In this document: positions 1 through 64,000 of the stretch, piece by piece
Layout of the letters: each line of letters opens with the position of its first letter
Numbering within the stretch: the stretch's first letter is position 1
Assembly (NCBI RefSeq): GCF_000013725.1
Contig: NC_007955.1
Location: 651,579-715,578, forward strand
From: Methanococcoides burtonii DSM 6242
GTDB taxonomy: Archaea > Halobacteriota > Methanosarcinia > Methanosarcinales > Methanosarcinaceae
Direction of reading: 5' to 3'
Length of the DNA stretch: 64,000 nt
The notes under the pieces: generated by a model
Told to the model about the DNA's origin: nothing
The model's input: the letters and a program-made list of their open reading frames with translations, nothing else
Databases searched by the model: none
Translations under genes and position numbers: made by a program

Positions 1-233
1 CTGGCGCTCTGGATAGTAAGACCGGGCGTGATGTCATGGGAATACTCTATCGTTTATGGAAAGAGAAAGGAAAGACCATAGTGATGGTAACTCACGACAT
101 GGATCTTGCACAATACGCTGCAAGACATATCGTTCTAAAGGACGGGATGGTAGTCCGCGATGAAATAAATGATAATTCTTCGAAAAACGAAGATCAAAAT
201 AATAATATTCCAAAAAAGGAGTCTTTGGTATGA
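1..233 (+). CDS. ABC transporter ATP-binding protein, C-terminal part (LolD/MacB type)
   Basis: This is the C-terminal end of an ABC ATPase that begins before the window; the reading frame is open from base 3. The visible protein starts GALDSKTG, just after the Walker B region in this family, and contains the H-loop in VMVTHDMDLA. The tail is hydrophilic and Asn/Lys rich. It overlaps the next gene by 4 bases (ATGA), and a MacB-like permease follows, so it should energise a MacB/LolCDE-type export or lipoprotein-handling complex at the cytoplasmic membrane. The substrate cannot be told from sequence. Confidence 0.85.
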   Translation, partial: GALDSKTGRDVMGILYRLWKEKGKTIVMVTHDMDLAQYAARHIVLKDGMVVRDEINDNSSKNEDQNNNIPKKESLV

Positions 234-1489
234 AATTAAAATATATCTTTAAAATAATGATATTATGCATGGTCATTACAGTTCCCTTCGGGCAAAATGC
301 CATGGCAATAAATACTCTTGATAAAGGAATAATGGTCGATATGCTCAACCAGAAACCAGATCCGGTAAAACCTGGCGATATACTTGAAGTAAGGTATTCC
401 ATCCAGAACACAGGTTCAAGTGAAACAGGAAACCTTGTTGTTGAAGTGGTTCCAAAATATCCATTCAGGAAAGTATCAGGCTCAAACCTTATTGAAAATA
501 TCGGAAAATTGGGAAGGCGTTATGAAGATGATAGAAGCAAGGTAGTTAAAATTGAGCTGCTTGTTGATAACAATGTCAATGCAGGTCAGTATCCACTGGA
601 AGTTCTGGTCTATGAACAAGGCAACAAAGATAATGTCTGCATTACCCGAGAGTTCTATATCGATGTTGATAGTGAATCAAATGCTGAGATCGAATCCATC
701 AGTCTTGAAAAACTTGTCCCGGGCAAGAAAACGAATCTGTCATTTGTAATAAAGAATGTTGGTAATTCTCCATTAAAGAACGCAATGTTCTCCTGGGAAA
801 GCACAAGCGACCTTGTTTTGCCTGTTGGTTCAAGTAATGTAAAATATATCAATTTTATTGATATCGATGGGAACGCAACAGTTGATTTTCAGGTGTTAAC
901 CAATGTGAACACTAAACCCGGATTGTACAAGCTCGATATGACACTTACTTATGATGATGTCGAAGAACTGAAGACAATAACCCAGGCTGGAACACTTGAG
1001 AACCAGAAGCGCAAGACCATTGAAAGTAAAGCAGGTATCTACATTGGCGGTGGAACGGATTTCGATATAGTATTCGTTGAAAGGACCATGAATGGAGACT
1101 ATTCCTTCTCAATATCAAATATAGGTAATAATCAGGCAAGCTCAGTTACTGTATCCATTCCTGAACAAGAAAGATGGAGCTTAAGTGACGGTTCCAATTC
1201 TGTAGTTCTGGGAAGCCTCCAGAAAAGTGATTATACCCTTGCAGACTTTGGCCTGGTCCCTGGCAGCTATGGAGAATCCTTGCCTTTGAAGTTCCAGATA
1301 GCCTATACTTCAAGTGACGGTGAAAGAGAGATACAGGACAAAGAATTATCAGTTTATGCATCGAGAACTGATACATCACAAAGCGCTGTAAAGAGTAATT
1401 CATCAGGAAGTAACAACAATTTAGTTCTTCTGACGTTTGCACTTCTTGTTGGCGCAGGCTTTGTCCTTTATAAAAAGAAAAAGCTCTGA
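230..1489 (+). CDS. Secreted COG1361-type surface protein with C-terminal membrane anchor
   Basis: A 419-residue protein with an N-terminal signal peptide (about residues 5-26), two or more CARDB/COG1361-like beta-sandwich modules (visible as PDPVKPGDILEVRYSIQN and NLSFVIKNVGNSPL), and one C-terminal transmembrane helix (LVLLTFALLVGAGFVLY) followed by KKKK. Such proteins sit outside the membrane, held by the C-terminal helix. It lies between the ATPase and the permease of an ABC system, translationally coupled by ATGA to the ATPase, so it probably is the extracytoplasmic partner of that transporter. The exact role is not known. Confidence 0.8.
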   Translation: MKLKYIFKIMILCMVITVPFGQNAMAINTLDKGIMVDMLNQKPDPVKPGDILEVRYSIQNTGSSETGNLVVEVVPKYPFRKVSGSNLIENIGKLGRRYEDDRSKVVKIELLVDNNVNAGQYPLEVLVYEQGNKDNVCITREFYIDVDSESNAEIESISLEKLVPGKKTNLSFVIKNVGNSPLKNAMFSWESTSDLVLPVGSSNVKYINFIDIDGNATVDFQVLTNVNTKPGLYKLDMTLTYDDVEELKTITQAGTLENQKRKTIESKAGIYIGGGTDFDIVFVERTMNGDYSFSISNIGNNQASSVTVSIPEQERWSLSDGSNSVVLGSLQKSDYTLADFGLVPGSYGESLPLKFQIAYTSSDGEREIQDKELSVYASRTDTSQSAVKSNSSGSNNNLVLLTFALLVGAGFVLYKKKKL

Positions 1490-1515
1490 GATCTCCGGTT
1501 TAAGAGGTGCATAAA

Positions 1516-2823
1516 ATGAAACCGAAAAAAATATTCAAAATATCACTGAATATGGTCAAAGCCAACAAATTACGCAGTTGGCTGACCATCATAGGTGTTG
1601 TTATCGGTATAGCCTCTGTTATGACAGTTGTAACTACCGGTGAATATTTTCAGGATCAAGTAACGAAGACGCTTGAAGATTTCGGAGGAGACGGTATCAC
1701 TATTGTTGCTTCCGTTCCTTTCATGATGAACGAAGAGGAGAGTGTTGGCGAACCTGTGACCGAGAATAAGGAAACTAACCAGTTCATTGATGATCCCGGT
1801 TCTGAATCTCAAGCACAATTGACAAAAAAAGATGTGCAGACCCTTGAAAGAATATCAGCTATCGAACACATCAATGTAAAAGTTGAATCTTTTCCCATGT
1901 TGAGCATGGGCAATGAAGAAACATCGGTACATGTAAGTGGTGTTGACCCGAAGGTCTGGTCAAAAATGACCACCGAGGACATAGGTGAAGGACGATTGCT
2001 TAAAGCAGGTGACAAAAATGTGGTCGTTATCTCTGACAACCTTGCCAACGAGGCATTCAAGGATAAGAAGATAAGACTTAATCAGCTTATTCTGTTGAAC
2101 GGAAAATCCTATCGCGTAGTTGGTATTCTCGCAAAGGGCGATGGTCTTCTTGGTGGAATGGGAGGGCTTTTCGGCAGCAGTGTATTCATGCCATTTGAGG
2201 ACATGTATGTAATGGATCAGGATAATGAATATTCTACTCTACAAAAAGGCGTCTATGACTCCATAGAAGTTAAACTTTACAAGAATGCGGAGCTACAGCC
2301 TGCACTTGATGAAATGGATAAAAAGCTCAAGTTATCAAGACGTGTTAATGAGGACACAAAAGATTTCTACATACATTCACAGCAGGAAATGATGGAAAGC
2401 ACAAATAAACTGATATCCGGCCTGACCGCATTCCTTGCGTTCATTGCAGGCATTTCATTGTTAGTAGGGTCTGTGGGTATTGCCAATACAATGTTCACTT
2501 CCGTGCTTGAAAAAACTAAAGAGATAGGCATTATGAAAGCCATCGGTGCCAGAAATGAGGATGTTCTTCTGATATTCCTCTGCAATGCAGCATTGATAGG
2601 ACTTGTAGGCGGTATAATAGGAATTCTATTTGGAACTGCATTTGTACAAGTGATAGTATACCTGATATCGATGCAATTGAAGATACCGTTCGTATTCACA
2701 TTAAGCGTAAAGGCTACCGTTGTGGCTACTCTGGTTTCCATAGGAGTTGGTCTAATCGCAGGTTTCATGCCTGCAAAAAGTGCAGCGAAGTTGAATCCGG
2801 TAGATGCTTTAAGATATGAATGA
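1516..2823 (+). CDS. MacB-like ABC transporter permease (FtsX family)
   Basis: A 435-residue permease. It has an N-terminal transmembrane helix (WLTIIGVVIGIASVMTV), a large extracytoplasmic MacB_PCD-like domain (about residues 45-280), and a C-terminal FtsX domain with three helices, including the typical ANTMFTSVLEKTKEIGIMKA segment. The ATG at 1516 is preferred over a GTG nine bases upstream because a GAGGTG ribosome binding site lies at 1504-1509. It completes the ATPase / surface protein / permease operon and is followed by a strong terminator. Family assignment is firm; the substrate is not known. Confidence 0.88.
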   Translation: MKPKKIFKISLNMVKANKLRSWLTIIGVVIGIASVMTVVTTGEYFQDQVTKTLEDFGGDGITIVASVPFMMNEEESVGEPVTENKETNQFIDDPGSESQAQLTKKDVQTLERISAIEHINVKVESFPMLSMGNEETSVHVSGVDPKVWSKMTTEDIGEGRLLKAGDKNVVVISDNLANEAFKDKKIRLNQLILLNGKSYRVVGILAKGDGLLGGMGGLFGSSVFMPFEDMYVMDQDNEYSTLQKGVYDSIEVKLYKNAELQPALDEMDKKLKLSRRVNEDTKDFYIHSQQEMMESTNKLISGLTAFLAFIAGISLLVGSVGIANTMFTSVLEKTKEIGIMKAIGARNEDVLLIFLCNAALIGLVGGIIGILFGTAFVQVIVYLISMQLKIPFVFTLSVKATVVATLVSIGVGLIAGFMPAKSAAKLNPVDALRYE

Positions 2824-2838
2824 GATCGATAAATTAAT

Positions 2839-2884
2839 GATGAGAACTGAAAAACGAGGCTATTCAGTTCTCATATCTTTTTTT
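2839..2884 (+). terminator. Terminator after the ABC operon
   Basis: A 12-bp perfect inverted repeat (ATGAGAACTGAA at 2839-2850 with TTCAGTTCTCAT at 2863-2874) is followed by a T7 run at 2878-2884. Confidence 0.75.
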
Positions 2885-3031
2885 GGCAAGTCCTTTATTT
2901 TGTATCCCAGTTCAAGTATAGAATTTAATTTATTCTTAACATCTTAAAATGTTACATTTAATTCAGTAAATTGATGTAGACATAACTTTATTCCAAACAA
3001 AAAACAGCCCCACCGTTAAAAAAAAAGATGA

Positions 3032-3130
3032 TCAATACATCTGTATTGCAAATCCTGCAAAAGCTGCCAAAAGTATTGATACGAATAAAACAAATGGTCC
3101 ATTAAATGTTTGTTTTGTTACTGATTCCAT
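3032..3130 (-). CDS. Small membrane protein, 32 residues
   Basis: A 32-codon ORF starting at the ATG complementary to 3128-3130. The start is supported by a strong GGAGGT ribosome binding site six bases upstream. The protein has a short polar N-terminus (MESVTKQTFNG) and one transmembrane helix (PFVLFVSILLAAFAGFAI). A TATA-like stretch on the same strand lies near 3205-3220. An in-frame extension to 3298 has no ribosome binding site and enters the neighbouring transporter frame, so it is not used. Function unknown; the ribosome binding site and hydrophobic pattern argue that it is translated. Confidence 0.6.
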   Translation of the reverse strand: MESVTKQTFNGPFVLFVSILLAAFAGFAIQMY

Positions 3131-3251
3131 GGTATTACCTCCATTGTAGCTGAAAGTAACCATAGTCAAAACACTCATCCCTATGAGGACTTTGTAATTA
3201 GTTTTTATATTATATAAATGTACCCATATATTCAAAGTGAATATAATACAT

Positions 3252-3731
3252 TTATGCCTTTTCGGAAAGATAAACACCCACAAAAACCAATACCGCACTT
3301 ACAAGAACGTATAGATTAGGAAGGTTTCCAAGAATTATGCTGTCACCAAAAATCGCGATTGGAGGAACAAAGTAAAGACCATTGGTAGTTGTGCTTGAGC
3401 CTGCGAGGTCTATTGCTTTGTTCCATAAGAGGAATCCAAGAGCAGAGCCGAGAATAGCCAAATACATGAGGATAACAATCGCTACTACAAGATCAGACTG
3501 GGAAACAATGTCGACCCTCATGTCCCTTGCCTCTAAAAGTGCAAATGGGAACAGGAATATCGTACCGAACATAGTGATGTCACGGGAAAGGATGACCATA
3601 TCCTTCGACCTGAATTTATCTATAATGGTAGTGTAGAAGACCCATGAAAAGACCGAACCGAACATTAGAAAATCACCATGAGGATTAAGTGCAAGGTTGA
3701 ATTTTCCGTTAAGTATCCCGAATTTGACAGT
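3252..3731 (-). pseudogene. EamA/DMT-family transporter, N-terminally truncated
   Basis: The frame encodes the second half of a drug/metabolite transporter of the EamA family: GDFLMFGSVFSWVFYT starts the second EamA repeat, followed by four or five helices ending VFVGVYLSEKA. Full EamA proteins are near 290 residues; only about 155 remain. The frame is open to 3731 and then stops, without a start of the right length. At the break (3719-3732) lies a 14-base string, cgaatttgacagtt, also found at 46964-46977 at the edge of an IS1634-like remnant, so loss of the 5' half may have involved an insertion element. Confidence 0.7.
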
Positions 3732-3806
3732 TTATAAAAATTAATGTTAATTTAGGTGGTATTTTGCTTATTTTCCATCAATGTTTGCCCAATCTGTGAC
3801 TAAAAT

Positions 3807-5060
3807 CGGTAGTGTCCCTTAATTGCTGTAACTTTATCCTGTACCCCTCTATGCTTAGTCTTCCATCGTTAAATATCTATTTCCCGTAATCCAATTTTCA
3901 TTTTGATCGATCAATACTGCAACCACTAATCTCATCAATGATTCATCATTTGGAAACGCTCCAACAACTTTCGATCTTCTTTTGACCTCTTTATTCAATA
4001 TTTCAACCATATTTGTTGTCTTTATCCGTTTCCAATGTTCCTTTGGAAATGCTTGATAATTGGTCAATCCATGCTGAAATCTCTCAATTGTTTCTGCTGC
4101 TTTCTCAAATCCAGGTCTATCCCATTCAACCATCAATCCCAAGAGTTTTGTTTGATCATCCTGTACTTCTTTAAATGATTCCATCGCTTCCTTGTGATGT
4201 TTTCTTGGTAATTTCTTTAAAATGAGTCTTTCCAAATGTACCATACACATTTGCCAACTTGCTCCTAAGAATTGCCTTTCAACAGCTCTTTGGATACCCT
4301 TATGCCCATCTGAAATGACTAGTTCTACCCCTCTTAATCCTCTTTTTTTCAGATCGGTAAACATTTCCTCCCAAAACATAGCCTCTTCACTGTCAGCAAT
4401 CTTAACACCTAATATCTCACGATATCCATCATTCTTTACACCTGCAACAATAAACACTGCTTTGTTTACATATCGTACTCGATCTCTAACTTTTAGATAA
4501 GTAGCATCAACATAAAGATACTTAATTTCATGCTCAATAGGCTTGTTCATAAATCCATGAACAGTTTTGTCAAGATCTTGAGCAATCCTTGAAACACGTG
4601 ATCTTGAGATACTTTCCACTCCTAATTGTGAAATTATTTTTTCAACTTTTCTTGTTGAAACACCTTGAACATATGATTCAACAATGGCATTTTCGATTGC
4701 TTTTTCAGTTCGAGAGTATCTTTCAAATACTTGGGTCGTGAACGGAAAGTCTCTTAGTTGTGGTTTTTTGAGTGTAAGTTCTCCATGTCTTGTTGTCAGT
4801 GACCTATCACGATACCCATTCCTATGAGCTGTTCTTGTTATGCTTCGTTCGTGCTTTCCTGCACCAGATTGTTCTATTGCTTCCTGTTCCATAACTTCGT
4901 TTAAGAAGTATGTTATGAGGGGTTTCAAGGAAACGTTGCTGTCGTTAAGATAATCTGATATTAAATCGTATAATTCCATTGTCCTGTTCCTTTTTGTTGT
5001 TGTAAACCTAACAAAGGTACAGGACTAATTATAATTTACAGCAATTTAGTGACGCTATCG
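3807..5060 (-). mobile_element. IS256-family insertion sequence
   Basis: Imperfect terminal inverted repeats are visible: the left end at 3807-3831 and the right end at 5036-5060 share about 21 of 25 positions, including the core AATTGCTGTAA. They bracket one full-length transposase gene on the minus strand. I could not find a clean 8-9 bp target duplication, so the flanks may have been rearranged after insertion. A lone copy of the same end lies at 44604-44640. Confidence 0.8.
3855..4979 (-). CDS. IS256-family (Mutator) transposase
   Basis: A 374-residue DDE transposase of the IS256/Mutator family. Visible family motifs are the first acidic residue in YLYVDATYLKVR, the second in LVISDGHKGIQRA, the C/H motif WQMCMVHLERL and the glutamate in NMVEILNKEVKRRSK. 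The length is normal and no frameshift is seen, so the enzyme may be active. It lies within the terminal repeats of its element. Confidence 0.95.
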   Translation of the reverse strand: MELYDLISDYLNDSNVSLKPLITYFLNEVMEQEAIEQSGAGKHERSITRTAHRNGYRDRSLTTRHGELTLKKPQLRDFPFTTQVFERYSRTEKAIENAIVESYVQGVSTRKVEKIISQLGVESISRSRVSRIAQDLDKTVHGFMNKPIEHEIKYLYVDATYLKVRDRVRYVNKAVFIVAGVKNDGYREILGVKIADSEEAMFWEEMFTDLKKRGLRGVELVISDGHKGIQRAVERQFLGASWQMCMVHLERLILKKLPRKHHKEAMESFKEVQDDQTKLLGLMVEWDRPGFEKAAETIERFQHGLTNYQAFPKEHWKRIKTTNMVEILNKEVKRRSKVVGAFPNDESLMRLVVAVLIDQNENWITGNRYLTMED

Positions 5061-5182
5061 CCGAAATTTAAAATAATACAAAAACCAAGCAAACTCAAAG
5101 TAAAACCTAATGTTTTATTTTCATATTTTATTGGATACTTTTCGAATATTTTATGATCAATTTTATTTTTTGAATTTGACAT
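5061..5182 (-). pseudogene. 5' end of a small membrane protein gene cut by IS256
   Basis: Reading leftward from an ATG at 5180-5182, the frame gives MSNSKNKIDHKIFEKY, then a hydrophobic segment (TLGFTLSLLGFCIILNF) that runs straight into the right end of the IS256 element. Beyond the left end of the element (3768-3806, same strand) a short frame ILVTDWANIDGK reaches a TAA. These could be the two halves of one small membrane protein, but no target duplication joins them cleanly. Function unknown. Confidence 0.4.
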
Positions 5183-5741
5183 ATTTATACTCTTAAATTT
5201 AAAAGGAACTCTCTTGTAAGGCTAGTAAAGTCAACAAAGAAGGATTTAAATAAATATAATAAATTCAAAAAATAAGCTTTAATTAAATTCCATTGTTTAC
5301 CGATAACTACCACCGCTGAGATAATTACTTTTAACAAGTGGAAGTTTTAATGGTACTTATCTGTATTGAATTTTTTTCATTTGTACAAATAGCAGAAATT
5401 CTATTAGACAAGTATGTCCTGACAGGCAACATTTGTATTTTGTGAAAGCTTGAATTATTTAAAGGTTTGAATCTTACCTCTCGCGTAATATTTCGGTATG
5501 TCGTTAAGACGAAAACCCGAACTCTGAATTTTAATGTCAAGTGTTGTTGGATATAAACGTATCTTGAAAAGTGAACTCCTCGAAATTTTAAATCTGTATT
5601 ATTTGGAGAAATTTTCGCCAAAAGCTCTACTCAAAAGTCTCAACATTTAACATTTTTAGACATGGTTATATAAATATATATACTATGAAATGCACATTGA
5701 AGGTAAGGATATTTCAAAATTTGAATTAGGGGTCATTTTGC
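5183..5741. other. Intergenic stretch, no supported gene
   Basis: About 560 bases with no convincing gene. An ORF on the minus strand (5331-5621) has no ribosome binding site and no recognisable protein features. A TATA-like run (atataaatatatatac, around 5670-5685) could be the original promoter of the histidine kinase gene downstream; the ISH3 element now separates the two. Confidence 0.5.
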
Positions 5742-6999
5742 AATTTCAGTACTTCACTAATATTCCCTCCACTAAATAAATCATGCAAGGTTACCTATAA
5801 CATTTCACTACTAACTTTACTTTCAACTTTTTTCTCACCCATTCCTCAATAAAGTGAACAAATAAATCAAATCTGAAAACATCTTCTTCTATCGTTTTCG
5901 GTCCCCTTTTCACCTTCATAAAATGCATTCTCTGAATCGATAACCATGCATTTTTCAGCATAAATGATATCAACGCATAGAAATATCGTAGCATTGGATT
6001 TCTTGAAGATGTTTTCGGTTTCACCACATTCCGCATTCGATATGATGATTCAATAGTAAATCGTTTCCTGTAGATCGTGCTAATCTTTCCTGGTTCCCAA
6101 TCAATTCCATAAACAACAAACCCTAAATTCTCACAACCATTCTTCCCCCTCTTTCCTTTCAGATACTTAACATCAATAGCAATATCAAGTTCTACATCTC
6201 CTTTCTTATTCTTCATGACGTACTTTTCATAACGTTTTTTATTTCCATCAAGAAGATCCTTTATTCTTTTTCCCATCCTTACAACAGGAGTAATATGTGG
6301 AATCTCATTCTCCTGTAAAAATGCAAAAACATCTCTGGAGTAAAATTCTCGGTCCAAACAAAGAACATTGGTCTTAAGATTGATTTTATCAACTAGATCT
6401 ATGAAATATTTAAGATAATCTGTCTTCGTTCTGCCTTTTTCTACAGGCAACATGGAAATTGTAAATCTGGTGTATTTGTTTATGATGCAAAGAGAAATGT
6501 AAGAGTAGAATGAGTTTGTTGATTTCTTAGCTTGTCCTCGAATCACATAGTTCTTATTGATAGCATCCACTTCTCCATAGTATGGATCATTTGTATAATC
6601 AATGGCAAGATCATACTTTTTATTTGAATCAAGGGTTTCGTGGGATGATTGCAAGAGAATCTTTGCATTGTTTTCAATGAGCTGATCGAAATCAATCTTA
6701 TGCAAATGATATCTCATTGATGTTTCACATGGAGTCTTATGATATTGTTTACCAATCGAATGAATTGAAAGTTTAGCGGTGGACATTCCGAGAATATTAG
6801 TGAAGAGGTCTTTAGGAGTAAGTGATCCATTTATTGAAATGGGAATGTTGTCCAGAAGTGGTGGTAGAACCGTTTTGATACAGTGAGCAGGTGTTAATTC
6901 TAGTCGTGATAACATGGAATGGGCATTTTAAAGGTATATAAATGTGCCGAATGGTATTGATTTCGTGAATTATGCCAAAATTAGAGAACTACTGAATTT
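5742..6999 (-). mobile_element. ISH3-family insertion sequence with 5-bp target duplication
   Basis: The element itself spans 5747-6994. Its ends are inverted repeats (CAGTACTTCACTAATATT on the left; complement of CAGTAGTTCTCTAATTTT on the right) and it is flanked by the direct repeat AATTT (5742-5746 and 6995-6999), the length expected for ISH3. It contains one intact transposase gene. It sits just upstream of a histidine kinase gene and probably separates it from its promoter. A 5' fragment of a close relative is at 45812-46334. Confidence 0.9.
5791..6915 (-). CDS. ISH3-family transposase
   Basis: A 374-residue DDE transposase typical of ISH3-like elements of haloarchaea and methanogens. 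Catalytic-type motifs are DLAIDYTNDPYYG, VLCLDREFYSRDV and the C-terminal RFTIESSYRMRN block with its glutamate. The start is the ATG complementary to 6913-6915. No frameshift is seen and target duplications are intact, so insertion seems recent. Confidence 0.93.
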   Translation of the reverse strand: MLSRLELTPAHCIKTVLPPLLDNIPISINGSLTPKDLFTNILGMSTAKLSIHSIGKQYHKTPCETSMRYHLHKIDFDQLIENNAKILLQSSHETLDSNKKYDLAIDYTNDPYYGEVDAINKNYVIRGQAKKSTNSFYSYISLCIINKYTRFTISMLPVEKGRTKTDYLKYFIDLVDKINLKTNVLCLDREFYSRDVFAFLQENEIPHITPVVRMGKRIKDLLDGNKKRYEKYVMKNKKGDVELDIAIDVKYLKGKRGKNGCENLGFVVYGIDWEPGKISTIYRKRFTIESSYRMRNVVKPKTSSRNPMLRYFYALISFMLKNAWLSIQRMHFMKVKRGPKTIEEDVFRFDLFVHFIEEWVRKKLKVKLVVKCYR

Positions 7000-7067
7000 G
7001 GTTTTTGGGAGTACAAAATAACAAAACTAGTAAGGGCCAACCTCATATTTTCAGTGGGTATAAGCAT

Positions 7068-8438
7068 ATGAAGAAATCTTGGAAGATTAATAAGTTTAAA
7101 ACAAACCGCGCATTTTTTGAAGTAGTTGTAATCGTAGTTGCAACCGTTATCGTGACAATATTAGCGATAATATCTGGCGGAATCCAGATGTTTTGTGAAT
7201 GGTTTCAAGCACATGAAGTGGTACATGCACCCATTTTTGGATTTTTATTTTTGATGTCCGGTCTTGCGATATATGGCCTCCGTAGCTACAATGAAACGGA
7301 TCAAGAAATCGGCAGCTACAGGGATTTTAAACATTCTCTGCAAGAATCTGAGGAAAAATTCAGAACCATATTTGACAAGGCTAATGATGGGATATATCTG
7401 ATAGATCTTCATGGTCGTTTCATTGATGTAAATGCTATGGCATGTAAACAAACGGGTTACAGTCGGGATGAAATGCTGCAAATGGCATATAAGGACATGG
7501 GCTTTCCTGAAATTGATTACAAAAAACAAGTGAAAGAATTATACAAGAAAGGATACACCAGTTTCGAGTCAGCTTCTATTCTCAAGGATGATTCCACTGC
7601 TTATGGTCAGATGCGTTCTCAAATTATTCAATATGGTGGAAAGACAGCAATCCTAAGCATTGCCCGTGACATCACCGAACGCAAGAAGGCAGAGGAAGCA
7701 ATACTGGAAGCCAAAATAGAAGCCGAGTCTGCCAATCGTGCCAAAAGTGAATTCCTTGCAAACATGAGCCATGAACTACGTACGCCTCTTAATTCGATCA
7801 TTGGTTTCTCGGACGTACTGTACAATGAAAGTCACGGTCCTTTGAATGAGTATCAGAAGAAATATACATCTAATGTTCTTAGAAATGGAAAGCATCTTTT
7901 GGATATCATCAACGACATCTTATCCATCTCAAACATCGAAACCGGAACGATGGAACTTCATATTAATGAATTCATTGTGTCCGATGCTATTGATGAAGTG
8001 GAATCATTGATGATACTTATTGCATCAGAGAAGGATATTGACTTGACATGCAATATCGACATTGGAATGCCTACCATTAAAACAGACATGATCAAATTCA
8101 AGCAAATTCTTTACAACCTTGTGCATAATGCCATTAAGTTCACGGATCAAGGAGGATCAGTGACAATAGGAGGAAAAATATCAGATGACCTTGTGCATAT
8201 TTCTGTAAAGGACAGTGGCATCGGTGTTTCACCAGAGGATCAGGATAAACTGTTCAACCCTTTTTTTCAGTTAGATTCTTCAAATGCCAGAAAATATGGA
8301 GGCACCGGTCTTGGCCTTGCACTTGTGAAGAAATTTGTTGAAATGCATGGTGGAGAGATTTGGGTCGAAAGTGAAGTTGGAAAAGGAAGTACGTTTACCT
8401 TTATAATACCAACAAAACCTCTGAATTCGGACTTTTAA
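7068..8438 (+). CDS. Membrane-bound PAS-domain sensor histidine kinase
   Basis: A 456-residue kinase from the ATG at 7068; a TTG at 7005 in frame is possible but lies in the ISH3-altered leader. Order: two transmembrane helices (about residues 16-38 and 54-72), a PAS domain (FRTIFDKANDGIYLIDLHGRF, about 95-205), the HisKA dimerisation motif FLANMSHELRTPLNSIIGF with the phospho-accepting His, and a HATPase domain with N-box (NLVHNAIKF), G1 (DSGIGV) and G2 (GGTGLGLALVKK). No receiver domain or partner regulator is adjacent. It should autophosphorylate in response to an unknown signal. The upstream ISH3 insertion could affect expression. Confidence 0.92.
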   Translation: MKKSWKINKFKTNRAFFEVVVIVVATVIVTILAIISGGIQMFCEWFQAHEVVHAPIFGFLFLMSGLAIYGLRSYNETDQEIGSYRDFKHSLQESEEKFRTIFDKANDGIYLIDLHGRFIDVNAMACKQTGYSRDEMLQMAYKDMGFPEIDYKKQVKELYKKGYTSFESASILKDDSTAYGQMRSQIIQYGGKTAILSIARDITERKKAEEAILEAKIEAESANRAKSEFLANMSHELRTPLNSIIGFSDVLYNESHGPLNEYQKKYTSNVLRNGKHLLDIINDILSISNIETGTMELHINEFIVSDAIDEVESLMILIASEKDIDLTCNIDIGMPTIKTDMIKFKQILYNLVHNAIKFTDQGGSVTIGGKISDDLVHISVKDSGIGVSPEDQDKLFNPFFQLDSSNARKYGGTGLGLALVKKFVEMHGGEIWVESEVGKGSTFTFIIPTKPLNSDF

Positions 8439-8578
8439 AATATCATTGGATCATTTGCGGAATGCCCACTTCTCTTGATCTTCATCCCACATGAGACGGG
8501 CCTTTTTCTTCTGTTCCTCGAAAAAGGAAAGTTGAAATATAATTAATCATATTAAAAAAAATATAAAGTGGTGAATAG

Positions 8579-9232
8579 ATGAAAAGTGAAATTAAATGGG
8601 CCATCTTTTTTGGCTGTTGTATACTTTCAATAATTGCAATAGATGCATTGATTACAATCGGAGCAATGAGTAAAATAATCCCATTAGAAGATGAAATGTT
8701 GACTCTGATCCATAACTTCATTAGCACGGTTTTAGACAGCGCATTAGTAATAATCACCTTAGTATATGTCATTATCACAGCAGAGATTCTAAAAGACAGT
8801 CAACAAACGAGAAAGGTATCCATTGTCCAAAAACAATTGGATGATTTTTACATACCGATGAAGGAAATATATAAGGAGCTCGCTTTTTTTCCACTCGGTG
8901 ACAATGAAACAGGATTTCAAACCAATGGCACATCTGTAAATTATATTGAACATATAGTGGCTGGTTAGAAAAATATGAGTTCTACTGACCAAGAAGAAGC
9001 AAAAATCATACAAATAACCGTTGTCAACCGCAATAGAGAAGTCGATGATATAAAAAGAAAAGTATACCTTTCTAACAAAAACTCATATAAATTTTTCAGT
9101 GAATTGCTTGATAACATTGCTAAAAAAAATATGATTACAGTATGTGAACTACTTGATGTATCCCAAAATCTGGAAAATATTATAGAGAATGATATTGAAA
9201 ATTTGACCACCGGACTACAAAACGGCCTGTAA
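8579..9232 (+). CDS. Membrane protein with in-frame TAG (possible pyrrolysine codon)
   Basis: Two ORFs, 8579-8968 and 8975-9232, are in the same frame and are separated only by a TAG at 8966-8968 and two sense codons. Read through, they give one protein of 217 residues. It has two N-terminal transmembrane helices (AIFFGCCILSIIAIDALITIG and LVIITLVYVIITAEIL), a segment VQKQLDDFYIPMKEIY common to small membrane proteins with a cytoplasmic tail, and a helical C-terminus ending ENDIENLTTGL. The start at 8579 has GTGGTG upstream. In Methanosarcinaceae TAG can encode pyrrolysine. A simple TGG-to-TAG nonsense mutation is the alternative. No function is recognised. Confidence 0.6.
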
Positions 9233-9338
9233 ACAATTTATTCCAATGTATTCCGATGATCTTCCTGACAATTCTTCGAACAATACGGCATATTTCCATT
9301 GAAGCAATTTAAAAAGAAATAAGTGACTATAATAGAGT

Positions 9339-9578
9339 ATGAATTCTAAAATAGATTATCAAAGCACAACTCGTTTTTTAATGTCAATGGGGCTTGTTCT
9401 TTGCATAACTGGTGCATTGTTGTTTGCTTTCTTACTGACAATTCCGAGTTCAACAATGGTATTATTCTTATTTATTTTCATAGTTGTTTTCATTTTTATT
9501 GGTTTTATTTTATTATATAAAGGATTTAACGATTTGCGATTATCAGAAGTTCAGGAAAAAGGCAACGTTTTGAGTTAA
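9339..9578 (+). CDS. Small two-helix membrane protein
   Basis: A 79-residue protein with two transmembrane helices (SMGLVLCITGALLFAFLL and MVLFLFIFIVVFIFIGFILL) and a short polar tail. Its TAA overlaps the ATG of the next ORF by one base, which suggests a two-gene operon with coupled translation. The ribosome binding site is weak. Not recognised as a named family. Confidence 0.55.
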   Translation: MNSKIDYQSTTRFLMSMGLVLCITGALLFAFLLTIPSSTMVLFLFIFIVVFIFIGFILLYKGFNDLRLSEVQEKGNVLS

Positions 9579-9814
9579 TGATTAATCAAATTCTTAAACA
9601 AGATTTGCAATTGATTAATTTGAAGATTCGATGTCTTGAATATAATGAAAAAGTAAGAGATTTAAAAGCCAATAATATCCCAGCACCTCTTGGACTCAAA
9701 GAATTAAACGAGATCTATCCCCGTGATTTCCCAAACATTGCCAAACAAGCTTTATATCCTGATTTTTATGACAAAACTTATCCTAACCTGAACGGGGACA
9801 AACAAAATCGTTAA
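9578..9814 (+). CDS. Small hypothetical protein coupled to upstream membrane protein
   Basis: A 78-residue soluble protein, helical at its N-terminus (QDLQLINLKIRCLEYNEKVRDL) and then rich in Pro and Tyr. It starts at an ATG that overlaps the stop of the preceding gene by one base. The codon pattern looks like a real gene, but I do not recognise a family. Confidence 0.5.
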   Translation: MINQILKQDLQLINLKIRCLEYNEKVRDLKANNIPAPLGLKELNEIYPRDFPNIAKQALYPDFYDKTYPNLNGDKQNR

Positions 9815-9991
9815 GTTTTAAATTTTGTAATGAGAGCAAAAACTCCTCATACGACTGGATTACTTGCTGCACTCTATGCATAATTGCATATGTTCATCAC
9901 ATTCCTTTTTAAACTAAAGCGTTATCCAGTCAAGCATATCCATACTCATAATCAAAGGATTCTAATTTGTATTCATCGACATCCGGCATTT

Positions 9992-10389
9992 TTACTCCCC
10001 GAGGATATCCCCGACAGCCGCTTGAGCATCCACATAAGCCTTCAGTAAATCATTAGCCAACTTATCACCATCTTCATCAGATGGTTTGAGATCTTCCTTT
10101 CCTGAACTGACAATGCTTCCCACATTCGCAGGTGCAGTTGCAGTATCGAAATTCTCCAGTTCAAGTGATCCAAAGCCAGCCTGTTCTGCTGCAGATTGAA
10201 CATCAGTCTTGCTACCTGCAATCTCTTTGCATCAGTCAATTTGGCCTGAGCAATCTTCAATAGTTCCTTAACATCACCAGTCTCAAGAACGAATTTGACC
10301 TGAGCAGTATCAGCCTTGTCTCCGAACTTCTCTCGTATCAGTGCATCTGCAACACTTTGGTAGTCTCTCTGGACACCAGCATATGCCAT
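9992..10389 (-). pseudogene. Frameshifted hypothetical protein gene
   Basis: The first part (MAYAGVQRDYQSVADALI... to ...AKRLQVA) and the second part (SKTDVQSAAEQAGFGSLELE... to ...VDAQAAVGDILGE, stop at 9992) are in different frames that join near 10215. Both show clear coding character: acidic, alanine-rich, helical. Adding one base at the junction gives a continuous protein of about 131 residues. Whether the one-base loss is real or an assembly indel cannot be told here. The N-terminus may also be incomplete, since no ribosome binding site precedes the ATG. The family is not recognised. Confidence 0.55.
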
Positions 10390-10490
10390 GATGTGAAAGT
10401 TCGCTTTATGAAATAGAAAGAGTTGCATATCAGTGGGATAAAAGATACATATCTCCAATCAGAGTGATCTTTACAAGTCCTTTCAACACT

Positions 10491-11141
10491 TCAGATCAAA
10501 CGATATCCTAATTTAGAGATCTCCACTAGAATAAGGATAAGGGTAAAATTGCCCACAAATAATGGAATGATCATCTTTCTGAATGGAAAACCTACTATTG
10601 CAAGTGCTATTGCAATAATATCACTAGGAAGAGGGGTCAATGAGTAAAAAAATATCAGCACCATAGTTAATCTGTCATCTATCTGTTCCATCCATTTTGT
10701 CAGGCGAAAAACACTATTCGCATATCTTCCCTTAATACACTGCTTACTTTTCATACCCAAATAGTAAAAGACCAAATCTCCAAAAGTAAGACCCAAACTT
10801 GCGAATAAAGCAATTCCTATCGGACTTACACCCCCCAGGGATATTACGATCAGAGCAGTATAGAATGTGGTAGAAGTAAATGCAGAGATCCCACCTATAA
10901 TCGCTAACATAAAGACCAAAAGGTAGACATTACGTACACCCAGTCTTTCAACCAGTTCTCCCGGAGGATGGTAAAAAAGTAGAATCGTCCATGTAACTAT
11001 GAATAGAGCAATTAGACTGAGGATCAGTATATTCCTTTTCCCATTATTATAAGGACATACACCCATTTCATGATCCACTTTTTTTGATGGGAACAGTTTT
11101 TCATTTTTCACCTGTATTAAACCTCTCAATGACTTGAACAT
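10491..11141 (-). CDS. VTT-domain (SNARE-associated/DedA-like) membrane protein
   Basis: A 216-residue integral membrane protein. After a basic cytoplasmic N-terminus of about 35 residues there are five or six hydrophobic segments. The central part (FTSTTFYTALIVISLGGVSPIGIALFASLGLTFGDLVFYYLG) resembles the VTT domain, and YSLTPLPSDIIAIALAIVGFPF is the re-entrant Pro-rich motif of YqaA/DedA relatives. Some members are implicated in lipid or membrane homeostasis; the role here is not known. Confidence 0.7.
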   Translation of the reverse strand: MFKSLRGLIQVKNEKLFPSKKVDHEMGVCPYNNGKRNILILSLIALFIVTWTILLFYHPPGELVERLGVRNVYLLVFMLAIIGGISAFTSTTFYTALIVISLGGVSPIGIALFASLGLTFGDLVFYYLGMKSKQCIKGRYANSVFRLTKWMEQIDDRLTMVLIFFYSLTPLPSDIIAIALAIVGFPFRKMIIPLFVGNFTLILILVEISKLGYRLI

Positions 11142-11465
11142 TCCTAGGTTAAAATCCTTTCCTTGATAACATGGCTTAAAGATCAGAACTTATTCTTTAT
11201 TAGAAGTTGGTATGGCTTTTATATTCATGAGAAAGAACAATAAAACACTTTAAACGACATCAAAAGCATATCATTTAGTAGAACGATCAGGAAAATGAAT
11301 TGAAATGGGGCGAATGATAATTAGCTATAGGCCACACTGATTCGAATTTTCTAATTTAGACAGAGATTCGCCCTGCACTATAGAGGGGAATGTAACACCC
11401 AAAAATATAACATTTGTAAGAGTAGCCGCCTATTTGTTAAATTCAAAATCGGAATAGCTGAATTC
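11142..11465. other. Intergenic stretch, no supported gene
   Basis: About 320 AT-rich bases between two minus-strand genes. It should contain the promoter of the VTT protein; no ORF or RNA signature was found. Confidence 0.4.
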
Positions 11466-11936
11466 TCAAAACAAATTTTTCATTTTTGAGATCAAGAAAT
11501 CCGATATTATGTGGATCTCCATTGACAGGATCATCCCGGTCGTAGCTGCTATAATATATCTTGAGTGCCCCTGGTGTAACTCAACCCCCATAAATAGCAG
11601 CAATAAGGCGACTATCAATGCAAGGTTGATCACAATGGATAGGGGACCTATGATAGGATTGTGGGAGAGACCCCTGTGTTTGAATATGACCTTATAAGGC
11701 CACCAGAGTATCCTGAACATTTTCCATCTCTTGTAGGGTTTGCTTTCTATATCGAGGTCTGGACTAAGGAAGAATGTTGCGAATATATATGATAGCGAAA
11801 GGACTGATATCGTGTAAATATCCAGATATCTGGCAGCCATCTCACTTAAATTTCCCATTATAAGATAGAAAATACCTGCCAATATAATTATTAGCACTGC
11901 AATGTTTATCGTATCATGTGTTTTTCCGCCTGGCAT
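11466..11936 (-). CDS. DUF2227 membrane protein, putative metal-binding
   Basis: A 156-residue protein with the N-terminal signature MPGGKTHDTINI and the motifs SPDLDIESKPYKRW and FKHRGLSHNPIIGPLS, which together mark the DUF2227 family, annotated as putative metal-binding because of conserved His and Asp residues. Four transmembrane segments are visible. A GAGGT ribosome binding site precedes the ATG at 11936. A distant likeness to YdjM-type membrane-bound hydrolases is possible; the function is not established. Confidence 0.75.
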   Translation of the reverse strand: MPGGKTHDTINIAVLIIILAGIFYLIMGNLSEMAARYLDIYTISVLSLSYIFATFFLSPDLDIESKPYKRWKMFRILWWPYKVIFKHRGLSHNPIIGPLSIVINLALIVALLLLFMGVELHQGHSRYIIAATTGMILSMEIHIISDFLISKMKNLF

Positions 11937-12455
11937 TGTTTATCGACCTCATGAATATGAATTTGTATCTTTAGTGGCATGGGAGATGTCATATTTTTGC
12001 ATAATGCTACTGTTTTTATGTAGGTGCCTTATCGATATATAAGTGAAAATATTAAAAGTTCATCCTTATTATATGCGTATTGCTATATCAAATAATACAT
12101 ATATTTTCAAAAGTTTGAACTATATTAATATTTAAAGAAGAAATCGTAAAAATGGACAATAATGAAAATTCGTCTCTGTCGAAGTCTTCAATATTTGGAC
12201 AATAATCCAATATAAATATATTATTGAATATGCTGCACGATGTTGAGTTATAATCTCAATTACAATCTATATATGTGGATTTTGATAGGATTTCTACAGA
12301 GCCGAAATATCTCCAATTAATAAATATAGATGAATCATCCAGCAGACTGAATCCTATGTAGAAGGGTATTGGAAATAAGATATGAACTGATCTTTGTCCA
12401 CAAAAGGTGCCATACACAACATACCAAGACCATTTATTGTAGGATATGTCCTATT
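11937..12455. other. Intergenic stretch holding a MITE
   Basis: About 520 bases without a gene. The first part carries AT-rich sequence that probably includes the promoter of the DUF2227 gene; the middle contains the 133-bp MITE at 12171-12303; the rest has no supported feature. Confidence 0.5.
12171..12303 (-). mobile_element. MITE copy 1 with IS5-like ends
   Basis: Read on the minus strand it begins GGCTCTGTAGAAATC and matches base for base most of the element at 29382-29513. Its far end (12171-12189) is a diverged version of the same repeat. It has no coding capacity. The ends equal those of the IS5-like elements at 44910 and 57577, so it is a non-autonomous derivative that such a transposase could have moved. 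Confidence 0.8.
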
Positions 12456-13517
12456 TTAGATCCATTTCATCTTTTTAAAATAAAGGACCATCGACATTCC
12501 CACCGAGATCATGATGAGCCACACCACTGGATAACTCCATTTCCAGCCCAGTTCGGGCATATGCTGAAAATTCATTCCATATACCCCAGCTATAAATGTT
12601 AGGGGTATGAATATCGTGGCAACCAATGTAAGAACTTTCATTACCTCATTCATTTTATTGCTCAAACTTGAGAGGTATATGTCCAGCATTCCGGAAAGCA
12701 TCTCTTTATACGTCTCTATTGTATCGATTATCTGAATTATGTGGTCATGCACATCTTTGAGATATACGTGAGTGGAATCCATTATAAGTGACGATTCCAT
12801 CATTCTCAGACTATTAAGGATCTCCCTCAGTGGCCAGATCGATCTTTTAAGGGATATCATTTCTCTTTTCAGTTCATGGATCGTCGTCAAAGTATCTGGA
12901 GTTGGATCGGTTACCAGCTCTTCTTCTATAAAATCGATCTTTTCCCCGATCTTTTCGAGTATAATAAAGTAATTATCGACAATGGAATCTATTAATGCGT
13001 AAGCAAGATAGTCCGCATCCATCTTCCTGATACGACCCTTTGGTGCCCTCAACCTCCCCCTGACCGGATCAAAGGTATCGCCGATTCTCTCCTGGAATGA
13101 TATGACCAAATTTGGTGCTAAAATAAAACTAACCTGCTCTGTTGTTAATTCATTTACCTTTTCATCAAATGAAATCATTTTCATTACAACGTATATGTAA
13201 TTTTCAAAATCCTCTAATTTTGGACGCTGATTCGTGTTAAGTATATCTTCCAGCACAAGGGAAGTTAAACCAAAATTGAGTCCGATCTTCTCTATGACAT
13301 CAACTTGGTGTATGCCATCTATATTGATCCATGTAACCGTTTTGTTATCAGTATAACGAAAACATTCCTCTACGTTTTCCACTTCTTTTTCCGAAAAGTG
13401 GCTTTTATCGTAATCAAAAATAGTAAATCTGACCCTCCCTTCCCTCACCTCACCTACATGGATAAGAGAACCAGGTGGGAGACCTGCTTTAGACGATCTT
13501 TTAAAGATATTAGTCAT
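12456..13517 (-). CDS. corA: CorA-family divalent metal ion channel
   Basis: A 353-residue CorA protein from the ATG at 13517, chosen over a GTG at 13532 because AGAGGT lies just upstream. The long cytoplasmic domain is followed by two C-terminal transmembrane helices; the first (VATIFIPLTFIAGVYGMNF) ends in the YGMN signature of the pore, and the second is VWLIMISVGMSMVLYF with a basic KKMKW tail. It forms a pentameric channel in the membrane for Mg2+ and possibly Co2+ or Ni2+. It stands alone here. Confidence 0.95.
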   Translation of the reverse strand: MTNIFKRSSKAGLPPGSLIHVGEVREGRVRFTIFDYDKSHFSEKEVENVEECFRYTDNKTVTWINIDGIHQVDVIEKIGLNFGLTSLVLEDILNTNQRPKLEDFENYIYVVMKMISFDEKVNELTTEQVSFILAPNLVISFQERIGDTFDPVRGRLRAPKGRIRKMDADYLAYALIDSIVDNYFIILEKIGEKIDFIEEELVTDPTPDTLTTIHELKREMISLKRSIWPLREILNSLRMMESSLIMDSTHVYLKDVHDHIIQIIDTIETYKEMLSGMLDIYLSSLSNKMNEVMKVLTLVATIFIPLTFIAGVYGMNFQHMPELGWKWSYPVVWLIMISVGMSMVLYFKKMKWI

Positions 13518-13872
13518 TAATACCTCTGCCACTTATAACTATAAAAGTATTATTATTTCAAATTTTGCAGATACCTGTTAGTCCATTTTCATAAAAAGCT
13601 AGTAAAAATGCAACTCATAAAATTGATAATCAAGCCTTTGAAGAAAATAAACATAATTTTTCGGAACCTGTAGCAATGATCATCGTCTGCTATATCATGT
13701 TAGAGAATGTTTTGTTGAGTATGAATATTAGTTGACAAAGGTGCTACTCTTAAGGCCATACAAAGTTAGTTATTCGACAAAACGCATATGTTGAAATTTT
13801 TTTAAAAAGAAAACAAATAACTGCCTTAATGACTTTTATTAAAAATGAGTTTCTCAAAAAAAGGTAAAGGCT
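13518..13872. other. Intergenic stretch between divergent corA and MscS genes
   Basis: About 355 AT-rich bases that must hold the divergent promoters of the corA and mechanosensitive channel genes. No other feature is supported. Confidence 0.4.
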
Positions 13873-14793
13873 ATGGAACAAAATAAAATGCCAGAAAAAA
13901 AAGAAAGTAACAGAAATTTTAAGAAAAAGCATTTCAAAATCAAGATTATTAATCAGTCGTTAAACCACATAATAATCATCTTCTTGTTCTTCATACTACC
14001 GATATCTGCAATACTTTTTGTTGATCATCAAAGCTGGATAATTATCCCGGTAATAATTATTAATTTCCTAAAACTGGTCTATACAATCATTATTACCTAC
14101 ACGTTTGCCACAATATTCCTCAAATTTACAGTGAATATAATTCTAAAGATGTTTGAAAGTGTGAGCAAGAAAGAAGAAAAGATCCTCTTAAGTAAGATAT
14201 ACATCGGATTTGTCTATGCCTTCACAAGTGCAGTGATGTTCTGGCAGATTGGCATCGATACACAGAATATTGTGATATTCTTAGGTCTTGCTGCAACAGG
14301 TTTCGCTTTTGCGATCAGGGAGATCATTCTCTCCTATTTCATCTGGTTCATACTACTCACTAAAAAACCTTTCAAAATAGGAGATTACATATGCATAGGA
14401 GAGGAAGAGGGATTAGTGAAACACATCGGACTTTTTTATGTTGTAGTTTCTCCTACCAGACATAAAGAATTCTATAAGATACCAAACAAGGTCTTCCTGG
14501 AAAAACCAATTAAAAACTATGGAACCGGACTTTTCGAATCATTCTTCGACTATTATATCAAGGAGATACCCGGAGACCTCAGCGATCGTATCGATAAAAT
14601 TGTTGAAAGAACAAATATAACAGAAGGTATTGATCTTAAATTGAAGTTGGACTCCGACTGTGATGGTTTAAAGCTTACAGCATATTACAGGTCCACATTC
14701 CATGAAAGAGAAAATATAAAGCACAAATTGATAGGTATCATTCTTGAAGGAATTAATATCCTTCAACCAGAGCATGTAGGTGAAGAACAATAA
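13873..14793 (+). CDS. MscS-family mechanosensitive ion channel
   Basis: A 306-residue protein with AAAGG upstream of its ATG. Three or four transmembrane segments precede the MscS core: the pore-lining helix region IVIFLGLAATGFAFAIREII, then the beta domain beginning KKPFKIGDYICIGEEEGLVKHIG and ending IPNKVFLEKPIKNYG, which is the typical MscS pattern. The C-terminal alpha/beta region is short. The role is release of solutes upon membrane tension, important for an organism facing salinity change. Assignment to family is firm; gating properties cannot be inferred. Confidence 0.88.
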   Translation: MEQNKMPEKKESNRNFKKKHFKIKIINQSLNHIIIIFLFFILPISAILFVDHQSWIIIPVIIINFLKLVYTIIITYTFATIFLKFTVNIILKMFESVSKKEEKILLSKIYIGFVYAFTSAVMFWQIGIDTQNIVIFLGLAATGFAFAIREIILSYFIWFILLTKKPFKIGDYICIGEEEGLVKHIGLFYVVVSPTRHKEFYKIPNKVFLEKPIKNYGTGLFESFFDYYIKEIPGDLSDRIDKIVERTNITEGIDLKLKLDSDCDGLKLTAYYRSTFHERENIKHKLIGIILEGINILQPEHVGEEQ

Positions 14794-15161
14794 TAATTTG
14801 TTTTGGGATCCCGGGAATAGATCACATCGACTTTCAACAACTAAATGGTTATATTCTGCTAAAACAGAGTTGTTGCCATACGAGAGGTCTTGTTTAACCA
14901 ATTTAATAATATGAACCTCATTTACTGAATAATAAGTATTCAGGAATGGAAAGCAGCGGTAAAAACTTTTTACTAAAGGAATAAAAGGATAAGAAAGGGA
15001 AAAACAGGCACTAAAGAAAAGGATGATCTGCCCAGATCCTTTACCATTTCTTAAATTTTCGTGGATTATTATGATTCTTACCGGACTTAATATGAAACTA
15101 ATGCTGCAACAATATTTTTTACGTGCAAGGATACTAAGCACAAATAAATTCAGAAAACTAA
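14794..15161. other. Intergenic stretch, no supported gene
   Basis: About 370 bases between the MscS gene and the IS66 element. An overlapping minus-strand ORF lacks a ribosome binding site and looks like chance. No RNA or repeat signature was found. Confidence 0.4.
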
Positions 15162-16873
15162 AATAAATAGTAACTATTCAGCCTACCTATAATCAATCCT
15201 GTATGACCAACCTTTACACAAAAAGATTAGAAGCTCAAACAATTGTTGGAATAAATGGCATTCCAGCAATTGCATTTCGAATTGCATCCATCACAGGAAT
15301 CTGATTCTTCTTAACAGTAGAAATGTAACTTCTTACCCGCGAGAAAATTAATGCTCCTTGCATACTTCGGAATGTACCCGATATCTTCTGCTGTACTTTC
15401 ATCATTCTCACATCCCTTTCTGCAAGATTATTCTCAAATGGAACTTTTAGATCATGCATAAACCTGAGAATATCATTTTTATAACCAATAAACCGATCCA
15501 GCAGATTTTTTGCTGTGGTTTGTTTAGTTCTTCCTCGCTTCTTTGATTTGGCTTGAAGTTGAGGATTTTCTTCTATCCCAATATGAATAATCTGGCCGTA
15601 CCAATCTTCAAACTCTTTAATTCTCTCTGGTTTCATACAACCAGACATTCCTCGGATCTGGTCAACTGACTTTTTGACATCAATAAGTAGAATATTCATA
15701 GCTTTTGACCACAATTGATTATCGTTCTCGCTTACACTTGTTAATTCTCGCAATAGATGAGCATTACAGATCGAATGATCACAATCATATTTGTAATATG
15801 ATTTCCAGAAATCATGAACTACTGTACCATTGAAATTTGGTAAGATTCCCATCGCATTCATTGCGTCAGAGCCTCTTTTTTGATGAGGATAATAACATGT
15901 CATTTTGTTTGTAGAAGCAACATGTAACCACTGTCGTTTTCCTTCTATCCTCATACCAGTTTCATCACAATTTATCACAGGAGATTCTATTAAGAAGTTC
16001 TTGATCTGCTGTTCGAAATCTTCAAGTTTTTCAAAACATGTCTTTTCTGCCCTGGCCAAAGTAGCGGGACTTATTTCACATCCACAAACATCAGCTAGCA
16101 ATTCACAGCTGCGTTCATAAGGAAGTAATTGATAATCATGTAAGTAGACTGCTAATGATGCAAGACGCAAGCCATATTGCGTGGGTTGTTTAACCTTTTC
16201 TGAAAAAGTAGCTTTGTTCTTGCAACCGCAGTGAGGACAGGACTTGATTTCAGCACGATGTTCTGTTACTTGAAGTTTAATGGGAGGTATGTCAAATACT
16301 TGCCTTTTTTCATGATCTTTAACTTCTATATCTTCAAGCGATCTTTCACAATTGCTACATTTGTGTACTTTGTGAATTATAACTTCGTCAGGAACATCTA
16401 CCATTCTGAGAGTAGTTCCAGGATGGTCTTTCTGACCACCTGGTTTCTTTCCACTCTTTTTTCGTCTGCTTTTTGTTTTTGGTTTCTCATTAATAAAAAC
16501 ATCAGTTGAAGGTGGTTTACTGCTGTTTCGGCTGTTTTTTTTGAGTTGCTCTTCCAATTTTTTAACTCGTTCTTCGAGTTCGGTTATTCTGGCAGCTTGT
16601 AGTTCTATGATCCTTTGTTGTTCAGCAATGATGTCGTACAATGTAGTGACAAGAGTGACAACTGCTTCGGGACCTTGTTCATAAACTGCTAGGATTTCTT
16701 TGCGTTTCGTGTTCATTCACCTCCTGTTTGGCAAAACCAATTGATTTTTTGGGTGTGAACTTAAATAGAATGCTACTACTTACTTTTTTCGTAAAAATCC
16801 ATGTCAGAAGATGAAATAAATTGAGGTGGGGGGATTTTAGCACGCAAAGGTGGCTGAATAGTTACAATAAATA
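15162..16873 (-). mobile_element. IS66-like insertion sequence with 8-bp target duplication
   Basis: The element spans 15170-16865. Its ends are inverted repeats (GTAACTATTCAGCCTACCT on the left, complement of GTAACTATTCAGCCACCTT on the right). The 8-bp sequence AATAAATA is directly repeated at 15162-15169 and 16866-16873, the size expected for IS66-type transposition. It carries only the large transposase gene, without tnpA/tnpB helpers. Confidence 0.92.
15235..16716 (-). CDS. IS66-family transposase
   Basis: A 493-residue transposase. Order: coiled coil (LQAARITELEERVKKLEEQL), a Ser/Pro/Lys-rich linker (NSRNSSKPPSTD), a zinc-binding motif (CSNCERSLED... CPHCGC), and the DDE core with VINCDETGMRIEGK, the central YYKYDCDHSICNAHLLREL block and the terminal PFENNLAERDVRMMKVQQKISG. 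Full length and intact. Confidence 0.95.
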   Translation of the reverse strand: MNTKRKEILAVYEQGPEAVVTLVTTLYDIIAEQQRIIELQAARITELEERVKKLEEQLKKNSRNSSKPPSTDVFINEKPKTKSRRKKSGKKPGGQKDHPGTTLRMVDVPDEVIIHKVHKCSNCERSLEDIEVKDHEKRQVFDIPPIKLQVTEHRAEIKSCPHCGCKNKATFSEKVKQPTQYGLRLASLAVYLHDYQLLPYERSCELLADVCGCEISPATLARAEKTCFEKLEDFEQQIKNFLIESPVINCDETGMRIEGKRQWLHVASTNKMTCYYPHQKRGSDAMNAMGILPNFNGTVVHDFWKSYYKYDCDHSICNAHLLRELTSVSENDNQLWSKAMNILLIDVKKSVDQIRGMSGCMKPERIKEFEDWYGQIIHIGIEENPQLQAKSKKRGRTKQTTAKNLLDRFIGYKNDILRFMHDLKVPFENNLAERDVRMMKVQQKISGTFRSMQGALIFSRVRSYISTVKKNQIPVMDAIRNAIAGMPFIPTIV

Positions 16874-16875
16874 TT

Positions 16876-16911
16876 AATAAAAAAAGTACAGAAGCATGCT
16901 GTCGGGCAGCA
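16876..16911 (-). terminator. Terminator of the PEF-CTERM gene
   Basis: On the minus strand a stem TGCTG/CAGCA with a 5-base loop (16897-16911) is followed within about 20 bases by a T7 run. It lies just beyond the stop of the PEF-CTERM gene. Confidence 0.5.
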
Positions 16912-16934
16912 CACTTGTATTATTATTTAATTAT

Positions 16935-17607
16935 TCACTCTTTCCTGTGCTGGAAGAAGAATGCAATACCAATTATTGCAGCTACTGGAAGCGCAACTGT
17001 TGGGAATTCAGGGATCTCTTCAGTGTTGACTGGATGCATCGGGTTTGCTTCAACTGCATCTATCATGACACCAGGCATGACAGAATAAGCCGGAGACACT
17101 TGAGTTACAGAAGTAGGTAGTATGGACATATCTGAAATTCTTACAAATTTATAGTTAATTTCAGGATCGAGATTAGCAAAATCAATATCAATCAATGCCC
17201 TATAAGATGAGGATGAGAATGCAGGATATGGACTAACTGCAAAATCCACAGGAATCATGCCTAAAGGTATCCAATTCTCATTATCCGAACTTATTTCCAC
17301 CATTGCAGCTTGTTCAGGGCTCATCATTGGGAAATATATGAGCAGATCAGGAGCAGTGGTCGATGATGGGATCAACATGTTATCGGTAAACTCAACAACC
17401 ATAGAGTCACCCACATTAAAGTCAACTGTCATACCATCGGGCTGGCCCATGATCAAAGATGGGGTTGCAGAAGGATTTAAACCACTAATGACCAGATTAT
17501 CAGCAAAAGGGTCCACCATCGAAAGGAGATGCAACTGCTGTATTCATTAACGAGACTGCTACCACTAAAGTAGCAACTATACCACATATTATTTTGATAT
17601 TTTTCAT
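16935..17607 (-). pseudogene. PEF-CTERM surface protein, frameshifted after the signal peptide
   Basis: The main frame encodes a secreted domain (from PFADNLVISGLNPS) ending with a PEF-CTERM sorting signal: EIPEFPTVALPVAAIIGIAFFF then QHRKE. PEF-CTERM proteins are processed by archaeosortase in Methanosarcinales. The signal peptide (MKNIKIICGIVATLVVAV... NTAVASPFDGG) begins at 17607 with a GGTGGT ribosome binding site but lies in another frame; the two join at a CCCTTTTGC run near 17508 by removal of one T. Either an assembly indel in the run of four T or a real one-base insertion explains this. Without the fix the protein would not be exported. Confidence 0.75.
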
Positions 17608-17717
17608 ATACGACCACCGTAGTTATACTTAAAGAGTGGATGAAGTATATAAATATAAGTATAATTCAGAATGTTTAGAAGCCGGTGATCTATAGAATAT
17701 AACAAAATATGCCAGAG

Positions 17718-18380
17718 TCATCCAGATCTTGGGCCACCAAAATCTGCATTGTTGCTATATCCCCTGCTTTCCCAGTATCCTTCATACGGTTCATTAATAA
17801 CCTCAATGCCGGTTATCCATTTTGCCCACTTGTACCCATATTTGCTTTCAGCAACAAGCTGCAGCGGGAAACCTCGATCTTGTGGAAGGGTAACAGCATT
17901 GAGCCTGTAAGCCAGAATTATATCATTTTCGATAAGGTAGTCCAGATTGAGGGAAGTAGAATAACCATCAGCAGAATAGAAAATAACGGTTGTCGCTCCT
18001 TCCTGAACACCCGCCTCATTAAGCAATGTAGAAACTGGCACACCAGTCCATTTTCCAGTGAAATCCCAGCCTTCGACACAATTAAGATCGATGAGCTTTG
18101 AGACATTAGGATAAGAAGTGATCTGCTCATACGTCAGATCTAAGGGTTCATCGACAATACCATCAACCTTCAACAGATAAGTATCTTCAATTATTCTCTG
18201 GGTTCCTTTAATTGCATTATTCCTCTGCTCACTGATGGGAGTCAGTTCGACACCCTGATATTCAAGAGTTTCAACTTCATCCCCATACAAACTTACGCCA
18301 TCTCCATCTTGATAATAAGAAGTACAGCCTGAAATTGACATGAAGAAGCACAAGATGATAAAGACACTGATCATTTTCAT
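17718..18380 (-). CDS. Molybdopterin-dependent oxidoreductase-type lipoprotein
   Basis: A 220-residue exported lipoprotein; the signal peptide ends in the lipobox SISGCTS. The mature part is a single oxidoreductase molybdopterin-binding domain (sulfite-oxidase fold): YLLKVDGIVDEPLDLTYEQI, the conserved Cys in IDLNCVEGWDFTGKWTGVPV that ligands Mo in this family, and LPQDRGFPLQLVAESKYGYKWAKWITGIEV. The ATG at 18380 is preferred to an upstream start at 18452 because a CGGGG-type site precedes it and the signal peptide then fits. No redox partner gene is adjacent. The substrate is unknown. Confidence 0.82.
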   Translation of the reverse strand: MKMISVFIILCFFMSISGCTSYYQDGDGVSLYGDEVETLEYQGVELTPISEQRNNAIKGTQRIIEDTYLLKVDGIVDEPLDLTYEQITSYPNVSKLIDLNCVEGWDFTGKWTGVPVSTLLNEAGVQEGATTVIFYSADGYSTSLNLDYLIENDIILAYRLNAVTLPQDRGFPLQLVAESKYGYKWAKWITGIEVINEPYEGYWESRGYSNNADFGGPRSG

Positions 18381-18547
18381 TGCAATAACCCCGAATAAGA
18401 ATTGAGGTTGATACATAAAATAGCTATTCATAGCACTACCTATCACCCACATGCCCTGTTAATGTTTATGAAAAAATTACATATATTAAACAAACAGAAC
18501 TTATAGTTGGGGAATAAGGATTGAACACAACAAAATACACACAATAG

Positions 18548-19134
18548 AAATATCACCGCTATTCACATGTCCATGATCTTTTTGAATGGATGATGGAACA
18601 TATTGCTTTCAAAAAATAGCGGAAGGTCGTTTTCTCAAAAGTTGGAGGAAGATGTCTTTAAGTTGGGTTTAGCACAGAAAAAACTTTGATAACTATCCTG
18701 AAAATGCTCAAGTCGTGGCTATCGATCATTCACCCGGAATGATAGGAAAGGCTAAGATCAGAGCAGCAAAATCAGACGTTGAAATGGTGATAATGGATGC
18801 TCAGCATCTTGCATTCAAAGATAACGTTTTTGATTCGGTCGTAATGATATTTGTACTTTGTTCAGTTCCAGATCCTGTAAAAGGAGTGGAAGAATACGTG
18901 CGGGTCTGCAAACCTGAAGGTAAGATAATAAATCTTGAACATGTTCGCAGCAAATACCAGATAATTTCATTTATGGAAGAACTGATAAACCCGATAACCA
19001 GCGGATTCTTCGGATTCAATGTAAATAGATATACAAGAAGTAATATCGAAGCAGGAGGAGCAAGTGTTGTCGAAGACCACAAGTTAGCATTTTTCGATGT
19101 TTTTAGGTTTATCATAAGTAAACCGAACAAATAA
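18548..19134 (+). pseudogene. Decayed class I SAM-dependent methyltransferase gene
   Basis: The C-terminal 150 residues are a clear UbiE/Coq5-like methyltransferase domain (DNYPENAQVVAIDHSPGMIGKAK, VLCSVPDPVKGVEEYVRVCKPEG). Upstream, the family N-terminus can be read as YHRYSHVHDLFEWMMEHIAFKK, then a TAG (18617-18619) at the place of the usual Trp in KKWRK, then RKVVFSKVGG, then a TAA (18659-18661) where Glu of the LEVG motif is expected, and finally a one-base loss near 18678. So two nonsense codons and a frameshift destroy the SAM-binding GxGxG region. The gene is dead even if TAG were read as pyrrolysine. Confidence 0.8.
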
Positions 19135-19244
19135 TGCCATAAATTTACTAAAAAATGGAAAAATGTTATAATTTTTACCGATATGATTATAAATGATTAA
19201 TCGTTGTGGATACTATTCATACACAACAAAAAGAGGAGAATACA

Positions 19245-19559
19245 ATGGAAGAAGACTACGATGAACTTGATGATCTTATAATGCAAAAGCCTTCAGAAGG
19301 AGATAGAGTAAGGATGGAACACGAAATGCTTGACAAAGCTGCGTCCCACCCGATTAGAAGACAGATCGTAATATCCATCGGTGTATTCGGCAAAGCGGAA
19401 GCTGGCATAAAAGCCGAAGTTGAGACCGATGATAATACATTGAAGTATCACATGGACTTTCTGAAAAATGCTAATATCGTTGTGATCAAAGAGGATCTAT
19501 TCAGGTTGACAGATAGCGGTGTTGATATGCTGGCCTCTATCAAGAGCCATAAAGAATAA
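19245..19559 (+). CDS. Winged-helix (ArsR-like) transcriptional regulator
   Basis: A 104-residue protein starting at the ATG at 19245, which has AAGAGGAG seven bases upstream; the longer in-frame version lacks a site. After an acidic N-terminus comes a winged helix: KAASHPIRRQIVISIGVFGKAEAGIKAEVETDDNTLKYHMDFLKNANIVV and the wing LFRLTDSGVDML. It lies 160 bases upstream of mch, in the same direction. Its target is unknown. Confidence 0.75.
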   Translation: MEEDYDELDDLIMQKPSEGDRVRMEHEMLDKAASHPIRRQIVISIGVFGKAEAGIKAEVETDDNTLKYHMDFLKNANIVVIKEDLFRLTDSGVDMLASIKSHKE

Positions 19560-19717
19560 ATACATACCATCAAGTCGGCCTTAAGGCAGTTGAACTGCCA
19601 TATTCCCTTTTTTAACTTTTAGCTATCTTCAGTACTATTTGGACTGGCTTCGTGCAATCGGCACTTTTATATTCTTCCCGAGCTAATCAAAGACACTAAT
19701 AATAATGAGTGATAACC

Positions 19718-20680
19718 ATGATAAGTGTCAATGAAAAAGGACTTGCGATCATCGATGAGATGTTAGACTGGGAAGAAGACGTAAAGATAGAATCAAAAGT
19801 GCTGGAAAACGGCGCAACTATCATCGACTGTGGTGTCAATGTAGAAGGTGGATACGATGCAGGTATGTATCTTTCACGCCTCTGCCTCGCAGACCTTGCT
19901 GAGATCAGCTACACAAAAGTAGATCTTGAGGGATTAGCAGTACCTGCAATTCAGATCGCAACAGACCATCCTACCATCGCATGCATGGCATCACAGTATG
20001 CAGGCTGGAGAATTGCAGTCGGCGACTACTTTGGAATGGGATCAGGTCCTGCAAGAGGTCTCGGACTTAAACCAAAAGAGCTCTACGAAGAGATAGGATA
20101 CAAAGACGAGGCTGATGCAGCAGTTCTTGTAATGGAATCCGACAAACTTCCAACCGAGGAGATCGTCGAGTACATCGCAAAACATTGCAGTGTAGAGCCA
20201 CAGAATGTATTCATCGCTGTTGCACCAACCTCATCAATTGCAGGATCAGTACAGATCTCCGCAAGAGTTGTTGAAACAGGCATTCACAAACTCGAATCCA
20301 TTGGATATGACATCAACAAGATCAAGAGCGGATTCGGTGTTGCACCTATTGCACCTATTGTAGGAGACGATACTAAATGCATGGGATCTACCAACGACTG
20401 TATCATCTACTGTGGTGAAACATACTACACCGTAGAAGACGGAAATGCAGAAGAACTCGAAGATTTCGTTAAGAAAGCACCATCCTCAACATCAAGAGAT
20501 TTTGGTAAGCCATTCTACACAACATTCAAGGAAGCAGGATTCGACTTCTTCAAGGTTGACGCAGGAATGTTCGCACCTGCAAAGATAACCATCAACGACC
20601 TCAAGTCAAAGAAGTCATTCACCAGCGGTCGCATTAACCCTGGAATTTTGCTAGAATCATTCGGCATCAAGAACGTTTAA
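19718..20680 (+). CDS. mch: Methenyltetrahydromethanopterin cyclohydrolase
   Basis: A 320-residue enzyme that hydrolyses N5,N10-methenyl-tetrahydromethanopterin (or the sarcinapterin form) to N5-formyl-H4MPT and back, a step of the C1 branch of methanogenesis in the cytoplasm. The sequence is collinear with known archaeal Mch: [21 protein letters not shown] near the N-terminus, [17 protein letters not shown], and [18 protein letters not shown] at the end. The ATG at 19718 matches the usual N-terminus MISVNE better than the GTG at 19709. Codon use is that of a highly expressed gene. A stem-loop follows and then a DUF2124 gene, a common neighbour in methanogens. Confidence 0.97.
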
Positions 20681-20693
20681 AATAACAATACAT

Positions 20694-20730
20694 GCAGCCA
20701 TTAACTATGGCTGTATCATTTCTTTTTTAG
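20694..20730 (+). terminator. Stem-loop and T-run after mch
   Basis: A 7-bp stem CAGCCAT/ATGGCTG with a four-base loop is followed by a T-rich run TTTCTTTTTT that extends to the ribosome binding site of the next gene. It could end or reduce transcription between mch and the DUF2124 gene. Confidence 0.65.
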
Positions 20731-20738
20731 GAGGATAA

Positions 20739-21212
20739 ATGGAAACAATAGACAACTCCAGTGGAGTCGGAGGACTTTTAACATCTTTTAGAAAGCTTGT
20801 AAAAGACTCAAACAAAATTATGTTCATTGGAACTGCCGGATTCTGCACACCATTTGCAGAACTTATGGCATATGGCATACGTAATACAAATATAGAGATC
20901 GGATTCATTCCAGAGACCAGTCCTGAAGAAGCAAGGGAGATCGTCAAAACATCTTTCGGAATGCAGATAGGTGACAATATCGACTATCATGCAGACACTA
21001 TTGTCCTTCTTGGCGGACTTTCCATGCCAAAGATGGGAATAAACCTCAATGCCGTGAAAGAGACAATGGAAAAAGTATTTGAGAACACTGATGAGGGAAT
21101 GACCATCGGGGTATGTTTCCAGTCAGCTTTTGAGAACCAGTGCTGGATAGGACCGATAGAATTCGACCACATTATTGATTCCGACATTTCGATCAAGACA
21201 TTGAAAGCATGA
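20739..21212 (+). CDS. DUF2124 protein of methanogens
   Basis: A 157-residue soluble protein with an AGGAGG ribosome binding site. The sequence (IMFIGTAGFCTPFAELMAYGIRN, VLLGGLSMPKMGINL, FQSAFENQCWIGPIEFDHIID) matches the DUF2124 family found only in methanogens and often next to mch. A Rossmann-like fold is suggested by the first motif. Its biochemical role is unknown; position after mch suggests a link with C1 metabolism or its cofactors. Confidence 0.8.
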   Translation: METIDNSSGVGGLLTSFRKLVKDSNKIMFIGTAGFCTPFAELMAYGIRNTNIEIGFIPETSPEEAREIVKTSFGMQIGDNIDYHADTIVLLGGLSMPKMGINLNAVKETMEKVFENTDEGMTIGVCFQSAFENQCWIGPIEFDHIIDSDISIKTLKA

Positions 21213-21318
21213 ATTGGAAGAAGATCTGGCAATTAAGCACATATATTATTTTTCTTTTTTAATGTTCATATTCCATTGTCATAACCCATCATTGACCCAT
21301 AAAATAAGGAATTATTGC

Positions 21319-22332
21319 TCATTTGATAAATGCATCCACAACAACATGCCATACCCCTGGCGAATATTTTTTGATGCGATAACATCCCATGATATCAACA
21401 TCTCTACCAAGCGATGCCACTGCATCTTTTATTCTCTGGACGGGGCGGTCAAAGACAAGACATTCAGGTGTAGTCTCATGATAATGCAGAGTGCCACCTT
21501 CTTTTCTTATAGCAGAGATTCCCTGCCGGAGATACTCATGAGTGGTTCCCACATATCCCATGATCACACGGTCGGCAATGCCCACAGGTGTTACATCTTT
21601 GCAATTGCCATTGATAGCTTCGATCACATCTTCCTGATGGTTCAGCCTTATATTCTCGAGCAAATAGCCATATGAAACAGGATTCAGTTCAATGGAATAT
21701 ACTTTTTTAGGATTACCGTGGACTGCCAGAGGTATGGAAAAGTATCCGATACCTGCGAACATATCTACTACCACATCACCCTTTCCGAGCTTACTCATGC
21801 GTTTTTTCTCAGCAAGGTTGCCCTTTGAGAACATTAGCTTCATCACATCGATCTTAAAAAGGCATCCGTTCTCCTTCTCCATGGTCTCTGTCTTGTTGCC
21901 AATGATTATCTCACGTTCAGGCTCCCTGAAAGGTCCTTTTATTCCAAGATCACGCACAACACAGTTACATCGGGGATTCATCAAAAGAAGTTTTTCCGCA
22001 ACCTCAGTCCTGTAATTTTGAATTTCAGCAGGAATATGGATTATTATGACATCACCTATTAAATGCCAACCCGAAGGAACGTATTGCAGCAGTTCATCGG
22101 GGATTATACCTATTAGATGGTCTTTCAATGAAACAGCTAAACGATAGAATTCAGGAATATTTTGTTTCACGACAGTAAAATCGGAAACATCGCAAAGAAT
22201 GGGAATTTCAGCCATCCTACCTTCCAGCGAATCAACTACCACTATCTTCCGAGCCTTATCCAACACATTTGACTCTGCAAGTTTAGCCATTATAGCTTCA
22301 ACAGATCCAATAGGTACAACAACAGCTTTCAT
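21319..22332 (-). CDS. taw2: Taw2-type tRNA-Phe wyosine aminocarboxypropyltransferase
   Basis: A 337-residue protein of the Trm5/Taw2 family. The N-terminal region (VEAIMAKLAE...) is followed by MLMFSKGNLAEKKRM-type sequence and the SAM-binding motif VVVDMFAGIGYFSIPLAV. Where Trm5 methyltransferases have an N-x-P-type motif, this protein has VIMGYVGTTHEYL, which is the Taw2 pattern. Taw2 transfers the 3-amino-3-carboxypropyl group of SAM to 4-demethylwyosine at position 37 of tRNA-Phe. The assignment against Trm5 rests on that motif; it stands alone on the minus strand. Confidence 0.82.
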   Translation of the reverse strand: MKAVVVPIGSVEAIMAKLAESNVLDKARKIVVVDSLEGRMAEIPILCDVSDFTVVKQNIPEFYRLAVSLKDHLIGIIPDELLQYVPSGWHLIGDVIIIHIPAEIQNYRTEVAEKLLLMNPRCNCVVRDLGIKGPFREPEREIIIGNKTETMEKENGCLFKIDVMKLMFSKGNLAEKKRMSKLGKGDVVVDMFAGIGYFSIPLAVHGNPKKVYSIELNPVSYGYLLENIRLNHQEDVIEAINGNCKDVTPVGIADRVIMGYVGTTHEYLRQGISAIRKEGGTLHYHETTPECLVFDRPVQRIKDAVASLGRDVDIMGCYRIKKYSPGVWHVVVDAFIK

Positions 22333-22507
22333 AGAACGGTCTGAATCTGTACTAAAGTAAAAATAAACTAACGGTCAAAATTGGAAAAATATAGTGAAAA
22401 GTGCTCAAAAACTGCTAATTAATTCAAATTTGCACCAAATTTTTAGTAAATAAAACAAAATACCTTTCGAACACTTTAAGGGATCAATACAAATTAGAGG
22501 TTTATTA

Positions 22508-22523
22508 TTCGTTACATGGCGAA
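22508..22523 (+). promoter_or_regulatory. Candidate MsvR operator upstream of its own gene
   Basis: The 16-base sequence TTCGTTACATGGCGAA has the TTCG-N8-CGAA symmetry of the described MsvR box (TTCGTA-N4-TACGAA, from memory) with mismatches in the inner positions. It ends just upstream of a TATA box (TTTTATATAT, about 22525-22534). The ATG lies about 25 bases after the TATA box, so the mRNA should have a very short leader or none. This placement suits autorepression. Confidence 0.55.
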
Positions 22524-22555
22524 CTTTTATATATTTCATGCTTTAATTGTTCTAT

Positions 22556-23290
22556 ATGGAGCCTGATGGACAAACTGCACTATTTTCAACCCAAAATGGC
22601 ATTATTGCCATTGAAGGTCCGGTCAAGCTTCAAATAATGGAGTTATTGTACGAGACTGCACAATCTTTTGATGATATAGTAAAACACACAGGAAAAGCAA
22701 AATCAACGATATCCGTACACCTGAAAGACCTGAAAGCAAGCAATTTACTAGAAGAACATGTCGATCCGGATGACAGGCGTAAAAAGACATATGTCATGTG
22801 TTCACAATATACTGCCTGCTCACAAAAGCCAGTATTCGACCATTACAGGAAGAACCTGGAAGAATTTACCACAAGCTTCGATAGCGAAGGAGGACTTCTC
22901 CGGTCAATGTTCCGGACAGTACAAAGTGGTTTTCATGCAAATGGATTTAATCAAACACCAATCATGGAAAATATCGGACAGGATATTGGAATGAAGATTG
23001 CCGAAACGTTCACTTCAACTTATATCGAAGGATTGTTCGAAGAAGTTACTGATTATTGGCAAAAGAATGAAATGGGTAAACTTACCGTTAGATCCTATGA
23101 TCCGCTAATTATTAATATAAAGGACAGTTTTATCTGCGAAGGTACAAAGAACATAGGCCAGACATTATGTTCTTTTAATGAAGGCATACTTCAGGGAATT
23201 ATCCTAAATAAAATGAACCTGCAATGTAACATCGTGGAAACAGAATGCTGCGGAACAGGTCATGGACACTGCCTATTTGTTATGCAATAA
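22556..23290 (+). CDS. msvR: MsvR-type redox-sensing transcription regulator (HTH + V4R)
   Basis: A 244-residue protein from the ATG at 22556. Residues 18-85 form an ArsR-like winged helix (GPVKLQIMELLYE, KAKSTISVHLKDLKASNLLEEHVD, DDRRKKTYV). The C-terminal half is a V4R domain with late cysteines (QCNIVETECCGTGHGHC). This arrangement defines MsvR, a methanogen-specific regulator whose DNA binding depends on the redox state of V4R cysteines and which controls oxidative-stress genes and itself. A matching operator lies upstream of its promoter. Other V4R-HTH regulators exist, so the exact orthology needs a tree. Confidence 0.82.
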   Translation: MEPDGQTALFSTQNGIIAIEGPVKLQIMELLYETAQSFDDIVKHTGKAKSTISVHLKDLKASNLLEEHVDPDDRRKKTYVMCSQYTACSQKPVFDHYRKNLEEFTTSFDSEGGLLRSMFRTVQSGFHANGFNQTPIMENIGQDIGMKIAETFTSTYIEGLFEEVTDYWQKNEMGKLTVRSYDPLIINIKDSFICEGTKNIGQTLCSFNEGILQGIILNKMNLQCNIVETECCGTGHGHCLFVMQ

Positions 23291-23427
23291 CTATCCCTGC
23301 AAATGCTCAATGAATGGACAATAGTCCTCTAGTTTTCCATCATACATATCATACAATAATTATTAGAAAAGTGCTGAAAAAGGCAAGATCAGACAAGATC
23401 ACCAAAATAACATGTCTGCCAATTAAC

Positions 23428-24117
23428 TTAACGAGTTCCTTTGATAACACCAATTTCTGCATTCAGCAAAGGACCGATCTCTGCCACGATGCCAGGACCA
23501 TCCGTTTTCTCACGACATACAACCAGATTCTCAAGCAGACCAAGCCTTTCAATGCCATAAATATCCCTGCCATGCCCTTTTTTCTTAATAGCACTCTTAA
23601 GTTCGGAACGTGTGACTGAATTCACTACCAGTCGGTCGGTTGGAAACTTCTTCCAGCTCCAGAAAAGATCGACCTGCTTTTTCGTAAAAGAAGCGAACGT
23701 ACCATCTTCCTGCTTTAATACCCTGATATATACCGGCAGGTGAGGTATAAGACCAAACCTCGATGCTATCTGTGGACTAGTGCCAGCCCCAAGGACACTG
23801 AGCTCAGAAGACTTTATCTTTAAAGTGATACCGATATCTACAGTTATGCCATCCTCATTAATAGAAGAAATAAAACCCCTATAAACCGCTTTATCATCTA
23901 CGTAGGTCACCGGGGTGCCAAACTTTTCTTTAAGGAAATTAATAGCGAACTCACCATCGTCTCCAGTAGCAGCTACCTGAAGCCATCCATCCGGACCCAG
24001 CGATACTTCGGCTTTCGCATCGAGGTCTTTCAATTCATTTTCCAGCATAAAGGAAGCAGAGCTTAATGAGCGTTCTACATTGCCGTAGATCTTGATAGTC
24101 AAAATTGCGGTTTCCAT
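23428..24117 (-). CDS. DUF2110 family archaeal protein
   Basis: A 229-residue soluble protein. The sequence GPDGWLQVAATGDDGEFAINFLKEKFG and the central YRGFISSINEDGITVDIGI (S1-like beta strands) fit the archaeal DUF2110 family. The second half ends with an ACT-like or ferredoxin-like pattern (RLGLLENLVVCREKTDGPGIVAEIG). It is 24 bases downstream of a winged-helix gene on the same strand, so the two are probably one operon. Function is unknown; the S1-like part hints at nucleic acid binding. Confidence 0.65.
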   Translation of the reverse strand: METAILTIKIYGNVERSLSSASFMLENELKDLDAKAEVSLGPDGWLQVAATGDDGEFAINFLKEKFGTPVTYVDDKAVYRGFISSINEDGITVDIGITLKIKSSELSVLGAGTSPQIASRFGLIPHLPVYIRVLKQEDGTFASFTKKQVDLFWSWKKFPTDRLVVNSVTRSELKSAIKKKGHGRDIYGIERLGLLENLVVCREKTDGPGIVAEIGPLLNAEIGVIKGTR

Positions 24118-24141
24118 GAGTACTCATTGAATAGCAAGCAT

Positions 24142-24711
24142 TTAACCGTTTTTGTTCAGAAGGGAAGAAAAAACATCCCTTGTAGTGTCATAAGCCCTGA
24201 TGACCTCGGTATCTACAGGTGTTTCTGAAGAATTGATCATTTCACCTATCATTGCCATATCACGACTAAATGGCCCAAGCTTCCTCTTGATAGTAGCCGC
24301 ATCCGCACCAGAGTCTATAAGTTCTTTATAGATACTTTCTATTTTAAAGCGTAACTTTTTGACAATATCAAATATCTCGGCAGAAGCTGTGTCAAGTTCT
24401 GAACCACTTACATCATGACGCCCTTCAACATCATATTCATCAGGAAGTTCACCATCAAGAGAAATTATGAGGTCCTTAAGGATCGACACAACGTTGGTCC
24501 CTTTTTCCGTCAACTCGACATATTTGATACGCCCTTCGAATGAAAATTGAACGAGTCCATCTTCCTCCATTCTTGAAAGGACCTTGGTCGTGTGGGCAAA
24601 TGTTGAATTGATCTCTTTTGTGATCACTGAAGCATAGGTCCTACCGTAGAACCATATCGCAAGTAGAACAAGTGTTGGTTTTTCTTGAAGGAACAAATAC
24701 TCAGGACTCAC
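24142..24711 (-). CDS. Winged-helix regulator with C-terminal helical domain
   Basis: A 189-residue protein. Residues 1-80 form a winged helix of MarR/PadR-like type (YASVITKEINSTFAHTTKVLSRMEEDGLVQFSFEGRIKYVELTEKG). The remainder is acidic and helical (SAEIFDIVKKLRFKIESIYKELID), likely for dimerisation. It is the first gene of a two-gene unit with the DUF2110 gene. Targets are unknown. Confidence 0.72.
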   Translation of the reverse strand: MSPEYLFLQEKPTLVLLAIWFYGRTYASVITKEINSTFAHTTKVLSRMEEDGLVQFSFEGRIKYVELTEKGTNVVSILKDLIISLDGELPDEYDVEGRHDVSGSELDTASAEIFDIVKKLRFKIESIYKELIDSGADAATIKRKLGPFSRDMAMIGEMINSSETPVDTEVIRAYDTTRDVFSSLLNKNG

Positions 24712-24851
24712 TTTTGACAGACAAATACCCCCAAAAATATATAAAACTCATAATAGATTATATTTAATTTAACATTATCTAATTTGATATATATTACTTT
24801 CTATAACATGGATCAAACTCAGACCATAATAAAATGGTCAAAGCTTAGAAC

Positions 24852-26018
24852 TTAAAGACTCCTTAAGACATCTTTGATAGTATCGATCTTTGCATCGGTT
24901 TTGAATGAGATTCCAGTGAAATGTGTCCTTGAGACATTGGCTCCGGTTTCCCTAAGAGCGGCAATGAACATATCCATTGCAGGTGCCGAAACTCCGATCA
25001 TCTTACAAATGACATGCTGATCATAGAAGAAGGGAATATCCAGTTCATCCCTACATGCCAAAATAAGCTTCTTTGCCTGCTCTTTCGTTCCAAGAGATCT
25101 GTCTTCCAGCTCCAGAAGAACCTCATCGCAGTACTGAGGTTCATGTAATTGCCCTAACCACAGAGGACCTGCTATATAGACATCATTTCCACAAGAGCTA
25201 CAATGATCACTTATCGATATGGCCATTCCATGAAAGATCTCTCTGTGCCCACAATGTTCACAATGTGATAGGAATCCAAGATCCTTAAACGCTTTATCTG
25301 CCAGTTTAGCACCTTTTTTAACTTGGAGATAAGTGCGCACATAGTGCCTTGTAGCGTGAGAGAGCAAGGGGGTCATACCTTTGTCATGTTTGGCAAGTTC
25401 TCTAGCGATCTTGCCAAGAAGGATACGAACTCCCATCTCACTGTGGAATTCATTGTTCAACGGCACAGCGGCATATTTTCTCATCCCGGAATTAAAATGA
25501 GCACCACAAAGTGGAGCTGTATCCGTCGCAGTAACTTCCAAAAAATGAACTGCTGACCTTGTAGCTGCATCAAGGTAAGGGGTCGGACTTCCAAAAGGAT
25601 CAAGATCAACTATATTGAAACGCCGCTCATGCATCAGGACATTGGCATTCTTGCAGGTAGCTTCTGCAATGTCAGAAACCCCAGTGAGGCCAATGTTCTC
25701 AAGAATGAGTCCATAAGCATCATCACTCCAGTCATTCAATATCGAAGTAATACCCACCTCATTAGCGATCCTCAATCCCCTGATGCCTGATGCAGACATC
25801 GCATCAAGATAAGTAATATCCTTAAGTTCCATATCCTTCTTAAGAAGAATACGCTTGGCACAGGCCGAGGTTGCTGCAACCGAGATATCCCGATTCAATT
25901 CCATATGAGGATTGTAGAAGACCGGTGCTTCAGAAGGAGGAAATGGAACCCCTTCCGGAGGAACCGGTACAGAAACTGTCGTACTACCCTCTGTGACTTT
26001 AGTGCTCAACATTTGCAT
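24852..26018 (-). CDS. trm1: tRNA (guanine26-N2)-dimethyltransferase Trm1
   Basis: A 388-residue Trm1, which adds two methyl groups from SAM to N2 of G26 in tRNA. Motifs are the family signature [17 protein letters not shown], the SAM motif [18 protein letters not shown], the catalytic [15 protein letters not shown], and a C-terminal zinc site ([12 protein letters not shown] ... CSSCG). An internal ATG six bases in is also possible. The next gene is divergent in function and separated by 24 bases. Confidence 0.95.
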
Positions 26019-26042
26019 ATTGGAACTTGTAACAAAATGACA

Positions 26043-26507
26043 TCATTTAACAATAACGGTACCACTCATTCTTGGCTGGCCGAGTATGCTATAATTGTAT
26101 GTTCCTTCTTCAGTGAAAGTATAATTGAAAGGCACTCCATAGTTTATGGAACGGTCTTCCCACAATCCATCTTCACTGACAAGAGTGAACCGTTTCCTAT
26201 CACCGCTATTCTGCCTATTGTTCCAAAAAACGGCATCTCCTTTATTGATCTCAAGTAAAGCAGGTCTTGACAAATAATGATCAAGTATGATAGAATAGGC
26301 CCTTGGCTCGATTATTTCCTCAGAAACATTTTCAGTGATGTCATCAGTGATGCCATCAGAGACATTTTCATCCGTGGTATTTTCGGAGACAAGATCATCA
26401 GAATCATTGCTAGCCTCACCATTAACATCATCGCCACTGTCGCCTATGCAACCTGCCACAAGAATACACATGGTCGCCAATAATAATATTAGCATTTTAT
26501 TATTCAT
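26043..26507 (-). CDS. Cupredoxin-like lipoprotein
   Basis: A 154-residue exported protein with a lipobox signal peptide (LLATMCILVAGCIGD), an acidic Asp/Glu/Asn/Ser linker (about residues 22-65) and a beta-sandwich domain (AYSIILDHYLSRPALLEINKGDAVFWNN ... YTFTEEGTYNYSILGQPRMSGTVIV) like the plastocyanin/cupredoxin fold. The usual copper ligands (His...Cys...His...Met) are not complete, so metal binding is doubtful. GAGGT precedes the ATG. Confidence 0.72.
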   Translation of the reverse strand: MNNKMLILLLATMCILVAGCIGDSGDDVNGEASNDSDDLVSENTTDENVSDGITDDITENVSEEIIEPRAYSIILDHYLSRPALLEINKGDAVFWNNRQNSGDRKRFTLVSEDGLWEDRSINYGVPFNYTFTEEGTYNYSILGQPRMSGTVIVK

Positions 26508-26652
26508 TTTACCTCACACTCATATTTTGTTTTCAAGAATTATAAAGGTAGCCACACAGTAACGCAGATATCTATTTAAGTTGCAATACCAATTCGAAAA
26601 TCCTTTTGATCATTATTTGATGTTACATATATGCAAAAAGAGGTGAAATGAA

Positions 26653-27231
26653 TTGACTGAAAAAAACAGTGTTGGAGAAAATATCCGCCAGTTCCGTGAA
26701 GACCGTAGTATGACAGTGGAAGAGCTGGCAAATGAGAGTCAGAGCAATGTGGAACTGATCGAAAAGCTTGAAAAGGGAGAGCTAATCCCGTCATTAACAC
26801 CTCTTTTAAAGATAGCACGTGCTCTGGGAGTGCGACTTGGAACGTTCCTTGACGATACGCCTCAAAAAGGCCCTATAGTAAACCGTAGTGGAGAAGCAAA
26901 GAATGTGGTCCGCTTTTCAGGCAAATGTGCATCCTGTGAAGAAAGCACACTTGATTTTTATTCACTTGCCGCAGACAAGCAGGACAGGCATATGGAGCCA
27001 TTCATAATAGATGTGCACCCCTGCAACGATGCAAAGGGACCGGTATTGTCATCTCACGAAGGTGAAGAGTTCATTTATGTGCTTGAGGGAGACATCGAAC
27101 TATCCTATGGAAAGGATAAACACACCCTGACAAAAGGTGATAGTATCTACTATGATTCCATTGTCCCTCATGACCTCCACGCAGCAGGTAAGGAATCAAA
27201 GATACTTGCTATTGTCTATACCCCACTCTAA
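26653..27231 (+). CDS. XRE-type HTH regulator with cupin domain
   Basis: A 192-residue protein that begins with TTG at 26653; an AGGTGA site lies six bases before it, and the nearby ATG at 26648 is out of frame and stops at once. Residues 8-65 are a Cro/C1 helix-turn-helix ([34 protein letters not shown]); residues 110-190 are a cupin ([40 protein letters not shown]). It leads an operon with a thioesterase and an acyl-CoA synthetase and most likely regulates it, sensing an acyl or acid ligand through the cupin. Confidence 0.88.
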
Positions 27232-27241
27232 AGGAGAAGAA

Positions 27242-27655
27242 ATGTTCGTTACAACTGTTACTCCAAGATTCGGCGATATCGATGGTTTGGGGCATGTGAA
27301 CAATACAGTCCTGCCAGGATGGTTTGAACTTGCAAGAAACCCAATATTCCGTATGTTCGAGCCAGATCTTGACCTGAGTCCAGAGAAATGGGGACTGATA
27401 ATGGCAAGGATCGATTTTGATTTCCTTGGTGAGATTTTCTTCGATGGCGATGTCGAAATAAGAACATATGTAAAGAGATTAGGGAACAAGTCCTTTACGT
27501 TGCATCACGAAGCATGGCAAAGAGGAGAGCTTAAGACAAAAGGAGACGCGGTACTGGTGGGCTATGATTTTGTCAATAAGAGGTCAAAAACTTTAGCTGA
27601 TGACATAAAGGAAACTTTGGCAGAACACCTGATCCCTGAAGAGAAGAACGAATAA
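27242..27655 (+). CDS. Hotdog-fold acyl-CoA thioesterase (4HBT family)
   Basis: A 137-residue protein from the ATG at 27242, with AAAGGAG upstream. The hotdog signature is [24 protein letters not shown], with the catalytic-type Asp in the usual place of 4-hydroxybenzoyl-CoA thioesterases. It starts 10 bases after the cupin regulator and is followed by an acyl-CoA synthetase after 16 bases, so the operon both makes and cleaves acyl-CoA. The substrate is not defined by sequence. Confidence 0.85.
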
Positions 27656-27671
27656 GATTACAAAGGTTCTG

Positions 27672-29315
27672 ATGTCAATGCCATTTACTAAAGCTACCAT
27701 TGGAGAATTTTTTGAAGAACAGGCCAGAAAGGACCCAAACCGAGACTTTATCGTCTATCCTGATCGAAATTTAAGATTCTCGTACAGTGAATTCAATGAT
27801 AGGGTCGATGATCTTGCGAATGGACTTATATCCATCGGCATCACAAAAGGCGATCATGTTGGGATCTGGGCACGAAATGTGCCTGACTGGCTGACCTTCC
27901 TTTTTGCAACAGCAAGGATCGGTGCGGTACTGGTTACCGTAAATACTGCATACAAAAGCCATGAACTTGCATATGTGATGAAGCAATCAGATATGAAGGC
28001 AATTGCTATTGTTGATAGGTTCAGGGATGTTGACTATGTGGAAACGATCTATGAGCTGGTACCCGAACTAAAAACATGTAAAAGAGGGAACCTTAACAGT
28101 AAAGGGTATCCAAAACTTGAAAGTGTTATCTTTATCGGTCAGGAAAAGCACAGGGGAATGTACAACACAGCAGAAATGCTTCTACTTGGAAAGCATTCTG
28201 AAAGTGAAGAACTTGACAGCCTCAAAGGAACACTGGACTGCAAAGATGTCATCAACATGCAATACACATCAGGAACCACCGGATTCCCGAAAGGTGTTAT
28301 GCTGACACATGAGAATATCCTTAACAACGGATATTACATCGGAGAAAGACAAAAATTCACAGAAGATGATCGATTGTGTCTCCCCGTCCCATTGTTCCAT
28401 TGTTTTGGAATAGTACTTGGAGTTCTTGCAACTCTCACACATGGCGGTACGCTTGTAATGATAGAACTTTTTGATCCGCTTCTGGTGTTGGCCGCAGTAC
28501 AGAAAGAAAAGTGTACTGCCCTTTATGGAGTTCCCACAATGTTCATTGCAGAATTCTCACACCCGATGTTCAAAATGTTCGATATGTCATCACTGAGAAC
28601 AGGTATCATGGCAGGGTCACCATGCCCTATAGAGGCCATGAAAAAAGTTATCGATGAAATGAACTGCAAGGATATCACCATAGCTTATGGCCTTACAGAA
28701 GCTTCTCCTGTATTTACCCAGACAAGCACAAATGATCCCATTGAACGCCGTGTGAGCACGGTAGGAACATCACTGGAACATATCGATGTAAAGATAGTGG
28801 ACTCCGAAACTGGTGAAATTGTAGGACCAAACGAGCAGGGAGAGATATGCTGTCGTGGTTACAATGTCATGAAAGGGTACTACAAGATGCCTGAAATGAC
28901 CAATAGGGCCATCGACAAGGATGGATGGCTGCACAGCGGAGACCTCGCTACCGTTGATGAGGATGGTTATTACCGCATTACCGGAAGGATAAAGGATATG
29001 ATCATCCGTGGCGGAGAAAATATCTACCCAAGGGAGATAGAGGAATTCCTTTACACCATCGAAGGAATTAAAGATGCACAGGTAATTGGAATACCTGATG
29101 AAAAATACGGTGAGATAGTAGGGGCTTTTGTTGTGCTCAAAGAAGGTTCAAAGCTCACACCAGAAGATATCAGGGATTTCAGCATCACAAAGATAGCACG
29201 CTATAAAGTGCCAAAACACATATTTATCGTAGATGAATATCCACTTACAGCAAGTGGAAAAGTTCAGAAGTTCAAGCTTAGGGAAATGGCCGTCGAGTTG
29301 ATGGAGGAAAACTGA
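27672..29315 (+). CDS. AMP-forming acyl-CoA synthetase
   Basis: A 547-residue member of the ANL superfamily. Motifs: P-loop-like [18 protein letters not shown], the YGLTEASP adenine-binding motif, the [33 protein letters not shown] hinge region, and the catalytic Lys in [12 protein letters not shown]. It activates a carboxylic acid with ATP and transfers it to CoA. Methanogens carry related enzymes for short or branched acids of unknown origin, often in the same order after a cupin regulator and thioesterase. A strong terminator follows. Confidence 0.92.
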
Positions 29316-29340
29316 CCGAACATATCTGAACAACATATCC

Positions 29341-29375
29341 GGAGCTAAAAGCTCCACCCTTTTTTTTGTTTTTAA
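29341..29375 (+). terminator. Terminator of the acyl-CoA synthetase operon
   Basis: A perfect 5-bp stem GGAGC/GCTCC with loop TAAAA is followed by a T8 run, one G and five more T. Confidence 0.8.
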
Positions 29376-29381
29376 AAAAAT

Positions 29382-29513
29382 GGCTCTGTAGAAATCTTAT
29401 CAAAATCTACATCTTTAGACTGGAATTGAGATTATAATCCAATATCGTGCAACACATTCAATCATATTATTATATTTGATTATTGTCCGAATATAGAGGA
29501 TTTCTACAGAGCC
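29382..29513 (+). mobile_element. MITE copy 2 with IS5-like ends
   Basis: A 132-bp element bounded by perfect-looking inverted repeats GGCTCTGTAGAAATC and GATTTCTACAGAGCC. The internal part is closely similar to the element at 12171-12303 in reverse. It contains no ORF. The ends are the same as those of the IS5-like elements in this window. It sits right after a terminator. Confidence 0.85.
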
Positions 29514-29589
29514 GGAATATATTAACTTTAAAAGTGTGCCATGGTTTCAAAGCTTCTATTATACATAATCACCGGCACCCATCATAGTT

Positions 29590-30143
29590 ATGAAATTCAC
29601 CATGTTCCTCATCATTTCTACGACAACTAACCAGCATGAAGAACTGATACATAAAGAAGCTGTTTCTCTTATGAAAAATTATGCCACCCATTTTGATTCC
29701 GAGATGAGGGCCAACATGGCAATTGCAAGGGGTATTGCCAGCACAATGGAGGGGTACATATATGGAGATAGGGAAATTGCCGACAATGTCAAAACTGCAA
29801 ATGCTGACAAAACAAAGTTCAAACAATAATGTACAATTTAATAAGCAATGCCATTAAATTCACACCTGAAAAAGGTAGCATTACCATCAACGTGTGGTCA
29901 GTAGACAAGAAACTGCATGTCAGTGTTAAAGATACAGGGATTGGGATAGCAGAGGACCATATCGATGAGGTATTCAAACCATTCATACAAGTAGGAGACT
30001 TTGTCTCAAAGGAACAAGCAGGAACAGGTCTTGGCCTTGCTCTTGTGAAAAAGCTGGTGGAGTTACACGGTGGAGATATATGGGTTGAAAGTGAGATGGA
30101 AAAAGGCAGTACATTTACTTTCACAATTCCTACAAATAAATGA
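29590..30143 (+). pseudogene. Sensor histidine kinase remnant (deletion plus frameshift)
   Basis: The 5' part encodes an extracytoplasmic sensor start (HKEAVSLMKNYATHFDSEMRANMAIARGIASTME, like a dCache domain of kinases and chemoreceptors) and then jumps to ADKTKFKQ, the beginning of the HATPase N-box. One base is missing after that Gln, so the rest (MYNLISNAIKFTPEKG, DTGIGIAEDHIDEVFKPF, GTGLGLALVKKLVELHGG) is read in another frame. The PAS/HisKA middle has been deleted. The HATPase part is closely similar to the kinase at 7068-8438. Not functional as it stands. Confidence 0.75.
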
Positions 30144-30168
30144 AAAAAATGGATCTCCTCAACATTGA

Positions 30169-31406
30169 GTGGGTAATTTAATATTCGTTTCTTCCAATTC
30201 AATCATTATGGAAGATAAAGAACTCATTCAAATTACCCTTGGCTTATTATCCCCTTGGTTTGTAAAAGACATTGATCTCAATACTTCTAAAAGGAGGATG
30301 GACATCTACCTTGATTTTTCCAAGGGTACTAAATTCTCATGCCCTGTTTGCAACAAATTAAGTGAACTCCATGATACAAAAAAAAAGGTGTGGAGACACC
30401 TCGACTTTTTTCATTATGAAACATACCTTCATGCCAGAGTCCCTCGAACAAAATGTAATGAACATGGTGTAAAGCTTGTCAATGTTCCCTGGACAAGACA
30501 AAACACTGGATTTACCTTGTTCTTTGAAGCATTAATTGTTGCTATATCCAAGGAAATGACTGTGTCTGCTATTGCTGAAATGATTAACATTCATGAAGAT
30601 TCAGTATGGAGAATTCTCACTCATTATGTTAACAAAGCAGCAGCAAAGATGGACCTGTCTGGTCTTGATACAATTGGAGTGGATGAGATATCTGTCAAAA
30701 AAGGTCACAGTTATGTGACTTTGTTCTATGATCTCAATAAATCAAGAATAATTCATATTGAAAATGGAAAGAAAAGAAGTGTGTTCAAAAAGTTTAGAGA
30801 ATATCTTTCCAAGAAGATTGATCCTGATAACATTAAGTATATCTCGATGGATATGTACCCTGCTTTCAAAGGAGGGGCACGAGAATATTTTCCAAATGCT
30901 AAGATCGTTTATGATAAGTTTCACATTGTAAAAATGATGAATGATGCTATTGATAAAGTTCGAAGATCTGAGTATCAATCAAATAAAGATCTTGGTAAAA
31001 CCAGATTCATGTGGTTGAAAAATCCTGAAAATTTATCAGATAGAGAAATCGCTAAAATACAATCGATCAAGGATTTGGATACTAAAACTGCTAAAGCGTA
31101 CAAGTTTAAACTTGCACTCCAGCGATTATGGGAAATCAAAAATATGGATGTAGCAAGAGAGTATATTGAAAAATGGCATTATTGGGGAACACATAGCAAC
31201 ATTAAGGAAGTTATCACATTAGCAAAGATGATAAAAAGAAATTCTCATGGAATTCTGGAATCAATTAAGGGAAATATTAGCAATGGTGTTGTTGAAGGAT
31301 TGAACAACAAGATCAAGACTGCTTTTAAGAGATCGTATGGATTGAAGACTGAAGTGTACAGGAATAAAATGATATTCTTGATGGCAGGGAAACTGAGTTT
31401 ACCCAC
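30169..31406 (+). mobile_element. ISL3-family insertion sequence
   Basis: Short inverted ends GTGGGTAA (30169-30176) and TTACCCAC (31399-31406) bracket an intact ISL3 transposase. The true ends may lie a few bases further out; no clear 8-bp duplication was seen. The element separates a kinase remnant from a membrane protein gene that may have lost its start. Confidence 0.75.
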
Positions 31407-31416
31407 ACGATGTTAA
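30208..31416 (+). CDS. ISL3-family transposase
   Basis: A 402-residue transposase from the ATG at 30208. Order: a zinc-binding N-terminus (FSCPVCNKLSELHDTKKKVWRHLD), a helix-turn-helix (VSAIAEMINIHEDSVWRIL), the DDE catalytic core (IGVDEISVKKGHSYVTLFYD, ISMDMYPAFKGG, YDKFHIVKMMNDAIDKVRR) and the terminal VEGLNNKIKTAFKRSYG. Full length. The stop codon lies just outside the right inverted repeat. Confidence 0.94.
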   Translation: MEDKELIQITLGLLSPWFVKDIDLNTSKRRMDIYLDFSKGTKFSCPVCNKLSELHDTKKKVWRHLDFFHYETYLHARVPRTKCNEHGVKLVNVPWTRQNTGFTLFFEALIVAISKEMTVSAIAEMINIHEDSVWRILTHYVNKAAAKMDLSGLDTIGVDEISVKKGHSYVTLFYDLNKSRIIHIENGKKRSVFKKFREYLSKKIDPDNIKYISMDMYPAFKGGAREYFPNAKIVYDKFHIVKMMNDAIDKVRRSEYQSNKDLGKTRFMWLKNPENLSDREIAKIQSIKDLDTKTAKAYKFKLALQRLWEIKNMDVAREYIEKWHYWGTHSNIKEVITLAKMIKRNSHGILESIKGNISNGVVEGLNNKIKTAFKRSYGLKTEVYRNKMIFLMAGKLSLPTRC

Positions 31417-31943
31417 AGAGAACCAATTTTATTAATAATTCTTTCAGTGATGTATATATCTCATGTTATTTCATTGTGGTCAAAAGCTTTCAGGCAAGTA
31501 TCTTGAGTGATGATGCCAGTGTGCGTTTAAAGTCCTTCGGGCTGAAAGATATCACATTAAACTACAAAGAAATCAAGTCCATCACCTCTTACAAACTCAT
31601 AAAACATTCAAAGAAGACTTCCATCGCATCGAAAGGTATAGCGTTTACAGTTCCTTTTACGCTACTTGTGCATGCAGTAATGTTAAAAGAATGGAAAGTA
31701 ATTATCGCAATAGCCCCGCTGCTGCCATTGTATTTTATTGTGAATCAGAAGCAAAATAAAGATTATCGTGATTTGAATGCGCAATTGTATATTGAATCCG
31801 GAAAGAGGTGGTATAAATTCACGCCTTACTATTCTATCGTAACGGATGAGATTTCCGCAGCTGACATAAAAACTGCTATTGAACATTATCGGAATTCTCT
31901 AAGATTATTTGTTCATGAACTATGTAAAAAAATTATAACATAG
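31410..31943 (+). CDS. Membrane protein of unknown family, start uncertain
   Basis: The frame encodes up to 177 residues. From about residue 32 it looks like a genuine protein: a PH-like beta domain (ASVRLKSFGLKDITLNYKEIKSITSY), two transmembrane segments (IAFTVPFTLLVHAVM and VIIAIAPLLPLYFIV) and a soluble tail (AQLYIESGKRWYKFTPYYSIV). The first 30 residues come from sequence beside the ISL3 element and may be an accident, so the natural start is probably lost or lies further in. A TAG ends it; reading on would add about 20 residues without clear coding character. Confidence 0.5.
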   Translation: MLKRTNFINNSFSDVYISCYFIVVKSFQASILSDDASVRLKSFGLKDITLNYKEIKSITSYKLIKHSKKTSIASKGIAFTVPFTLLVHAVMLKEWKVIIAIAPLLPLYFIVNQKQNKDYRDLNAQLYIESGKRWYKFTPYYSIVTDEISAADIKTAIEHYRNSLRLFVHELCKKIIT

Positions 31944-32146
31944 CATCCGATGAAATATAACGAATTCATACAACCGCAAAGAACTGTTCACTGCATTTAC
32001 AGTCTATAAACATAAATCCAATCCGTGCCAACAACGAGCGCGGGAAGCTGGAAGATTGCTGAGAGAAAAAGCCCTAGCAGAAATAAGCAAATAATCATTT
32101 GGCTAATAAGGGTCATATAGATGCCCTAACTCTATAATCCAAAAAA
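31944..32146. other. Short gap, no supported feature
   Basis: About 200 bases between convergent genes. No stem-loop with T-run or ORF of note was found. Confidence 0.35.
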
Positions 32147-34498
32147 TTAAGAAATGAAAGAATCAGTCCAGCCCGATCGCTCAGGCGGATCTGTTCTCAA
32201 CATTTCCCTCCATTTTTCATCTGTCAGTCGATCGTTCATGGGATGTTTGAACTCATACTGGCTCATAGCCGGGCCGGCTCCCAGCAGAATCCTGCCGTCA
32301 GGAGCCATGTAGGCAACAACGATCAGATCCACATAACCGACACCTTCTTCCAGAACATTCCCGGTGTTGGGATCGGTGTGCACATCAGCGATGATCGTGG
32401 TTTTCTGAGATCGCTCATCCACACCGGCGACAACAACATCGAGTTCATCCCCAAAGGTTCGGATAAATTCATAGTCCTCTTCTGTTAGCTCTTTGTTCTC
32501 AAGCTCATTTCTGGATATGTTCGTAAGTCTTTGAAGTATCGTTTCAAGTTTTTCCAGCCTCTGTTCTGCACTTTTGTCGATGGCATCTATCTCATTGAGA
32601 CCGTTTCGTGTCATCCTTGTCAGTGCCAGTAACCTGTTATAGAATTCTGGAACCGGCTCGACGTAACCCATAATCGGATCTGGCGTTTCAGGCGTAGATC
32701 CCATATTATATAAAAATCCAGTAAAGCTCGGTTTGCTATAGAGTATTGTATCATGCCTCAGTTCGGTCCATGAAGCCAGAGCAGTGTTCAGTTCCTTATC
32801 TTGCCAGTTTTGCGTCTGCATGAATGTTGGATAACCACTGTCATACTCTTTCAACAGGGGTTTTAATGTATATAGCTGGGACCAGTAGAGGTTTTGGTTC
32901 CAGTCGGCATCACTGAACGAATCAAATTCCTTTTCGAGTTTCCTGTACTGTAGGTCATAATTTTCATAATTGGAATCGTCCGACTCATCCAGTAACACCT
33001 TTGCCCTCTCTGATCCAAGAAGCGCCATCATATCCAGTCCCTGCGGGAACCCTCTGACCGGACCAGCAGCAGAATCAATATAAGTAAATGGTTCAGGCTT
33101 TCTATTTCCAAGGTAGTCGCCTGTATGGGTACCTACCAGATTCGAGAACATATAGGAATCCGGGATGAATCGCTGTCCCATCAATCTGAACCCTTTCGTA
33201 TCTTTCAGGCATTGGTCTGCCTGCTCCGGCGTATATGGAGGCAGGATCACGCAGTTGCCCGTTCCCCCATATATCTCGGGACTTCTGCATTCAGCCAGTT
33301 TTGCCTTCAGTTCTCCGATGGTTTCGTTGTTGAGATTCACAGGGTCGGGATCGTTTCCAAGCACACTGTTCAATGCTTCTTGATACTCATAGGGTCCCAG
33401 ATCATCGGACAGACCCACATAAAAGGCTGTTATGCCGTATACCCGGTCCCATTTTTCCATGATCTCCTTGTCTGTCATGTGGGATGCAATCAAACTGGCA
33501 CTCATTGTCTGTATCCTGGCATCCTTTTCAGGATCTGCTGATTCGATCAGATCCCCTTTCAACAACATGCTCATCCTTCCATGCCACATGAATGTCCTGA
33601 AATAATTCTTCAGTTTCTCGGAATGGGTGTAATGTCCCCGTGGCACATACTGTGAGTAATCTTCCTGATAATTGAAGACGGGGGATATGGAAAAACCACT
33701 GTGCTTATTGATCAGCTCCAGTTCTGCTTCGACCTCTTCCCTGACAATCTCGGGAATCTCGAACTGGAATTTATCTCCTTCCTCCTTTGTAAAGTATCCA
33801 TCATGTGATTCACTACCCCCCCATTCGAATTGATCGTATTCCTTTATTTGCAGCTGTTCTGGAACAGGTTTGAGCAGGCTCAGAGCAACGGAGAAATAGG
33901 CCACATTGTTCTTTGCAGCTTCCTTCATGTCACCTGAAGAACTATTGTAATCCTCCATCGATCTGTCCAGCAGTGCGGAGTCAATGGACCAGATGGCATC
34001 ATAGAATACATCCTCTTCGATCTGTCTCAATGTCTCATCGAACTGGATATGGTAGATATGAAGTATGGAATCGGATGTGATGAAATTAGGGATTGCCTTG
34101 TCTTCCAGTGAACCATAAACATCGCTGATTGATTCCTCTACTGGGTTGAATGGATTGCTGATAACCACAAAACCATGTTCGCTCAATTGTTCCACTGCAC
34201 TATCATCCATTCGGACCTTTCCTGAAAAGCTATCATAATTTGATATTTCATCCATTTGCAGAGGCAGGTCATACTGGGCTGCCTTCAATTCAATGTCCAG
34301 TGGTTCCAAGCTGTAATATTTGACAAGGGGCATTTTCTCATCGTCAACTTCCGAGAAATCAATTGCCTGGGTCTTTAGTGTTCCAGTACTGTATTCACCT
34401 GCAACCGTTCCATCGTTTTGTCCATCTTCAATACAACCGGACAGAACAAGTGTTATGATCGTTAGCAATATCAATATTGTTACATACTTATTTTTCAT
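32147..34498 (-). CDS. DUF3160 surface lipoprotein
   Basis: A 783-residue lipoprotein with a lipobox (LVLSGCIEDG) and GGAGAT upstream. The body is typical DUF3160: HGFVVISNPFNPVEESISDVYGSLEDKAIPNFITSDSILHIYHIQFDETLR, long helical and mixed regions and a C-terminal IADVHTDPNTGNVLEEGVGYVDLIVVAYM. DUF3160 proteins are large, anchored to the outer face of the membrane, and of unknown function. Its start codon overlaps the stop of the preceding small ORF (ATGA), so it belongs to the envelope operon that starts near 39.8 kb. Confidence 0.85.
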   Translation of the reverse strand: MKNKYVTILILLTIITLVLSGCIEDGQNDGTVAGEYSTGTLKTQAIDFSEVDDEKMPLVKYYSLEPLDIELKAAQYDLPLQMDEISNYDSFSGKVRMDDSAVEQLSEHGFVVISNPFNPVEESISDVYGSLEDKAIPNFITSDSILHIYHIQFDETLRQIEEDVFYDAIWSIDSALLDRSMEDYNSSSGDMKEAAKNNVAYFSVALSLLKPVPEQLQIKEYDQFEWGGSESHDGYFTKEEGDKFQFEIPEIVREEVEAELELINKHSGFSISPVFNYQEDYSQYVPRGHYTHSEKLKNYFRTFMWHGRMSMLLKGDLIESADPEKDARIQTMSASLIASHMTDKEIMEKWDRVYGITAFYVGLSDDLGPYEYQEALNSVLGNDPDPVNLNNETIGELKAKLAECRSPEIYGGTGNCVILPPYTPEQADQCLKDTKGFRLMGQRFIPDSYMFSNLVGTHTGDYLGNRKPEPFTYIDSAAGPVRGFPQGLDMMALLGSERAKVLLDESDDSNYENYDLQYRKLEKEFDSFSDADWNQNLYWSQLYTLKPLLKEYDSGYPTFMQTQNWQDKELNTALASWTELRHDTILYSKPSFTGFLYNMGSTPETPDPIMGYVEPVPEFYNRLLALTRMTRNGLNEIDAIDKSAEQRLEKLETILQRLTNISRNELENKELTEEDYEFIRTFGDELDVVVAGVDERSQKTTIIADVHTDPNTGNVLEEGVGYVDLIVVAYMAPDGRILLGAGPAMSQYEFKHPMNDRLTDEKWREMLRTDPPERSGWTDSFIS

Positions 34499-34701
34499 TT
34501 TGCATCTCCATTAAATTCATCCTCATGCAGTCGTGACCCGACCTCATAATATTCATCCTCACCATCGCCCGGACTGTAGCACTGCTCCTCGCATCGACTA
34601 CTAACGCAGCCACTGGCATAGTTGCTGATGCTAATCTCAGCAGCAGGGCGATCAATAAGTGTGTCTGTTTCAGACAACGTACACCTCGAATTCAAATTCA
34701 T
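34495..34701 (-). CDS. Small Cys-containing ORF coupled to the DUF3160 gene
   Basis: A 68-residue ORF that overlaps the end of the upstream lipoprotein gene by 32 bases and the start of the DUF3160 gene by four (ATGA). It is acidic and has a short cysteine cluster (GCVSSRCEEQC). No signal peptide or known domain is seen. It may be a real coupling ORF or a chance frame; the tight overlaps at both ends favour translation but the start is not supported by a clear ribosome binding site. Confidence 0.35.
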   Translation of the reverse strand: MNLNSRCTLSETDTLIDRPAAEISISNYASGCVSSRCEEQCYSPGDGEDEYYEVGSRLHEDEFNGDAK

Positions 34702-35596
34702 CTATAAGTTCTGTATCCAGTCCAATATCTTCGAACATACCCTTCAGCACCACCTTCCCCTCTTCAAGTGAAACACCATCGAGCCATGTCTTGATATTTG
34801 TGTTTAGGTTTCCCGACCTGTCAATCATGATCTCATACCTGGCACTTTCTGTGGTATGGGTTATTTTTAAGTATTCAGTATGAACAAAAATGCTTCCTGC
34901 AGTTTTATATCCATAAGGCAGAGAATCATTAAAAAATTCGATCAGATAATTTCCATTTCCAAGAGGCTTTATACTCGGATCTCCACTTTCGTTCAGGTAA
35001 TCAACGATGGCTCTGACTTCAGGTTGATGTGGAATGGATACTGTTGAGATTTTTTCACCGAATATTTCAGCATATTGATCACCCTCCCTATCAGATACGT
35101 TGAATGATAGCTTCACAATGTCAGCAACAAAGTCCTGTGGATAATTTCTGGTACTCCAAGGAATTGCAGACCACGCCATGTCAGTACTGTTCTGATGAAT
35201 GAAGAATGTTAGATATTCCGGGTATTCATCATCAAACATTTTTTTATCATGGGGTACCAGTACCTTTACAAGGTAAATAGTAGAGTTGTTTTCAAATTGT
35301 GAAAGCAATATACCAGCATCTTCGGGAGGTATACCCTCAGTCGGTAAAACATCTTCAACAGAATAGTATTGCGATGCCAGCGTACTCACATTTCTAAAAG
35401 TCTGATTGTTTCCTTCGAAGTTGGCATTAATAGTTGATGAAGGATATACATTAGTATATCCATATATCTTAACTCCTATCACATCTTTTGCTTTATCTCC
35501 GAGATCAACACATCCACTGGTAAGGATTATGCTGACTATTATAATTCCACTAAATATTTTTAAAGCAATGAATGAAATGGGCTTTTTATCTTTCAT
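34670..35596 (-). CDS. Exported lipoprotein, unknown family
   Basis: A 308-residue protein from the ATG at 35596, with a GGGGGA site upstream. The signal peptide ends in a lipobox (VSIILTSGCVDLG). The mature part is rich in Asn and Tyr and has many N-x-S/T sites, as expected for a surface protein. I do not recognise a domain. It overlaps the preceding 45-residue ORF by 11 bases and the following small ORF by 32, so translation is coupled within a long envelope operon. Confidence 0.75.
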   Translation of the reverse strand: MKDKKPISFIALKIFSGIIIVSIILTSGCVDLGDKAKDVIGVKIYGYTNVYPSSTINANFEGNNQTFRNVSTLASQYYSVEDVLPTEGIPPEDAGILLSQFENNSTIYLVKVLVPHDKKMFDDEYPEYLTFFIHQNSTDMAWSAIPWSTRNYPQDFVADIVKLSFNVSDREGDQYAEIFGEKISTVSIPHQPEVRAIVDYLNESGDPSIKPLGNGNYLIEFFNDSLPYGYKTAGSIFVHTEYLKITHTTESARYEIMIDRSGNLNTNIKTWLDGVSLEEGKVVLKGMFEDIGLDTELIDEFEFEVYVV

Positions 35597-35723
35597 TAAG
35601 CATTCCCCCAATATTTTCTATTGCCATACTCATGAGTTCATTCAAAACTGTTTTTGCTGATGTAATTCCTGTGACCGTTATCAAAGAAATCAATGCAACC
35701 AAAAAACAGATTTTTATTTTCAT
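35586..35723 (-). CDS. Small exported protein, 45 residues
   Basis: A short ORF starting at the ATG complementary to 35721-35723, preceded by AAAGGGG. It encodes a signal peptide (KICFLVALISLITVTGITSAKT) and a short amphipathic tail (VLNELMSMAIENIGGML). The last codons overlap the start of the following lipoprotein gene by 11 bases. It lies 16 bases after the NosD-like gene in the same operon. After cleavage only about 20 residues would remain, so it may be a secreted peptide or a coupling ORF. Confidence 0.55.
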   Translation of the reverse strand: MKIKICFLVALISLITVTGITSAKTVLNELMSMAIENIGGMLNER

Positions 35724-35739
35724 CTATTAATAACCCCTT

Positions 35740-37452
35740 TCAATCGATTCCGCTGATTATAACAAGAATGAATATGGCAATACAAATTGAAATTATAAGG
35801 GATACTTTTGTTCTTCTTGCTCCAAAATAACCTGTTAATCCGTAAAGTACCATAAATGGGAATATAGCAACGATTGCATTCCAGCGCAACCAATGTCCAA
35901 GGTTTAGAATAAAATAAGGATTCAGCATTTCCATAAGGACTTCTGCATATATGGAGAACAAGGGAATTAGAAATACTCCTGAAAGTGTCGAAAAAATCTT
36001 GTCCCCCGTTGTGTATCCATAAAAAATTATGACTGCTGCAGGCAGACCGAATTCCAAGATCCTTATCAACATGTAATTCCACGGGTGAATAGAGATTATT
36101 GTTTCCAGCAAATGTAGCTCATGCATCACTCCTATCAATGTAGGCAGGAGTGGAAGTAACAGTATCATCGATGTTGAGAGAATTGATCTCTTCTTGTCAA
36201 TTTTATTCCAGAGTATATATGAGGTACTGAACATGATTACTATTAGCAAGGAACTAAACGCCAGTAGCTTCAAGAAAACGTTGCCATTGATTTTGTTATT
36301 GCTCAAAGTATTGTACTTGGAATCACTGTGATATATTCCGTATTTCTTGTTCGATCCGGTGTTATTTTCCAGAAGATTTCTATTAGAGTACTTAAGGAAG
36401 ATGCCTATGTCGTTGTTTGATGCAGTGTTACCTCTCAATATGTTATTGTTAGAAGAAAAGAGAAGTATCCCGTGTTCGTTATTTGAATTTGCCTTGTTAT
36501 AACTCAAAGTGTTATTTTTGTTAAACACTCTCAAGGAGATACCAGCATGATTATTCGAAGCATTGTTATTGATCAGGGTATTGTTGCTGCAGGAATCCTG
36601 CAGATAGATACCATCGTTGTTATTTGATGCGGTGTTATTTTTCAATATGCAGTAGCTTGATCCTATAAGGCGGATCCCACAAAAATTATTCAATGCAATG
36701 TTATCGTCCAAGGTGTTCTCATCGGATGTCTCAAGATAGATCCCACAACTATTGTTTGATACGATGTTATTATTCAGAAAGTTGTTTTGGGATTTGGTAA
36801 GGCGAATCCCATCAACACTGTTAAAGGCAGTATTATTGATCAGATGATTGTATATAGAATGTTCAAAAAAGATCCCATTCTCAGAGTTGTTCAACAAAGT
36901 GTTATTATCCAGTATATTGTTGTTTGAATCAATAAGATGGATGCCGCCAATGTTGTATGTTGCAATATTGTTACTCAAGGTGTTATTGCCGGATGATTCA
37001 AGAACGATTCCGTAATAAATGTTGGAGAATTGATTGTTGCTAATGACACTATTATGAGCTCCATCGAGGTAGATTCCAGGTACGGAATCTTCCCAGTAAC
37101 GTTCAACGCTGTCCTTCACATGAAAACCGTTGATCTTTACTTCGTCTGCAGTTATATGAAATACAGAATCACTTGAATCTATGGCTTGAACAATGGAATT
37201 TCCCGGATTTCCTGATTTCGAAATTATTGTTAATGATTTGTTGACATGGATTTTTTCAGTGTACGTCCCAAAGTTAACAATGATTGTATCGCCAGCAGTT
37301 GCATTATCTATAGCTTGCTGTATCGTAGTATAGGCTGCTCCACCACTGTCATCTACTATGACAGTAGCTGCATTAACGGTCCCAATAGTTATTACTATAA
37401 AAACCAGGGTAATTGCAACAAGATTTATTTTGCTCTGTTTAGTTGTCATCAT
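35740..37452 (-). CDS. NosD-like right-handed beta-helix protein fused to a polytopic membrane domain
   Basis: A 570-residue protein. A signal peptide (about 1-28) is followed by a pectate-lyase-like entry (ATVIVDDSGGAAYTTIQQAIDNATAGDTIIV) and about a dozen NosD repeats with spacing near 24 residues (for example GIHLIDSNNNILDNNTLLNNS). From residue 395 on there are about six transmembrane helices (LLAFSSLLIVIMFSTSYIL to LIISICIAIFILVIIS). The N-terminal solenoid should be outside and may bind polysaccharide, anchored by the C-terminal domain. This C-terminal fusion is not one I recognise. It is three bases from the upstream gene in the operon. Confidence 0.85.
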   Translation of the reverse strand: MMTTKQSKINLVAITLVFIVITIGTVNAATVIVDDSGGAAYTTIQQAIDNATAGDTIIVNFGTYTEKIHVNKSLTIISKSGNPGNSIVQAIDSSDSVFHITADEVKINGFHVKDSVERYWEDSVPGIYLDGAHNSVISNNQFSNIYYGIVLESSGNNTLSNNIATYNIGGIHLIDSNNNILDNNTLLNNSENGIFFEHSIYNHLINNTAFNSVDGIRLTKSQNNFLNNNIVSNNSCGIYLETSDENTLDDNIALNNFCGIRLIGSSYCILKNNTASNNNDGIYLQDSCSNNTLINNNASNNHAGISLRVFNKNNTLSYNKANSNNEHGILLFSSNNNILRGNTASNNDIGIFLKYSNRNLLENNTGSNKKYGIYHSDSKYNTLSNNKINGNVFLKLLAFSSLLIVIMFSTSYILWNKIDKKRSILSTSMILLLPLLPTLIGVMHELHLLETIISIHPWNYMLIRILEFGLPAAVIIFYGYTTGDKIFSTLSGVFLIPLFSIYAEVLMEMLNPYFILNLGHWLRWNAIVAIFPFMVLYGLTGYFGARRTKVSLIISICIAIFILVIISGID

Positions 37453-37455
37453 TCA

Positions 37456-37728
37456 TTAACCCGCTCTTTGTGATCTGTCGATTAAGTACCCAAATCCTGC
37501 ACCGATCAGAGCACCAATAGCGGGTGCTAACAAGAAAAGTACAACGTGGCTATCCCATATGTCAGCAATTGGAAAGGCAATACTGGTTGGAAGTCCAAAG
37601 GTATAGGCTATCAGAGGATGACACCATATCCCGCACTCAAGAGTTATCAGGCTCGTTGCACCCCATACAATCCCGACCAATGCACCTGTATTCCATTTTT
37701 TCATCTTAAGACCTTTCTTTTCATTCAA
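37456..37728 (-). CDS. Small membrane protein with two or three helices
   Basis: A 90-residue membrane protein (GALVGIVWGATSLITLECGIWCHPLIAYTFGLP ... VVLFLLAPAIGALIGAGFGYLID). Its ATG at 37728 overlaps the stop of the preceding ORF (ATGA); an internal ATG at 37704 with an AAAGGT site is an equal candidate. The glycine-rich last helix resembles small envelope proteins of methanogens. Function unknown. Confidence 0.65.
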   Translation of the reverse strand: MNEKKGLKMKKWNTGALVGIVWGATSLITLECGIWCHPLIAYTFGLPTSIAFPIADIWDSHVVLFLLAPAIGALIGAGFGYLIDRSQRAG

Positions 37729-37948
37729 ACTTGGCTTTTTCTCTTTTAAGTCTATGAATCTTCAACAGACCGATGATCCAAAATAATATTTCGGCTATTA
37801 CGATAACAATCGGTACTAATATTATGCTAGCTCTTAAGATTGAACTCCGCAAATTATCTTTACTAATTTCTATAGATTTTTTTGGATTTAAGGATTTCCT
37901 ATATGGCGACGGCCAATACACTTCTTTTTCATATTTCCATCCTATCAC
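37721..37948 (-). CDS. Small single-pass membrane protein
   Basis: A 75-residue protein that begins with GTG at 37948, eight bases after AAAGGA. The N-terminal half is polar and basic; the second half is one transmembrane helix (ASIILVPIVIVIAEILFWIIGLL) with a basic tail (KIHRLKREKAKFE). Coupled by overlap to the next gene in the operon. Not recognised. Confidence 0.55.
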   Translation of the reverse strand: MIGWKYEKEVYWPSPYRKSLNPKKSIEISKDNLRSSILRASIILVPIVIVIAEILFWIIGLLKIHRLKREKAKFE

Positions 37949-37992
37949 CTTTATTTCCTTTCATAGTCGGTTCTAAATCCTATGGAATACTG

Positions 37993-39198
37993 TTAAATAT
38001 CCGATTGAAAGACTTGTTCCTTTTTCTTTGTTCTCAAGTAGACAAACAAACCAGATGAAGAGAACGTTATTAATAAGAGCACACCAATTAGATTTCTTAA
38101 TAGGAATGTCCCGGAACTGATTGCCTTGCAAAGCAGACTGGGATCTGCAAGAATTCCGTAATTTATACTGATTAACAGAATTACCGATCCCAAAAGTAAT
38201 GATACGGAATCAAATGTAGTCGATAGAAGGAATCTTTCCATGAGTGCTTTTTTCTGAAAAGCCAGTAATCCTCCTATGAGCATCGCCACTGAAGAAATAC
38301 TCAGTGCAGCAAATACAGTATCCTCTACAAACTGTATTCTATTCCTTACATACTCCTCTCCCCACGTCTCTACTTTCGCCGTTGAAAGAGGATAACCCAT
38401 TTTGTTTATGTAACGCATAGCAGAATATATGGTTGAATTATAATTTCCCTGATAGTTCTGCTGGTTCGGCAGCAATTCCTCTTCGTAGAAATAGTTCGCT
38501 TGAGCTATGATATCATCAGACAAAAGCGGCTTATCAACATGAGCTACAGAATTCAATAGAGGATCAAATCCCGGGCTAACCGATATGAATACCGCAGGTA
38601 TGAATATCATGAGCCCAACCACTATGAAAGAATAACTAAAAATAGGATTTATCGAGTTTTTAATGGATGTAACCGTTGGAGTAAACAGCGCTTTTAAGGA
38701 CTGTTTCATACGTTTTCCTGTTTGTGTCATCGAACTTTCTTTGATCAGATATACTGCCAGCATCGATACTATCAGAAAAATAATTAACAACAGTGCAACT
38801 GCTATCATCCACAAAAAGAATTGACCCAGATAGACAAATATTGCTAAGCTCAAAAAGAAGATTAGCACGCTAATAATCACTTTCTTCTGAGAGATATTGT
38901 TCAAATCAATGCTTTCTTTTTCATCTTGATCCTTTCTCTTGACAAGATAGTAATACAGCACCGCACCTATAAAGTTCACAACGATTATGACAAGGCACCA
39001 TATCAACTTTTCATACTCCCCTGCGTTGGGGAAATGTTCTGTAGGTCTTTGCAGACAGTCGCTTAACATCCAGAGCCAGAAGACAAAGACAACTGCAACA
39101 ATGCCCCATAAAAACTGACCCACGTAAAATGATAAAGCAAGTATTACAAATGCCATTACAAGTCCAGTTATTGTCCATTCTGAGATTTTCTTACTCAA
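37993..39198 (-). CDS. Polytopic membrane protein with PLDc_N-like N-terminus
   Basis: A 401-residue protein that begins with TTG at 39198, supported by a GAGGTG site six bases upstream. The first 90 residues contain a PLDc_N-type double helix (FVFWLWMLSDCLQRPTEHFPNAGEYEKLIWCLVIIVVNFIGAVLYYY). Two more helices follow, then an extracytoplasmic loop (SPGFDPLLNSVAHVDKPLLS... to ...WGEEYVRN) and three C-terminal helices. It lies 14 bases after the preceding envelope gene. The function is not known. Confidence 0.75.
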   Translation of the reverse strand: MSKKISEWTITGLVMAFVILALSFYVGQFLWGIVAVVFVFWLWMLSDCLQRPTEHFPNAGEYEKLIWCLVIIVVNFIGAVLYYYLVKRKDQDEKESIDLNNISQKKVIISVLIFFLSLAIFVYLGQFFLWMIAVALLLIIFLIVSMLAVYLIKESSMTQTGKRMKQSLKALFTPTVTSIKNSINPIFSYSFIVVGLMIFIPAVFISVSPGFDPLLNSVAHVDKPLLSDDIIAQANYFYEEELLPNQQNYQGNYNSTIYSAMRYINKMGYPLSTAKVETWGEEYVRNRIQFVEDTVFAALSISSVAMLIGGLLAFQKKALMERFLLSTTFDSVSLLLGSVILLISINYGILADPSLLCKAISSGTFLLRNLIGVLLLITFSSSGLFVYLRTKKKEQVFQSDI

Positions 39199-39212
39199 AT
39201 CAACACCTCATC

Positions 39213-39797
39213 TCATTGTCCGTTCCACACCTGGACCACTTCCCGTGTGTCCATGTCAACCAGTGCGGATATCGAATGATCCAGCCAGGTCACACTGATC
39301 AGGGTCTTTCTGGCATGGAACTTCTCTGATGTCTCGGGTAGTATCCGTTTTACGGATGAAACTCCGTATGCATTCGTGCCAGAACCCAGAGTGTTCGCAA
39401 TGCTTTCACTTTGCATAGCCACGTCAATAGCTTCAGATCGGACAGATTCCGGAATAGCTTCAAGGAGATATCCAACCCGTATCAAGTCATCGTCACGGTA
39501 TGTGAAGTCATATATGTCAGGATACCTGGAACCTGAAGACTCGGCGATCGCATGTATGCGGAGTTTCTCATTTTCTCTCGATGCGCTAAGCGTGATATTA
39601 TCGTATTCCATGCCAGGGTAGGGACTTATTTGCTGGTTGATCATTGTCTCGATCATAGCACTCTCTGCCGGTGGTGTACCCACCCATGTGATCTCATAAC
39701 CAGAGGACGATTTTTCAGAGCCGTTGATGCATGCAACACCAGCTATGAAGAACATTACGATCAATGCAGCCATGAACAATTTTGATAGATGGTCCAT
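39213..39797 (-). CDS. Exported protein of unknown function
   Basis: A 194-residue protein from the ATG at 39797, which has AGGTGAT upstream; a GTG at 39806 is less likely. The N-terminus has a lipoprotein-like signal (LIVMFFIAGVACINGSEK). The mature domain is mixed alpha/beta (YEITWVGTPPAESAMIETMI, HARKTLISVTWLDHSISALVDMDTREVVQVW), which recalls PepSY-like or similar small extracytoplasmic domains, but I cannot name it with confidence. Confidence 0.7.
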   Translation of the reverse strand: MDHLSKLFMAALIVMFFIAGVACINGSEKSSSGYEITWVGTPPAESAMIETMINQQISPYPGMEYDNITLSASRENEKLRIHAIAESSGSRYPDIYDFTYRDDDLIRVGYLLEAIPESVRSEAIDVAMQSESIANTLGSGTNAYGVSSVKRILPETSEKFHARKTLISVTWLDHSISALVDMDTREVVQVWNGQ

Positions 39798-39822
39798 AAA
39801 TATCACCTGAAAAAGAAAGACT

Positions 39823-39838
39823 GGGCGTTACTACGCCC
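39823..39838 (-). terminator. Stem-loop between surface protein gene and downstream envelope operon
   Basis: Perfect stem GGGCG/CGCCC with a six-base loop. On the minus strand it lies just after the stop of the surface protein gene and is followed by a T-rich AGTCTTTCTTTTTC run. It may end most transcripts of the abundant surface protein and let a part read into the downstream operon. Confidence 0.6.
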
Positions 39839-39850
39839 ATATACGTTTGT

Positions 39851-41146
39851 TCATTCGACAGTTCCGATTGTTATCGAATAGTCGAACCGCTCCGTATTTG
39901 TCGGAAGTATACCGAGCGTCCATTCTCCGATGTCACCAGGTGCCTCATAGGTCTCCACGTAGACTTCAATAGCATCATGATAGATCCCTGCGCCATCCAT
40001 CTCCCAGGGAGGGAAGTCGGATGCTCCAAGACTGACAGTACCGCTGTAGGTCGTTTTAACCTGATTCAGTTCGACCTTACCTGATTCACCTTCTAGTGCC
40101 AGGTCAAAGGATGCCTCGCTTTTCTCATTCTGACTGCCTGCACCCATCCATCTACCATAATTGTGGTCATTGGACGATACTTCAATAGTAATGGGATCGT
40201 CGGTCCTAGTGGTGAACATCTTTGTGTACGGCTCACTGGGCTGTGTCCAGACCTCAAAATTCATTTCGACCTGACCGTCCCATTCACGTATAGATGGATC
40301 ATTAATGTTCAGATTAATAGCTCCGTTGTATCCGCCTTTTGCATCATCAGGAACTTCAAGATGCAACTTGACAACAGCTGTCTCGCCTGCTTTTACAGTG
40401 GAAGGTGCGGTAATGGTGATTGCATCATCTTCAAATGCAGGACCTATCATGCCGTATGGACCATAATGATTCCATCGGTTGTTATCACTTATTTTCGGGT
40501 CGATAGCAATATCCTTGTCAGCTACGTTCTTGAGCTTGATCTCATAGTCATATTCATCCCCTGCTTCGACACGGTCACCAAGATATGGCGTCTGGATCTG
40601 GATCTTTGGAGGGGTCCAGACATCGACATAAAGATGCATGGTATTGATATACTTGGGATAGAGGGTTGCATATGGTGTTGGCATCACATCATCGGTGAAT
40701 GCGATCTCAGTTCCATAGTTCCCGATATCAGCATCTTGTGGGATATTCATCTTAATGGTAAATTCCTGCTTGGCATCTGGCTCGATGTTTTTGCTGGCAG
40801 GTGTTACAGTGATCCAGCTTTCTTCGAAGATGTTTTCCTCGTACGGGGATGCCACAACCCTAGGTTCTACTGTAATGGTTTTGTTATCCTTGTTAGTGAC
40901 AGTCACAGTAATTTTGTCGCTGCTTCCAGGTTTTAACTGGGTGCTTGAATGACGCGGGTTTATCTTGAGTTTTGCAAAATCCATATATGGATCAAGCATT
41001 GCTACATCATCAACCATGATCATATCTTGTTCTGAAGTTGCATACATCTCAACTTCCATCGCACTAACAGCGGGCATGAACGCCATGCTCACAAGCACCA
41101 TTGCAACAATTAGCCCTCTTGTTTGTATTCCTTTGCTTTCCATCAT
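39851..41146 (-). CDS. Secreted surface protein with NEW3/COG1361-like beta domains
   Basis: A 431-residue protein from the ATG at 41146, preceded by AGGAG. The signal peptide ends MAFMPAVSAMEVE. The mature protein has at least two NEW3/CARDB-like modules (RHSSTQLKPGSSDKITVTVTN, SKNIEPDAKQEFTIKMNIPQDADIGNYGTEI and ITITAPSTVKAGETAVVKLHLEVPDDAKGGYNGAI) and a C-terminal beta domain. There is no C-terminal membrane helix, so it may be released or bound to other surface proteins. Its promoter carries the shared 32-bp element. Ribosome binding site and promoter suggest high expression. Confidence 0.8.
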   Translation of the reverse strand: MMESKGIQTRGLIVAMVLVSMAFMPAVSAMEVEMYATSEQDMIMVDDVAMLDPYMDFAKLKINPRHSSTQLKPGSSDKITVTVTNKDNKTITVEPRVVASPYEENIFEESWITVTPASKNIEPDAKQEFTIKMNIPQDADIGNYGTEIAFTDDVMPTPYATLYPKYINTMHLYVDVWTPPKIQIQTPYLGDRVEAGDEYDYEIKLKNVADKDIAIDPKISDNNRWNHYGPYGMIGPAFEDDAITITAPSTVKAGETAVVKLHLEVPDDAKGGYNGAINLNINDPSIREWDGQVEMNFEVWTQPSEPYTKMFTTRTDDPITIEVSSNDHNYGRWMGAGSQNEKSEASFDLALEGESGKVELNQVKTTYSGTVSLGASDFPPWEMDGAGIYHDAIEVYVETYEAPGDIGEWTLGILPTNTERFDYSITIGTVE

Positions 41147-41324
41147 ACTTTCTTTTCTCCTGTATGTCTCCCGAAAGCAAAGCCAGCAATCTTTAAGTAT
41201 TGTTAAAGTCAACACAAATTTGCCTTCGGGCAGTATCTGGGGCTTCAGCTCTTCCTGGTAGATTACGCTGGACCCCCACCTCACATTTTTACAATGTTTG
41301 CATTCAATGTAATTGTGAACTTTT

Positions 41325-41356
41325 TATAAGTGCTTTATGTCCATTTCATCGAACTG
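41325..41356 (-). promoter_or_regulatory. Shared upstream element and TATA box, copy 1
   Basis: Read on the minus strand: CAGTTCGATGAAATGG, ACATAAAG, then a TATA-like CTTATAAAAAG. The same 32-base block occurs on the plus strand at 42240-42271 with only a few changes between element and TATA box. Here it faces the surface protein gene (start 41146), with a leader of about 160 bases. The position directly upstream of TATA suits an activator site or a strong BRE region. Confidence 0.75.
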
Positions 41357-41457
41357 AACATCAATCGAAGATTACCTGTTGAATCCAATTCCTTTTGCAG
41401 TTCGTACCAACAAAAAAATCAAACGTTTTTTGCTGTATAAAGTATTAGAGCTGCCAT

Positions 41458-42115
41458 ATGAAAAAATTGTTATTTCTTTTCCTAATTGCCTTCTGTTTGT
41501 GACCAATGCTCATGCAGACGAGAGCGGATACATTGTAACCCCCGCCAATGGAACTATTCAGGATAGTCCGTATATTGACAACAGCGATGCGGATTTTACC
41601 TATACTTTCTGGGAATTTCCATTAAGAATAAAAATAAGTGCTATTATTGGACTTTTGTTAGGAACTTTCAGTATATTCAAATTTTCCCCTTTATTGTTAG
41701 CAAAGATAAAACAAATATCTAAAAGCAGGAATAGGGAAAGCATTTTTGAGTATATCGTAAGCAATCCGGGATGCAGTGTGGTGAGATATTCCGGGATCTT
41801 GACCTAAACCGAGGGACGGTAAAGTACCACCTGAGAAAACTGCACAATGAAAACAAAATCACGGTTACTAATCATGGAAAATCTCTAAGGTTCTTTCAGA
41901 ACAATTCGGTCCATAGCAAGCGAACTCAAATAATAGCGCCTTTTTTGCACAAAACACACCATCAATGCATACTGCTGACTGTCATGGATAAGCCTGGTAT
42001 AACAAATAACGAGATCTCCCGAACCCTGAACCTTAGCAAGAGTACAGTCTCATGTCACGTAAGCAAACTGGTTACAAGCGAAATACTGCAAGGCAGAGAA
42101 GGATGGAAAATATAG
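41458..42115 (+). pseudogene. Membrane-anchored winged-helix regulator, two frameshifts
   Basis: Three adjoining frames give one protein of about 220 residues: a signal peptide (MKKLLFLFLIAFCL), a short extracytoplasmic part (AHADESGYIVTPANGTIQDSPY), a transmembrane helix (IKISAIIGLLLGTFSIF), and two winged helices (SIFEYIVSNPGCSVGEIFRDLDLNRGTVKYHLRKL and ILLTVMDKPGITNNEISRTLNLSKSTVSCHVSKL). One base seems lost near 41500 and another near 41783. This architecture is common in Methanosarcinales. It lies between two promoters with the same element and is the natural candidate to bind it. Sequencing error or real inactivation cannot be told apart here. Confidence 0.75.
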
Positions 42116-42239
42116 GCGATATTCTCGAAACCCTCAGATTGAACCGGAACTGATCAGGCTTATGCCTGCTGATGCCTTGTGTTCATGATATATCAGGTGG
42201 AGCAGAAATACGTAACAGTTCTTTCAAGTTGAATTGGAA

Positions 42240-42271
42240 CAGTTCGATGAAATGGACATAAACCATTTATA
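42240..42271 (+). promoter_or_regulatory. Shared upstream element and TATA box, copy 2
   Basis: CAGTTCGATGAAATGG, ACATAAAC, then the TATA-like CATTTATAAG. It is the inverse of the block at 41325-41356. Downstream lies the HEAT-repeat lipoprotein gene, whose ATG at 42287 is about 20 bases after the TATA box, so the mRNA is probably leaderless or starts at the ATG at 42296. Confidence 0.75.
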
Positions 42272-42286
42272 AGATTCTTTCAGTAA

Positions 42287-43258
42287 ATGTGTGATATGTG
42301 CATAAAAGCCAGCAGGTCAAACATAGCTCTTTTAACTGCTCTGTTGCTGATCAGCCTATGCGCTGGCTGCATTAGTGATGAAAAAGAGGGATCTCTTATC
42401 CATGTGATCGAGGATAAAAATGGAAACCCTTTTGTCAGAGAACGTGCAGCATGGACTCTTGCTGGTACTGAGGACGCGATGGACCCGTTAATTCGTGTGG
42501 TGTCTGACGGGAACGAGGCGGCGATCGTCCGAAGAAGTGCTGCCTATGCACTTGGTGAGATAGGAGATGAAAGGGCAGTAGATATTCTCATCCAGGTGGT
42601 GACTGATGAAAACGAAGAGAGGATCGTTCGAAGAAGTGCTGCATACGCCCTTGGCAAGATAGGGGATGGAAAGGCAGTGGATCCCCTGATCCAGGCAATA
42701 AGTGATGAAGATCAATTCCTCAGAGATGCTGCTGTCTGCTCTCTTGGCAGGTGCGGGAACAAAAGGGCAGTTGATCCACTCATTCAACTAATTAATGATG
42801 AAAATGAATCCACTAACGTTCGATGGCATGCAGCCTATTCCCTTGGCAAGATCAAGGATGAGATTGCAGTGGACCCACTTATACAGCTAATGTGTGATGA
42901 AAACGAAGATTTGGAGGTCAGGAAGGGTGCAACAGTTGCTCTTGGCATGATAGGCGATGACGAAACAGTAGATTCCCTGATCCTGGTGATGCGGGAGGAT
43001 GAGGAGATAATGATCAGAAAGACCGCTGCCTATGCCCTTGGTACCACGGGAGATGACCGGGTGGCAGAGCCTCTCATTCAGGTGATGAAGGACAGGGACG
43101 AGCGTGATATCGTCCGAAGGTTTGCAGCACTCTCTCTCAGCAAGATCGGGAGTGAGGAAGCAATGGAATCCCTCACCCAGGTGATGGACGATGAAAATGA
43201 ATCCGGTTATATGAGAGACAGCGCAGCTGATTTTCTTGAAAGAAGAGGGAAGATATGA
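42287..43258 (+). CDS. HEAT-repeat (PBS lyase-like) lipoprotein
   Basis: A 323-residue protein. The signal peptide ends in a lipobox (LLISLCAGCISDE). The rest consists of about nine HEAT/PBS-lyase repeats of 31-32 residues with the pattern VRRSAAYALGEIGDERAVDILIQVV. It should form an extracellular solenoid scaffold attached to lipid. It ends in an ATGA overlap with the UPF0228 gene, so both form an operon driven by the shared element. An ATG at 42296 is an alternative start. Confidence 0.85.
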   Translation: MCDMCIKASRSNIALLTALLLISLCAGCISDEKEGSLIHVIEDKNGNPFVRERAAWTLAGTEDAMDPLIRVVSDGNEAAIVRRSAAYALGEIGDERAVDILIQVVTDENEERIVRRSAAYALGKIGDGKAVDPLIQAISDEDQFLRDAAVCSLGRCGNKRAVDPLIQLINDENESTNVRWHAAYSLGKIKDEIAVDPLIQLMCDENEDLEVRKGATVALGMIGDDETVDSLILVMREDEEIMIRKTAAYALGTTGDDRVAEPLIQVMKDRDERDIVRRFAALSLSKIGSEEAMESLTQVMDDENESGYMRDSAADFLERRGKI

Positions 43259-44454
43259 CTGCAAATAAAAAGGTTATATGCATTGTGTTGTCAATCCTGA
43301 TCCTTTTAGGAGCGTCGGTGCTGTATACGGTCAACGGTGAAGGGGAAACCGGCGGCTCGTTATCTACCAAAGCGACAGCCAACACGACCTCAGCATCAGC
43401 AACCGGCCTGGATACATCATTTCCATCTTCAGATGATGCCTTCGGTGCAGCAGATCAGCTTTTTAACGAAACCATTGAGTCCGATCTTCCTGTGGGAAAC
43501 AGGGATCTCTGGAAAGCCGGAACCCCGGGTACTCCTCTGCTCATCACGGATATTGACGGAAATTCTGCATACTGGCTGGTACCTGTTGAATATGGGGGTC
43601 GTATCATTGGTTTTATAGATGTGAGCGGTGATGGGAAAATACAGGCATTCGGTATGTACGGTCCGTACTGCGATGATCCTGATACGCTGGACCACGTACC
43701 ATTAATGGTGCCGGAGATGAGTGCAGACTATGTGATGACCATGGCTGCAGGGATCACCATGAATTATACTGATTGCAGGATGGACGAACCCGTGCTCGTG
43801 TATTACGAAATCGAAGGTCATGAGGCATGGATGCTGAACGTGAGAAACGATGCCAATGATCTGGTGAGCAGGGTATTTGTCACACCGGAGCATGTCTTTG
43901 AATCAGTGGTGCAGGAGTTTGATGAAAGGACGGGTCTGTGGAGGAAGACCGAGCAAGATGAACCCATGATCGGGGGTATTGCTATCATGTTCGAGGATGG
44001 TATGAGTGAGACGGAAGCAGAACAAATCCTTGGGATGTATGATCTGGGGGATGGATATGAACTGCAATATGATGTAGATTATTTCGGCCCCGGTTCATAT
44101 GTCTGCGTGGATGAGAACAATTTCACATCGGTAAAACAACGGCTGCAGCAGACAGAGAATTGGATCGATGCGGGACCAGCTATCAGGAAAGGGGACCGGT
44201 ACTACATTGAGATCTCAGAGCATGTCATCGAAGACTATGATTTTGAAGATGAAGGCGATTATGAAGGACGTGAGGAGGTTCGTGAGATATTGAACATTTA
44301 TGATCTGCCGGTGAAAAGATTCGTATGGTGCTATCTTGAGTATGGAAGTGGGACCGAGAAACAGTTCAATGAAGCAAATGCAAGCAGGATAAAGAAGGAG
44401 CTGGAAGGACACGAGATGATCCTGAAGGTGTACCTCGATTGTCCAGAAGGGTAA
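43255..44454 (+). CDS. Exported UPF0228-family protein
   Basis: A 399-residue protein with an N-terminal membrane/signal helix (VICIVLSILILLGASVLYTV), a Ser/Thr/Ala linker, a central domain (RDLWKAGTPGTPLLITDIDGNSAYWLVPVEYG) and a C-terminal UPF0228 region (GGIAIMFEDGMSETEAEQIL ... AIRKGDRYYIEI ... ANASRIKKELEGHEMILKVYLD). UPF0228 is known almost only from Methanosarcinales. Function unknown. Coupled to the HEAT lipoprotein gene by overlap, suggesting a two-protein surface complex. Confidence 0.8.
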   Translation: MTANKKVICIVLSILILLGASVLYTVNGEGETGGSLSTKATANTTSASATGLDTSFPSSDDAFGAADQLFNETIESDLPVGNRDLWKAGTPGTPLLITDIDGNSAYWLVPVEYGGRIIGFIDVSGDGKIQAFGMYGPYCDDPDTLDHVPLMVPEMSADYVMTMAAGITMNYTDCRMDEPVLVYYEIEGHEAWMLNVRNDANDLVSRVFVTPEHVFESVVQEFDERTGLWRKTEQDEPMIGGIAIMFEDGMSETEAEQILGMYDLGDGYELQYDVDYFGPGSYVCVDENNFTSVKQRLQQTENWIDAGPAIRKGDRYYIEISEHVIEDYDFEDEGDYEGREEVREILNIYDLPVKRFVWCYLEYGSGTEKQFNEANASRIKKELEGHEMILKVYLDCPEG

Positions 44455-44909
44455 TTATCTGAAAGAATAGAGTTGTAGATAAGATGGGCTGACATAAGAA
44501 AGGGAAGTATTGATTCATTTCAAGGATGGAACGCGATTTTTTATAGACAACTGGTGGATTGGATCTATCAATTACAGGAAACTTTAAGGATTAATGAGGA
44601 ATGGGTACAGGTAATTTACAGCAAAATAGGGACGCTACCGAATAGTTCGAGGCTCTGGAAGGCAAACAATGACCATATCCAGTGTCAAAAAGGACTTGAA
44701 ACTATTGAGAAGGTCCAGCTTGGGGAAGATGTGGGAATAATCCGATATACGATAAAGATATTCCCAGGAAATCCTGGATAATAATCAATACGTGGTGTAT
44801 TTGCCTGATAATCACATGGATGATAATAACAAATCAAACGAAGACTACACGCAGTGCAACTATCTTTTAAGAAATGGAATAATGAGTAATTATCCACATC
44901 AAAAAGCTC
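44455..44909. other. Gap with a lone insertion-sequence end
   Basis: About 450 bases with no supported gene. An ORF at 44554-44781 spans the IS256-type end at 44604-44640 and so is not a natural gene. The rest is featureless. Confidence 0.45.
44604..44640. repeat. Solitary IS256-type terminal repeat
   Basis: The string GGTACAGG, TAATTTACAGCA, and GGGACGCTACCG matches the right end of the IS256 element (5016-5060) with a short internal gap. No transposase or second end lies nearby, so it is a scar of an old insertion or deletion. Confidence 0.65.
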
Positions 44910-45811
44910 GGCTCTGTAGAAATCCTCATCCAAACTAAAAACACAGTCTTGATAAACTTATCAAGATTGTACAATATCACTTTGAACTTCACTTCTTTTA
45001 CTTGATTTCTATATTTTCTCGCACGTAAGTTTTTCCCATATTTTCGTTTCAAAACCGAGAACATCGTTTCACTCAAATTCCGCATAGAGTATATCTTGCT
45101 ATCGAATTCCCGTAACATTTTCTTACGAGATCTTCCTTTGATTCGCTTTCGTTCACGTTGTCTCAATGGAACAATTGCTATTGATCCAAGTTTTTCCCTC
45201 GTCAATTCGTGTATTTTTTCAGAATCATAGGCTTTATCCATCACATAATATCTTGATCTCCTATTGATGACATTGCGATAGCAATGTCTTTGCATGTTTT
45301 GCATCATGAACTGGTTTTCCAGAACTCTTGTAACCAGTAATCACAAATTTATGAACATCAACCGAAATACTCGTTTTAACGTAACTTCGCCTCCATTTTT
45401 TGATTTTCCAAGAATAATAATTACTACAATATCCACTTGTAAATCCAGTAGAATCAATTGCATTAATATCAATTGAGTCTCTATTTTTATAAAATCGGTC
45501 AAGTGTTTTCTTAAATATGGTGTCCAAAACAACAGAATATGTACGAGTAACAAATTTTTGAAGTGTGTTCCAGATTGAAAATCTGGAACTCCCATTAAAT
45601 CTATGATTTAATGGAATAGTAAAATGCGGTACCTTGTTTAGCTTTAGTTTTGATTGGACAGGATCCATCAGTTCTACGAGATCAACAAAATCTCGATAAT
45701 CTTCGCCCAAATATTCCTTAAACAAAATCAGTATCAATAGCTGATGTTGCGTGTAAGTTTGTTTTGAATATTTACAACTATAGAGTGGAAAACGTGAATA
45801 TCTTGTTACTT
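44910..45811 (-). mobile_element. IS5-like element, copy 1, 5'-truncated and frameshifted
   Basis: The left end is GGCTCTGTAGAAATC at 44910. The transposase reads on the minus strand from about 45811 (RYSRFPLYSCKYSKQTYTQHQ...) through YYSWKIKKWRRSYVKTSISVD to LDKFI near 44950. The first part and second part are out of frame; the copy at 57.9 kb has two extra bases (CA) at the junction near 45260, which restore the frame. The start codon and right end are missing: an ISH3 end abuts at 45812. Inactive. Confidence 0.8.
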
Positions 45812-46334
45812 CAGTAGTTCTCTAATTTTGGCATAATCCACTAAATCAACACCACTCGGCACATTTATATACCATTAATATGCCCTCTCCATGTTGTCAC
45901 GACTCGAATTAACACATGACCGCTGTATTAAAACTGTTTTACCGCCGCTTCTGGACAACATTCCCATTTCAATAAATGGATCACTCACTCCTAAAGACCT
46001 CTTCACTATTATTCTCGGAACGTCCACCGCTAAACTTTCAATCCATTCAATTGGTAAACAATATCATAATACTCCATGTAAAACATCAATGAGATATCAT
46101 TTACATAAGATTGATTTCGATCAGCTCATTGAAAACAATGCAAAGATTCTCTTGCAATCATCCCACAAAACCCTTGATTCAAGTAAAAAGTATGATCTTG
46201 CCATCGATTATACAAATGATCCATACTATGGAGAAGCGAATTCTGTCAATGAAAACTATGTGATTCGAGGACAAGCTAAGAAATCAACAAACTCATTCTA
46301 CTCTTATATTTCTCTTTGCATTATAAACAAATAC
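45812..46334 (+). mobile_element. ISH3 remnant (5' part)
   Basis: Begins with the ISH3 end CAGTAGTTCTCTAATTTT and continues with the first 146 codons of a transposase nearly identical to the intact copy at 5791-6915 (MLSRLELTHDRCIKTVLPPLLDN...). Similarity stops abruptly at about 46334 (SLCIINKY), where an IS1634-like sequence begins. It is therefore a truncated copy, inserted into or joined to the IS5-like copy 1. Confidence 0.85.
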
Positions 46335-46977
46335 AGTACTTGACTGCAAAGAAACTCAATAAAAGTGATGATATGATCATTGCTAATTTTAAATCATATT
46401 CTCCAAAAGTCATTGATGAACAAAATGGAATATATGGGTTTAAGAAACCAAAGCTTAGCAGTATAAATTACTACAACTTCTCTGAAAAAATTGTAAGACA
46501 GATTCAAGAAGCAAAGACGTTACAAGCAGCGATTGACAAGAATAAGAAGATTCCTAAGCATTTTAAGATCAATAATGGATTGATCGATGTTACTTATTCA
46601 TTCCAGACCAAACTGAAAGAACTCAGTGAGGATGAAGCTGTTAAGCTTCTTGAAGAGAAGATCATTACTGGAAGAGAGGATTTTTCTGCTTAAAATCGAG
46701 TAAGAATTTGACAGTAATTGAAGCTCTTCAGACATATCGAAAAAAGGATTCAATTGAGAAAATAATCAATTTTCTTAAGAATGAAATAGAGATAAAACCA
46801 TTGAGAGTATGGACGGATGATAGCATTTATGGTGCGATGATCATTGGATTTATTGCACAATTGTTTATCTCGCTTTTGATGTATGAGTTTGTGGAGTTAA
46901 AGAAAACATCAACAAAATTCATCGAGATTTTCTAATCGAAAACCTCTATAAAAAAATCCATATCGAATTTGACAGTT
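46335..46977 (+). mobile_element. IS1634-like transposase remnant
   Basis: Two frames (to 46693 and 46708-46935) give parts of an IS1634/IS4-like transposase: YLTAKKLNKSDDMIIANF and IYGFKKPKLSS in the first, and the C-terminal EALQTYRKKDSIEKIINFLKNEIEIKPLRVWTDDSIYGAMIIGFIAQLF block in the second. The N-terminus and a middle part are missing. The right edge has cgaatttgacagtt (46964-46977), which also occurs at 3719-3732. Confidence 0.65.
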
Positions 46978-47179
46978 ACGGTAGATTCATGTCAAAGGAA
47001 GTCAAAAAAGCACATTTATTCCAATTTTGATTGGATAAATAGGTTGATTTTAGGGCATAATTGAGCTATTTCATGAGAGATTATGTGAATATTTTAGAAC
47101 TGTCAAATAGGTTTGTCTGACTAATATGAAAAAATAGAAGACATTCTCTTTAGAAATGGATTGAAACTGTCAAACTTGG

Positions 47180-47410
47180 TTAATAAGAAAAATTAAAAAT
47201 AAAAGGCAACTTATTGTTGCAACACATAATGCAAATATTCCTGTTTTAGGTGATTCGGAACTTATGATAGTAATGAATTCAAATGGAAAAAATGGTTTTA
47301 TTAGTGAAAGAGGGGTTATAGACGATAACATAATAAAAGTTCATGTGCAGAATATACTTGAGGGAGGAAAAGAAGCATTTGAAAAAAGAAAGCACAAGTA
47401 TGGTATTTAA
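47180..47410 (+). pseudogene. C-terminal tail of an AAA/SMC-like ATPase
   Basis: An open frame gives IKNKRQLIVATHNANIPVLGD, ELMIVMNSNGKNGFISERG and ends EGGKEAFEKRKHKYGI. This is the usual C-terminus of large AAA ATPases with an ABC-like head (for example the TrlF/RecF-like group), including the H-loop-like THNANI and the EGGxEAFxxRxxKY tail. Everything upstream has been lost; the break coincides with the IS1634 remnant. Many relatives are defence genes, so this may be the last trace of such a system. Confidence 0.65.
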
Positions 47411-47503
47411 TCAATTGTTTTCCCCTCATATATCATCTAATATAATCACAAGTAGGAGTTATTCCAAGCTTTTTACAAAGAATTTGGCAAAAGGACCAGT
47501 AAT

Positions 47504-47513
47504 CCTTAAATAC
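47504..47513 (+). promoter_or_regulatory. TATA-like promoter of the leader/acetolactate synthase unit
   Basis: CCTTAAATAC lies about 28 bases before the ATG of the leader ORF, the usual distance from an archaeal TATA box to the transcription start. The mRNA should therefore begin at or just before that ATG. Confidence 0.5.
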
Positions 47514-47536
47514 CACCTCCGCCTTCAGTCACTATA

Positions 47537-47605
47537 ATGTCATACTTTACCACAACTCACAGTTTACGCAATGTGCCTGTAGTAGTGGTAGTGTTATTAG
47601 CTTGA
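47537..47605 (+). CDS. Val/Leu-rich leader peptide upstream of the acetolactate synthase gene
   Basis: A 22-codon ORF with no other sensible role. It begins MSYFTTTHSLR and ends NVPVVVVVLLA, so five valine codons and two leucine codons stand in a row just before the TGA. There is no ribosome binding site, but the predicted transcription start is only a few bases upstream, so leaderless translation is expected. The stop codon lies inside a stem-loop, and the acetolactate synthase gene starts 93 bases further on. The layout is that of the bacterial ilvB leader, in which charged tRNA-Val and tRNA-Leu control readthrough. This interpretation is inference. Confidence 0.6.
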   Translation: MSYFTTTHSLRNVPVVVVVLLA

Positions 47606-47640
47606 GCAAAGAAATATTCTGGCTCAAGTGCACTGTTTTT
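47601..47640 (+). terminator. Candidate attenuator stem-loop over the leader stop codon
   Basis: A perfect 7-bp inverted repeat, CTTGAGC (47601-47607) and GCTCAAG (47622-47628), with a 14-base loop, is followed by a small palindrome AGTGCACT and a T5 run at 47636-47640. The leader TGA (47603-47605) is in the left arm, so translation must affect folding. Confidence 0.5.
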
Positions 47641-47698
47641 GGTTAATTTACTGATTAGTGTATCCTGTGCTGGATGTTTCTTTCCACGGTGATCTGAA

Positions 47699-49423
47699 AT
47701 GGAAGAAATGAATGGAGCAGAAGTCCTTGTAAAATGTCTGGAAGACCTTGGGGTCAAACATATCTTTGGATATACGGGAGCGGCAATACTTCCGGTATTC
47801 CACGCCCTTGAAAAGAGCGACATTAAGATAGTAGTAAACTCCAACGAACAGTCCTGTGCATTTAGTGCAGCAGGATACTCCCGTTCAAGCAATGAGGTCG
47901 GTGTAGCCATAGTCACATCAGGACCTGCAATCACCAACACTCTCACAAGCGTTGCTGATGCCTATGGTGACAGCATTCCTTTGCTTGTATTTGCAGGTCA
48001 GGTTCCAGAGCACAAGATAGGCACCGACTCATTCCAGCATATCAATGTCAAAGGCATCTTCGGGGATGCAGCTAAAAAAGTAATTCAACTATCCAATGGC
48101 GACGACATTGAATCCATAGTCAAGGATGCCTACTACTTTGCAAGATCAGGAAAACCCGGGCCTGTTGTCATAGACGTTCCTCTGGATAAACAGCAGAAGC
48201 TCCATGAATATATGGGCATGAATATCCTGAGATTCGAGGAAAGCTATCACGATGACCGCCATCTCAGTGATGAGCAATGCGAAGAATTTTTCCAGCTTCT
48301 GACAAAATCCAGCAAACCTCTGCTTTATCTTGGAGGCGGTCTCAACTCTGAAGCAGGAAGCTATGCCATCAGGGAGCTTAACGAGCAGCTTGGAATTCCT
48401 TCAGTTAATACACTAATGGCAAAGGGTGTAGTTGACGAAAGAGATGACATCAACATGGGAATGTTGGGAATGTTCGGCACTCCATACGCTAACATGCTAA
48501 TTCAGGAAAACGACTTCTTCTTCGCCATTGGAGTAAGATGGGATGACAGGGTTGCTGAAAAGGTAGGTTTTGCGATAGGCACCGATGTAGCCTACATTGA
48601 CATCAATCCCGAAAAGATGCACCAGATAAAGATCGAGCGTGCTCCAAAATTCACATTCATAGGCGATGCACCAACAGCTATTCGTGACCTCATGAGTTAT
48701 GCTAAAAAGCAAAATATCAGTCTGGATATCAAACAGTGGCAGGAGCGTGCCAGATTCCTTAAAAACTCATGGCCTCTGGACTATAATCGTGAATCTGAAT
48801 ACATCCAATCTGCTGAGGTAATGGCTCTGCTGGCAAAGTACATTGATGAGAATACAAGGATAACAACTGGTGTCGGTAATCAGCAAATGCTTGCAGCTCA
48901 ACATCTATCCATGCAAAAGGAAAAGTCATTCATGAGCTCCGGATCATTTGGAACAATGGGATTCTCCATGCCAGCGGCCATTGGTGTTCACTATGCGAAC
49001 CCTAATGCAAGAGTTATATCAATAGACGGTGACGGCAGCCTGAAAATGAATCTTGGGGAACTCCACACTATAGCTTCCCTTGATATGCCTGTCAAGATAC
49101 TCCTGCTAAATAACCAAAGCGATGGTATGGTTCAAAATCTTCAGGATGCAAATTATGATGGGATTAGGACAGCTACCCAGCGGCAAAAGGACGTTCATTT
49201 TGCAGATATTGCAAACTCCTTTGGCTTTAATTATGCAAAAAGGATCAGCGACAGAAATGATTTGAAACAGGGACTTGAAGATTTCCTAAACTCAGAAGGA
49301 CCGTGTTTCCTGGAAGTTTGCACAGACCGGGAAGAAGTTCTCTATCCGAAAGTTCCAGCAGGTGGAGCTTATAAGGACATGATACTGGGACCATACATAA
49401 AACAGATAGAAATAAATGATTAA
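47699..49423 (+). CDS. ilvB: Acetolactate synthase-like TPP enzyme, large subunit
   Basis: A 574-residue thiamine-diphosphate enzyme. The N-terminal domain carries the catalytic Glu in VNSNEQSCAFSAAGYSR and SGPAITNTLTSVADAYGDSIPLLVF; the C-terminal domain has the TPP/Mg motif GDGSLKMNLGELHTIASLDMPVKILLLNNQ. It should join two pyruvates (or pyruvate and 2-oxobutyrate) at the start of Val/Leu/Ile synthesis. The ribosome binding site is GGTGATCT. No ilvN or ilvC is next to it, so it may be a paralogue; other TPP enzymes of this family cannot be excluded. The Val/Leu-coding leader upstream supports a branched-chain role. Confidence 0.85.
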   Translation: MEEMNGAEVLVKCLEDLGVKHIFGYTGAAILPVFHALEKSDIKIVVNSNEQSCAFSAAGYSRSSNEVGVAIVTSGPAITNTLTSVADAYGDSIPLLVFAGQVPEHKIGTDSFQHINVKGIFGDAAKKVIQLSNGDDIESIVKDAYYFARSGKPGPVVIDVPLDKQQKLHEYMGMNILRFEESYHDDRHLSDEQCEEFFQLLTKSSKPLLYLGGGLNSEAGSYAIRELNEQLGIPSVNTLMAKGVVDERDDINMGMLGMFGTPYANMLIQENDFFFAIGVRWDDRVAEKVGFAIGTDVAYIDINPEKMHQIKIERAPKFTFIGDAPTAIRDLMSYAKKQNISLDIKQWQERARFLKNSWPLDYNRESEYIQSAEVMALLAKYIDENTRITTGVGNQQMLAAQHLSMQKEKSFMSSGSFGTMGFSMPAAIGVHYANPNARVISIDGDGSLKMNLGELHTIASLDMPVKILLLNNQSDGMVQNLQDANYDGIRTATQRQKDVHFADIANSFGFNYAKRISDRNDLKQGLEDFLNSEGPCFLEVCTDREEVLYPKVPAGGAYKDMILGPYIKQIEIND

Positions 49424-49442
49424 GTAATGAGAGCAGAAATAT

Positions 49443-49591
49443 TCATTTCTGTAACTCAATCGCCTTCTTTTTCATTTCCTACACTTTCACATCATCAGGC
49501 TTGAGCTTCAAAGCCTCATCAAAAGAGGCTATAGCAGCTGGCTGATCTCCAAGTCTTGATAATGCAATACGCATTGAAGTGATAATCTTAA
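49443..49591 (-). pseudogene. TPR-protein remnant with in-frame TAG
   Basis: The minus strand encodes one TPR unit and the end of the protein: ALSRLGDQPAAIASFDEALKLKPDDVKV, TAG, EMKKKAIELQK, stop. The TAG (49479-49481) is where TPR proteins usually have Trp. There is no start codon and the 5' part is lost. It is a fragment of a TPR gene, not a complete one. Confidence 0.65.
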
Positions 49592-50474
49592 ACACTACTC
49601 GTTCCTCATGGGAGACGGGCTCTACATGCAGCACACGCAGGATTTAGACCCTCTTAAAATTCTGCCCACAGGCAAGCCGACACCTCAGCGCATGAGCGAA
49701 ATGTGAGATTCTATCTTGAATTAATGGGCCGATAGCCCGCGGGATACAATCCCCTCTACATATTCCCAAAGACCTATCGATGATGTCAAGTAGGACACTT
49801 GAGCTACTCAGACCGAATAACATCGCGATGAAACACTTACTAGCTGTCCATCTGCATCTGAGATCCCTAGCTCTATCAAAGTAATGTACGTCATCCACTC
49901 TTATTACACGCCATCTGCGATTATTACACATACCAGCATGCTCAGCTCGACTTAAAGAAGTCCCACGCTCAAGAAAGAAGCAATGGATACAGTTCCAAGG
50001 CCTTATGTAGCGTATTGTTCATTTTATTCGTACAACACGACCCAGTACATTGCATAACTGCTTCTCTTAGGAACTGCCACTAAACGCAGGTCTGCGTTGA
50101 GTGTGATGCTAGCACCCTTTCCCCAAAGATGCTGCAATGTATTCAGAACTAGGCAGTTGAGTGGAGGACAAATTGAATTTTAAATAACAGCTGATAACTC
50201 GCATCAAAATACCAGAGGTGTGTATGTATTATTGTTGTTACCCCATCCCTTTGCTTTTCTGATTTTTGAAAAACGACTTTGAGATTTTGATTACCTAGTA
50301 TTCACGTCATGGTGCAGTATGGTTATTTCAGCATCTCGTGTTGTAAGATTCCAAGCCTGTTCTGTAAACCTGTACTGGCTTGGCTTTAGGGCGGTATAAA
50401 AGGAGCTTTATCAGGGATATATTCAACACTACTAAAAAAGTAATCAAACAGTGGGTAATTATAAAATTATTTAG
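49592..50474. other. Noncoding stretch with unusual composition and many short hairpins
   Basis: About 880 bases without a gene. From about 49600 to 50170 the base composition is more balanced than the AT-rich spacers elsewhere, all frames are full of stops, and several perfect short stems occur: TCAAGT/ACTTGA around 49788-49804, GGGC/GCCC around 49728-49740 and AACGCA/TGCGTT around 50085-50100. A 95-codon minus-strand ORF (49644-49931) has no ribosome binding site or recognisable features. It may be a structured RNA or old foreign DNA. I cannot match it to a known RNA class. Confidence 0.4.
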
Positions 50475-50559
50475 TGCGAGGGAAGGGATTCGAACCCTTG
50501 AAAACCTTCGTTATCAGATCTTAAGTCTGACGCCTTTGACCTGGCTGGGCGACCCTCGC
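50475..50559 (-). tRNA. tRNA-Leu(TAA)
   Basis: On the minus strand an acceptor stem GCGAGGG/CCCTCGC with discriminator A, a D arm with CCCAGCCAGGTCAAAGGC, an anticodon stem TCAGA/TCTGA around loop CTTAAGA (anticodon TAA), a long variable arm, and the T arm with GGGTTCGAATCCC. The long variable arm marks a type II tRNA. CCA is not encoded. Confidence 0.95.
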
Positions 50560-50629
50560 AATTTTGTGTATTGATTCTCTTTCAGCATCTTCATGCTATA
50601 TGAAATTTTGTTTGGCACAGTAGAGCATA

Positions 50630-50669
50630 CTTAAGTCTGGTGCCTTTGACCTGGCTGGGCGACCTCCGC
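50630..50669 (-). repeat. Duplicated 5' half of tRNA-Leu
   Basis: This 40-base stretch repeats the 5' half of the adjacent tRNA-Leu(TAA) (acceptor strand, D arm and anticodon up to CTTAAG) with three or so changes, and lies upstream of the intact gene on the same strand. There is no 3' half. It resembles an attachment-site scar left by an element that integrated in the tRNA gene. Confidence 0.75.
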
Positions 50670-50743
50670 ATGAGAATTAAAACGGCTGCCTTATGCTATT
50701 GGTCACCCCATAATTAAAGTTAAGTTACTTAAGCCTTATTCTA

Positions 50744-51496
50744 ATGGACATGAAGATTACATTTCTTGGAACTGGTGTGGCGATACCACAGAAAGATAGG
50801 GTACAGTCGGGTGTACTGATCGAGTATGGGGAAAATAAGGTGCTTTTCGATTGCGGGGGTGGTATTCTCAATAGGATATTCGAAAGTGGGGTATTGCATA
50901 CGGAGATTGATACCATTGTACTTTCACATTTGCACCTTGACCATGTAGCAGATGTCATGTGTTTGCTTAAAGCCAACTGGCTTTGTGAGAAGCTTGATGC
51001 GGTTATCTATGGGCCTGTGGGGACGCAGGAATGGTTGGGGAGGCTGATGGCTATCTATCCCTACATGAAAGTAAAGGTCAATGTCGAGGTTCGGGAAGTT
51101 GTAGCAGGTGAGGAATTTGAACTTTCACAGGGGTGCAACGTCCGATGTACTGACGGGATACACAGTGTGCCTTCGCTTGGATATCGGGTGGAGCATGATG
51201 GTGAGGTTGTTGTCTATTCAGGAGACACTGAGCCGTGTGATAGCATCATGAAGCTGGCACAAGGTGCCGATATGCTCATTCATGAATGCTCGTTCCCGCT
51301 GGATTTTCCGATGACCAATCACGCCACACCTGACATGTTGCGACCATATCTTGAAAATTCCGACATCTCAAAGGTATACCTGACCCATCTTTATCCTCAT
51401 ATGCAGGGGCATGAAAAAGAGACTCTCGAATACATAAAAGAAAAGTATGAGGGGGAAGTACACATTGCTTCCGACCTCATGACGGTAGAGCTTTGA
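50744..51496 (+). CDS. Metallo-beta-lactamase fold hydrolase (RNase Z-like)
   Basis: A 250-residue MBL protein. Metal ligands are seen in LSHLHLDHVADV (HxHxDH), DGIHSVPSLGYRV, YSGDTEPCD and the terminal LTHLYPHMQGHE. It has GTGVAIPQKDRVQSG near the N-terminus as in RNase Z and relatives, but lacks the full exosite arm of tRNase Z. A second ATG six bases in is possible. It probably hydrolyses a phosphodiester or related bond; substrate unknown. Confidence 0.85.
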   Translation: MDMKITFLGTGVAIPQKDRVQSGVLIEYGENKVLFDCGGGILNRIFESGVLHTEIDTIVLSHLHLDHVADVMCLLKANWLCEKLDAVIYGPVGTQEWLGRLMAIYPYMKVKVNVEVREVVAGEEFELSQGCNVRCTDGIHSVPSLGYRVEHDGEVVVYSGDTEPCDSIMKLAQGADMLIHECSFPLDFPMTNHATPDMLRPYLENSDISKVYLTHLYPHMQGHEKETLEYIKEKYEGEVHIASDLMTVEL

Positions 51497-51541
51497 GAAC
51501 GAAACTGATCACGAATGGATGTGAATGTCGGTTTGTCCTCA

Positions 51542-52195
51542 TTAAGCTTCAATAAAGGATACGCTCACATTGTCCTGCTCAAGCTCGATAAGAGCCGCAT
51601 ATCCCTCTGCTGCCATCCCGGGATTCACAAGGAACGTATCTCCCGATCTGGCAAATCCTCTTGCTTCATGGATATGTGCACAGATCACCAGCTTTGAGCG
51701 GTCAATGAACTTAGCAACCGATACACTGCCGACATTATCCCCTGAAATAGAATCCAGAAGTCCCTTTGGTGGTGCATGTGACACCAGCACAATAGTGCTT
51801 TTACAATCTTTACAATCACCTTCACAGGCATTGAACATAGGTTCAAGAGCATCTTCGATCTCTTGTTCCTCAAGTTCGAAAGGAGTGTTGAATGGGGTTG
51901 GACTGGAACCTCCTATTCCAACGAACGTGAACTCTCCTATTTTCTCGGTATTCTTGTGTAAATTTACTATTTCCGAATTATCAAGTACTTCGAGAATATC
52001 CCTTTTATCACAATTACCAGGAACTGCAAAGACCGGTACGTCAAAAATACCTTTCAAGTTATCTACCTGGCTTGAAGGGCCAAAATTTGTAATGTCTCCG
52101 CTGATGACTACTACATCGATCTCACCAGCCTTATCTTTAATATCTTCCAGATGGGAAAAGTTACCATGTATATCAGCAATTGCAAGTATTTTCAT
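51542..52195 (-). CDS. Metallophosphoesterase of the calcineurin-like family
   Basis: A 217-residue protein with the metal-binding motifs DIHGNFSHL, GDITNFG, PGNCDKRD (GNxD type) and SHAPP ... CAHIHEARG. A cysteine pair (CEGDCKDC, about residues 130-137) is inserted before the GxxH motif. It likely hydrolyses phosphodiesters or phosphomonoesters in the cytoplasm. It starts 23 bases after the next upstream gene on the same strand, so the two may be co-transcribed. Confidence 0.88.
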   Translation of the reverse strand: MKILAIADIHGNFSHLEDIKDKAGEIDVVVISGDITNFGPSSQVDNLKGIFDVPVFAVPGNCDKRDILEVLDNSEIVNLHKNTEKIGEFTFVGIGGSSPTPFNTPFELEEQEIEDALEPMFNACEGDCKDCKSTIVLVSHAPPKGLLDSISGDNVGSVSVAKFIDRSKLVICAHIHEARGFARSGDTFLVNPGMAAEGYAALIELEQDNVSVSFIEA

Positions 52196-52217
52196 TCATT
52201 GCACCTCATCTAAGCCG

Positions 52218-52997
52218 TTAGAAATTTCTGTCGCCACCGAGAATACCGCCTAGTGCATTTTCACCCATGCCGGCAATACCACTTTTTTCGCCCCTGCTTG
52301 AATTATTGGGACCGATGGCTGCTGCTATCCTGTCAGCAAGGCGTGAGAACGGCAAGCTCTGAAGATATACCGTACCTGGTCCTGAGACTGTTGCCAGAAC
52401 AATACCTTCACCGCCAAAAAGTGCATTCTTGAAACCACCTACGAACTCTATATCGTAGTTCACGCTCTCTGAGAATGCCACCAGACAACCAGTATCTATC
52501 CGGAGTGTTTCTCCCGGAGCAAGTTCTTTCTTGATTATCGTACCGCCCGCATGTACAAATGCGAGACCGTTTCCTTTGAGTCTCTGGAGGATGAAACCTT
52601 CTCCACCGAAAAGACCTGCACCTATCTTTTTCGAGAATGCCACGGTAATATCGACACCGTTGGCAGCACATAGAAATGCGTCTTTCTGGCAGAGGAAACT
52701 GCCGCCTTCTGATGCAAGGTCTATCGGTATGATCTTACCCGGGTATGGAGCTCCAAATGCCACTGTACCCTTGCCTTTTCCGTTCTGGGTAAAAGAAGTT
52801 ATAAAAAAGCTCTCACCTGAGAATGCACGTTTCAGACCTTTAAGCAGCCCTCCTCCGGTGGACGTATCCATCTTAATGCCATCTCCCATGAACATCATTG
52901 CACCTGCTTCGGCCCTTACTGTCTCACCCTGGTCAAGTTCTATCTCAACAAGTTGCATTTCGTTTCCGTGTATTTTATAATCAATATCATCTGCCAT
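52218..52997 (-). CDS. AIM24/TIGR00266-family protein
   Basis: A 259-residue protein from the ATG at 52997 with AGAGGAG upstream. It is a glycine-rich beta-helix-like TRAP/AIM24 domain: VEIELDQGETVRAEAGAMMFM, GLKRAFSGESFFITSF, GGSFLCQKDAFLCAA, GLFGGEGFILQRLKGNG and FGGEGIVLATVSGPG. The family is widespread in bacteria and archaea and of uncertain function. A short Gly-rich C-terminus follows. Confidence 0.88.
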   Translation of the reverse strand: MADDIDYKIHGNEMQLVEIELDQGETVRAEAGAMMFMGDGIKMDTSTGGGLLKGLKRAFSGESFFITSFTQNGKGKGTVAFGAPYPGKIIPIDLASEGGSFLCQKDAFLCAANGVDITVAFSKKIGAGLFGGEGFILQRLKGNGLAFVHAGGTIIKKELAPGETLRIDTGCLVAFSESVNYDIEFVGGFKNALFGGEGIVLATVSGPGTVYLQSLPFSRLADRIAAAIGPNNSSRGEKSGIAGMGENALGGILGGDRNF

Positions 52998-53261
52998 TAC
53001 TATTACTCCTCTGCGGAACAGGCTACTCGACCTGTAAAACTCTCTCTGCAGAAATATTGCATTTAACAGCACATAAACGTATTGTAACTAAACACAAATA
53101 CTTTTTTTAGATGAAGTTCTCCTCTATCGTGTCCATGTATATCTACATCTATTCTAAATTCAACATCATTAGGCTTCAAACTTAACTATGGATCAAACAA
53201 CATATAAATAGGAATTTGGTATATTTGCATTTAGAAGATCCGTAAAGAGATAATCGATATC

Positions 53262-53603
53262 TAATGGCACTTGTCTGGGTTGACTGAGGTACTTCCAGCT
53301 AGCAAGTCAGTAGTTCCTGGTCCGGAAAACTACAAACTTACTTTTAACTTGGATGGAACCTACTCAATAAAAACAGACTGCAATCATGGTGTCGGGGGCC
53401 ACACACTGGATGGAAGTGAACTTACATTAGCATCAGGTCCAATGACGCTTGCATACTTTAGTCCAGATTCGCAGGATAGTCAGTATCTCTCCCTGCTGAG
53501 CAATGTAACAACTGTCTCAATGGAAAATGATCAGCTTGTTCTCGGCATCAGGGAGAATGGTGAGAAAATGCTTTTTGTAAAAGTAGACGTATTTGAGCAG
53601 TGA
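53262..53603 (+). pseudogene. META-domain fragment (HslJ-like)
   Basis: A frame that becomes coding right after a TAA at 53259: WHLSGL, then GPENYKLTFNLDGTYSIKTDCNHGVGGHTLDGSELTLASGPMTLAYFSPDSQDSQYLSLL, typical of one META domain. Such domains normally follow a signal peptide in a longer lipoprotein. No signal, start with ribosome binding site or second domain is seen, so it is best read as a truncated remnant; translation from the TTG at 53271 is conceivable. Confidence 0.6.
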
Positions 53604-53902
53604 AACATTTGTTTAGACATATTATTTTGAATTTGATGGGATGAAAGGCATATAGTTCTCTTCCTCCTACCAAATTCAATTTATACTTAAAAGTTCTTTT
53701 TTAAATTCAAGTCATGCTACTTATAAAATAGTAGATATATATAGCAGAATGATAGTTGGTGGCGCACTGAATTTTGTACAACATTGAGACTTTCATCTCT
53801 CACTTATGCAAAATGAACCGGTTTTATTCATTGTGAATAAATTTTCATAGAAATTTATTTATAGATAGATCAAAACCAAGATAATCTACTTTGAAGGGTC
53901 CT
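53604..53902. other. Intergenic stretch before the rim operon
   Basis: About 300 AT-rich bases. It must contain the promoter of the operon that starts at 53903 (a TTTATTTATAGAT-like run is near 53860). No other feature is seen. Confidence 0.4.
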
Positions 53903-54385
53903 ATGAGTAAAGAAGATCAGAAATTGATACTTGGCTGGAGGGAATGGGTTGCTTTGCCCGAGCTGGGCATACATGCTATCAAAGTAAAAGTGGATACCGG
54001 AGCCAAGACATCAGCACTACATGCTTTTAATGTAGAGCTTTACAGGGAAAATGGCGTTGAGATGGTTAGATTTTTGGTCCATCCGATACAAAGGGATCAA
54101 GATTTCCAGATCGAATGCATAGCACCCCTAAAGGACCGACGGCAGGTAACTGATTCCGGTGGTCACAAAGAAACTCGTTATGTTATCGAAACAGATGCTG
54201 TGATAGCATCTGAACGATATACAATTGAATTAACACTTACAGACCGCGATACAATGCGTTTCAGGATGTTATTGGGTCGTAGCGCAATGAAAAATATAGC
54301 AATAGTTGATCCAGGTGCATCATTCATAAATGGAAAACTTGATGCAAACTCACTATATGGTCTGAAACATGAGGTTAACAAATGA
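53903..54385 (+). CDS. RimB-like ATP-dependent zinc protease family protein
   Basis: A 160-residue protein from the ATG at 53903, with GAAGGGT upstream. It has the retroviral-protease-like signature [15 protein letters not shown] and [20 protein letters not shown] of the Zn_protease family (RimB). In Pseudomonas RimB is a protease that acts on glutamylated ribosomal protein S6 together with RimK. It overlaps the next gene by four bases (ATGA). Archaea lack bacterial S6, so the target must differ. Confidence 0.88.
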
Positions 54386-55287
54386 AAATAGCTTTATTAT
54401 CAAGAAGCAGAAAGCTGTACTCATCTCGTCGCTTAATTGAAGCAGCCGAAGAAAGAGGGCATGAAATTCAAGTAATAGATGTATTGAGAGCTTACATGAA
54501 CATTACTTCTCACAAGCCTTCCATTCACTATAAAGGTGAAGAGCTTGAGGGATTCGATGTGGTCATTCCTCGCATTGGTGCATCTGTGACATTCTATGGT
54601 GCTTCTGTCTTGCGACAATTTGAGATGATGGGGGTTTACCCTTTGAACGAATCGGTTGCAATTACCCGTTCCCGAGACAAACTTCGCTCTTTACAGTTAC
54701 TTTCCCGCAAGGGTATAGGTATGCCTGTGACAGGGTATGCAAGCAAACCTGATGACATTAAAGATGTTATCAAGATGGTCGGTGGTGCTCCCCTTGTTGT
54801 TAAACTCCTTGAGGGTACGCAGGGTATTGGTGTAGTACTGGCTGAAACACAAAAGGCTGCAGAAAGTGTGATAGAAGGTTTCATGGGTGTAAAAGCCAAT
54901 ATTCTAGTTCAAGAATACATCAAAGAAGCCAACGGTGCGGACATTCGCTGTTTTGTTATCGGCGGTAAAGTAGTGGCATCCATGAAAAGGCAGGCACCAA
55001 ATGGTGAATTTCGGTCGAACCTGCACAGGGGAGGGTCGGCAGAGGTCATCAGGATCACACCTGAAGAACGCTCGACAGCTGTAAGTGCTGCAAAGATAAT
55101 GGGGCTCAATGTTGCGGGTGTTGATCTTTTACGCTCCAATCACGGACCTGTAGTAATGGAAGTCAACTCCAGTCCGGGCTTGAGGGGTATAGAAACTGCA
55201 ACAGGTAAAGATATTGCAGGCATGATCATTGAATATATTGAAAAGAGTGGCAAAGTCGGTAAGACAAAAACTCGTGGAAAAGGTTGA
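54382..55287 (+). CDS. rimK: RimK-like ATP-grasp glutamate ligase
   Basis: A 301-residue ATP-grasp ligase. It has the RimK N-terminus ([26 protein letters not shown]), the substrate segment [25 protein letters not shown]-binding residues in [13 protein letters not shown] and [21 protein letters not shown], and the Mg-binding [14 protein letters not shown]. It adds glutamate residues to a protein or cofactor. Close kin in methanogens include MptN and CofF, which glutamylate tetrahydrosarcinapterin and F420, but the RimB neighbour and N-terminus favour protein modification. Confidence 0.9.
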
Positions 55288-55290
55288 TAC

Positions 55291-56337
55291 ATGCGACCAC
55301 CTATCACGATTGCCGGTATGACCATTCAGCCGGGAACAAGGAGATCTATAGAAGTGCCCATTCCCAGCTTTTATACCCATACATCAGCATCAATGCCAGT
55401 TCATGTTGTACATGGAAGCAAACCGGGACCTTGCTTGCTCATCTGTGCTGCGATCCATGGAGATGAGATCAATGGTGTGGAGATTATTCGCCGCGTACTT
55501 GCACATAAAACGATTAATAACCTAAAAGGTACACTTATTGCCATTCCACTTGTAAATGTGTTCGGTTTTGTCTCACAGTCTCGCTATTTGCCCGACAGAC
55601 GTGATCTGAACCGATCATTCCCTGGTTCAAAAACAGGGCCGATGGCATCCCGTTTGGCAAATATCCTGATGACTGAGATAATATCCCACTGTACTCATGT
55701 TATCGATCTTCATACAGGAGCTGTTGCACGGGAAAATCTTCCTCAGATACGTGCATGTTTGAAGGGGGATACCGAAACAGAAGCTATGGCCCGTGCTTTC
55801 CGTGTACCGGTCATAATCAATTCTGAACTGCGCGATGGGTCATTACGTGAAGCGGTCCGTAAAAATAATGTCCCAGTCCTATTATATGAAGCAGGTGAAG
55901 CACTACGATTTAATGAAGTTGCTATTCGGGCAGGTGTAAGGGGTATTCTTGGAGTCATGTCACATTTAGGCATGAGGCCAAAAAGCAGAAAGAAAAAAGA
56001 GTCTGATACCCTTATTTCCAGATCAACACAATGGATTCGAGCTCCGGAAAGTGGGATGCTACGTTCAATTGTTCCTTTAGGCACTCTGGTTAAAGTAGGT
56101 GATATATTAGCCTATATAAATGACCCATTAGGTGAATGTGAAATGAAAGTACTGAGCTCAGCATTTGGTATCGTCATTGGAAAAACGAACCTACCACTTG
56201 CACATGAAGGTGAAGCTATATTCCATATCGCCAAATTTTCGGAAGCTGAAGAGGTCTTCAATTACATCGAAACAGATCAGGATGAACTTGACCCCTTGAC
56301 AGATGAGGTAAGAAGCACGGAACATCCCCTGGTATGA
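55291..56337 (+). CDS. Succinylglutamate desuccinylase/aspartoacylase family zinc hydrolase
   Basis: A 348-residue AstE/AspA-type zinc carboxypeptidase-like protein. Zinc ligands appear in CAAIHGDEINGVEIIRR (HxxE) and THVIDLHTGAV; RDLNRSFPG is the substrate-binding motif and LLYEAGEA the catalytic Glu region. A C-terminal beta-barrel (RAPESGMLRSIVPLG) follows. It starts three bases after rimK. With RimB and RimK it forms a cluster like the bacterial one, in which this hydrolase may release or trim glutamate. Confidence 0.88.
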   Translation: MRPPITIAGMTIQPGTRRSIEVPIPSFYTHTSASMPVHVVHGSKPGPCLLICAAIHGDEINGVEIIRRVLAHKTINNLKGTLIAIPLVNVFGFVSQSRYLPDRRDLNRSFPGSKTGPMASRLANILMTEIISHCTHVIDLHTGAVARENLPQIRACLKGDTETEAMARAFRVPVIINSELRDGSLREAVRKNNVPVLLYEAGEALRFNEVAIRAGVRGILGVMSHLGMRPKSRKKKESDTLISRSTQWIRAPESGMLRSIVPLGTLVKVGDILAYINDPLGECEMKVLSSAFGIVIGKTNLPLAHEGEAIFHIAKFSEAEEVFNYIETDQDELDPLTDEVRSTEHPLV

Positions 56338-56521
56338 TAAGTTGGATTTTAGTATCTAGTATGATTAAAATTATAGTTTAAAAGTGTTTAGGAGATTCAA
56401 TTATTCAACATGATCGTTTGTTGTGGGCATTAAAGATCCCCAATTACATAGAAATTGTTTTATTTAGTGTTCCCTTTTTATTATTTAGTAATTTTTTTTA
56501 CTTTGAGTAGGTCAATAATTT

Positions 56522-57547
56522 ATGAATAATATTATCATCTGGATACTTATCGCTCTTTGTCTGATCCAATCAGGTATCTTTTCCGGGTTGACAATTGGTC
56601 TTTTTGGACTGAGCCGTCTCAGGCTTGAGATCGAAGCTGAAGCTAATAACATACATGCACAGAAGGTCTTGAAACTAAGGCATGATCCACATTTGCTCCT
56701 TTCTACCTTATTATGGGGTAATGTGTGTGTCAATGTACTGATTACCCTTTTAACCGATTCAGTTATGGTCGGTAGCGCTGCATTCATATTTTCAACAGTA
56801 TTCATCACTTGCTTTGGAGAGATAATGCCTCAGGCATATTTCACAAGAAATGCTTTAAAGATGGGTGCTTCCTTAACACCTCTTGTCAAATTGTACATAC
56901 TGCTATTGTATCCTTTTACAAAACCTTCTGCAATGATCCTTGACAGATGGCTTGGTAAAGAGAAACTTGAGTATTTCAAAGAAACATCCCTGAGGATAAT
57001 GCTTCAGAAACACATGAAATCAGATGCAAGTGATATTGATAAAATGGAAGGACTTGGTGCTCTTAATTTCTTGTCATTGGATGATCTTAGTATAAAACAG
57101 GAAGGTTCGCTCATAGACGAGAAGACCATAATAGAAATTGATACAATTAACAACCGACCGGTTTTTCCGGAAGTCGGTACTCCTGATTTTGAGATATTGC
57201 TTCATAAGATCGCAGTTCCAGCAAAAAAATGGATAATAGCAGTCGATAAGAACAGGTATCCGGTTGTGGCAATAGATTCTACCTCTTTCATAAGAGATGC
57301 TATCTACAAAAAAAATAATTTTCATCCATTAATATATTGCCATACTCCGCTAATCGTAAAGAGTCCTAATGTAAAGATAGGGGATGTCCTCCATAAACTG
57401 AAGGTTTATCCTGTAGACTCCGAAGATGATGTCATAGATAATGACCTTATCCTTTACTGGAATGATGATGACCCTGAAAAAATAGTCATAACGGGTTCTG
57501 ATATACTTGGTCGCCTGTTCAGAGGCATCGTTTACAGGGTAAGATGA
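56522..57547 (+). CDS. DUF21/CNNM-type membrane protein
   Basis: A 341-residue protein. Residues 1-175 are a DUF21 (CNNM) transmembrane domain with three helices and the motifs GIFSGLTIGLFGLSRLRLEIEAE and ITCFGEIMPQAYFTRNAL. The remainder is a cytoplasmic region with a degenerate CBS pair (AVPAKKWIIAVDKNRYPVVAIDS, VKIGDVLHKLKVYPVD). Relatives export or sense Mg2+. It stands alone and ends just before the IS5-like copy 2. Confidence 0.85.
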   Translation: MNNIIIWILIALCLIQSGIFSGLTIGLFGLSRLRLEIEAEANNIHAQKVLKLRHDPHLLLSTLLWGNVCVNVLITLLTDSVMVGSAAFIFSTVFITCFGEIMPQAYFTRNALKMGASLTPLVKLYILLLYPFTKPSAMILDRWLGKEKLEYFKETSLRIMLQKHMKSDASDIDKMEGLGALNFLSLDDLSIKQEGSLIDEKTIIEIDTINNRPVFPEVGTPDFEILLHKIAVPAKKWIIAVDKNRYPVVAIDSTSFIRDAIYKKNNFHPLIYCHTPLIVKSPNVKIGDVLHKLKVYPVDSEDDVIDNDLILYWNDDDPEKIVITGSDILGRLFRGIVYRVR

Positions 57548-58021
57548 ATTCCCTTCATTGTTTTGTTGAAAATATTGGCTCTGTAGAAATCCTCATCCAA
57601 ACTAAAAACACAGTCTGATGAACTTATCAAGATTGTGTAATATCACTTTGAACTTTACTTCTTTTACTTGATTTCTATACTTTCTCGCACGTAAGTTTTC
57701 TCCATACTTTCTTTTCAAAACCGAAAACATCGTTTCACTCAAATTTCGCATAGAGTATATCTTACTATCGAATTCCTGTAACATTTTCTTACGATATCTT
57801 CCTTTGATTCGCTTTCGTTCACGTTGTCTCAATGGAACAATTGCTATTGATCCAAGTTTTCAATTCGTGTATTTTTCAGAATCATAGGCTTTATCCATTA
57901 TATAATATCTTGATCTCCTATTGTGATGACATTGCGATAGCAATGTCTGTCGGCTAAGTCAGAGAGATTACTCCCTCTTTCTCGCCTAAGAACCGTGCGT
58001 GAGACTTTCACCTCACACAGC

Positions 58022-59752
58022 TCAAGCATCTCTTAACCCTTGTCGGGCAACAGTTATTTTTGGATTATTTGCATGATATTGTCTATGACAATATACATGT
58101 GCATAAACTAAGTTTGTTATTCCATTATCGTCATGATTTCCATTTTTATGATGTAAAGGGCGTTCCTCTCCACCGTTGTTAATGTCAATCAATAGATTAC
58201 AAAACGGACATTTGCCTTTTTGATTCTTCCATACGGTTTTAAACTTTCCTAATAACTTTTTAGAACCTTGATTGAGCTTGCGTTCAACAAAGTATTCGGT
58301 GTCAGTGTAAGGGTTCTTATCCAGTTTTATTTGTGGGTTTCGAACTATCATTTTATCTGACATTAATTTAAGTTGGTTTTTCATTGTTGAAAATACCCAT
58401 TTCCTCGTTCCTTTGGGATGCCAGTATTTGTGTGCAATCCAAGTTCTTGATTTCATGGGGTGTCTTCTCTTAGCCCATTTCCAAAGTATATTCCATATCT
58501 TAAAATCAATTAAGGAGAATGTTTCTTTGGAAGCCACTCCTTGATGATAATTTGACCATCCAGTTATGATAGGGTTAAGTTTAGAGATTAAATCTTCTTG
58601 TGTCCAAGTTTTTCCATCTTTGATAGTATTACTGATTTTTTCAGTTACTTTCTTGATAGATTTCTTAGACGGTTTTATGAGAAGTTTTCCTTTGTATTTT
58701 CTGACATTCCAACCTAAAAAGTCAAAACCATCATCGATGTGAGTAATAAGGGTTTTTTCATCAGATAGTTCTAAACCTCTATCCGTTAGGAAATTCTTAA
58801 TCAATTCTTTTGCTTCTTCTGCTATTTCTTTAGTCTTTGCAGTAACAATAAAATCATCTGCGTATCGCACAAAATTAACTTTGTGTTTTGCACGTTGACG
58901 AGTTGTTATTTTACCGCTTACACCTCGATGATATTTGTCAGCCAATACACCTTCAATTCCATCTAAGGTCATGTTGGCTAATATTGGTGATATAATACCG
59001 CCTTGTGGTGTTCCTGCTTTCGTTGGAAATAGAGAATTTTCATAAACAAATCCTGCTTTGAGGAATTGTTTAAGAATTGATTTATCCATTGGGATATTGT
59101 CAATTAACCATTGGTGACTGATGTTGTCGAAACAACCTTTAATATCGCCTTCCAGTATACATTGTGCAGAATCCTTTTTGCTTATTGTTCCAAAAATTTG
59201 ACTGCAAGCATCATGTGTACTTCTGAATTTTCTGAATCCAAAAGAACGTTTATCTGCTGTTACTTCTGCAATGGGGTCAAGTGCTAATGCATATAATGCT
59301 TGCATAGCTCTATCGTACATGGTCGGGATACCTAAAGGTCGCTTCTTATCAGAACCATATTTCTCAATAAAGATTCTTTTTAATGGTTTTGCCTTATATC
59401 TTTTATCAGATAGACTTCGAGCCGCATTCACTTTGGAAACTGGTGTTGACCAGAATTCTCCATCGATTCCTGCTGTTCTTCTACCCTTATTTCGAATAAC
59501 CTTTCTGACAGCTAACAGTTTAGCATAGTGAGAATGGGTTAGCAAATAACTTAGTCTTTTTACTAAATTCCAATTTTTGTTAATAACTGCTTTCGTAATT
59601 CTGACTTGTATTCTATTAACATGTGATTCAACGGAACTCCAATTGATGAAATTCCAGTTGAGCATATCTGTAAGCTTCTCACCATTTAATTCAGCATGAC
59701 CACTAAGGGCTTCTGCTTCATTATTTGGTGTATTTGAAATTCTTACATTCAT
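58022..59752 (-). CDS. ltrA: Group II intron reverse transcriptase/maturase with HNH domain
   Basis: A 576-residue protein from the ATG at 59752 (coordinates given high to low; span 58022-59752), chosen because GAAGG lies seven bases upstream; an ATG at 59800 is in frame. RT domains are visible: GDIKGCFDNISHQWL, TPQGGIISPILANMTLDG and the catalytic VRYADDFIVTA. Then comes the maturase X domain (LISKLNPIITGWSNYHQ) and a C-terminal HNH endonuclease with CPFC, PLHHKNGNHDDNGITNLVYAHVYCHRQYH. Full length, so splicing and mobility may still work. Confidence 0.93.
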   Translation of the reverse strand: MNVRISNTPNNEAEALSGHAELNGEKLTDMLNWNFINWSSVESHVNRIQVRITKAVINKNWNLVKRLSYLLTHSHYAKLLAVRKVIRNKGRRTAGIDGEFWSTPVSKVNAARSLSDKRYKAKPLKRIFIEKYGSDKKRPLGIPTMYDRAMQALYALALDPIAEVTADKRSFGFRKFRSTHDACSQIFGTISKKDSAQCILEGDIKGCFDNISHQWLIDNIPMDKSILKQFLKAGFVYENSLFPTKAGTPQGGIISPILANMTLDGIEGVLADKYHRGVSGKITTRQRAKHKVNFVRYADDFIVTAKTKEIAEEAKELIKNFLTDRGLELSDEKTLITHIDDGFDFLGWNVRKYKGKLLIKPSKKSIKKVTEKISNTIKDGKTWTQEDLISKLNPIITGWSNYHQGVASKETFSLIDFKIWNILWKWAKRRHPMKSRTWIAHKYWHPKGTRKWVFSTMKNQLKLMSDKMIVRNPQIKLDKNPYTDTEYFVERKLNQGSKKLLGKFKTVWKNQKGKCPFCNLLIDINNGGEERPLHHKNGNHDDNGITNLVYAHVYCHRQYHANNPKITVARQGLRDA

Positions 59753-60138
59753 AGTTATACCTTCATTCATACGTTTTGATACCATAGAGTAAGTCTGCAT
59801 CCTTTCGGATTAGGGCAAATTCTGAACCCCTATATAATTCATTACAAATTATCATTCGCTTTCTACTCCTTTCCTTTACCCTCTATGTCATTGTCCTTCC
59901 TTACGGAATTCCTACCCCGAAGGGAACATATAGGGCTTACCAAGTTCTATAACATGAATAATTGCGAATACCTTAGAAGCCATCTATAAACCGAGAATCA
60001 TATGTCCATTTCCTATAATGTATGCAAAACCATTATAGTCTGATTCTATACCTTTTTAGTTCAAGCGTATCAATCTAGTTTCGCTTGTTGCAATTCACGA
60101 TTCTTACAATGGTTCACTTTTACGTTCTTCTTAGTATT

Positions 60139-60967
60139 GTCGGCTAAGTCAGAGGGATTACTCCCTCTTTCTCGCCTAAGAACTGTACGTGAAAGTTTTC
60201 TTTCATACAGCTCAAGCATCTCATAACCTTTTCAGGCAACAGTTATTGTTTTTGGAATTAATTGCAAATTCCAATTTTCTTCAATAACTGCCTTCGTAAT
60301 CCTGACTTGTAGCCTATTAACATGTGTTACATGTCTGTAAGTTTCTCATCGTTAAGTTCAGCATGTCCACTAAACAGTGTTTTTGCTTCATCTTTTGATG
60401 TATTTGAATAGCTTACATTCATAGGTCATACCTTCCTTCTTACGTTTTGATACCATAGAGTAAGTCTGCATCCTTTCGGATTAGGGCAAATTTTGAACCC
60501 TTATACACACCATTACAGTTTGTCATTCGCTTTCTACTCCTTTCCTCTACCCTCTATGTCATCGTCATTCTTTGCAGGATTCCTACCCCGAAGGGAACAT
60601 ATAGGGCTTACCAAGTTCTATAACATGAATAATTGCGAAGACCTTAGAAGCCATCTATAAACCGAGAATCATGTGTCCATTTCCCATAATGTGATAAGAG
60701 CCATAATGGTCGGATTCTGTACCTTTTGGTTCAAGCGTAATCAATCTAATTTCGCTTGTTCTGCTTTACGATTCTTACAATGGTTCAACTTTCGTTTCTT
60801 CTTAGTGTTCTTATCCTAGTGGATGTTTCGAATTAGACTTTCGAGATTCTCCACATTGTCCTATGAGCTTCATACCCCAACGTTACCATTGGCGCGTGTC
60901 ATAGTAGGATTAACCCAAATGGAAGGGATAGCGTTGCCGCAATTCATGTTATAACTTCTTGTCGCAC
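60139..60967 (-). mobile_element. Inner group II intron lacking a full ORF
   Basis: An 829-base intron relative inside the outer one. It starts GTGCGACAAGAAG at 60967 and ends TTAGCCGAC at 60139. Domain V (60180-60213) differs from the outer one by paired changes that keep the stem. Between them are only scraps of the RT gene (SNTSKDEAKTLFSGHAELN near 60370 and the last codons near 60240). It is therefore ORF-less and would depend on a maturase in trans. Confidence 0.82.
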
Positions 60968-61125
60968 CTTATCCTAGCAGATGATTCAGATTAGACTTCC
61001 GAATTTCTCCACATTGTCCTATGAGCTTTACACCCCAACGTTACCATTGACGCATATCATAGTAGGATTATCCCAAATGGAAGGGATAGCGTTGCCGCAA
61101 TTCATGTTTTAGCTTCTTGTCGCAC
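60810..61125 (-). repeat. Two 158-bp direct copies of the intron 5' region
   Basis: 60968-61125 and 60810-60967 are closely similar units of exactly 158 bases, each beginning GTGCGACAAG and ending CTAGGATAAG on the minus strand. The first belongs to the outer intron and the second to the inner one; the pair results from insertion of one intron behind base 158 of the other. Confidence 0.85.
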
Positions 61126-61482
61126 TTGCATGTTTTGCATCATGAACTGGTTTTCCAGAAATCTTGTAACCAGTGATCACAAATTTACTAACATCAACCG
61201 AAATGCTGGTCTTTACATAACTTCGCCTCCACTTTTTAATTCGCCAGGAATAGTAGTTACTACAATAACCACTTGTGAACCCAGTGGAATCAATTGCAGT
61301 AATGTCTATAGAGTCTCTATTTTTATATAATCGGTCAAGTGTTTTCTTAAATATGGTATCCAAAACAACAGAATATGTACGAGTAACAAATTTTTGAAGT
61401 TTGTTGGAGAACAATCGCAGGAGACTTCTCATTATAAAAGTAAGTGGCTTAGTTGAAGTTAGAAAAGAGGATTTCTACAGCC

Positions 61483-61837
61483 TTGTTTTGCTACATTTAA
61501 GTGGCGCTGACTACTTGACAGCATTTGAAACCGATCAGTTGCATGCGCAGGTGATGCTATTTTTCGATGCGTTCAGTGATGGATGGCCATTGGTTTAGTA
61601 CTTTTTGGCCTTCATTTTATACTCCTTGGCTATCTAGTTTTTAGATAAGACTACATTCCCGGAGTTCTGGGCATCTTGTTGATAGTTGCAGGTTTAAGCC
61701 ATCTAATAGATAATTTTGGCAAATTTCTTTTTCCCAACTTCGATGTGGCAATTAGCGTGGTTTTGGATTGGGGGAAATTGTTATTCATGTTCAGGTTTTT
61801 GTTGAAGGGAGGTAAAATATCCCAAATGAAATTCTGA
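61483..61837 (+). pseudogene. DUF4386-family membrane protein remnant
   Basis: After the IS5-like end the sequence encodes LVLLHLSGADYLTAFETDQLHAQVMLFFDAFSDGW, then with a one-base shift IGLVLFGLHFILLGYLVFR, a TAA, and DYIPGVLGILLIVAGLSHLIDNFGKFLFPN ending KISQMKF. This order is that of DUF4386 proteins (C-terminal half). The N-terminal half has been removed by the IS5-like element; the rest has one frameshift and one nonsense codon. Confidence 0.78.
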
Positions 61838-61839
61838 AA

Positions 61840-62025
61840 TTGATTTATTATAATTTGACAAAAAATAGAGCCGAAAAAAACATCAGAAAAATCAGAAAAA
61901 TCAGAAAAACCAGATCGGAAATATGGCACAATGATCGTAGGCTGTTCGTAGAGGTTGTAGTCGTTGTTGCTGCAGGTCTGCTTTATAGGCGACGTAGTCG
62001 TACTGGATTAAAATCAGACGAGTAA
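61840..62025 (+). CDS. Short basic ORF of doubtful status
   Basis: A 61-codon ORF with a repeated IRKIRK stretch and one hydrophobic segment (LFVEVVVVVAAGLLY) followed by Arg-rich RRRSRTG. There is no clear ribosome binding site. It could be a small membrane protein or a chance frame in repetitive AT-rich DNA (repeat unit atcagaaaa near 61880-61910). Confidence 0.25.
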   Translation: MIYYNLTKNRAEKNIRKIRKIRKTRSEIWHNDRRLFVEVVVVVAAGLLYRRRSRTGLKSDE

Positions 62026-62129
62026 TAACTTTACGACCTCTCTTTTTAGAGGGAGTCTTTGCTATATGATATATATATATTGAGAAAGAGCATTCAGGAC
62101 ACAATGAAAGGGATTAGAAAGGGATACTC

Positions 62130-62783
62130 ATGAACAGGGCTGAGATGGATAGAGTTGACAAGCTTGAATTCTGGATATCTTCAATATTCAGACTGCTGGT
62201 GGTCATAGGCGGTGTAGTAGCAATATTGACAGGGAACTGGATACACTTAGGTTTCTTCATGTACGTCTTGGTCGTGACCTTCCTGCCAAGTATGATCGAG
62301 AAAAAGTACAGGTTCGAGTTTCCCAGTGAGTTCGAAGTACTGATCATGCTCTATATTTATGCATCTCTCATGTTGGGTGAATATGGGGGGTATTTCGAAA
62401 TATTCTGGTGGTGGGATGTATTCCTACACACATTCTTAGGCATAATCATTGCAAGCCTCGGTTTTATACTGGTGTATGTTTTGAATTCTGAACATAAGGT
62501 AAATCTAAGCCCTTTTTTCGTAGCACTGTTTTCATTCAGCATTGCGGTGGCATTTGGGGCGATATGGGAGATATTTGAATATGCAATGGATGTGGTATTC
62601 GGGCTCAATATGCAAACGTCAGGGTTGGTTGACACTATGTGGGATCTTATCGTTGAAACACTGAGTGCATTGTTGGTGTCTACACTGGGATACTTGTATT
62701 TGAAGAAAGAGATTCATGTCCATCTGTTCGAGAAAGCTGAAAGAAAGTTCATCGAACGGAATCCGCATCTGTTCAGAAAATGA
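62130..62783 (+). CDS. YjdF/DUF2238-like membrane protein
   Basis: A 217-residue protein with five or six transmembrane helices and AAAGGGA upstream of its ATG. The pattern YEFPSEFE-like FEFPSEFEVLIMLYIYASLMLGEYGGYFEIFWWWDVFLHTFLGI and FGAIWEIFEYAMD ... GLVDTMWDLIVETLSALL matches the YjdF/DUF2238 family, with conserved acidic, Trp and His residues in the membrane. Function unknown. Confidence 0.78.
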   Translation: MNRAEMDRVDKLEFWISSIFRLLVVIGGVVAILTGNWIHLGFFMYVLVVTFLPSMIEKKYRFEFPSEFEVLIMLYIYASLMLGEYGGYFEIFWWWDVFLHTFLGIIIASLGFILVYVLNSEHKVNLSPFFVALFSFSIAVAFGAIWEIFEYAMDVVFGLNMQTSGLVDTMWDLIVETLSALLVSTLGYLYLKKEIHVHLFEKAERKFIERNPHLFRK

Positions 62784-62993
62784 TATTCATGTTTTTGAGT
62801 ACGAGGTTGCACACGTTTTTGAAACAGAGCACAACGGAAAACCTTTGTTTGTGATCTCTTTAGACGAAGACTTTGATAGCAGTGTAGTTGTACAACCCAA
62901 CACTAACTCAGATCTCGAAAAACGCCTAGCTTCGCTGGAACAAAGGATCATTGAATTAGAAAAACCGCCATGCATCGACTCAGAAATGCCAGA
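62778..62993 (+). pseudogene. Gene fragment ending at tRNA-Val
   Basis: Directly after the YjdF-like gene a different frame shows coding character: ENDIHVFEYEVAHVFETEHNGKPLFVISLDEDFDSSVVVQ, then a coiled segment LEKRLASLEQRIIELEK. There is no start codon, and the frame runs straight into the tRNA-Val gene without its own stop. It looks like the remnant of a gene cut at both ends. Family not recognised. Confidence 0.45.
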
Positions 62994-63067
62994 TGGGCCC
63001 GCGGAGATTCGAACTCCGGAGCTCTGCCGTGTGAAGGCAACGTCATAACCAGCTAGACCACGAGCCC
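62994..63067 (-). tRNA. tRNA-Val(CAC)
   Basis: A 74-base tRNA on the minus strand: acceptor GGGCTCG, D arm with TGGTCTAGCTGGTTATGACG, anticodon stem around loop TTCACAC (anticodon CAC), T arm with GGAGTTCGAATCTCC, discriminator A. CCA is not encoded. Confidence 0.95.
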
Positions 63068-63619
63068 ATATTGAAATAAAATTGTACCTGAGGAAATATT
63101 AACCGATTTTCAGGTGCTATAGGGCTTAAATAGAGTTGATGGGCTATAAGTTTAACGGGGGGCTGTGGTAGATTTATTAAAGTATTAGTATTTATATAAT
63201 CAATATATGAAAGAACCTGCCTATATATAGAAAGGTTTAAGTATTATTCATGTATTTAGAGAATTGTACATTGGACGAGAACTTTGGGCAGTTTCTTGAA
63301 TCAGATAAGTTACTACCCCTTGAACCACACACAAACCACCATACTCCCTTCCAGTCCAAAGTTCTCGCTGGTGGACATTCAACTCCTCCTTCGTGTTTTG
63401 AGGCAGGGTGTAAACTCGACCTTCAATTTCGTCCTTTTCAATTTGACATTTATTCTTAATATCATCTTATTTGATTGGTATTGAAAATAAGCTTTGTAAG
63501 GATAGAGCAATATCAGATGTGGAATTTGAAACACATGGCATGATATTTCATGCTAAAAAAAGAAAATCTATCAAATGAAATTAGAGGACAGGACGATCTT
63601 CAAGAAAAAGTGAGGAGCC
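63068..63619. other. Intergenic stretch, possible hairpin
   Basis: About 550 bases without a supported gene. A pair of inverted repeats, CGAGAACTTTGG near 63278 and CCAAAGTTCTCG near 63356, could form a long-range stem. Two overlapping ORFs (63250-63484) lack ribosome binding sites. Confidence 0.35.
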
Positions 63620-64000
63620 TTATCTTTCAAGGGCTAATCGTTTTCGCATCTTTGGAGAATCGATCCACATACCTCTAAGCTCTCTTTCTCCATCCTGATC
63701 CTCTATGAATATCAATCGGAAAATTGCACCTTCCGGTTCCTTTTCGAATGCTACATTATATACAACAGCTGAATGTCTGTCAGTAACAGTGATCTCGGCA
63801 AGTTCCTTTGACGTATAATTTCCAACTTCCTCATGAACAATGGCTGTAAGTTCCAGGAACAGGTCTTCTGTTATGGCTTTTTTCATAGTTGGGTTAAAAT
63901 TAGCAGAGAATTTGGTATAGTTATTCTCATTAAGGCCCTGAAGTGTATTTTCTGCTATCGGCTCTGCATATTCGGTCAGGCCATCATCCTCAACGCTCGA
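63620..64000 (-). CDS. DUF3887-type protein, N-terminus beyond the window
   Basis: The minus-strand frame is open to the right edge, so the protein is longer than the ATG at 63886 implies. The visible sequence AEPIAENTLQGLNENNYTKFSANFNPTMKKAITEDLFLEL matches the DUF3887 domain (a small NTF2-like fold), and VVYNVAFEKEPEGAIFRLIFIEDQDGE continues it. Such domains often follow a lipoprotein signal, which would be outside this window. Function unknown. Confidence 0.7.
   Translation of the reverse strand, partial: SSVEDDGLTEYAEPIAENTLQGLNENNYTKFSANFNPTMKKAITEDLFLELTAIVHEEVGNYTSKELAEITVTDRHSAVVYNVAFEKEPEGAIFRLIFIEDQDGERELRGMWIDSPKMRKRLALER

Follow-up and report, generated by a model that had tools for sequence, protein, structure and literature searches.

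Introduction

Textbooks present leader-peptide attenuation as a bacterial mechanism that rests on coupled translation and on hairpin terminators. The closest described counterpart of the element reported here belongs to the Corynebacterium glutamicum ilvBNC operon where, as in the present case, a leaderless leader with a run of valine codons lies upstream of an acetolactate synthase (ALS) gene (PMC11857589). The C. glutamicum leader reads MTIIRLVVVTARRLP, and transcription starts one nucleotide from its ATG (PMC11857589). Both elements possess successive competing hairpins, and the antiterminator and the OFF hairpin have a short boundary segment in common (PMC11857589). Likewise, actinobacterial candidate leaders upstream of ilvB are short ORFs with runs of Ile, Val or Leu codons that overlap a hairpin with a U-run behind it (PMC1262725), as found here.

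Coupled transcription-translation is established in archaea (review PMC7858274, citing French 2007), and Ribo-seq of M. mazei reports sORFs in 5′ UTRs (PMC11456600). Upstream ORFs are said to act in archaea, with no case given in the passage concerned of PMC10219788. Methanococcus depends on poly-U and aCPSF1 for termination (PMC10450193), and polarity in archaea is probably due to FttA (PMC12548453). Since archaeal transcription is coupled to translation yet ends at U-tracts via aCPSF1/FttA, it was open whether archaea attenuate in this manner. A literature search, which covered few subscription journals and thus leaves novelty unproven, found no archaeal leader-peptide attenuator; one of this kind has apparently not been described before. 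The candidate analysed here, located in a stretch of 64,000 nucleotides (the window) from a Methanosarcinaceae genome of 2.58 Mb, offers a compact (about 160 nt), conserved and testable case.

The leader and its downstream gene

The locus comprises the following features outside the RNA folds:

47506..47512, + strand: TATA box TTAAATA of the leader promoter, its first base 31 nt 5′ of the leader ATG
47537..47605, + strand: leader ORF of 22 codons, MSYFTTTHSLRNVPVVVVVLLA and stop, conserved in 45/45 homologues
47579..47599, + strand: control codons, five Val (GTA GTA GTG GTA GTG) and two Leu (TTA TTA)
47688..47694, + strand: Shine-Dalgarno (SD) sequence GGTGATC of the ALS gene, 7 nt 3′ of helix C (see below)
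47699..49423, + strand: ALS large-subunit-like gene, 574 aa, with TIGR00118, Pfam and PDB matches

A first-pass annotation based on the letters of the window had pointed to a 22-codon ORF with five Val and two Leu codons near its 3′ end, a TATA box upstream of it and a gap of 93 bases to an ALS-like gene, all of which are present. The ORF reads ATG TCA TAC TTT ACC ACA ACT CAC AGT TTA CGC AAT GTG CCT GTA GTA GTG GTA GTG TTA TTA GCT TGA, the Val codons at 47579–47593 being followed by two Leu codons, one Ala codon and the TGA, from which 93 nt lead to the ATG of the ALS-like gene at 47699.

The encoded protein contains three TPP-enzyme Pfam domains, and its nearest solved structures in the PDB are ALS/AHAS catalytic subunits; its TIGR00118 score of 500 bits lies under the curated cut-off of 538 bits. 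The product is thus described as ALS-like, with a putative substrate assignment. The closest named relative on the basis of this protein is Methanococcoides alaskense (98% identical). No ilvN gene was found near the leader-linked ALS, neither here nor in 22 relatives. The host genome also carries a canonical ilvB-ilvN-ilvC operon ca. 32 kb away, on which no leader was seen. Most homologues have a GGAG-type SD at the site matching that of the ALS gene. Glu codon 3 of ALS is nearly always GAA in the homologues, GAG being almost as common elsewhere in these genes; this bias may stem either from base pairing to the 5′ UTR or from a requirement that the start be weakly structured.

Elsewhere in the window, genes for tRNA-Leu(TAA) and tRNA-Val(CAC) are located at 50474–50559 (−) and 62992–63068 (−), the former about 1 kb 3′ of ALS. 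Both tRNAs read codons of the leader type, and their proximity is probably a coincidence. Rfam also gave several group II intron matches at 57949–61088 (−).

Conservation of the leader in the Methanosarcinaceae

Of 112 Methanosarcinaceae genomes, 44 possess the stand-alone ALS according to protein searches, which detected it in none of the other families of the order. Comparison of 45 distinct regions upstream of ALS, drawn from six genera of the family, was a test set beforehand for the idea of a leader device, and the idea survived it: the Val/Leu run is kept in relatives, and all 45 regions contain a leader ORF whose TGA lies inside the same stem (stem B, see below). The leader ends in a Val run, Leu and Ala. 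Val occupies codons −4, −5 and −6 in 43, 44 and 45 of the 45 leaders, respectively, and codon −3 is Leu in 42, specified by CTA, TTA, CTG or CTC. The choice of codons is narrow, as GTA and GTG make up 301 of the 318 leader Val codons (95% vs 48% in the genes of the window) and TTA and CTA 93 of the 109 Leu codons (85% vs 22%). A chance ORF in an ordinary 5′ UTR, although short ORFs are common in any such region, is refuted by this conservation across six genera and is virtually excluded; moreover, the run of five Val is unique to this leader among the 1028 short ATG ORFs of the window, and none of 7660 short ORFs in simulated windows contained five consecutive Val.

The leaders comprise 22, 23, 24, 25, 27 or 30 codons, their differences being always whole codons, and the lengths of the region after the ORF show no preference for any of the three frames (17/15/13). 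A TATA-like box is found 28–33 nt 5′ of the leader ATG in 44/45 loci despite a drifting sequence in between. Whole-codon lengths, synonymous Leu codons and a fixed TATA–ATG spacing form the pattern which a translated leaderless leader peptide predicts. As judged from this comparison, selection maintains the leader as a coding sequence rich in Val and Leu; the transcript very probably begins at its ATG, and translation probably proceeds from a leaderless mRNA.

The constraint on the coding sequence and the conserved C-terminal arrangement of Val run, Leu, any residue and Ala would also suit an ORF that acts through its product, be it a small functional protein or a nascent arrest peptide, and not as a sensor of tRNA charging. 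However, the residue at −2 is not fixed (N, F, H, S, V or L), the N-terminal half is variable in both sequence and length, and the conserved residues are the products of the very pathway served by the downstream enzyme. Known arrest peptides do not resemble such a drifting leader of variable length, and we regard this explanation as very unlikely.

Three homologous loci deserve separate mention. L041 (2830–4719) resides on a contig binned as Woesearchaeota and combines a full leader with an ALS of 67% identity; its occurrence reflects either mis-binning or transfer. In a Methanohalophilus genome (L037, 3001–4713) the ALS frame is broken by one TAG, which represents either pyrrolysine or a mutation. 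In Methanohalobium (L046, 3001–4703; L081) ALS is a pseudogene, with the ATG followed by TAA and by several stops; its leader ORF and its stem B have stayed intact.

Competing RNA folds

The leader RNA is more stable than its shuffled versions (z = −2.4) and may adopt the following elements:

47547..47591, + strand: hairpin A, TTACCAC (47547–47553) with GTGGTAG of the Val codons (47585–47591); RNAalifold consensus of 45 sequences
47601..47628, + strand: hairpin B, CTTGAGC (47601–47607) with GCTCAAG (47622–47628); RNAalifold consensus of 45 sequences
47636..47640, + strand: T5 run, within the apical loop of E, starting 8 nt past stem B
47611..47680, + strand: helix C, GAAAT in the loop of B (47611–47615) with GTTTC (47676–47680)
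47619..47673, + strand: helix D, CTGGC (47619–47623) with GCTGG (47669–47673), its GC being common to the 3′ arm of B
47628..47663, + strand: helix E, GTGCACT (47628–47634) with AGTGTAT (47657–47663)

Hairpin B accommodates the leader TGA within its 7-bp stem, as the first-pass annotation had stated, and the association of a Val/Leu-rich leader peptide upstream of an archaeal ALS with a stop codon in a conserved stem is supported by all 45 homologues. The annotation had also placed a T5 run behind the stem; both are present, but they are not adjacent, being separated by 7 nt (TGCACTG). Nearly all homologues carry four to six consecutive T here (L027 has TTGTT), possibly a pause site of RNA polymerase or a termination site of aCPSF1/FttA. 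Stem B is almost invariant (99.4% of cells paired), with one compensatory change (GAAC:GTTC in L061). The inverted repeat CTTGAGC/GCTCAAG was also considered as a DNA operator and rejected, because the length of the loop between its arms differs among relatives (14–22 nt).

Helices C, D and E were first recognized by alignment by hand and by folding of single members; their joint pairing statistics, like the paired fraction given for B, were derived from a plain MAFFT alignment of 22 members. Taken together, 96.2% of their cells are paired and nine pairs show changes on both sides in 17 cells; none of 500 shuffles was as good, and slid controls reached at most 48% pairing. Helix C combines 13 substitutions with no broken pair and is compensated in L027 (GGAAC:GTTCC), L048 (AGAAC:GTTCT), and L037 and L040 (GAAAT:ATTTC); its 3′ strand precedes the ALS ATG by ca. 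16–24 nt. Helix D varies among relatives as CTGGC:GCCGG, CTGGC:GCCAG and CGGGC:GCCTG. Broken cells amount to 5/205 in D, 14/287 in E and 4/287 in hairpin A. When substitutions were placed randomly along the ALS gene tree, this tree-aware null gave p = 0.002 for C, 0.006 for D and 0.002 for C, D and E jointly, compared with 0.15 for B and with non-significant values for A (0.20) and for E alone (0.30), all of which serve as guides only because the helices were picked with sight of the data. An R-scape-like test of single-pair covariation found no significant base pair, owing to the strong conservation of the element. In the divergent L041, B is kept and the C/D helix is built of quite different letters, GAGAUAGUCCGA : UCGGCCUAUUUC. 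A curated structural alignment omits the Methanohalophilus-like L013 and L079 and the Methanohalobium locus L046 because of insertions.

Owing to their shared bases, B and C/D are mutually exclusive. Covariation is better for C/D/E than for B, and the comparative data support C/D/E as the antagonist fold, i.e. the pairing which the first-pass annotation had been unable to assign. In models, the SD is unpaired with a probability of 0.53 when B is masked and of 0.71 when B is formed, the masked value being the lower one in 38 of 44 cases; the AUG shows the opposite trend (see below).

The strong conservation and structure of the post-ORF region, together with the pairing of the Val-run nucleotides in hairpin A, might alternatively indicate a riboswitch-like or protein-binding cis-regulatory RNA in which the reading frame is incidental or merely helps the RNA to unfold. 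We consider this highly improbable, given that whole-codon length changes are confined to the ORF, Leu −3 is encoded synonymously and the TATA–ATG spacing is constant. Furthermore, Rfam offers no family at its gathering threshold (best match in the region 11.9 bits vs a gathering score of 40), and a Val/Leu/Ile-rich leader without the present RNA fold precedes ilvB in another class (see below).

A covariance model applied to 238 genomes of the class recovered the ALS leader from 44 genomes; beyond these matches it gave three at other sites and a weak one inside a coding region. The three extra copies belong to Methanolobus-like genomes and are situated upstream of a small membrane-protein gene, 0.8–4.3 kb 5′ of the ALS leader:

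L100, 1209–1341 (+): extra element copy
L101, 2885–3018 (−): extra element copy
L102, 3223–3379 (−): extra element copy

Two of them lack the ATG (ATA instead), and the third combines a broken B stem with a deletion. By this comparison, the copies away from ALS are decayed and the element is restricted to ALS.

Proposed mechanism

The locus shows two hallmarks of a leader-peptide attenuator, an ORF rich in codons for the end products and mutually exclusive folds, one of which overlaps the leader stop. On this basis, we consider it probable that the stand-alone ALS of the Methanosarcinaceae is governed by a leaderless, translation-dependent attenuator sensing Val and Leu. We infer that valine is sensed and the fold chosen through the position of the ribosome on the leader, which would select either B or C/D/E. 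With an ample supply of Val-tRNA (and Leu-tRNA), the ribosome would reach the TGA and cover the 5′ arm of B, whereupon C/D/E would form against the ribosome-binding site and keep ALS low. When valine is short, the ribosome would stall in the Val run, B would form first and prevent C/D/E, and ALS would be made. The footprint of a ribosome terminating at the TGA covers the 5′ arm of B; a ribosome waiting further 5′, on Val codons −8 to −6, leaves this arm exposed. The layout matches a classical attenuator, B corresponding to the 2:3 hairpin and C/D/E to the 3:4 hairpin. Stem B is more likely a “protector” hairpin than a terminator, and C/D/E the OFF fold; we hold this direction of the switch with fair confidence.

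The suggested likeness to the attenuation device of ilvBN stood as far as the conserved Val/Leu leader and the competing folds are concerned, and was not supported for stem B and T5 as a bacterial-type terminator, since the T-run is 8 nt off, an early Val stall leaves B free and C/D/E covaries better. A G+C-rich hairpin directly followed by a U-run, the mark of a bacterial-type transcription attenuator, is found at neither place, as the U5 begins 8 nt after B and C/D/E is followed by the SD and not by U. The end of C/D/E beside the SD, with no U-run behind it, argues for a block of translation initiation, which we slightly favour as the output. Premature termination at the conserved U-run is possible, although rather doubtful; a purely translational switch does not explain the conserved U-run.

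The wiring might also be the opposite one. B and the U-run would then constitute the OFF element (a terminator or pause), or B would allow the 5′ UTR to sequester the ALS start, and a ribosome at the leader end would open B and turn ALS on. Several aspects suit this alternative: with the polymerase positioned on the conserved U-run, ca. 13 nt separate B from the RNA 3′ end, a ribosome halted at codon −4 or −3 would already occupy part of B, and termination in methanogens needs just a poly-U tract and aCPSF1 (PMC10450193). In addition, folding predicts that GTTTCTTT pairs with the ALS start codons when B is formed, and the modelled accessibility of the AUG, opposite to that of the SD, is 0.43 with B and 0.55 with B masked. 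However, this B-dependent pairing is lost where helix C changes, no compensatory tracking being seen in L008, L027, L048 and L041, and it is retained only as part of this rival reading. The U-run, moreover, begins 8 nt after stem B. Since B stays available when the ribosome halts at the first Val codons (−8, −10), valine shortage would turn ALS off under the opposite wiring, and we consider this wiring unlikely. In the preferred scenario, with B as the protector, the leader may replace the allosteric feedback that IlvN gives elsewhere, because no small subunit is adjacent to this ALS.

A second archaeal case

Upstream regions of canonical ilvB genes were scanned across the phylum for TATA-positioned leaders. 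In family f10, which belongs to a different class of this phylum, a TATA-positioned leader rich in Val, Leu and Ile precedes ilvB in 25 of 27 loci, the other two being unreadable by the scan script; the same criterion gave two stray matches in 60 loci of other families. Examples are MQENFPVVVVGLVILF, MLNLPVVVVC and MSATLELNNFGVVLGVVLIVVVVLLL. The leaders begin 28–31 nt past the TATA motif, L109 being read from an in-frame ATG further upstream, and 12–40 nt separate their stop from ilvB. A control scan of trpE revealed no consistent Trp leader in 30 archaeal loci. In L122, L127, L128 and L138 the leader is followed by a G+C hairpin and U5–U6, close to a bacterial-style terminator.

The f10 leaders, as read from the genomes, constitute an independent second case which supports archaeal leader attenuation and suggests that leader peptides of archaea form a wider class so far missing from annotations. 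On balance, we think that archaea do sense branched-chain aminoacyl-tRNA by leader-peptide attenuation, on leaderless mRNAs and without bacterial-type terminators, and that this device arose at least twice, before the stand-alone ALS of the Methanosarcinaceae, where it would replace the missing small subunit, and before canonical ilvB in another class of the phylum.

Comparison with known attenuators

The enteric ilvB/ilvG, trp and his attenuators resemble the present element in that control codons precede a stop located at or near the switch segment and that exclusive 2:3 and 3:4 folds compete; they differ by their classic intrinsic terminator, Shine-Dalgarno-led leader and bacterial polymerase. 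The C. glutamicum ilvBNC element is likewise bacterial, and its OFF hairpin is a demonstrated intrinsic terminator, whereas the OFF candidate described here adjoins the SD and has no U-run (PMC11857589). The host of the Methanosarcinaceae element furthermore uses archaeal promoters and termination by aCPSF1/FttA. The actinobacterial ilvB leaders are also bacterial; the part of PMC1262725 devoted to them takes the hairpin as a terminator, leaves the mode of regulation unsettled and reports no second, long-range exclusive hairpin. In its output, the proposed switch comes close to translational attenuation of the ermC type, where a stalled leader ribosome decides whether the SD of the next gene is free; the ermC-type stall, however, depends on a drug-dependent arrest peptide, whereas the signal proposed here is the supply of Val- and Leu-tRNA (PMC10219788).
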